Position numbers and translations under genes: made by a program
In this document: piece after piece, positions 1-25,475 of the stretch
Position numbering within the stretch: position 1 is the first letter of the stretch
How the letters are laid out: each line of letters starts with the position of its first letter
The notes under the pieces: model-generated
Told to the model about the DNA's origin: nothing
The model's input: the letters and a program-made list of their open reading frames with translations, nothing else
The model's database searches: none
Source of the DNA: a virus
Length of the DNA stretch: 25,475 bases
Direction: 5' to 3' (one strand)
Virus record (IMG/VR): IMGVR_UViG_3300030102_005996
Coordinates: 1,253 to 26,727 of that record

Positions 1-3000
1 CACAGGATGGAACTAATAGACTTACCCTTGATAATTCAGGAAACGCCACCTTTGCAGGAACTATTTCAGCTACCTCTTATTCAGGTGCTTTAGCATCAAC
101 AGTAACAGCCACTACACAAGCAGCCTCGGATAACAGCACAAAAGTATCTACCACAGCTTATGTAACGACTGCTATAGCTAACCTGGTTGATGGTGCACCC
201 TCAACTTTAAATACTTTAAATGAAATAGCAGCAGCCTTGAATGATGACGCTGCTCTTAATACTACCCTAACAAACAGCATTGCTGCCAAGTTACCATTAG
301 CAGGTGGCACCATGACTGGTGCTCTCAACATGGGATCTCAGAACATTACAAATGCAGGAACTATCTCTAGTGGTGCTATCACATCTACAGGACAAGTAAA
401 AGCACAATCATTATTTATTGATTCTGGTGGTTTTACACCACAAGATGTTGAAGGCAGACATTTTAAATATTATTTAGTTAGTCAAGGCACAGATACAAAC
501 TTTAAGAAAGTTGCAGATGTAACAATTGGAACAGGTTTATTTAAAGCATTAGCAATGAGAGTTGTTATTGAATCTCAGTCAAGTAATTTTGGTCATGTAA
601 CTTTAGTTAATAAATCAGAGTTTGTTTGTAGTTTTGTAAGAAGTATAAGTGTGCAAGATGATACAGATAACGCAACTATTTCAGGTAAAAATCCATCACA
701 ACATAATTTAAGAATTGTTAAAACTGCTACAGGAACTTATGAGTTGCAAGTCAAACAAGTAAATAGCTTTAGAGATGCCATTATTCATATTGAAATCTTA
801 AGCACTAATGGGGGAAGCATTACAATAACAGATGGTAATGTTAATGGTTCAACCTCTGGCACAGTAACCATACCAACTTCATCTGAAACAGCAGGTGCAA
901 CTATTACAGCAAATAGGTTTGACTGTGCTTTCTTCAATACAGGTAACTTTACTACTGAAACAATTACAACTACTGGTACAGGAAATATTACAAGTCAACA
1001 GTTTTTGACTGTGTCTCCTGATGGTTCAAATACTATGTCAATGTTCCATAGTAGCAATAATTTTGACATGAAAAGACTTGATAATGATGGTCAAATTCGG
1101 TTTATGAATAGCGACACAACAACGCCTTTCGTATTTGATATGACAACAGCTACACCTGTTTTTACAACTACAGGAACTATCTCTAGTGGTGCAATAACAA
1201 GTAGTGGTGTCATAACAGTAAATAATGTTGGAAGTGATAAAAAAATATCTTTTAACAGAACTGGTGGTAAAAATATATCAATAGAACATGACGCAAATCA
1301 AATTTACTTTTGGAATAATACAGATGGTCATTTTTTAATGAAGATGAGCAATGCTGGTCTAGTTCAGTCTAAGGTAGGTTTTAGTGTAAATGGAACAACA
1401 GTCATAGATTCTTCAAGAAACCTATCCAACATAGGAACTATCTCTACTTCAGGTAATGTTGATGCAGGTGGTAGGGTTAAAGTTACTAATTGGATAGAAT
1501 TAGAAAGTAGCGGTGCTAGTTTAAGTTCTGAAGAAGCAGGTTTGCGTTGGGACTATAATGATAACCCTCTTTGGTATTTTTATAAAGATAATGCTAATGA
1601 TGGTGCTTTGCATATTCAATCAGCAGCTACAAGTGGAGAATCTGACGCTACTCCAAGAGTTCGTTTTCATAGAACTGCTAGACAAACATATTTTGGCGGT
1701 GCAATAGGTGTAAATAAATATTCTGTTGGTAGTGGACTTAATTTAGATGTTGCAGGTGCTATAGGTATATCAGGAACAACAGTTATAGACTCATCAAGAA
1801 ACCTCACAAACATAGGAACTATCAGCAGTGGTGGTATTACAGCACCTTTTATTGATGCAAGGGCATCTGGTTCTACAACAACAAATACAACATCATATTT
1901 TGCTACATCTGTTGGTGGTAGTGGTAATAGTGATGATTGGCAAAACTCACCTATCTCAATTAGAGAAAGAGGTTTAGTAGGATCTGCACAAAGTGGTGGA
2001 CAGTATAGTCCAAATATAAATTTCCATTGGTCAGGTAGAGTATCAAGAAGTTTAAGCATGGATTTAAATGGTGATTTCCATTTAGGTGAATATGATGGAA
2101 ACGGTGTTCCTCAATATGGTACAGCTTCACTCTCACATTTAAATGCTCGTGGTTATAAAGTTGGTAATACAACTGTAATAACTGATGCAAGAAACCTTAC
2201 AAACATAGGAACTATCTCAAGTGGTGCTATTACGAGCACTGGTAATATCACAACGGATTGGAATGACACAATATCTATGAATTATGCTCCAAGTTTAGGA
2301 AGCTATCATAAAGGTATGTCAGGCACATCTTTTGCCTCAGGAAATACTGCAAGAGGTCTGCATTTATTTAACTTTGATAATGACTCCAACTTAGGAATCA
2401 ACTTTTGGGTAGGCACAACAGCATCAAAAGTATTTGCAGCTCGCATTGACTCATCAGCAAATGTTGGTATAGGAACTGCAAGTCCTATTGCAAATCTTGA
2501 TGTAGTTCGTGGAAGTGCAACTGGACTATCATCTGTAAATGCAAGAACTACAGCATTGTTCCAAAATAGTAATAGTTCAGGCACAACTATTTCAATTAAT
2601 GCACCAAATACAGGTTATTCAGGAATATTTTTAGGCGATCCAGAGCTTGAAACACAAGGTCAGATTAAAATGGTGCATACAACAAATACACTTGAATTTG
2701 TAAGCACAGGTGGAGCAACCGAAATGGCTCTTAAAAATGGTTCATTGGGCATAGGAACTACAAGCCCAACAGAAAAATTACACATTTCAGGATCATCGCC
2801 TTCAGGAGATGTTTCAGCAAGAATAGTTAATACGGATACTTCAGCAGCACTTTCTTATGCTGGCATATCTCTAGTAGGTGGTAATAATGAAGCAAGTATA
2901 AGAAGCATACATGGTACAGCAGGAGCAGGTGCTTTAGCATTTTTTAATGAAAATTCAGAAGCAATGCGTCTTGATTCTTCAGGACGATTGGGTATCGGAA

Positions 3001-3854
3001 CTTCAGCACCATCAAATACACTTCATGTTAATTCAGGAACTACAAATATAAACAGTAGATTTGAAAGCACAGATACAGCAATAACAATACAGCTCAAGGA
3101 CAGCACAGGAATAGCTGCAATACAGGCAAGAAATGATTTTAGATTTTTAGTAGATACTAACATAGAAAAAATGCGACTAAAAAATAGTGGAAGTCTTAGC
3201 TTATTATCTGGCGCTTACCAAATAAATGGTACAACAGTCATAGATTCCTCAAGAAACCTCACAAACATAGGAACTGCTACACTTGCAGGATTAGCTGATT
3301 TAAACGGAGGTTTAACAGTTTCAGTTAGTGGTTCAGATAGGTTTAGTGTTACAGGTGGAGATGTTGATGTTGTTGGGACTACTGATTTACGAATAACTGG
3401 AACAAGCAGAAGACTCAGTTTCACATCAGGAACAGGAACTGTTAAAACAACAACTTCTAATTCATTAATATTTGGAACAAATAATGTAGAAAGAGCAGAA
3501 ATTACATCAGCAGGTGTATTTAATTGTGCTAATGATGTTGCAGCTTTTGGAACATTATCTGATATTACTCTTAAAGAAAATATTAGAGTCATAGAAAACC
3601 CACTTGATAAAGTAAAACAAATAAGGGGTGTAAACTTCTCTTACAAAAAAGATGGGAGAAAATCTACAGGTCTGATTGCTCAAGAACTTGAAAAGGTTTT
3701 ACCTAATGCAATATTTACCACCCATGAATTAGGTGATGATAAAGAAATAAAAGCTATCAGATATGGTAATGTAGTTGGGTTATTAGTGGAAGCTATCAAA
3801 GAACAACAAGAACAAATAGAAGAACTAAAAGCTAAATTAGAGGAGGTTGCATAG
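1..3854 (+). CDS. Tail fibre/tailspike with C-terminal S74 chaperone (5' partial)
   Basis: This is a host-recognition fibre subunit of the virion. The frame is open to the left edge (first full codon at base 3), so the gene begins outside the window; the TTG near 237 is internal. Low-complexity Ser/Thr/Gly-rich beta modules run through it, including PLAGGTMTGAL, several GTTVIDSSRNLTNIGTIS units and three GIGTxxPxxxLHV-like units, all typical of trimeric fibres. The last about 100 residues match Peptidase_S74: SDITLKENIR carries the Ser (codon 3558) and Lys (codon 3573) expected of the self-cleaving dyad, followed by GLIAQELEKVLP and a C-terminal coiled coil. In known family members this domain trimerises the fibre and then cuts itself off just before that Ser. 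The stop overlaps the next start by one base. Family call is firm; receptor specificity is unknown. Confidence 0.95.
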   Translation, partial: QDGTNRLTLDNSGNATFAGTISATSYSGALASTVTATTQAASDNSTKVSTTAYVTTAIANLVDGAPSTLNTLNEIAAALNDDAALNTTLTNSIAAKLPLAGGTMTGALNMGSQNITNAGTISSGAITSTGQVKAQSLFIDSGGFTPQDVEGRHFKYYLVSQGTDTNFKKVADVTIGTGLFKALAMRVVIESQSSNFGHVTLVNKSEFVCSFVRSISVQDDTDNATISGKNPSQHNLRIVKTATGTYELQVKQVNSFRDAIIHIEILSTNGGSITITDGNVNGSTSGTVTIPTSSETAGATITANRFDCAFFNTGNFTTETITTTGTGNITSQQFLTVSPDGSNTMSMFHSSNNFDMKRLDNDGQIRFMNSDTTTPFVFDMTTATPVFTTTGTISSGAITSSGVITVNNVGSDKKISFNRTGGKNISIEHDANQIYFWNNTDGHFLMKMSNAGLVQSKVGFSVNGTTVIDSSRNLSNIGTISTSGNVDAGGRVKVTNWIELESSGASLSSEEAGLRWDYNDNPLWYFYKDNANDGALHIQSAATSGESDATPRVRFHRTARQTYFGGAIGVNKYSVGSGLNLDVAGAIGISGTTVIDSSRNLTNIGTISSGGITAPFIDARASGSTTTNTTSYFATSVGGSGNSDDWQNSPISIRERGLVGSAQSGGQYSPNINFHWSGRVSRSLSMDLNGDFHLGEYDGNGVPQYGTASLSHLNARGYKVGNTTVITDARNLTNIGTISSGAITSTGNITTDWNDTISMNYAPSLGSYHKGMSGTSFASGNTARGLHLFNFDNDSNLGINFWVGTTASKVFAARIDSSANVGIGTASPIANLDVVRGSATGLSSVNARTTALFQNSNSSGTTISINAPNTGYSGIFLGDPELETQGQIKMVHTTNTLEFVSTGGATEMALKNGSLGIGTTSPTEKLHISGSSPSGDVSARIVNTDTSAALSYAGISLVGGNNEASIRSIHGTAGAGALAFFNENSEAMRLDSSGRLGIGTSAPSNTLHVNSGTTNINSRFESTDTAITIQLKDSTGIAAIQARNDFRFLVDTNIEKMRLKNSGSLSLLSGAYQINGTTVIDSSRNLTNIGTATLAGLADLNGGLTVSVSGSDRFSVTGGDVDVVGTTDLRITGTSRRLSFTSGTGTVKTTTSNSLIFGTNNVERAEITSAGVFNCANDVAAFGTLSDITLKENIRVIENPLDKVKQIRGVNFSYKKDGRKSTGLIAQELEKVLPNAIFTTHELGDDKEIKAIRYGNVVGLLVEAIKEQQEQIEELKAKLEEVA
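345..3290 (+). repeat. Dispersed repeats inside the tail fibre gene
   Basis: Near-identical DNA modules coding for the peptide TVIDSSRNLTNIGTIS or shorter parts of it recur at about 1390-1446, 1772-1830, 2163-2240 and 3226-3290. Related GTISSGAITS modules lie at about 345-392 and 1168-1215. The bases AACATAGGAACT are shared by the four long copies. The intervening segments differ, so the repeats look like linkers between variable beta domains and possible points of homologous exchange. Confidence 0.75.
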
Positions 3855-4567
3855 TGGCTCTTGCAACAAGTGGTGCTTTGTCTGTAGGAACAGCAGCAGG
3901 TGCAAATCAAAACCCAAAGAGATCAATCAATGAAGAACTAGGAGTTGCTGTAACAACCCCACAAAGTTTGGCAAATTCAACTCTTAGAAATTTAGCAGGT
4001 GTAAGTTCTGGAACAATATCTTTTTCTGATTTTTATGGTGCTTCAGCAGGTGCAAATCTTATTGATATTGATACCACAGGAAGTAGCACATCTGGGACTT
4101 CTGTGTTTAGGACTTATGGAACAGGTTATACCACATCAACTCCAAATCCAATTTTGTCTGGATCACCTGCATTAAGTAATGGTGATTCAGCAAGATTTAA
4201 AATTACAGATAATGGTGGAACTTTAAAAGTTCAATTTGATTGTCAAGTTACAGTTGCAACTAGTGGATCTTTTCCTTTTCTAACAACATTTACAATCACA
4301 GGTGGAACAATAACAAATATTTCTGCTCCAAGTGGTGCTAGTGTAAATTCAAGTGATAATACAAAACTTGACGTGCCTTCTGGAACTTTTAGTTATTCAA
4401 CAGGAACGCCAACAACAGTTATTAGTATTACAGGTTCAACACCATCTGGCTCAACACCTTCTTTTATTACAGGATCAAACACAATAACTTTTACAGCAGG
4501 ATCAGGAAGTGTGCCACCTAATGCAACAGGCACAGAAGCAGAGAACTTTAAAGCAGATAAAATATGA
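3854..4567 (+). CDS. Putative virion appendage protein
   Basis: This 237-residue Ser/Thr/Gly-rich protein begins at GTG 3854, preceded by a perfect AGGAGG at 3841-3846, and overlaps the fibre stop by one base. The N-terminal third has the pattern SINEELG..., LRNLAGVSSGTISFSDFYGAS, which I recognise from short structural proteins encoded next to fibres in many marine phages, where a 'SFSDFYG' motif closes the N-terminal module. The rest is beta-rich with repeated Thr and Ser and no Cys cluster, signal peptide or membrane segment. It is probably a fibre-associated or tail-tip decoration protein translated with the fibre. No enzyme motif is visible. The function is inferred from position and composition only. 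Confidence 0.7.
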   Translation: MALATSGALSVGTAAGANQNPKRSINEELGVAVTTPQSLANSTLRNLAGVSSGTISFSDFYGASAGANLIDIDTTGSSTSGTSVFRTYGTGYTTSTPNPILSGSPALSNGDSARFKITDNGGTLKVQFDCQVTVATSGSFPFLTTFTITGGTITNISAPSGASVNSSDNTKLDVPSGTFSYSTGTPTTVISITGSTPSGSTPSFITGSNTITFTAGSGSVPPNATGTEAENFKADKI

Positions 4568-4707
4568 GTTATACCAAACAACAAGTTGAACAATTTTTAC
4601 AGGATTTGTATGATGCAAAGGAAAACAACCCAAACGCTTACTTGCCTAGTGTCTGGGAAGATGTAGAAAAACAAATAAAGGCAAAAATAAATTCTTATGA
4701 GGAGTAA
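4564..4707 (+). CDS. Small hypothetical protein (47 aa)
   Basis: An ATG at 4564 overlaps the preceding stop in an ATGA arrangement. It opens a 47-codon frame encoding a hydrophilic, helix-forming peptide that starts MSYTKQQVEQFLQDLYDAK and ends with NSYEE. It contains LPSVWEDVEKQIKAKI, suggesting one amphipathic helix. The coupled start, same strand and lack of any gap support a real gene in the fibre operon. The 3' end supplies the GAGGAG ribosome site for the next gene. Function is unknown; chaperone or assembly factors of this size are common beside fibres, but nothing here proves that. Confidence 0.6.
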   Translation: MSYTKQQVEQFLQDLYDAKENNPNAYLPSVWEDVEKQIKAKINSYEE

Positions 4708-4710
4708 GAT

Positions 4711-4983
4711 ATGGCAATAAGTAATACAGTTTCAGTTCAAAGAATTGAAGTTTACCCATTAGCAGATAGTTCTGCCGATGATACAGCAAATGCAAAACAC
4801 CCAACATTGATGGTTGTATATAACAACACACTATCAGGAACAGGTGCAGATGCAGGTCTTGATGGTTCTGTAAGCACACAGGTTAAGAACTTTACAAAGT
4901 TCGTTGAAGATGGTGGTTCTGCTACAGATATGAGTGGAGAAGATGCTTTAGTGAAAACTGTGGCAACAGCTATCTGGTCATAA
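4711..4983 (+). CDS. Conserved small phage protein (90 aa), unknown
   Basis: It starts at ATG 4711 with GAGGAG six bases upstream. The protein begins MAISNTVSVQRIEVYP, continues with ADDTANAKHPTLMVVYNNTL, and ends VEDGGSATDMSGEDALVKTVATAIWS. I recognise this overall pattern from small proteins downstream of fibre genes in marine phages, but no function is known to me. There is no signal peptide, membrane segment or cysteine. The compact beta-rich N-terminal half and acidic centre would suit a minor virion protein. It lies four bases before the holin-like gene, so it shares the late transcript. Confidence 0.65.
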   Translation: MAISNTVSVQRIEVYPLADSSADDTANAKHPTLMVVYNNTLSGTGADAGLDGSVSTQVKNFTKFVEDGGSATDMSGEDALVKTVATAIWS

Positions 4984-4986
4984 ATC

Positions 4987-5337
4987 ATGGAATCAGCAGT
5001 TGCTCTCATAACCGAGTTAGGTTTTCCAATAGCTGCAGCACTTGGTCTTGGACTTTTTGTATGGAAGCTAATTAACAGAATTATTGATGGTATGGAGACA
5101 AAACTTGATACTGTTGATGATAAAGTCAATACATCTATTACAGCGATGGAAGAAAGGTTAGGCACAAAACTTGATTCCCAACATGGTATTTTAGTAGCAT
5201 TAATAGATAGGGTGCGTAGCTTAGACAATGAAATCATTAGACAAGATACGTTAATCAAAACTATTTTAGGAGTGCCACAGCTTATTGATAGCAACAAGAT
5301 AGCAAAGGCAGATAGAGATGACCAAAGAAAAGACTAA
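4987..5337 (+). CDS. Holin-like single-TM protein with coiled coil
   Basis: The 116-residue product has one N-terminal membrane segment (about residues 9-29, containing GFPIAAALGLGLFVWKLI). A long charged coiled coil follows (about 35-95), then a hydrophilic Lys/Asp-rich tail. This is the architecture of BhlA/UviB-type holin-like proteins and of small membrane proteins found near lysis genes in marine phages. A holin would form lesions in the inner membrane to release or activate the endolysin encoded at 11920. The endolysin is 6.6 kb away, so the assignment rests on architecture only. The last 20 bases overlap the CsgF-like gene. It could instead be a membrane anchor for the next gene's product. 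Confidence 0.5.
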   Translation: MESAVALITELGFPIAAALGLGLFVWKLINRIIDGMETKLDTVDDKVNTSITAMEERLGTKLDSQHGILVALIDRVRSLDNEIIRQDTLIKTILGVPQLIDSNKIAKADRDDQRKD

Positions 5338-5863
5338 GAAAAAAAGAGGAAGACCAAGCAAGAAAGAATTGAAGATTGCACAGGAAAATATTGAAAAAAG
5401 AGGTATTGCAATAGCAATGGGTATTATTGCTGTGTTTCTTTTTATTGGTATTCTTAGTGTAAATCTCCAAGCAGATCAAATAACTTTTAAATTTAAGTCT
5501 CCATCTTTTTCAGGTGTCAATACCAGTTCGCATTACTTGACGATTGAAAACCAAGAACACATGCGAAAAATGACAATTAAGGAAGAAATAAAAGCATTAC
5601 AAGATGAACTTGAAAGAGATGCAGAAAACACAACTTTAGCGAGGTTCATTAGAAACCTAGAGAGTCGTATTTATGCACAGATATCAAGGCAGATTGTTGA
5701 AAACATGTTTGGGGAGACACAGTCAACAGAAGGTTCATTTGAATTAGAAGGCAATATAATTTCTTATGAGATTGTTGATGGTATGATAATACTCACAATT
5801 TTTAACTCAAATGATGGAACTACGACTGTTATTGAATTGCCTCTTGGTGATTTCTCTTTCTAG
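5318..5863 (+). CDS. csgF: CsgF-like curli assembly factor with N-terminal extension
   Basis: In curli systems CsgF is a small exported protein that docks on the CsgG pore and helps anchor the growing fibre. After a hydrophobic segment (about residues 29-50) the chain continues QADQITFKFKSPSFSG, close to the mature N-terminus of Escherichia coli CsgF (GTMTFQFRNPNFGG), the part that inserts into CsgG. The C-terminal half (ARFIRNLESRIYAQISRQIV, then ISYEIVDGMIILTIFNSNDG) also follows the CsgF pattern. At 181 residues it is longer than the roughly 138-residue E. coli protein because of a basic 28-residue leader (KKKRGRPSKKEL) and a charged insert before the helix region. ATG 5318 overlaps the upstream gene by 20 bases; an internal ATG at 5417 would give a shorter, more ordinary signal peptide. 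The csgG-like gene starts inside this one. Confidence 0.82.
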   Translation: MTKEKTKKKRGRPSKKELKIAQENIEKRGIAIAMGIIAVFLFIGILSVNLQADQITFKFKSPSFSGVNTSSHYLTIENQEHMRKMTIKEEIKALQDELERDAENTTLARFIRNLESRIYAQISRQIVENMFGETQSTEGSFELEGNIISYEIVDGMIILTIFNSNDGTTTVIELPLGDFSF

Positions 5864-6623
5864 TTGTGCAATCTTTGATATTGTCAAAGATACACGACCT
5901 GAAAGGTTTGAAAGCAAAGGACTAAACAAATACTCTATTTTTAATCTTCAGTCAAAACAACTTCTTTATGTTCAAGCACCTATAGTAAAACCAGTAGTTG
6001 CAGTTTACCCAACTGCATTTACAGATCAAACAGGCCAAAGAAAAAGTAATAGTGAGTTTGCTCTTTTTTCATCTGCAATAACACAAGCACCATATACAAT
6101 ATTATTAAGGTCTTTAAAACATGCATCAGGGGGAAATTTTTTCCGTGTGGTTGAAAGGATTGGATTAGATAACCTTACAAAGGAGAGACAACTCATAAGA
6201 TCAACTAGAGAACAATTAGATGATAATAACGTGCTCTCACCTTTGCTTTTTGCAGGTGTGTTGCTAGAAGGTGCAGTTGTGTCGTATGATAGTAACTTGG
6301 TAACTGGCGGAGTTGGTGCAAGATATCTTGGAATCGGCTCAAGTATGCAGTATAGAGAAGATTCCGTAACTGTAAGTTTGCGTATGGTTTCAGTTGCAAC
6401 AGGTGAGATACTTATTGAAGTTATGTCTCAAAAAACAATTTACAGTTATGGACAGTCAACAGACGTTTTTAAATTCATAGAAATGGGTACTGAACTTGTA
6501 GAAGTAGAAATTGGTTCTGCTTCCAATGAAAGCACTACTCTTGCGCTTATGAAAGCAATAGAAGGTGCAGTTTTAGAACTTATAAATATAGGTTACGAAA
6601 GAGGGTACTGGAAATATGAATAA
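5811..6623 (+). CDS. csgG: CsgG-like curli secretion-channel lipoprotein
   Basis: CsgG forms a nine-subunit beta-barrel in the outer membrane that exports curli subunits. Here a short hydrophobic signal ends in the lipobox LSSC, giving lipidated Cys19. The body aligns along its length with E. coli CsgG: ERIGLDNLTKERQLIRSTRE, then VEGS/LEGAVVSYDSN, GGVGARYLGIGSS and SLRMVSVATGEIL, ending with ALMKAIEGAVLELINIGYERG. Its length (270 residues) is that of the family (about 277). In the region of the E. coli constriction residues Y51, N55 and F56, the Phe appears kept (F86) while Tyr and Asn are replaced, with a one-residue insertion. The signal peptide is encoded within the last 53 bases of csgF in another frame. 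The next gene, a secreted repeat protein, overlaps the stop by eight bases, which supports a cargo and pore pairing. Confidence 0.93.
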   Translation: MMELRLLLNCLLVISLSSCAIFDIVKDTRPERFESKGLNKYSIFNLQSKQLLYVQAPIVKPVVAVYPTAFTDQTGQRKSNSEFALFSSAITQAPYTILLRSLKHASGGNFFRVVERIGLDNLTKERQLIRSTREQLDDNNVLSPLLFAGVLLEGAVVSYDSNLVTGGVGARYLGIGSSMQYREDSVTVSLRMVSVATGEILIEVMSQKTIYSYGQSTDVFKFIEMGTELVEVEIGSASNESTTLALMKAIEGAVLELINIGYERGYWKYE

Positions 6624-7341
6624 ATTATTAAATTTAATTTTATTTTTATCATTGTCAGTTTTTGCTGATAATGAAATATATGTTGATCAATCTGGTAATT
6701 CAGCAAGTGTTGATCTTGAACAACTTGGTTCTTCCAACTTAATTGGTGGAACTTCTGCTGTTTCAGGCACAATGACTGCTTTAGACCTAGACGGTGTTTC
6801 AATGACACTTGATATAAACCAAATAGGAAGTTCAAACGTCTTTAGATCAGATGCAATTGATGGAGATAACTTTACTGGATTCTTTGAGTTTGATGGTGAT
6901 TCAAATATTATGGATATTCTGATGAACAGCACAGGTCTTATAAGTGCTGATTACGTTAACCTGAATATTGATGTTACAGGTTCAAGCAATGAGTTTGATC
7001 TAGAAATTGGTGAAAGTGCTGATTCTTCTTATCTTGATCTGGATTGGATAATTCTAGGAGATAGCAACATTTTAAATTTTGATATTGATTATGAAAATGC
7101 AATCAATTATCTTGATATAAATGGAAGCTCAAATGAGATAGATTTTACAGCTAGTGGTTATTCAGGAACAACATCTGCTGATTCTGGATATTTCTACTTA
7201 GATTTAGACGGAAGTTCAAATGATATTGACATCACACAATCATCTACACTTGCAAGAGATTATCTTAAACTTATTACGAATACTTCTAATTCTTCTATTT
7301 GTATCAACCAAAACGATCAAGGTACAAGCACAGGATGTTAG
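6616..7341 (+). CDS. Secreted curlin-like acidic repeat protein
   Basis: A Sec signal peptide (residues 1-17, MNKLLNLILFLSLSVFA) is followed by a mature chain of short beta repeats centred on G-S/D-S-N turns at residues 38, 71, 94, 122, 148, 170 and 199, with a degenerate copy near 223. The first units (IYVDQSGNSASVDLEQLGSSN, TLDINQIGSSN) match the curlin x-I-x-Q-x-G-x-x-N pattern, and spacing is 22-33 residues against 22-23 in CsgA. Later units become Asp-rich (YLDLDGSSNDIDITQ). Two Cys (229 and 241) occur only at the C-terminus. Placement directly behind csgG with an 8-base overlap makes it the likely exported cargo. Whether it polymerises into amyloid is untested. Its last 122 bases also encode the start of the FecR protein. 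Confidence 0.8.
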   Translation: MNKLLNLILFLSLSVFADNEIYVDQSGNSASVDLEQLGSSNLIGGTSAVSGTMTALDLDGVSMTLDINQIGSSNVFRSDAIDGDNFTGFFEFDGDSNIMDILMNSTGLISADYVNLNIDVTGSSNEFDLEIGESADSSYLDLDWIILGDSNILNFDIDYENAINYLDINGSSNEIDFTASGYSGTTSADSGYFYLDLDGSSNDIDITQSSTLARDYLKLITNTSNSSICINQNDQGTSTGC

Positions 7342-8374
7342 TATTGGAGATGTTTCTGAACTAAGAGGCAATGCACAGATAATAAGGGAAGAACCCTTAA
7401 ATGCTTTTGTAGATTTTGATATACAAAGCAATGATGAAGCGATAACGTCAAATGGTCGTATGGCTATTACGTTCCTTGATGATTCAATTGTAAAACTCAC
7501 TGAACATAGTCAATTATTAATTAATGAATATATTTATGACCCAAATCCTTCAAAGTCTAAAATGGCTCTTACCTTTGCTCTTGGCACGACCAGATTTATT
7601 TCTGGCAATGTAGATAAATTAAATAAAAAAAACGTAACTCTTAAAACACCAACCGCAAACATCCTAATCAGGGGAACGGATTTTACAGCAACCGTCAACG
7701 AACTTGGTGAATCTTTAATTATTCTTTTACCTGATGCTCTTGGTTTATCAAGTGGAGAAATAGAAGTTATAACAGCAACAGGAAGTGTCATACTTAATAA
7801 ACCGTTTCAAGCAACTACTGTATCTGTTTTTGAAAGCGCACCAAGTAAACCAGTAATTCTTGATCTATCTTTGGATTTGATTGATAACATTCTTATTGTT
7901 TCACCCCCAGAAGAAAAGATTGTAGAAGAAGAAACTCTTTACACAAGTAAGGGAAATTCAATTCTTGATTTTAATGATCTTGATGTTGATTACCTTGAAG
8001 AAGATTTGCTTGATAATGAGTCTGATCTGGAATTCACTGAACTTGATATTAATTATCTGGATGTGAATTTTCTTGAGGATTTGTTAGATATTCTTGATGA
8101 ATTAGAAATCCAAGAAGAAGAAGATCAACTACAAGCAGATGTTGGTTCTGTTCAATTGTCTGGAACAACCTTTGGGCAAGACCTTGATACACAGATCACC
8201 ACATTTATAACAGGCGAAAAATTAACGATTATAAGAAGCGTTAATAATACTGCTAGGGTTGATATAAATTCTGATGATAGTTATACAGTAATCTTAATAC
8301 AAGATGGAGTTTCAAGAACTATAAAAATTAATGGTGGAAGTAGTAGTGTTATAAGAATAAGGCAAGAGAATTAA
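7220..8374 (+). CDS. Periplasmic FecR-domain protein
   Basis: FecR domains are periplasmic beta-rich sensor or scaffold modules. After a Sec-type signal (a hydrophobic run near residues 13-30, predicted cut after QA at about 37), residues 42-165 fit the FecR domain: DVSELRGNAQI, DEAITSNGRMAITFLDDSIV, LALGTTRF-like, then TPTANILIRGTDF. Residues about 229-306 are extremely Asp/Glu/Leu-rich (DLDVDYLEEDLLDNESDLEF), and a beta-rich tail ends INGGSSSVIRIRQEN. ATG 7220 has GGAAG just upstream and overlaps the curlin-like gene by 122 bases; TTG 7250 is the alternative. There is no sigma-factor or TonB-receptor neighbour, so this is not a classical iron-signalling FecR. FecR proteins beside CHASE2 cyclases occur in bacterial genomes, which suggests it may feed the cyclase at 8804. 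Confidence 0.85.
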   Translation: MILTSHNHLHLQEIILNLLRILLILLFVSTKTIKVQAQDVSIGDVSELRGNAQIIREEPLNAFVDFDIQSNDEAITSNGRMAITFLDDSIVKLTEHSQLLINEYIYDPNPSKSKMALTFALGTTRFISGNVDKLNKKNVTLKTPTANILIRGTDFTATVNELGESLIILLPDALGLSSGEIEVITATGSVILNKPFQATTVSVFESAPSKPVILDLSLDLIDNILIVSPPEEKIVEEETLYTSKGNSILDFNDLDVDYLEEDLLDNESDLEFTELDINYLDVNFLEDLLDILDELEIQEEEDQLQADVGSVQLSGTTFGQDLDTQITTFITGEKLTIIRSVNNTARVDINSDDSYTVILIQDGVSRTIKINGGSSSVIRIRQEN

Positions 8375-8399
8375 AAAAAAGGGTGTATTGCTACACCCT
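8373..8399 (-). terminator. Rho-independent terminator of the 8405-8608 gene
   Basis: A perfect 8-bp stem AGGGTGTA/TACACCCT (8380-8387 and 8392-8399) has a four-base loop. Read on the minus strand it is followed by eight T residues (8373-8380), five bases after the minus-strand stop. On the plus strand, just after the FecR stop, it lacks a T-run but the hairpin could still weaken read-through into the cyclase. Confidence 0.85.
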
Positions 8400-8404
8400 A
8401 GAAT

Positions 8405-8608
8405 TTAAACTGCAAAACCTCTATCTCTTAGAACTGCTTCAATACAATTTACGACATTCTGTCTTACATGAAATAAATTATCATCAAAGTTGTCCCAGTT
8501 TTCGTCAAACTGTTCACCCATTAAGTCAAGCACTGATCTTCTATGAGTTATTAAGTCTTCTGAATCCCATTTCAAAAAATCTTTTTTTGTTATATTTAAG
8601 TCTTTCAT
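8405..8608 (-). CDS. Small acidic hypothetical protein inside the curli-like cassette
   Basis: This 67-residue protein starts MKDLNITKKDFLKWDSED and ends RQNVVNCIEAVLRDRGFAV. It is acidic and helical, with no signal peptide or known motif. I chose ATG 8608 because GAGG lies five bases upstream; an in-frame ATG at 8635 would add MNFENNEVK. It is an isolated minus-strand gene within a plus-strand late region, with its own promoter (8642-8669) and terminator (8373-8399), which is the classic layout of an independently expressed accessory gene. Its upstream region is nearly the same as that of the gene at 14928-15209, so both should be co-regulated. Function is unknown. Confidence 0.7.
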   Translation of the reverse strand: MKDLNITKKDFLKWDSEDLITHRRSVLDLMGEQFDENWDNFDDNLFHVRQNVVNCIEAVLRDRGFAV

Positions 8609-8641
8609 TTTTACCTCGTTATTTTCAAAATTCATATGTTT

Positions 8642-8669
8642 ATAATAACAAACACACACAAAAATACAA
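8642..8669 (-). promoter_or_regulatory. Sigma70-like promoter, copy B
   Basis: On the minus strand TTGTAT (8664-8669) and TATTAT (8642-8647) are spaced by 16 bases, upstream of the 8405-8608 gene. The block TATTATAAACATATGAAT is also present upstream of the 14928-15209 gene (copy A, 15240-15267), and both copies have an A/T tract with GTTG farther upstream (8681-8699 here). Conservation at two unlinked genes supports function. Confidence 0.75.
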
Positions 8670-8692
8670 GGGCTAGATGTAAAAAAAAACAA

Positions 8693-8803
8693 CTTTTTTA
8701 TCTGGTTTTGGAGGTGGGTGGTGCTACATTTTTGAGGTTTTGAACTTTGACACCACCCAAAATAAATGAAAAAATCTTTAATAAAGATTGATGCAAATAT
8801 AAC
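8693..8803 (+). other. Intergenic region with hairpin before the cyclase gene
   Basis: This stretch between the divergent promoter region and ATG 8804 contains a 9-bp stem TGGGTGGTG/CACCACCCA (8715-8723 and 8751-8759) with a 27-base loop. A TTGACA lies at 8747-8752 but I find no good -10 at the right spacing. No clear Shine-Dalgarno precedes ATG 8804. The hairpin may be a leader structure or a weak attenuator; no coding frame is supported here. Confidence 0.5.
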
Positions 8804-10582
8804 ATGAAAAAATTAATATTCATAATACTTCCAATATTAATCACTCCATTACTATTACAAACAACCTTTACAGAAGTTATAAAGCTTAGAACATTTGACG
8901 GTTTAGTTCACAAATATGAAGAATCTGGTTTTTTTACAATCCTTAATATTACAGAACAAGATATAGAAAATGAGGGTGGTTATCCTTTATCTAGACAAAG
9001 ACTTGCAGAAATCCATATTGAACTTTTGCAAAAAGGTGCTCTTGGTGTAGGTTGGGTTCTTGCTTTTCCACAAGAAGATAGATTTGGTGGCGATCAAGAT
9101 TTTGCAAATGCGCTTTGCTACGGTGGAAGTGTCATAGCAATGTATGAAGATGGAAAAGGTATTTATCCAGAAACATCTGGAACTGTAATCATAGGTAATA
9201 ATAATGTTGGTGGGATTGATTCTACAGGGGTTGTGCAAAATATAGACATCTTAAAAAACTGTACAAATCAAGGCATAGCAATTGCACCAACAGAAGTAGA
9301 TAATCTTGTAAGAAGAATACCTTTGCTTCTTAGAACACCTGATGGTTTTGTATCTGCATTTGGTACAGAAGTTATGAAAGTCTTAGCAGGTAACACTACA
9401 TATATTGTAAAAACAAATGATCTGGGTATAGAAGAAATAACTGTACAAGGTCTTGCACCAGTAAAAACCGATTCTTTGGGCAGGAAATGGATATCTTGGG
9501 TAAATACAAAAGAAACTACATTAAAAGAAATGGATGTAAAAGGGCGATATGTTTTTGTTGGTTTTACTGCAACAGGCATAATGCCACAAATTGCAACACC
9601 AGTTGGATTATTAGAACCACATAAGATACAAACTGCTCTTGCAGAATCAATTTTAATACCGAACTCTCCAAGTGTTCCAGATTGGAGTTATGGGCTTGAA
9701 GTAGCTATATTTGTGCTTTTTGTAGCTCTCTCATGGCTTGTATTGACTTCTTTTGGTATCACTTGGGGTTTAGGTATAGGTGTTTTATTAATGGTTTCTG
9801 TGGCATCTGGTGGATATACCCTCATTTACAAAGGTTATCTAGTTGATGTTACTTGGACACTAATCTCACAATTCATAACAAGTGCAATTGCTTTTTACTT
9901 ACGCTTTAGAGAACAATACAAACTAAGGCAACAAATTAAGAAACAATTTGAACATTACTTAGACCCAAGACAAGTAAAAAGGTTGCAACAAAACCCAGAA
10001 GTTTTAAGACTTGGTGGTGAAAAAAGATACTGCACCTTTTTATTCACTGATGTTCGTGGTTTTACTGCTTTATCAGAAAGTCTAGAACCTGAACAAGTAA
10101 CATATATTATGAACAAAGCACTTACAGTGCAACAAAATGCAGTTCAGTCTAATGGTGGGATGGTTGATAAGTATATTGGTGATGCAATGATGGCCATATT
10201 TAATGCACCTCTTGATTTAAAACACCACGAAACAAAAGCACTTGCATGTGCAATAGACATACAAAACGGAATGAAAGAACTTAATAAAGAACTACAATCC
10301 AAAGACATTGCTCCTGTGCAAATAGGAATAGGCATAAATACAGGATATGCGATTGTAGGCAATATGGGTTCACAACAAAGGTTTGACTATACAGCAATTG
10401 GTGATGCAGTGAACGTTGCAGCAAGACTTGAAAGTGGAACAAAAGATGCAGGTGTTGATCTTCTCATTGGTCAAACAACTGAAAATGCTATAGAATTTGA
10501 TTTGATTCCTTTGAAACCAATAAAGGCAAAAGGAAAAAAAGAAAAATTACAGGTGTATACGTGGGACTCAAACTCAATCTAA
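8804..10582 (+). CDS. CHASE2-domain receptor class III adenylate cyclase
   Basis: This protein should sit in the inner membrane, sense a periplasmic signal through CHASE2 and make cAMP from ATP in the cytoplasm. It has an N-terminal membrane helix (about 4-21), a periplasmic CHASE2 domain (about 22-290, with LLQKGALGVGWVLAFPQED and RRIPLLLR), three membrane helices (about 295-317, 319-342 and 346-368) and a C-terminal cyclase domain (about 405-590). Metal-binding Asp416 (FTDVRGFT) and Asp460 (DKYIGDAMMA), the adenine-selecting Lys456 and Thr530 (DYTAIGD), and transition-state Asn537 and Arg541 (NVAARLE) are all present, so it should be active and ATP-specific. At 592 residues it is a normal-length member. 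It follows the FecR gene and overlaps the spanin gene by 22 bases, so it is co-transcribed with lysis genes. Confidence 0.93.
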   Translation: MKKLIFIILPILITPLLLQTTFTEVIKLRTFDGLVHKYEESGFFTILNITEQDIENEGGYPLSRQRLAEIHIELLQKGALGVGWVLAFPQEDRFGGDQDFANALCYGGSVIAMYEDGKGIYPETSGTVIIGNNNVGGIDSTGVVQNIDILKNCTNQGIAIAPTEVDNLVRRIPLLLRTPDGFVSAFGTEVMKVLAGNTTYIVKTNDLGIEEITVQGLAPVKTDSLGRKWISWVNTKETTLKEMDVKGRYVFVGFTATGIMPQIATPVGLLEPHKIQTALAESILIPNSPSVPDWSYGLEVAIFVLFVALSWLVLTSFGITWGLGIGVLLMVSVASGGYTLIYKGYLVDVTWTLISQFITSAIAFYLRFREQYKLRQQIKKQFEHYLDPRQVKRLQQNPEVLRLGGEKRYCTFLFTDVRGFTALSESLEPEQVTYIMNKALTVQQNAVQSNGGMVDKYIGDAMMAIFNAPLDLKHHETKALACAIDIQNGMKELNKELQSKDIAPVQIGIGINTGYAIVGNMGSQQRFDYTAIGDAVNVAARLESGTKDAGVDLLIGQTTENAIEFDLIPLKPIKAKGKKEKLQVYTWDSNSI

Positions 10583-10971
10583 TACTTGGAGGTTTATTAT
10601 TATCAAGCATAGCAGGTTCAGTTTGGTATATTGATAGACTCCAAGATAACATTTCAACATTAAAAGCAAATGCGCAAATCCTTGAAAAAGAGATTGCAGA
10701 ACAAAATACCAAAATAAAACAGCATTTAGAAAAGCAACAAAAGACCCAAGAACAAATCAATACACTCACAGCAAAAAATCAAGAAGCACAAAGAGAGGTC
10801 AATAAACTCAAGAACACTTTTGCAAAACATGATCTTGATAATCTTGCACTTGCCAAACCCAAACTCATAGAAAACATAGTCAACAAAGGCACTAAGAAAG
10901 TCAAAGATGAACTTATTGCACTTACAGACCCAAATCAATTTGAAGACAAAGATGAAAATAATAACAGTTAG
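10561..10971 (+). CDS. Inner-membrane spanin (i-spanin) candidate
   Basis: Spanins join inner and outer membranes and fuse them in the last step of Gram-negative lysis. The 136-residue product has an N-terminal uncleaved membrane helix (about 6-24), then a long periplasmic coiled coil (about 25-88), then the segment LKNTFAKHDLDNLALAKPKLIENIVN, split here as LKNTFAKHDLDNLALAKP and KLIENIVN, which I associate with Rz-like proteins of marine phages. GTG 10561 has AGG seven bases upstream and overlaps the cyclase gene by 22 bases. The lipoprotein gene overlapping its 3' end by 20 bases is the matching outer-membrane partner, as in overlapping Rz/Rz1 pairs. Confidence 0.75.
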   Translation: MGLKLNLILGGLLLSSIAGSVWYIDRLQDNISTLKANAQILEKEIAEQNTKIKQHLEKQQKTQEQINTLTAKNQEAQREVNKLKNTFAKHDLDNLALAKPKLIENIVNKGTKKVKDELIALTDPNQFEDKDENNNS

Positions 10972-11326
10972 TTTTTTTGTTATAGCATTAACAAGTTGTT
11001 CTGCGCTCCCCCTAATGCAGAGTAAACCTGTTGAAGTTGTAACAATAGCAGAGCCGATGCCAATGTATCATCCTCCACTTCCGATGGAAGTTCAACTTGT
11101 GGATATTGATTGGGAAATATTGACTCCAGAACTAATGCAAGAATATCTCAATCAGATTGACAATGGCTCTGCACCTGAAACTGCTTATTATTCTTTAACA
11201 TCTAAAGATTATGAAAACCTATCAATGAACATGGCAGAAGTTAAAAGGTATATAAGAGATACACTTTCAATAATAGAGTTCTATAGAGAATATGATGATG
11301 AGAAAAATTCGTCAGAAGAACAATAA
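10952..11326 (+). CDS. Outer-membrane spanin (o-spanin) lipoprotein candidate
   Basis: From ATG 10952 the product starts MKIITVSFFVIALTSC, a lipoprotein signal with lipobox LTSC and lipidated Cys16. A Pro-rich stretch (about 35-45, EPMPMYHPPLP) precedes a folded domain containing SLTSKDYENLSMNMAEVKRY, and an acidic tail follows. The lipobox, Pro-rich linker and overlap with the i-spanin gene are the marks of an Rz1-type o-spanin, although at 124 residues it is larger than most embedded Rz1 proteins. The longer frame starting at 10907 would bury the signal sequence and is rejected. It should be tethered to the inner leaflet of the outer membrane and bind the i-spanin coiled coil. Confidence 0.75.
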   Translation: MKIITVSFFVIALTSCSALPLMQSKPVEVVTIAEPMPMYHPPLPMEVQLVDIDWEILTPELMQEYLNQIDNGSAPETAYYSLTSKDYENLSMNMAEVKRYIRDTLSIIEFYREYDDEKNSSEEQ

Positions 11327-11365
11327 TCTGCTAGACTTTAGACTTTCAATATAGAGGAGGACGAT

Positions 11366-11530
11366 ATGTTGGGAATGATAGGAGAATGGTTGGGAATAGT
11401 AACAGGAGTTGTATGTGCCGCATCAATTGTCTGTGCTTTAACACCAACACCAAAGGATGATCAAATGATCGGAAAACTATATAAATTAATTGAGATGCTT
11501 GCTCTTAACATAGGTAAAGCAAAACAATAA
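11366..11530 (+). CDS. Small membrane protein (54 aa)
   Basis: A perfect GAGGAGGA (11354-11361) precedes ATG 11366. The 54-residue product has one membrane segment (about 8-25, GIVTGVVCAASIVCAL), then TPTPKDDQMIGKLYKLIE and a short basic end. The pattern 'CALTPTPxDDxxxGKxYKxIE' recurs in small proteins near lysis genes of marine phages as I remember them. It lies between the spanin candidates and the nuclease and endolysin, so a role as holin or antiholin is possible. The strong ribosome site suggests high expression. Function is unproven, and the protein at 4987 competes for the holin role. Confidence 0.65.
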   Translation: MLGMIGEWLGIVTGVVCAASIVCALTPTPKDDQMIGKLYKLIEMLALNIGKAKQ

Positions 11531-11537
11531 TTAATAT

Positions 11538-11918
11538 ATGTCAGCATCAGTTGAGCCATTTGTCTATAACGCTATCTTAGAAAAGGTTATTGATGGTGAT
11601 ACGATTGATGTTACTCTGGATTTGGGATTCAATGTATTTCTAAAAAAACAACGCTGCAGGTTGGCAGGAATAGACACTCCTGAATCCAGAACTAGAGACC
11701 TAGCTGAAAAAAAACTAGGTCTTGAAGCAAAAGCAAGACTAACAGAATTATGTGGGCAAACTCTAAAAATCAAATCACTTGGTCGTGGCAAATTCGGAAG
11801 AATTCTTGCTATTCCATATACGGAAAACAATGAAGATATTTGCAAACTGCTTATTGAAGAGGGTCATGCAGTTGAATATTGGGGTGGCAAAAAAACAAAA
11901 ACTTGGGGAGATTATTAA
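11538..11918 (+). CDS. Staphylococcal-nuclease-like (SNase) domain protein
   Basis: The 126-residue protein is a single SNase/thermonuclease fold, which hydrolyses DNA or RNA with calcium. Visible family motifs are VIDGDTIDVTLDLGF (about 17-31), RLAGIDTPE with Arg41, Asp46 and Glu49, and KFGRILA with Arg88; these match the catalytic Arg35, Asp40, Glu43 and Arg87 of Staphylococcus nuclease. LIEEGHAVEYWGG closes the domain. There is no signal peptide, so it should act in the cytoplasm, for example on host nucleic acid late in infection. ATG 11538 lacks a strong ribosome site and may depend on coupling. The endolysin ATG lies one base after its stop. Confidence 0.88.
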   Translation: MSASVEPFVYNAILEKVIDGDTIDVTLDLGFNVFLKKQRCRLAGIDTPESRTRDLAEKKLGLEAKARLTELCGQTLKIKSLGRGKFGRILAIPYTENNEDICKLLIEEGHAVEYWGGKKTKTWGDY

Positions 11919-11919
11919 A

Positions 11920-12396
11920 ATGAATATATCGCAAGAGGGCATTGCTCTTATTAAAAAATTTGAAGGTTGTCCTGTTGACGAAGATGGAAATGCAATTAGT
12001 TACAGGTGTGCAGCTAACAAAAAAACAATTGGTTACGGTTCTTTGAAACTTAAAGATGGTTCACCTGTTAAGGATAATATGTCTATAACAATGCATGAAG
12101 CAGAAGAATTATTAAAACATGAATTAAAAACATACGAAAAATATGTGTCAAATTATGTTGATGTTCCTCTAGAACAGAATCAATTTGATGCTCTTGTTTG
12201 TTGGACATTCAATGTAGGGGGTAATGCTCTTGCATCATCAACACTTCTTAAAGTGTTAAACAATGGTGTATATGAAGAAGTTCCACACCAGTTAAAACGT
12301 TGGAACAAAGCAGGTGGTAAAGTATTAGAAGGTCTTATACGTAGACGTGATGCTGAGGCATTGTTATTTGAGGGGAAGGAGTGGCATCACATATAA
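11920..12396 (+). CDS. Endolysin, GH24 lysozyme family
   Basis: This enzyme cleaves the glycan strands of peptidoglycan at lysis. The 158-residue protein (T4 lysozyme has 164) has the family triad as Glu15 (KKFEG), Cys30 (YRCAANKKT, Cys in place of T4 Asp20, a known variant of the family) and Thr36 (TIGYGS). It also has QNQFDALVCWTFNVG and the C-terminal RWNKAGGKVLEGLIRRRDAE typical of lambdoid-type GH24 endolysins. There is no signal-anchor sequence, so release should need a holin. I chose ATG 11920, preceded by GGGGAG nine bases upstream; a longer frame from 11779 would only read through the nuclease gene. Confidence 0.93.
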   Translation: MNISQEGIALIKKFEGCPVDEDGNAISYRCAANKKTIGYGSLKLKDGSPVKDNMSITMHEAEELLKHELKTYEKYVSNYVDVPLEQNQFDALVCWTFNVGGNALASSTLLKVLNNGVYEEVPHQLKRWNKAGGKVLEGLIRRRDAEALLFEGKEWHHI

Positions 12397-12633
12397 ATGC
12401 CATTAAGTAAAACACAAACTAAAAGATTGGGTGGCATACTTGCAATTATGTTCAAAGATCATATCCCAGATGAAAACTTAACGGAACTTATTGATCAAGA
12501 TTTTGTAAAACTGCAAAACAATGAATACGTATTAACACCAAGAGGTCTAGATGAAAAAAATAGATTGTGTACTCTTGCAGGTCTTAATATTGTTTATGCA
12601 AGTGAAAAATCAAAAAAAGTCTCTAAAAAGTAA
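12397..12633 (+). CDS. Small hypothetical protein after the endolysin
   Basis: ATG 12397 follows the endolysin stop without a gap, indicating coupled translation. The 78-residue basic product starts MPLSKTQTKRLGGILAIMFKD. A central segment, FVKLQNNEYVLTPRGLDEKNRL, resembles a short winged-helix-like beta hairpin, but this is only an impression. The tail ends in repeated Lys/Ser (SEKSKKVSKK). There is no membrane segment or Cys cluster. It is the last gene of the late plus-strand operon. The 58 bases that follow before the convergent gene hold A-rich sequence and no strong terminator that I can see. Confidence 0.6.
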   Translation: MPLSKTQTKRLGGILAIMFKDHIPDENLTELIDQDFVKLQNNEYVLTPRGLDEKNRLCTLAGLNIVYASEKSKKVSKK

Positions 12634-12691
12634 ATAACACATAGACATAAAAATACTAAAAGCTAAAAGTAACATATAAAAAAAAAGTATA

Positions 12692-12907
12692 TCAAATAGA
12701 ACTTCTATCATTTTCTCTTGCTTCAACACGTTCCCAAATATTACAAAATCTTTTAAGAAATAGATATTGTTTGGTGTTTTGATAATTACCAACAACTAAA
12801 GAGTCTAATGCACATAAATGCTCTAAATTATTTTTTTCATAGAAATCATATAGTATGTTGCACATATAATTAAACAAACTAAATTTACGTTCTTTAAAAT
12901 ACTTCAT
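12692..12907 (-). CDS. Hypothetical protein (71 aa), last gene of the leftward operon
   Basis: From ATG 12907 the product starts MKYFKERKFSLFNYMCNILY, continues with EHLCALDSLVVGN and ends RVEARENDRSSI. It overlaps the methyltransferase stop by 14 bases, with GGGGAA and GGGAGG upstream of the ATG. The chain is amphipathic and basic, with two Cys in no recognisable motif. A T-rich run on the minus strand follows the stop at about 12670-12680 and could serve as a weak terminator. Support is position and coupling only, so the gene is less certain than its neighbours. Confidence 0.45.
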   Translation of the reverse strand: MKYFKERKFSLFNYMCNILYDFYEKNNLEHLCALDSLVVGNYQNTKQYLFLKRFCNIWERVEARENDRSSI

Positions 12908-13469
12908 TTCCCCAAACCTCCCATCCATGTGTTTTTTCTCTTGCAAAAAGTTCAATTCTTGGTAAATCACCACACAACTCAACTATTTTATTTCTTACTA
13001 TCGGTGGTTTTTTGCTATGTCTGTCAATCGGTTGAAATACAATCTGGTGCACAGATTTTGAAACTCTTTGTGGCTTACCTTTTGTAGCTAAAAGGCAAAT
13101 TTCATTGTTTGCCCTTGTCCAATATCCTAAACCCCAAAAAAAACTATTCTTTTTTTTGTTTCTTTTGACCCAACTAAAACCACAAGTTTTGTAAGTAAAT
13201 CCCCATTCTTCTATAGTTTGTAATCCTTCTTTAAGCAATGGGTATGTTACCCATAAAAAAAGCACACAATTTTTGTCTGCAATTTTTTCTACAGGTAAAT
13301 TGTAAATATCTTGAATATTCATACAGGCATATTCTTTTTGTGGGTCTCTAATATTAAGATCACTAGAAGTTCCTTCGGTTCTTTTTTTTGATTGATATTT
13401 AAACTGCCAAGGTGGGTCAGCATAAATTATGTTGTATTTTTTACTTGGAAAATTTATCAAACTGCTCAT
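12894..13469 (-). CDS. MT-A70 family adenine-N6 methyltransferase
   Basis: The 191-residue protein transfers a methyl group from S-adenosylmethionine to adenine N6 in nucleic acid. It opens with NIIYADPPWQFKY, whose DPPW motif (residues 18-21) is the catalytic signature. It then has CVLFLWVTYPLL, the substrate-side segment FWGLGYWTRANNEICLLATKG typical of phage and prophage MT-A70 proteins, and a C-terminal RIELFAREKTHGWEVWGNE. No matching restriction enzyme is next to it, so it looks like an orphan methylase, which in phages usually protects DNA or marks it for regulation. Its start overlaps the upstream zinc protein's stop as ATGA. Confidence 0.92.
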   Translation of the reverse strand: MSSLINFPSKKYNIIYADPPWQFKYQSKKRTEGTSSDLNIRDPQKEYACMNIQDIYNLPVEKIADKNCVLFLWVTYPLLKEGLQTIEEWGFTYKTCGFSWVKRNKKKNSFFWGLGYWTRANNEICLLATKGKPQRVSKSVHQIVFQPIDRHSKKPPIVRNKIVELCGDLPRIELFAREKTHGWEVWGNEVF

Positions 13470-13699
13470 ACTTCACATGTATGTCTTGAAATATCTTTAA
13501 ATGAAACATCTTCACCACATTTAGAGCAATACACTCTTATTTTTTTTCTTTTATCTGAATATTCTGTTTTGACTATGCCACCTTTGAAAACAGTTTTAAT
13601 ATACTCATTTCTTGCTTCATACCATGCAATCTTTTTGTTTTCTTCTTCCTGTTCTAGTTTTAATCTTTGAGCAATCACTCTATCTGTATATTGTGTCAT
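13466..13699 (-). CDS. Small zinc-finger-like protein
   Basis: The 77-residue product has a basic, Glu/Lys-rich helical N-terminal half (VIAQRLKLEQEEENKKIAWY) and a C-terminal zinc-binding pattern, YCSKCGEDVSFKDISRHTCEV (split: YCSKCGED and ISRHTCEV), i.e. CxxC with a later H-x-x-C. This resembles short C2HC fingers and suggests nucleic-acid or protein binding. It is coupled at both ends by ATGA overlaps with the next zinc protein upstream and the methyltransferase downstream, so it may cooperate with the methylase. Function is unassigned. Confidence 0.65.
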   Translation of the reverse strand: MTQYTDRVIAQRLKLEQEEENKKIAWYEARNEYIKTVFKGGIVKTEYSDKRKKIRVYCSKCGEDVSFKDISRHTCEV

Positions 13700-13947
13700 T
13701 TTTCTTTTTCCTGTTGGTCTTTGATTAACTTGTTAACATGTTTATCTGCATTCAAAACTGGTTGCATTGCCCATTTTAATATTTCATCTTCCCATAAATG
13801 ATTACAGTCAATACAATAAAATTCACCAGTGTTTCTGGCATATCCCCAGTTCGTAGAATGACATACTTGGCATCTTGTACCTCTTATTCTTTTGAATTGT
13901 CTTTCTCTTAGTTTTTTTAAACGTATTGCTTCTTTATTGTGGTTCAT
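13696..13947 (-). CDS. Zinc-ribbon-like hypothetical protein
   Basis: From ATG 13947, preceded by GAGGAG seven bases upstream, the 83-residue product starts MNHNKEAIRLKKLRERQFKR. It has two Cys pairs, RCQVCHSTNWG and YCIDCNHLWED, which together form a zinc ribbon of about 35 residues. A basic N-terminus and a Lys-rich tail suggest nucleic-acid binding. It overlaps the stop of the upstream XRE regulator by 14 bases. A longer frame from 13962 has no better ribosome site. The exact role is unknown. Confidence 0.65.
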   Translation of the reverse strand: MNHNKEAIRLKKLRERQFKRIRGTRCQVCHSTNWGYARNTGEFYCIDCNHLWEDEILKWAMQPVLNADKHVNKLIKDQQEKEK

Positions 13948-14170
13948 GCTCAAACTCCTCAACCCTATTGAATTCCATAAAATAATTTTGTATCAATCTG
14001 CTTATTCTTGGGTTTATTACAGCATGATTGTTTTCAAATCTGGCAATCATTGATCTATTAGGTTTGCCATTAGAAATGTAACCAAGATAACTAGCTAACT
14101 CTGATTGTGTAACGTCATACTCTGAACGTAGTTTTTTTAATTCATCACCAGTCATAATTCTATCCAACAT
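13934..14170 (-). CDS. XRE-family helix-turn-helix regulator
   Basis: The 78-residue protein carries a Cro/C1-type helix-turn-helix: ELKKLRSEYDVTQSELASYL (about 9-28), then a recognition segment near NRSMIARFENN and the closing helix RISRLIQNY. It should bind operator DNA as a small dimeric repressor or activator. AGGAG lies six bases before ATG 14170. It heads the four-gene unit of zinc proteins and methyltransferase. Together with the Cro-like protein at 18056 it gives the phage two candidate repressors of different subfamilies. Confidence 0.85.
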   Translation of the reverse strand: MLDRIMTGDELKKLRSEYDVTQSELASYLGYISNGKPNRSMIARFENNHAVINPRISRLIQNYFMEFNRVEEFEHEPQ

Positions 14171-14181
14171 AATTTTCTCCT

Positions 14182-14685
14182 TTAATTTAATTTGGCTTTA
14201 TTCCATCCAACATTTTCTTCTTGCATAATTTTGTTGATCTTTTCCATATCCTCAACAATCCTTTTATTCTCTGCTTTCAATTCTGCAATCAATAAGATAT
14301 TTTCATTGCAACCATAACAAGTGTCGTGTACTTTTGTTTCTGTTTCTTTTCCATTTACTTTTGATTTACTTACAGTTGGTTTTTTATATCTATTTCTGTA
14401 TTCAAGTTGTTTTTGTTTGTGTACTGCAAGTTCAACATCAGTCATTGGTCTTTCATACCACATTCTAAAATTAAATTGGTCTTTTCTTGGACCAGTATAA
14501 TTTTTTCTTGAAGTCAAAATCATACCTTCATCTTTACCTGCTCTTAAATATTGTTGAACAGCTGATACATTTTTTACAATGAATGAATCACCAACTTCTA
14601 ATTTTAATAATTCTTTTCTTTGTTCTTCACGTAAAGCTCTTTTGTGCTTACTAGGTAAAGGTATATTTTTTTCAATCTTTATCAT
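14182..14685 (-). CDS. Phage regulatory-type hypothetical protein with coiled coil
   Basis: The 167-residue product starts MIKIEKNIPLPSK and has LLKLEVGDSFIVKNVS and ILTSRK, a pattern I know from a widespread small phage domain of unknown function (KIE..IP.P followed by GDSF). Such proteins are usually found among early regulators. The C-terminal half is different: a basic linker, a CYGC pair (DTCYGCNEN), then a coiled coil (about 132-160, LIAELKAENKRIVEDMEKI). GAGG precedes ATG 14685. A hairpin lies in its 5' leader (14705-14739). It may be a fusion of the small domain with a zinc/coiled-coil dimeriser; no function is assigned. Confidence 0.65.
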   Translation of the reverse strand: MIKIEKNIPLPSKHKRALREEQRKELLKLEVGDSFIVKNVSAVQQYLRAGKDEGMILTSRKNYTGPRKDQFNFRMWYERPMTDVELAVHKQKQLEYRNRYKKPTVSKSKVNGKETETKVHDTCYGCNENILLIAELKAENKRIVEDMEKINKIMQEENVGWNKAKLN

Positions 14686-14704
14686 ATAAATCCCTCAAAG
14701 TGTA

Positions 14705-14739
14705 TGGCACTGCATTTAGTATTTGGAGGTACAGTGCCA
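14705..14739 (-). other. Leader hairpin upstream of the 14182-14685 gene
   Basis: A perfect 8-bp stem TGGCACTG/CAGTGCCA (14705-14712 and 14732-14739) closes a 19-base loop, and GTG/CAC flanks add outer pairs after a two-base bulge. It sits in the 75-base gap between two minus-strand genes, about 20 bases upstream of the start codon of 14182-14685. There is no T-run after it, so a regulatory leader or operator is more likely than a terminator. Confidence 0.6.
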
Positions 14740-14760
14740 CACGATCACTCAGTTTGCGTA

Positions 14761-14928
14761 CTAGTGAATTGTCGGTTTCTTTCCATATTTCATAACGTAG
14801 CATAGAAGTTCCCAATCATCTTGATCAAGTTCATCTTCCATTTCTTGAAAGGTGCAATACATCAAATCAAGATTACAATACTTCCTTTGTAAATCTTCTA
14901 TTAGTTCTAATAATACTGTATTCATCAT
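14761..14928 (-). CDS. Small hypothetical protein (55 aa)
   Basis: From ATG 14928 (TAATG overlap with the upstream stop; AGAGG upstream) the product starts MMNTVLLELIEDLQRKY, continues NLDLMYCTFQEMEDELDQDD, and ends WELLCYVMKYGKKPTIH. It is acidic and helical with two isolated Cys. A second ATG at 14925 would remove one residue. It is expressed with the gene at 14928-15209 from promoter copy A. No homologous family is recognised. Confidence 0.6.
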   Translation of the reverse strand: MMNTVLLELIEDLQRKYCNLDLMYCTFQEMEDELDQDDWELLCYVMKYGKKPTIH

Positions 14929-15209
14929 TAAGACCTCTTGATTGAAAGGTCGCCCCACTTATCTACAAACTCAACTGTAGTATTTTTGAAGTTGAAGTTT
15001 GAATCCTCAAGAGCTTCTTTAGTAACATCAAGAATGTTAAGAGTATCCCATTTCATAGCTTTTGAAAGAACAAGACCAAGAGCTTCTATATCACTGGCAT
15101 TGTAGCCATCAACAAAAGCTTTTTTCTTCATTGCTTCCAACAATGTAGGCATTACACTCTCAACCATTTCATCAGTTGACATATTTTCTAGATTAACATT
15201 TAGTTTCAT
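14928..15209 (-). CDS. Hypothetical early protein (93 aa) behind promoter copy A
   Basis: From ATG 15209 (GGAG upstream) the product starts MKLNVNLENMSTDEMVESVM, contains LLEAMKKKAFVDGYNASDIE and LVLSKAMKWDTLNILDVTKE, and ends FVDKWGDLSIKRS. It is mostly helical with no membrane segment. An in-frame ATG at 15233 would add MNIENGVK, matching the extra MNFENNEVK of the gene at 8405-8608. The upstream regions of these two genes are nearly the same for about 90 bases while the proteins differ. Function is unknown. Confidence 0.65.
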   Translation of the reverse strand: MKLNVNLENMSTDEMVESVMPTLLEAMKKKAFVDGYNASDIEALGLVLSKAMKWDTLNILDVTKEALEDSNFNFKNTTVEFVDKWGDLSIKRS

Positions 15210-15239
15210 TTTTACTCCGTTTTCAATATTCATATGTTT

Positions 15240-15267
15240 ATAATAGCAAACCTGTTTATAATTGCAA
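15240..15267 (-). promoter_or_regulatory. Sigma70-like promoter, copy A
   Basis: On the minus strand TTGCAA (15262-15267) and TATTAT (15240-15245) are spaced by 16 bases. The region also holds a direct repeat, TTGCAATTATAAAC then TTGCTATTATAAAC, about 17 bases apart. An A/T tract with GTTG at 15279-15297 could end transcription from the HNH gene or act as an upstream element. The same layout recurs at 8642-8669. Confidence 0.78.
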
Positions 15268-15295
15268 CCCCTTAGGACAAAAAAAAGCAACTTTT

Positions 15296-15625
15296 TTAAA
15301 AGGGCAAATCGTCATCTTCAAGGTCTTTATTCTCATACAACTCTTTTGCATACTCTTGACCTGCAGTTTCTTTCATACCGTAGTGTTTAAAGAATTTATA
15401 TTCATCACCAAACTTTGTATGTAACTCCTGATGGTGAAACATACATAATGGTATTACTTGATCATCACCTGCTTTTAAACCCCAACCACGTTTGCCATCA
15501 GATGGTTTTAATAGGTGGTGTACTTGAATTGGTCCTTTATGTGTGTAAAACCCTGCTTTTGAGATCATGCAGGGTTTTTTTGATACTTTTAGTAAATGCT
15601 CTTTATCAACTAATCTTTTTGCCAT
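15296..15625 (-). CDS. HNH-type endonuclease with SSB-like acidic tail
   Basis: The 109-residue protein has an HNH/recombination-nuclease pattern: IQVHHLLKPSDGKRGWGLKA (about 33-52), then DDQVIPLCMFHHQELHTKFGDE with His64, His65 and His69, split here as DDQVIPLCMF and HHQELHTKFGDE. The layout 'HH...G.KAGDD.VIPLC..HH.ELH..GDE..F' is that of small phage HNH nucleases found among recombination genes. The C-terminus is DLEDDDLPF, very like the acidic tip of bacterial SSB (DDDIPF), which in SSB recruits repair enzymes. It lies in the ERF/nuclease operon and starts inside the upstream gene's end (16-base overlap). A recombination or DNA-processing role is likely. Confidence 0.82.
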   Translation of the reverse strand: MAKRLVDKEHLLKVSKKPCMISKAGFYTHKGPIQVHHLLKPSDGKRGWGLKAGDDQVIPLCMFHHQELHTKFGDEYKFFKHYGMKETAGQEYAKELYENKDLEDDDLPF

Positions 15626-15897
15626 TTCAGTACGTAATCATAACTTTCTGAATCATATTCCAGATCAAGTATATCAACAATTGCGTGTACTGTTCTATCT
15701 ATGTTTTTGACATCTGACATCCAAAGATCATTGCACTCCATGATACAGTTATGTGTCCTTCTAAGATCATTACATAACTCAACCAATGCAAGAAGTTTTT
15801 CTCTTGGTATCTGTATTGAATATTGCGTATCTGTAAGTGCACTATCAGTTGGTGTTACTTTACTTTTACTTACTAATTTTATTTTTTTTTCACTCAT
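15610..15897 (-). CDS. Hypothetical protein (95 aa) in the recombination operon
   Basis: The product starts MSEKKIKLVSKSKVTPTDSA and then has IPREKLLALVELCNDLRRTH, CNDLWMSDVKNID and an acidic end (EYDSESYDYVLKWQKD). The basic leader and helical core give no family. AGGAG upstream of ATG 15897 and the 16-base overlap with the HNH gene support a real gene. It lies between the possible SSB-like protein and the HNH nuclease, so it may belong to the same DNA-processing group, but no function is assigned. Confidence 0.6.
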   Translation of the reverse strand: MSEKKIKLVSKSKVTPTDSALTDTQYSIQIPREKLLALVELCNDLRRTHNCIMECNDLWMSDVKNIDRTVHAIVDILDLEYDSESYDYVLKWQKD

Positions 15898-15906
15898 TGT
15901 TTTCTC

Positions 15907-16299
15907 CTAAAATGGAAGTGGATCATCATTTTCATTTGCAACACTTTCTTCAACCTTCACAAGTTGAAATGCAGTGAATGGTGTTCCATCTTTGTTGCTT
16001 TCCCTTTTACGACCGTAAAACTTGTAACGTTCTCCATCAATGGTAACTCCACCACTTATATCAGGACTATCTTTGTCTATTTTGTTGTTGTTAACAAATA
16101 TAAGACCGACTGACATAGCAAGTTCAAGTTTCTTTTCACCTTTGTTGTTTTCACTTTCAATAATACTTAGATATCTCATTTCATCTTTCGTATCATTTGG
16201 AGTGGCTTTTTTCCATAACACACTCCCTTTTCTTATAATCTGGGCATTACCATCAATGTGTAATGTTCCCTCTTTTTCTTTTTTTTCCCATTCAGACAT
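15907..16299 (-). CDS. Possible SSB-like DNA-binding protein (acidic DPLPF tail)
   Basis: The 130-residue product is predominantly beta-like: LHIDGNAQIIRKGSVLWKKA, EMRYLSIIESENNKGEKKLE, GGVTIDGERYKFYGRKRES, then FTAFQLVKVEE, ending NENDDPLPF. A small beta-barrel-sized body with a flexible acidic tail ending in PF is the plan of single-stranded-DNA-binding proteins, and the location beside ERF and a nuclease fits. I do not see a canonical OB-fold signature in the residues, so the call is tentative. Its start overlaps the upstream winged-helix gene by eight bases. Confidence 0.45.
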   Translation of the reverse strand: MSEWEKKEKEGTLHIDGNAQIIRKGSVLWKKATPNDTKDEMRYLSIIESENNKGEKKLELAMSVGLIFVNNNKIDKDSPDISGGVTIDGERYKFYGRKRESNKDGTPFTAFQLVKVEESVANENDDPLPF

Positions 16300-16573
16300 T
16301 TTTACTCCTAGTTATTATCAATCTATATTTCCATAAATTACTTTTTCCATATGCTCTTTTTTTTTCTAAAACTTCACAATCTAAAGGTAATTTATATTTT
16401 TCCCTATACTCTTGTTTACGAAAATCACGCATTCCTGCTGTCAAACCACTTTCACCACAAGACTTTTGAAAGTTGTTGGCAATGAAGAATTTGAGTTCCT
16501 CTGGTGTCCACCAATGACCTCTAGACATTGCCATATAAATACAATCATGCATGGTTGGTTTTCTTTTACTCAC
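16292..16573 (-). CDS. Winged-helix-like phage DNA-binding protein
   Basis: Starting at GTG 16573 the product is MSKRKPTMHDCIYMAMSRGH and so on, 93 residues. This start has GAGGG eight bases upstream and overlaps the ERF stop by eight bases; the ATG at 16597 would lie deeper inside ERF. The body (HWWTPEELKFFIANN, GLTAGMRDFRKQEYREKY, VLEKKRAYGKSNLWKYRLI) follows a winged-helix plan seen in small phage proteins of recombination operons, where two helices precede a beta-hairpin with a Lys/Arg-rich tip. DNA binding is likely; the target is unknown. Confidence 0.65.
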   Translation of the reverse strand: MSKRKPTMHDCIYMAMSRGHWWTPEELKFFIANNFQKSCGESGLTAGMRDFRKQEYREKYKLPLDCEVLEKKRAYGKSNLWKYRLIITRSKNV

Positions 16574-17177
16574 TGGTTTTGCCCTCATACAGTTCAATCA
16601 ATCTAGCGTATGAATCTTTCACCTCACCATCACTATCTTTGTGTGCTTGATGGATTGTATCTTTGTTAAGCTTGTAGATTTTTTTTGTCATAACATTGTT
16701 GTTATCTTTGAGCATTCTTCCACAATCTTTAAGATATTCTTCCACACTATCACGTGATAAAACAACTTTACCACCATGACCGATCATCTTGTATTTGCCT
16801 TTATCTCTTTGCATAGCATTCTCTCCATCATCATCAGAAGAACCTATCCCACATGCCATAGATAAAGAGTATCTTCGTGCGTAGGTTAAAGCACTTCCAA
16901 ATGCTTGTGGATCATGCTTATCAGCAGGTACAAAAACCATACCTGCACTTAGTTGTGAATCATGTCCATAAAAAACGGTTTCACAAACTGCACCATGCTC
17001 ATTTAGACTACTGTTTTGTTGAAAGTAAATACCGTTATTGTTTAACGGTTCTTTCACAGTATTTATTACTTGCTCCAAAGTTGCATAACCACTTTTAAAA
17101 TATGGATTTGTTCCATCTTTGGTTGCGTGTACTATTTCCTGTTGTGCTTTTAATAAAGCGCCTATTAAGTTATTCAT
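16566..17177 (-). CDS. ERF family single-strand annealing protein
   Basis: ERF proteins form rings that anneal complementary single strands during phage recombination. The 203-residue product starts MNNLIGALLKAQQEIVHATK. It has the family core PYFKSGYATLEQVINTVKEPL and the diagnostic SALTYARRYSLSMACGIGSS followed by DDDGENA. The C-terminal half is Lys/Asp-rich and ends LIELYEGKTSE. I chose ATG 17177 because GAGGA lies seven bases upstream; the frame can be extended to TTG 17183. The PD-(D/E)XK nuclease gene directly upstream would supply resected single strands, a standard two-part recombinase. Confidence 0.92.
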   Translation of the reverse strand: MNNLIGALLKAQQEIVHATKDGTNPYFKSGYATLEQVINTVKEPLNNNGIYFQQNSSLNEHGAVCETVFYGHDSQLSAGMVFVPADKHDPQAFGSALTYARRYSLSMACGIGSSDDDGENAMQRDKGKYKMIGHGGKVVLSRDSVEEYLKDCGRMLKDNNNVMTKKIYKLNKDTIHQAHKDSDGEVKDSYARLIELYEGKTSE

Positions 17178-17187
17178 AATCAATTCC

Positions 17188-18000
17188 TCAATTTTTCATA
17201 TCAAATAATATTTGTGCACCCTTTATTTCGGTTGCACTCCATTGATTCATAAAGTCTTCATTTGAAATGTCTGGTTCAAGACAAGACATTGCACAAACCT
17301 CATGAATATCACTAGAAAATGAAAGCAGTTGCCACATCTTCATCGCAATTCTTCTAATGTTTTTCACATAAACTTCTGTATTCTCTATCTTATAACTTAT
17401 CAACTCCCTTTTATGCTTGGTAACATATACATAATCAACATGTGGGGTTTTGCTTGTGGCAAGAGAATAAACTGTTAACTGGTTTAAATAATCTGTTTTG
17501 ACTTCTTTTGGTTGTATCCCTGTTGTTTTTAGATCACGTACATAATCATCATATAAGTAATCACATATTCCTTTAAGTGGTATAGGAAGATCAAGATACA
17601 CTTCAACCCATTCTTGTATAGCAGTTGGTTTACCAAATTTTCTATACAGTGGAATGATCTTATCTAGAACCTCTGGAAGTGTCATTTGTTTTTCCAAACA
17701 CTTTGCAAAGTCATAATCTGCTTTATGTTCTTCAATACTTTTATAAATCTTGTCATACTCACGTAGAGCCGAATCTATGCATTCTTGGATAGGTGCTGTT
17801 GTCATTACACCCATATTGATACCCTGCTCTACAGCAATCCCATACGTCATAGCAGGTGAAAATATTTTTTCTCTATAACCTGCAATATTGACAAGCCATT
17901 TAGCAGGATTTTTTCTGAATTTATTAAGAGCAGATGGACTGATATACTCAATACCATATTGCTCAAATGCTTTGTTATTCCTTTTCATATCAAATTTCAA
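17188..18000 (-). CDS. PD-(D/E)XK nuclease (recombination exonuclease)
   Basis: The product (270 residues from TTG 18000, or 266 from ATG 17988) is a RecB/Cas4-like nuclease. YISPSALNKFRKNP near residues 19-32 is the usual entry helix. MTYGIAVEQGI contains the motif I Glu58, IPLKGICDYL gives Asp147, VRDLKTTG gives the D-x-K pair (Asp156, Lys158), and YLNQLTVYSLA gives the QxxxY-type helix. It should resect double-stranded DNA for ERF. It is the first gene of the leftward operon, facing the Cro-like gene across a 55-base control region. The start is uncertain because neither codon has a strong ribosome site. Confidence 0.88.
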   Translation of the reverse strand: MKFDMKRNNKAFEQYGIEYISPSALNKFRKNPAKWLVNIAGYREKIFSPAMTYGIAVEQGINMGVMTTAPIQECIDSALREYDKIYKSIEEHKADYDFAKCLEKQMTLPEVLDKIIPLYRKFGKPTAIQEWVEVYLDLPIPLKGICDYLYDDYVRDLKTTGIQPKEVKTDYLNQLTVYSLATSKTPHVDYVYVTKHKRELISYKIENTEVYVKNIRRIAMKMWQLLSFSSDIHEVCAMSCLEPDISNEDFMNQWSATEIKGAQILFDMKN

Positions 18001-18055
18001 TAGAAGGAGTGTAGCACATATTGGGTGATTTGCAAAATTATGATAGACTAGATTT
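18001..18055. promoter_or_regulatory. Divergent control region with ACCCAATATG box
   Basis: These 55 bases separate the leftward nuclease operon from the rightward Cro-like and replication operon. The sequence CATATTGGGTGATTT (18017-18031) is an exact inverted copy of 20734-20748. Leftward, TTGCAA with TACACT at 16-base spacing is a possible promoter over this box. Rightward, TTGGGT (18021-18026) and TAGACT (18044-18049) are 17 bases apart and would place the start of transcription at or next to ATG 18056. The small regulator encoded at 18056 is the natural candidate to bind here. Confidence 0.6.
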
Positions 18056-18259
18056 ATGAAACTTTCAGAATGGTTAAAAAAAGAAGGTCTGACACATGAA
18101 GATTTTGTTACCTATCTTAAACAAAACGATACACTTGTTAGTAAGGGTGCTATTGATAAATGGTGTAATGGTCAAAGAATACCAAGAAAACCAGAAATGC
18201 AAAAAATAACTGTTGCAACAGGTGGAGAAGTTTGCCCAAACGATTTTTATGATTTGTAG
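18056..18259 (+). CDS. Cro-like helix-turn-helix regulator
   Basis: The 67-residue protein starts MKLSEWLKKEGLTHEDFVTY and has a helix-turn-helix in LVSKGAIDKWCNGQRIPRKP, followed by KITVATGGEVCPNDFYDL. The final 'ATGGEVxPNDFYDL' pattern is typical of small Cro/YdaS-type regulators in proteobacterial phages. It should control the divergent region upstream and perhaps the two other ACCCAA boxes at 18268 and 20724. No Shine-Dalgarno is visible before ATG 18056, and the predicted promoter would yield a leaderless or nearly leaderless message. It opens the rightward replication operon. Confidence 0.85.
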   Translation: MKLSEWLKKEGLTHEDFVTYLKQNDTLVSKGAIDKWCNGQRIPRKPEMQKITVATGGEVCPNDFYDL

Positions 18260-18267
18260 GACTTGCA

Positions 18268-18292
18268 TTTTTGTCCAACATAACCCAAAATG
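18268..18292 (+). promoter_or_regulatory. ACCCAA box upstream of the replication initiator
   Basis: Twenty-five bases beginning TTTTTGTC and ending ACCCAAAATG match 20724-20748 at 21 of 25 positions, without gaps. Each lies at the start of a plus-strand gene, and the core also occurs at 18017-18031 facing the nuclease operon. If ATG 18298 rather than TTG 18271 starts the next protein, this element is entirely non-coding. Confidence 0.55.
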
Positions 18293-18912
18293 TCTGGATG
18301 TCTATTCAAGCTCTTTCATGGTGTATAACTAAACAGATACCAAACCCAACATCAAAACTAGTGTTGATGATCCTTTGCAACTATGCAAACGAAAACAATC
18401 AAAGTTACCCAAGTGAAAAACATTTGGGAAAAATTGTTGGTGTTTCTGATAGATCAATTAGAAGGTGTATTAAGCAATTATCAGAACTTGGTTTGTTGGT
18501 TGTTGAACAAAGGATAGGAACTAGCAACCTATATACAATAAATATGGGTACGGACACTGATGTCCAGACCGTTAGGACGTCCACGACCAATAATACTAAA
18601 GTAGATACTAAAGTTAATAATAAAGAAACTAAGGACAAGTATGACCAAGACTTTTTAGAGTTTTGGGACGTATATCCACGAAAGGTTAACAAATCGCATA
18701 CATACACTAAATGGTTAAATGTTGTTAAAAAATATCAAAAAAAGAAATTACTAGTTTGTACAATTAGATTTGCAAATGAAACAAAGAACAACAGGACTGA
18801 GGAAAAATTTATACCACACCCATCAACGTGGTTAAATCAAAAAAGATATGAAGACTATGAAAACCAAGATATAACAATCAAAAAAAGATCATTAAATAAC
18901 TTAGCGGGGTAA
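18271..18912 (+). CDS. Replication initiator (lambda O-like helix-turn-helix protein)
   Basis: This protein probably recognises the phage origin and loads the helicase encoded next. The N-terminal domain has the winged-helix pattern SKLVLMILCNYANENNQSYP and HLGKIVGVSDRSIRRCIKQL, then LGLLVVEQR. A Thr/Asn/Lys-rich linker follows (about 95-120). The C-terminal module, DFLEFWDVYPRKVNKSHTYT then IPHPSTWLNQKRYEDY, is the usual end of such initiators. TTG 18271 has AGGA eight bases upstream; ATG 18298 (MSIQALSWC) fits the typical protein start better. Four bases separate it from the primase-helicase gene. Origins in O-type systems can lie within this gene; I see no clear iterons. Confidence 0.82.
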   Translation: MSNITQNVWMSIQALSWCITKQIPNPTSKLVLMILCNYANENNQSYPSEKHLGKIVGVSDRSIRRCIKQLSELGLLVVEQRIGTSNLYTINMGTDTDVQTVRTSTTNNTKVDTKVNNKETKDKYDQDFLEFWDVYPRKVNKSHTYTKWLNVVKKYQKKKLLVCTIRFANETKNNRTEEKFIPHPSTWLNQKRYEDYENQDITIKKRSLNNLAG

Positions 18913-18915
18913 AAT

Positions 18916-20649
18916 ATGAATATTGAAAATGAATTAAGAAAAAAAGGAATTATTCCTAGAAACACAGAAATTGGAACACAAAAGATAAAGTGTCCAAGTT
19001 GTCAACCACATAACCACAATCCAAATGATAATCCTCTAGCTTTAACTATTGAATCTACAGGCAATTGTGTTTGGTTTTGTCATCATTGTGAATACACTGG
19101 TGGTTTTAATGTAAGCACTGGATGGAAAGCACAAACAAAGATCAACAGACCAGAAAAAATATATGTACCACCAGTAGTACCTAAAGAACCTAGTAAATCT
19201 TCTAAATTGTATAGCTACTTTGCAAAACGTTGTATAAGTAAAGAAACAGTTGATGAAATGGGTATATATGCAGAAGGCAAAAATGATTATTGGTATGCCT
19301 TTCCTTATTACAACCTTAACAATGGCATTGTAAATGTAAAGTATAGAAGTGAAGATAAGAAATTCAAACAATCTCCAAATGCAAAAAAATGTCTATATAA
19401 CTACAACAATATTCATGGTGAGGATACTATTATTTTTGTAGAAGGTGAGATTGATGTATTGTCATTATATGAGATAGGTTACACAAATGTTACAACATTG
19501 CCTGATGGTGCACCAAAGAATGCAAATCTTAAAGATGATGATAAAAGGTTTGTAGCTTTGAAGAATAGTAATATAAAAGCTAAGAAAGTAATTCTGTTTG
19601 TAGATGATGATTCTGCAGGTAAAAGTTTACACAAAGAACTATTACACAGATTTGGTAAGGACATCTGTTGGTATGTTGAAAGACCAAGTGATTGTAAAGA
19701 TGCAAATGATATTTTGGTTAAACATGGTGAAGATAGATTGAGACAAGTAATAACAAATGCAGTTCCATATCCTGTAGATGGATTGTACAAAAGTGGTGAT
19801 TATACAGGTGCAGTGCTTGATCTTTATAATGGTAATTATGTAAAACCTATAGAGATTGGATACAGCAACTTAGATAGAATCTACAAAATAATGAAGGGAA
19901 CTTTTCACACTGTTACTGGTATTCCAAATCATGGTAAGTCTTATTTCTTAGATATGATTTTAATAAAACTTGCAAAAACACATGGTTGGAAATTTGCCTT
20001 GTTTTCACCAGAACACAGTACACAAATGCATTTACGTAGAATGGTACAGATGATTAATGAAAAACCATTTGACATTGGTGATGAAAATAGAATGTCAACA
20101 AGTGAATTAAAAAGTGCAATGCAGTTTCTTGATGAACATTTTTACTTTATAGAAACCAAAGAAGAAGTTCCAAGTATAGATAAGATATTGGAGATCAGTA
20201 AAGGAGCAATTCTAAAACATGGTTGTAATGGTGTTATTGTTGATCCATACAATGAAGTGAGTGCAGTACGTTCAGGTGGAAAAAGAGAAGATGAACATAT
20301 AAGAGATTTTATTTCTAAATGTAAAAGGTTTGCAAGATTGCATGAAATTGTTTTTTGGGTTGTTGCTCACCCAACTAAATTGCAGAAAATGGGTGATGGT
20401 GGATACACACCACCAACTGCTTATGATATAAGTGGTGCTAGTCATTGGAATAACCAAAGTGATGTTATATTGACTGTGCATAGAGATTTTGACGATAACA
20501 CCAGTGAAGTTATTACAAGAAAGATACGTGAACAAGATTTATACGGAAAGATTGGTTCTGCAAAATTTAAGTTTAATAATGAGAAACGTATATTTGAACA
20601 GTTTGATACCTTTTATGATGATGTCATTCAACCTCCACATTGGTCTTAA
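18916..20649 (+). CDS. Primase-helicase, T7 gp4-like (zinc, Toprim, DnaB-type ATPase)
   Basis: This 577-residue protein makes primers and unwinds DNA at the phage fork. An N-terminal zinc-binding domain has Cys26, Cys29, Cys55 and Cys58 (KCPSCQ, FCHHCEY). The Toprim domain has Glu176 in FVEGEIDVLSL and Asp230-232 in LFVDDDSAGK. The C-terminal RecA-fold helicase has Walker A GIPNHGKS (335-342), Walker B in GVIVDPYNEV (Asp443) and a following VVAHPTK segment. The domain order is that of T7 gp4 and Twinkle. Length is normal for the family (T7 gp4 has 566). It follows the initiator gene with a 3-base gap. Confidence 0.94.
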   Translation: MNIENELRKKGIIPRNTEIGTQKIKCPSCQPHNHNPNDNPLALTIESTGNCVWFCHHCEYTGGFNVSTGWKAQTKINRPEKIYVPPVVPKEPSKSSKLYSYFAKRCISKETVDEMGIYAEGKNDYWYAFPYYNLNNGIVNVKYRSEDKKFKQSPNAKKCLYNYNNIHGEDTIIFVEGEIDVLSLYEIGYTNVTTLPDGAPKNANLKDDDKRFVALKNSNIKAKKVILFVDDDSAGKSLHKELLHRFGKDICWYVERPSDCKDANDILVKHGEDRLRQVITNAVPYPVDGLYKSGDYTGAVLDLYNGNYVKPIEIGYSNLDRIYKIMKGTFHTVTGIPNHGKSYFLDMILIKLAKTHGWKFALFSPEHSTQMHLRRMVQMINEKPFDIGDENRMSTSELKSAMQFLDEHFYFIETKEEVPSIDKILEISKGAILKHGCNGVIVDPYNEVSAVRSGGKREDEHIRDFISKCKRFARLHEIVFWVVAHPTKLQKMGDGGYTPPTAYDISGASHWNNQSDVILTVHRDFDDNTSEVITRKIREQDLYGKIGSAKFKFNNEKRIFEQFDTFYDDVIQPPHWS

Positions 20650-20677
20650 AATGTGGTTTTTTACGATACCTAGACCC

Positions 20678-20720
20678 TTAACCAGTGTCTAAGATGTTCA
20701 TAGACGGCTTGTCAGACACC
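20678..20720 (+). repeat. Intergenic structured element, copy 1
   Basis: The block begins TTAACCA and ends TGTCAGACACC. It shares its flanks with copy 2 (22040-22082) at 29 of 43 ungapped positions, with the differences concentrated in the loop. A short stem GTCTA/TAGAC with a nine-base loop forms at the place where copy 2 forms TTCTA/TAGAG. It lies in the 96-base gap before the first ParB-like gene. Confidence 0.5.
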
Positions 20721-20723
20721 CAA

Positions 20724-20748
20724 TTTTTGTCTAAAATCACCCAATATG
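20724..20748 (+). promoter_or_regulatory. ACCCAA box overlapping the ParB-like start codon
   Basis: Twenty-five bases match 18268-18292 at 21 positions; the last 15 are an exact inverted copy of 18017-18031. The final ATG is the start codon of the ParB-like gene. A second CACCCAAT occurs just upstream at 20717-20724, so the box is partly doubled. The core TTTTGTCTAAAAT (20725-20737) recurs at 23833-23845. Confidence 0.6.
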
Positions 20749-21324
20749 GATATTTTGTATAAAAAGACTGATGAAGTAGTTCCATACTTTCAAAATCCAA
20801 GAGTTATCTCAGAAACAGCAATTAATGAAGTTGCTAAGTCTATCAAGCAACATGGTTTTCAACAATGTATTGTAATAGATGAAAATAATGTTGTAGTTGC
20901 AGGCCATACAAGATTACTTGCAGCAAAACAACTTGGTATGGAAGAAGTTCCATGCAAAATTTATAAAGATAGTGAAGATCAAATAAATGCATATCGGTTA
21001 GCTGATAACAAGGTTGGTGAATTAACTACTTGGGAAGATAAAACTTTACAGATAGAACTTGATAAACTTACTGGCATGGAGGTTGCAGGTTTCCAACCAG
21101 AACAAATGGATTTTGTACAGTTTGATGATTCACAAAGCGATGTAAATATTGAAGAACCACAAGCAGGATATCATGCAAGTGATCTCACACAATTAGTACC
21201 GATTACTTTTTATCTTGATAGAGAAGATAGAGAAGAAATAATGGAAAAACTTGAAAAGGTCAGAGATAATGAAAACTTACAAACAAAGAGCAATGCTCTT
21301 TTATTTATTATGAGAAAACTATGA
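20746..21324 (+). CDS. ParB/sulfiredoxin-fold protein (first copy)
   Basis: The ParB-like fold binds DNA or hydrolyses nucleotides. The 192-residue product has VVPYFQNPRV (residues 11-20), VAKSIKQHGFQQ, and the signature VVAGHTRLLAAKQLG with GHTR at 53-56. It continues RLADNKVGELTTWEDKTL, as in the N-terminal part of ParB-methyltransferase fusions, but then ends with a different C-terminal domain (VPITFYLDREDREEIMEKLE) and no methyltransferase motif. ATG 20746 has no ribosome site and sits inside the ACCCAA box. It overlaps the cupin gene's start by four bases. It may act in DNA modification or transcription control; partitioning is unlikely without ParA. Confidence 0.82.
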   Translation: MDILYKKTDEVVPYFQNPRVISETAINEVAKSIKQHGFQQCIVIDENNVVVAGHTRLLAAKQLGMEEVPCKIYKDSEDQINAYRLADNKVGELTTWEDKTLQIELDKLTGMEVAGFQPEQMDFVQFDDSQSDVNIEEPQAGYHASDLTQLVPITFYLDREDREEIMEKLEKVRDNENLQTKSNALLFIMRKL

Positions 21325-22019
21325 TATTAATACCAAACCCAAAACATGCAGAAGAAATAGATCAGGTCAATACAATGTATCCGACAAAAATGATTTCAAT
21401 ACAGGATGATTATGAACTAGAACCAACAATCGGTAATTTATATGGTTTTGTAACAGAAGGTTCATATCTAATTAAGTCAGATGGAAGAGAGTGGTTAGCA
21501 GGTGCAGGTGATTTCTTTAGTATAAAGACTGATACAAAAGATAAAACAACTGCAAAAAAACTTTCATCTGAGGGACAAATGTTTTGGATTCTTCGTTATG
21601 GATTTCAAGGAATTAACATGCTTGGTCAATCAGAAGATCATGGAAGACTTTCATATATTGATGGTTGTACTGATAGTTTATTAATAATGCCACCCAGACT
21701 TGGTGATCCGTGTTTGAACTATTTACACTTTCCAATGGGCATAGATCAGACACAACATTTACACCCAAGTATTAGAATGGGCATTGTTATTGGTGGCAAG
21801 GGTGAAGCATTCCAAAAACCTGATGGAAAAAGAACAGGTTGGGAAGAAGATTTATCAAAAGGCATGATGTTTTGTTTAGAAGAAGGTGAGGTACATTCCT
21901 TTAGGACTGCAGAAAACTTTATGGATATCATTGCTTATCACCCAGATTCAGACTTTGGGCCAACAGATACAAACCACCCCATGCTTAACAGAACTTACAT
22001 AGATCACGGAAAAGGGTGA
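21321..22019 (+). CDS. Cupin-fold protein
   Basis: The 232-residue product looks like a bicupin. The N-terminal half has GFVTEGSYLIKSDGREWLAG and AGDFFSI, a cupin strand pattern without metal ligands. The C-terminal half has HLHPSIRMGIVIGGKGEAF with His146 and His148, then KGMMFCLEEGEVHSFRTAEN with Glu187 or 188 and His192, the H-x-H...E...H metal set of active cupins. Such folds include dioxygenases, isomerases and sugar epimerases. Translational overlap with the ParB-like gene suggests a joint function. No substrate can be named; a small-molecule, DNA-base or protein target are all open. Confidence 0.75.
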   Translation: MILIPNPKHAEEIDQVNTMYPTKMISIQDDYELEPTIGNLYGFVTEGSYLIKSDGREWLAGAGDFFSIKTDTKDKTTAKKLSSEGQMFWILRYGFQGINMLGQSEDHGRLSYIDGCTDSLLIMPPRLGDPCLNYLHFPMGIDQTQHLHPSIRMGIVIGGKGEAFQKPDGKRTGWEEDLSKGMMFCLEEGEVHSFRTAENFMDIIAYHPDSDFGPTDTNHPMLNRTYIDHGKG

Positions 22020-22038
22020 TTTTGGGGGGTCTAAAGGT

Positions 22039-22082
22039 ATTAACCACCTTCTAAAAATGCAATAGAGGGCATGTCAGAGGAC
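22039..22082 (-). repeat. Intergenic structured element, copy 2
   Basis: Read on the minus strand, 22039-22080 matches plus-strand 23859-23900 at 35 of 42 positions without gaps; in plus orientation it resembles copy 1. A 7-bp stem CCTTCTA/TAGAGGG with one G-T pair and loop AAAATGCAA forms at 22047-22069. The last bases, AGAGGAC, include the ribosome site of the following gene, so folding could influence its translation. Confidence 0.6.
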
Positions 22083-22087
22083 AAAAA

Positions 22088-23302
22088 ATGAGCCAAGTAT
22101 TCAAAAAAAAGGATATAGACAAAGATGTCTATACTTTAGCAATAGAAAGAATCAATAGAACATATGACATTTTTGATAATGTTGTTGTTATGTTTAGTGG
22201 TGGAAAAGATTCAACTGTGTGTCTTAACTTAGCTTTACAAGTAGCAAAGGAAAGAAACAAATTACCTTTGCATGTTTATTTCTTTGATGAAGAAGCAATC
22301 CCATATGAAACAATTGATTATGTTGCAAGAGTTGCAGACCTTCCAGAAGTAAAAATGAACTGGTTGTGTTTACCAGTAAAACACAGAAATGGATGTAGTC
22401 GTAATCACCCATTCTGGTATCCTTGGGCACCAGAAGATCAAGACAAGTGGACAAGACCATATCCAACACATGAATCTGTGCTTGGTCTTGATGATTTTCC
22501 AATGTTTCCAAGAAAAAAAGAAGAAAGACCATCAGTTCCAGAATGTAATGGTTTGTTATTCCCACCACAGGAATGGGGTGAGGTTGGTGTAATTATGGGA
22601 ATAAGGTCAGAAGAAAGTTTGATGAGGTACAGAACAATACTACAAACAAGTGGCAAAAGGTATGAAGATTATATGATAAACCTAAAATCCAAAACTGCAT
22701 TAGCAAATGTTGTAAAGGTTTGCCCCATCTATGATATGAAAACAGTTGATGTTTGGACTGCGCCACAAAAGTTTGGTTGGGATTACAACATTACCTATGA
22801 CATATTAGAAAAGCTAGGCCTGACTCACTTACAACAAAGATGTGCACCTCCATATGGTGAAGAACCAATGCGTGGTCTTTGGCAATATTCAATAGCTTTC
22901 CCAGAATTGTGGGATAAAATGCAAAGTAGAGTGCCAGGGAGTGCAACTGCAGCTAGATACGCCAATACAGAACTTTATGCTTTTGGTGGATTACCAGATA
23001 AACCAAAAGATACATCATGGCCTGAATTTATCCAATATTTTCTAGACAAACATCCTGAACCACATAAATCAAAAATAGCTAAAGTTATAAACGATTTTAT
23101 ACGTGTACATAATAAAAAAACATCTGATCCAATCTTGTCAACACACCACCATGAAAGTGGTATTGGTTGGAAGTTTCTTCTTCGTATTGCAATGCGTGGA
23201 GATTTCAAAGGCAGGAAGATACCGAACTTTACAGCAGATAATCAAAAGTATTTACAAAGTAAAAAAGCATATGAGGAGGAAAGATATGGTAAAAAAGGGT
23301 AA
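22088..23302 (+). CDS. PAPS-reductase-like protein (IbrA-type)
   Basis: This 404-residue protein belongs to the adenine-nucleotide alpha-hydrolase fold of PAPS reductases. FSGGKDSTVCLNLAL (about 36-50) is the PP-loop that binds ATP or PAPS. HVYFFDEEAIPYETID, LCLPVKHRNGCSRNH, GVIMGIRSEESLMRY and KVCPIYDMKTVDVW follow the longer IbrA-type subfamily rather than CysH. It has a Cys at CSRNHPFWYPW and another at RCAPPYGEEP. The next gene encodes an IbrB-type ParB protein, overlapping by 17 bases, a known pairing in enterobacteria and phages. The natural reaction is not established. AGAGGA eight bases before ATG supports the start. Confidence 0.88.
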   Translation: MSQVFKKKDIDKDVYTLAIERINRTYDIFDNVVVMFSGGKDSTVCLNLALQVAKERNKLPLHVYFFDEEAIPYETIDYVARVADLPEVKMNWLCLPVKHRNGCSRNHPFWYPWAPEDQDKWTRPYPTHESVLGLDDFPMFPRKKEERPSVPECNGLLFPPQEWGEVGVIMGIRSEESLMRYRTILQTSGKRYEDYMINLKSKTALANVVKVCPIYDMKTVDVWTAPQKFGWDYNITYDILEKLGLTHLQQRCAPPYGEEPMRGLWQYSIAFPELWDKMQSRVPGSATAARYANTELYAFGGLPDKPKDTSWPEFIQYFLDKHPEPHKSKIAKVINDFIRVHNKKTSDPILSTHHHESGIGWKFLLRIAMRGDFKGRKIPNFTADNQKYLQSKKAYEEERYGKKG

Positions 23303-23822
23303 AGACAATCAACCTATAAATCAAATGCAATGGGTTGAAAGATCAAAGCTAAAAGCAAATGACTACAATCCTAATAGGGTTGCACCAACAGAATTAGAAC
23401 TTTTAAAAACATCAATCAAACTTTGTGGGTGGACACAACCAATTGTCATTCGTAAGTCATTTGAAATAGTAGATGGTTTTCATAGGTGGACTGTATCTGC
23501 TGATCCAGATATTGCTCAATTAACAGATGGTTTTGTGCCTGTGGTTTTTCTAGAAGATGCAGTTGATGAAGCACAACAGATAGCTGCAACAATCATTCAT
23601 AACAGGGCACGTGGCAATCATGGGATTATACCTATGACTGATATTGTTCGTAAAATGAAAGATAAACATAATTACACAGATGAAGAACTCATAAACATTC
23701 TAGGCATGGAACAAGAGGAAGTAGATAGGTTATATGATTACCGTCCTATGACTGAAAAAGGGAGTCAAGAGGAATTTTCTAAGGGTTGGGTGCCTGATAC
23801 AGGAAAAAGGGAATTTGATTAA
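23286..23822 (+). CDS. ParB-like protein, IbrB-type (second copy)
   Basis: From ATG 23286, with GAGGAGG upstream, the 178-residue product has LKANDYNPNRVAPTELELL, TQPIVIRKSFEIVDGFHRW with the GFHRW variant of the ParB GxxR loop (residues 64-68), and TIIHNRARGNHGIIPMTDIV. The NRARGxHG motif marks the IbrB subfamily that pairs with IbrA-like PAPS-reductase proteins. A longer frame from 23103 lies wholly inside the previous gene and is rejected. The C-terminal end (SQEEFSKGWVPDTGKREFD) is acidic. The pair is bounded by inverted copies of the intergenic element. Confidence 0.87.
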   Translation: MVKKGKDNQPINQMQWVERSKLKANDYNPNRVAPTELELLKTSIKLCGWTQPIVIRKSFEIVDGFHRWTVSADPDIAQLTDGFVPVVFLEDAVDEAQQIAATIIHNRARGNHGIIPMTDIVRKMKDKHNYTDEELINILGMEQEEVDRLYDYRPMTEKGSQEEFSKGWVPDTGKREFD

Positions 23823-23845
23823 ATACTACTTATTTTGTCTAAAAT

Positions 23846-23909
23846 ACCTAAAAACCACCCTCTGAGGTGTCCTCTATTGAATTTTGTGAGGGTGGTTAAT
23901 GGTTTAGGT
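23846..23909 (-). terminator. Large hairpin / copy 3 of intergenic element between convergent genes
   Basis: Inner stem AACCACCCTC/GAGGGTGGTT (23853-23862 and 23888-23897) and outer stem ACCTAAA/TTTAGGT (23846-23852 and 23903-23909) enclose a 25-base loop that itself holds GAGG-TGT-CCTC. On the minus strand the inner stem runs into TTTTT, so it could terminate the GGCT/amidoligase operon. Bases 23859-23900 are the inverted copy of 22039-22080. Confidence 0.6.
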
Positions 23910-23925
23910 ATAGGTAAAATGGCTG

Positions 23926-24396
23926 TTATCTCCAACTTTTAGATTCATAAGAACCAAAAGAATGGTTGTCTTCTGCATGAAGTAATGCATCCCATAAGTA
24001 GTCTGTATCTAATTCATTTGCAATGTACCCTTGCAGAATACAATCAAAGTATGATTTCATAGGTTCACCATATTCACTTCTGTTCATGGTGTAAAACATA
24101 ACATCAGCTGTTTTTCCAAAATCATGTGCTAGTTGTCCAGTCATTTTGATAGTGAAATATTCTTTTCTGTAGAGTATTGGAAACCCTTCAAAGATATCCA
24201 GTGCATGTTCACACTTATCTGTAATATCCCAAAGAACACCTTCAACACTTGAACCTTTGTGATACTCAATATCTGCAACACCTTTGAAAACTAATCTGTA
24301 ATCTTGCAAAGTAAACTTTACAATCTTCTTAGCATTTGGACATCTTCCTTTCATGTTTTCTAGATTAAGGTTGGCACCATAGGCAAAGTAAAACAT
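23926..24396 (-). CDS. Gamma-glutamylcyclotransferase-like (GGCT/AIG2) protein
   Basis: GGCT-fold enzymes release amino acids from gamma-glutamyl amide bonds by forming 5-oxoproline. The 156-residue product begins MFYFAYGANLNLENM, the (Y)FAYGxNL substrate-binding loop. It has GVLWDITDKCEHALDIFEGF with the expected catalytic Glu70 in the FEG motif, then YRKEYFTI and VMFYTMNRSEYGEP. The amidoligase two genes upstream makes amide bonds between acidic side chains and amines, so a make-and-trim pair is plausible; AIG2-like proteins are known neighbours of phage amidoligases. The start overlaps or abuts the upstream stop, with AAGGTGG as ribosome site. Confidence 0.88.
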   Translation of the reverse strand: MFYFAYGANLNLENMKGRCPNAKKIVKFTLQDYRLVFKGVADIEYHKGSSVEGVLWDITDKCEHALDIFEGFPILYRKEYFTIKMTGQLAHDFGKTADVMFYTMNRSEYGEPMKSYFDCILQGYIANELDTDYLWDALLHAEDNHSFGSYESKSWR

Positions 24397-24398
24397 AG

Positions 24399-24638
24399 TT
24401 ACACCACCTTCTCTTGAATCAAACCATGCAACTCTAGATCATCAACAAATGAATCAGGTGAATCACTGGAAACATTCCAACCAAACTGTGTGTGTATTCT
24501 TTTGCATGTAGAAACCATCCACTGTTGGAAAGTATCACTAGGTGCAAGAGATAGTTCGTACAATGCAAATGCAATGTCCTGTTTTGTCTTACCACGTAAG
24601 ATACCACCACCTTTTACAACGTACTCTAACTTGTACAT
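24399..24638 (-). CDS. Small hypothetical protein in the amidoligase operon
   Basis: The 79-residue product starts MYKLEYVVKGGGILRGKTKQ and has SDTFQQWMVSTCKRIHTQFG, then an acidic C-terminal part (SSDSPDSFVDDLELHGLIQE). AAGGAG lies six bases before ATG 24638, and the gene overlaps the amidoligase by 13 bases. No domain is recognised. Its fixed place between amidoligase and GGCT suggests a substrate, adaptor or regulator of the same pathway, which could be tested by looking for conserved gene order elsewhere. Confidence 0.65.
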   Translation of the reverse strand: MYKLEYVVKGGGILRGKTKQDIAFALYELSLAPSDTFQQWMVSTCKRIHTQFGWNVSSDSPDSFVDDLELHGLIQEKVV

Positions 24639-25475
24639 AACTGTCTCCTTCTTTTAATAAAGTATTTCCTAACATCATTGTCAACCAATGAATTCTTGAC
24701 CTTTGATAAACCCTTTAACATGAGTGCAATTTTATCTGTGTAGTCCAATCGGTTGTCATTTTCTTTCACCTTGATTGCTCTGTGTTGATCTGCTGCTTGA
24801 CACATTGTCAAACAAAACTTCAACCAGTTCATAATCTTTTCTACATCGGTTGTACCACTGTGGTGTCTAAACTCTACAGTTCCGTGTTTCCAAAAAGACT
24901 TGATGTTTAGTTTTGTATATCTAGTTCTTAACAAACTTGAAATTTGTCTAGCTGATCTGCAATCATCAATTGCTTCAAATGATTGTTTCAATCCAGTGAT
25001 CCCAAGTATTGGAATACAATACTCATTGTTTCTTCCTCTTCTAGAATTTGGCATTACAGAATCAATTGCACTTTCAAACTTAATGTAACGCTTGAAAAGG
25101 TTTCTAAATTCTTTGATCTTCCAATCTGAAACACCAACATGAACATGTAACCCACATGATTTGTTAACTTTTGCACCAATATGTTCAAGTGCTTTCAACA
25201 TAAGCTGTAACTGTTGAACACCGTTCCAACCTTGTAATACTGGTGATACAAGTTCCATTGCAAAACCTGTACCATAAGAACTTAATGATTGATCAGGTTT
25301 CAATCTCCACTTTGTTGAATCACAATTACTATAAGATGCACAACTTACTTCTAAGGATAATGGTGATACTAAATCCCCATTTAAACCAGTAGTTCCAAAG
25401 TCTTGTGCAAGTCGTTGAAAGTATTGATTCATTTCTCTTTTAGTAGTTCCATCACCATTGGGTGCAATAAACTCA
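24626..25475 (-). CDS. Amidoligase (5' partial at window edge)
   Basis: This glutamine-synthetase/GCS-fold ligase forms amide bonds using ATP. Although ATG 25432 gives a 268-residue frame, the reading frame stays open to the window edge (EFIAPNGDGTTKRE precedes it). The family start normally contains a GVEIEF segment, so the true start lies outside the window. Diagnostic segments are WRLKPDQSL, GFAMELVSPVLQGWNG, KVNKSCGLHVHVGVSDW with the HVHV metal-binding strand, and GTVEFRHHSGTTDVEKIMNW, the usual Amidoligase_2 catalytic set. A C-terminal basic tail ends RRRQLCTS. Neighbouring GGCT and small protein form one operon. The substrate is unknown. Confidence 0.9.
   Translation of the reverse strand, partial: EFIAPNGDGTTKREMNQYFQRLAQDFGTTGLNGDLVSPLSLEVSCASYSNCDSTKWRLKPDQSLSSYGTGFAMELVSPVLQGWNGVQQLQLMLKALEHIGAKVNKSCGLHVHVGVSDWKIKEFRNLFKRYIKFESAIDSVMPNSRRGRNNEYCIPILGITGLKQSFEAIDDCRSARQISSLLRTRYTKLNIKSFWKHGTVEFRHHSGTTDVEKIMNWLKFCLTMCQAADQHRAIKVKENDNRLDYTDKIALMLKGLSKVKNSLVDNDVRKYFIKRRRQLCTS

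Follow-up and report, generated by a model that had tools for sequence, protein, structure and literature searches.

A promoter and leader module repeated at two accessory-gene slots of a marine phage, with an AUG at its predicted transcript start

The closest described case to the moron cassette that we propose for one of the two loci analysed here is pid of phage P22 (PMC3573128). In T4-like phages, repeated promoter and stem-loop cassettes (PeSLs) accompany gene shuffling (Arbiol 2010; Comeau 2014; according to the account in PMC4503421), and cluster K mycobacteriophages carry the SAS/ESAS, a motif of the Shine-Dalgarno (SD) region that contains no promoter and occurs in many copies per genome (PMC3203893). 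With regard to translation, 5'-terminal AUGs on SD-leadered mRNAs of E. coli bind 70S ribosomes and can be translated (Beck, Fleming and Janssen, PMC4965119), and expression from the SD start of ptrB, which has a 26-nt leader, needs the upstream AUG (uAUG; PMC4965119). Established leaderless genes of Deinococcus have a TANNNT beside the open reading frame (PMC12340547), and mRNAs that lack a leader are frequent in Caulobacter (PMC4117421).

Two copies of a promoter and leader module

The window, i.e., the whole stretch of DNA that was analysed, makes up 25.5 kb of an IMG/VR phage contig, itself a fragment, with a length of 26.7 kb. Its minus strand carries two modules of ~95 bp, copy A (15297-15207) and copy B (8699-8606), which agreed far above chance. 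Their local alignment scored 64, whereas 5000 Markov shuffles averaged 18.7 and reached 38 at most; the highest score of any other tile of the window was 37, and BLAST of A against B gave E = 8e-14. The ~90-base module at two genes proposed in the first-pass annotation was thereby borne out, and both minus-strand copies had the element order described there: AAAAAAGTTGnTTTTTTTT, a TTG hexamer, 16 nt, TGnTATTATAAACATATGAATnTTGAAAA, the SD and TAAAAATGAAA. The tandem TTGCwATTATAAAC that it had noted in copy A was also real (15267-15254 and 15249-15236). Across the entire 26.7-kb contig, TATTATAAACATATGAA occurred exactly twice. The window's best other match to module A was at a primase-helicase gene (18916, plus strand), which starts with ATGAATATTGAAAATGAA, close to the module's ATGAATATTGAAAA. 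The elements of the two copies are:

15279..15297, minus strand: A/T tract of copy A, AAAAAAGTTGCTTTTTTTT, UP-element-like, beginning inside the HNH gene stop codon and aligning with copy B at 18/19 positions
15240..15267, minus strand: predicted promoter of copy A, TTGCAA (15267-15262), 16 nt, TGC, TATTAT (15245-15240), also present at site A in relatives
15231..15233, minus strand: ATG of copy A at the predicted +1, 6 nt past the -10, sharing its frame with the SD-led ATG that follows after 24 nt
Beyond the -10 of copy A, minus strand: TATTATAAACATATGAAT-A-TTGAAAA, the SD GGAG (15218-15215) and TAAAAATGAAA
8681..8699, minus strand: A/T tract of copy B, AAAAAAGTTGTTTTTTTTT, from the alignment with copy A
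8642..8669, minus strand: predicted promoter of copy B, TTGTAT (8669-8664), 16 nt, TGT, TATTAT (8647-8642)
8633..8635, minus strand: ATG of copy B at the predicted +1, 6 nt past the -10, sharing its frame with the SD-led ATG that follows after 27 nt
Beyond the -10 of copy B, minus strand: ATGAAT-T-TTGAAAA, the SD GAGG (8617-8614) and TAAAAATGAAA

Judged by its hexamers, the module consists of a sigma-70-type promoter with an extended -10 (TGnTATTAT, 16-nt spacer) and a leader. Both copies have -35 and -10 hexamers within the sigma-70 spacing of 15-18 nt; TTGCAA-16-TATTAT fits at 9/12, and TTGTAT-16-TATTAT is weaker. The spacer has diverged almost wholly between the copies but the A/T tract, the -35 and the stretch from the -10 to the SD have been kept, which argues for selection on expression. 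From +1 to +15, A and B differ at a single base. The coding regions downstream are unrelated, as had been stated from the first reading: BLASTP of the A cargo against the B cargo yielded only one notable alignment, of the leader-encoded residues MNxEN..VKMK.

An AUG at the predicted transcript start

Sigma-70 RNA polymerase usually starts transcription 6 nt past the -10 hexamer. In both copies this position, a +1 predicted from the -10 spacing, is occupied by an in-frame ATG inside CATATG (15233 and 8635), which the first-pass annotation had missed. Its statement that conservation is confined to non-coding DNA is doubtful, since the block from CATATG on probably comprises the first codons of a leaderless frame. 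Among 63 site-A sequences, i.e., the promoters at the position of copy A in distinct relatives, 19 had an ATG at offset 6, and any other offset had at most 5. Thinning to 30 sequences of <70% identity left 7 ATGs at offset 6, 1 at offset 7 and about 0.5 per other offset; this thinned set was used for spacing instead of leader clustering at 72% gapped identity, which gave three clusters only and was uninformative on such A/T-rich sequence. The relatives (1.6 Mb) contributed 94 clusters of promoter-like sites ahead of SD genes; every case of offset 6 among these lay at site A or B and was in frame. About a third of the site-A promoters have the uAUG and about two thirds do not, indicating that the slot can do without it.

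The distance from the uAUG to the SD-led ATG was 24, 27, 30, 36 or 39 nt, a multiple of 3 in every case. The leaders of loci L173 and L176 differ by a codon-sized gap, and the site-B leader of L078 is wholly re-drawn relative to its site-A leader, its length still being a multiple of 3. Locus L025 has the uAUG only, and L192 has lost the SD and kept the 5' AUG. The exceptions were L198, with an in-frame uAUG but a stop codon right before the SD-led ATG, L203 and L070B, with the uAUG out of frame, and L168 and L204, with a short closed frame from the uAUG. Counted by independent lineage, 7/9 were in frame and open, compared to null expectations of 0.13 for in frame and open and 1/3 for frame alone. 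For frame alone, 7/9 corresponds to roughly P = 0.008, our own estimate from counts of modules that are related by descent, so that the cases are not fully independent. L003, L025, L031 and L037 were picked by an ATG-containing pattern, and the frame and spacing result does not rest on them; L059, L071, L078, L172, L173 and L208 were collected via their HNH or cyclase protein.

These observations bear on the simplest account of the module, namely ordinary duplicated promoters of host sigma-70 type with a normal SD leader, in which the ATG of CATATG would be incidental and the conservation of frame inherited. The hexamers do fit sigma-70, both copies retain an intact SD and main ATG, many relatives manage without a uAUG, and related modules imply common ancestry. 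However, the ATG spike at exactly 6 nt survives thinning, leader length varies by multiples of 3 only, L078 B versus L078 A included, and L025 and L192 would be left without a good start. We consider this account somewhat unlikely.

Several further arrangements were observed at these promoters. At site A of L168 and L204, a predicted leaderless frame of 14 codons, MSGAWRVKTTQNRP, has its ATG 6 nt after TATAAT and is identical in the two contigs. In L175, L179, L186, L205, L223, L236 and others, the site-A leader has no 5' AUG and contains a small hairpin immediately ahead of the SD; the leader hairpins GATACTCACAGAGTAAGG, GATGCTCTTAGAGCAAGG and CGCTCACAGAGCAGG apparently show compensating changes. 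A Cro-like gene of the window (18056-18259, plus strand) appears to be leaderless (TTGGGT-17-TAGACT-N6-ATG, no SD) and is kept in the clade, which makes leaderless translation plausible for these phages.

Cargo exchange, head copying and candidate regulation of the two slots

The genes and cassette parts at the two sites are:

15296..15625, minus strand: HNH/DUF968-like gene, conserved upstream neighbour of slot A
14928..15209, minus strand: site-A cargo gene of 93 aa, with the SD GGAG at 15218-15215 and a weak similarity to DUF937 that falls short of the Pfam cut-off
8375..8708, minus strand: site-B cassette, a putative moron, a complete insert that separates the fecR stop from GGAGGTGGGTGG, aligned with the empty sites of L065 and L066
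8405..8608, minus strand: site-B cargo gene of 67 aa, with the SD GAGG at 8617-8614 and no match to any family
8380..8399, minus strand: predicted intrinsic terminator ending the site-B cassette, also in a close relative despite a different gene

Slot A lies directly behind the HNH/DUF968-like gene, and a promoter is found there in nearly all 63 distinct relatives. In the 57 relatives that were readable, the first genes fell into about 35 similarity groups, unrelated to one another, and nearly all relatives have a gene at this position, as expected of a variable slot rather than an insertion. On this gene content, site A is a hypervariable slot for the first gene after the HNH gene in a leftward early operon. 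Homologues of the window's cargo occurred at site A in 8 relatives and elsewhere in one (L159:1383). The latter, on the contig of L142, has a promoter of the same class, and site A of that genome carries another gene. PHROG and Pfam gave no match for either cargo beyond DUF937 below the cut-off, and BLASTP found no cargo common to sites A and B in the relatives.

Copy B belongs to an inserted cassette, which the first-pass annotation had not recognised; it stands alone and antisense between the virion-region genes fecR and CHASE2 cyclase. In the alignment with L065 and L066, GGAGGTGGGTGG follows directly after the fecR stop with intact flanks, and fecR and the cyclase gene adjoin in most other readable relatives. 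These empty sites indicate that site B is a moron, with a conserved promoter and terminator and exchanged cargo; the insertion between neighbours is seen in the alignment, and its own promoter and terminator are read from sequence. The FecR-domain protein and the CHASE2-adenylate/guanylate cyclase (7220-10582, plus strand) are common in this marine phage group, and distant copies occur in phages HTVC008M and Melnitz. A 54% copy was found in a contig that bears the label Neomarinimicrobiota and may be a phage contig placed in that bin; homology of the cyclase to cellular genomes was uninformative as to the host. Elsewhere in the window (20746-23822, plus strand), a ParB-domain protein lies near a PAPS-reductase/DUF3440 protein, possibly as part of a DNA modification module.

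In the closest relative (contig IMGVR_UViG_3300030101_003549; loci L003, L058 and L064), both sites are occupied by the same two modules, at a distance of 5.9 kb from each other, and the genes adjoining them are about 98% identical to ours. Behind module A it has MSNNRDLTEAIESF.. and behind module B MKKVEQLNINNFEW.., neither of them related to our cargo. The site-B cassettes of the two phages consist of the same promoter and the same terminator (AGGGTGTAGCAATACACCCT plus a T run) with unrelated genes in between. L078 carries heads at A and B that match each other at all of 50 bp, are distinct from ours and are followed by unrelated genes. Own site-A heads recur in the contigs of L061 and L074, in two or three copies, and as weaker copies in those of L071 and L142, and L037 has our head type at A and an empty site B. 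Such repetition of own heads in several relatives indicates that heads are re-used within genomes in separate lineages; by these matches, the head is re-used and copied inside a genome. Among isolated phages no close relative was found: Venkman EXVC282S had only a methylase in common over that stretch (79.6%), and HNH homologues in phage isolates reached 37% at most.

A module that serves chiefly as a recombination anchor, PeSL-like, with repetition selected for cargo swapping and promoter activity secondary, would agree with cargo swapped within conserved bookends, with the identical heads of L078 and with the ERF-family annealing protein that the phage encodes. Conserved functional blocks around a diverged spacer are predicted by selection on expression and not by selection for plain homology. 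We regard anchoring as an unlikely main role.

The first-pass annotation had called the module a phage-specific early promoter, with both genes early and turned on by a phage sigma factor or activator. The module is indeed promoter-like and confined to the clade, and site A lies within the early operon; 'early' does not suit the antisense moron copy B. The motif search that it had suggested recovered the module at promoter position in four close relatives only (exact scan of IMG/VR) and no more than two copies in the 26.7-kb contig; most of the 52 exact-motif matches across all IMG/VR were chance. A candidate regulatory element was found in copy A:

15268..15277, minus strand: TCCTAAGGGG, candidate operator dyad (TCC-N5-GG) upstream of the -35

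TCC-N5-GG and TCC-N6-GG were each present in 27/63 site-A promoters, and the combined TCC-N5/6-GG pattern near the -35 in 31/63, compared to 0.74 in shuffles. The related CC-N5/6-GG occurred in 22/46 cro/yqaJ control regions (2.0 in shuffles); site-A promoters and the cro/yqaJ control regions of relatives have in common an operator-like dyad of the (A/T)TTCC-N5-GGAA type. This distribution suggests that the Cro-like protein or a partner may regulate slot A along with the early genes. The cro region of our own clade had no match to the dyad pattern. Copy B had no such dyad, so that the A and B heads may lack co-regulation; its absence would fit a constitutive moron.

Clade restriction, the position of site A and the dyads would accord with control of both genes by a phage factor. 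Against this, the hexamers resemble host sigma-70 elements, so that a polymerase or sigma factor specific to the phage need not be invoked; the 26.7 kb hold just the two known copies, and copy B lies alone in the virion region and lacks the dyad. The clade's cro promoter is TTGGGT-17-TAGACT, unlike the module, and the module was ruled out as the main early promoter because the cro/yqaJ region differs. We judge such control improbable. It seems very improbable that the +1 to +15 block serves to bind a protein, as an operator or an RNA element, rather than as codons: its near-invariance between A and B and a dyad over the -10 in several relatives (GTTGTTATAATAAC) would suit it, but in other lineages the block is entirely different and the ATG at +1 and the open frame are still there.

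A proposed control head for exchangeable genes and its comparison with known systems

We think it probable that the module heads two accessory-gene slots as their control element, with a transcript that begins at or near the in-frame uAUG, cargo that is exchanged and heads that are copied. The head would act as a sigma-70-type promoter composed of an A/T tract, a weak -35 and an extended -10, and the transcript would most likely start at the AUG or at most 2 bases from it. From this 5'-terminal uAUG the predicted frame runs stop-free into an SD-led AUG 24-39 nt downstream. The uAUG may bind 70S ribosomes directly and give an N-terminally extended protein, or it may load ribosomes that then use the SD start; with the frames joined, one protein with two possible N-termini would result. 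The phages would exchange the cargo and retain the head, and at site B the terminator too. The exchange and the copying between slots of one genome presumably proceed by homologous recombination, with flanks and heads as short anchors; the phage has a gene for an ERF-family annealing protein. No breakpoint was seen that would document exchange via a head itself.

More tentatively, and short of an even chance in our estimate, this marine phage family may use a two-start leader as the standard head of interchangeable genes, combining leaderless 70S and SD-dependent 30S initiation, with two isoforms possible and the head itself copied. A literature search for an in-frame 5' AUG on interchangeable genes found no precedent. 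Such a head would explain the continued expression of small accessory genes during swapping. The heads also represent natural parallel constructs for testing whether a 5'-terminal AUG functions when its frame continues into an SD start, a question that the E. coli data on out-of-frame cases (PMC4965119) had brought up, and the two slots are where new anti-defence or superinfection genes of these marine phages might be sought.

Site B resembles the phage moron P22 pid (PMC3573128) in being a small ORFan, divergent from its neighbours, with its own predicted promoter and terminator and absent or replaced in relatives; in contrast to it, the gene here is replaced between a kept head and terminator, and the same head is re-used at a second slot. 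Like the PeSLs of T4-like phages, as the account in PMC4503421 presents them, the repeated head goes along with gene shuffling. The phage is not T4-like, though, and relative to the PeSLs of that account, which unite an early promoter and a stem-loop in one repeated motif and occur in many copies in hypervariable regions, its head has no stem-loop, the terminator lies apart at the other end of cassette B, two copies are present in 26.7 kb, and an in-frame 5' AUG is added. Up to about five weak copies occur in G006. With the SAS/ESAS (PMC3203893) the module has in common that a short control sequence is repeated at the starts of different gene families in one phage genome; its sequence differs from the GGGATAGGAGCCC located there a few nt ahead of the start. 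As in ptrB (PMC4965119), a predicted 5'-end AUG precedes an SD start by a few tens of nt, here GGAG or GAGG with the ATG at 24 and 27 nt. Whereas the E. coli cases (PMC4965119) were chosen out of frame, the phage frame is continuous and the arrangement recurs over unrelated genes. As in the leaderless genes of Deinococcus (PMC12340547), the -10 stands directly ahead of a start codon; to this the phage heads add an SD-led start in the same frame.
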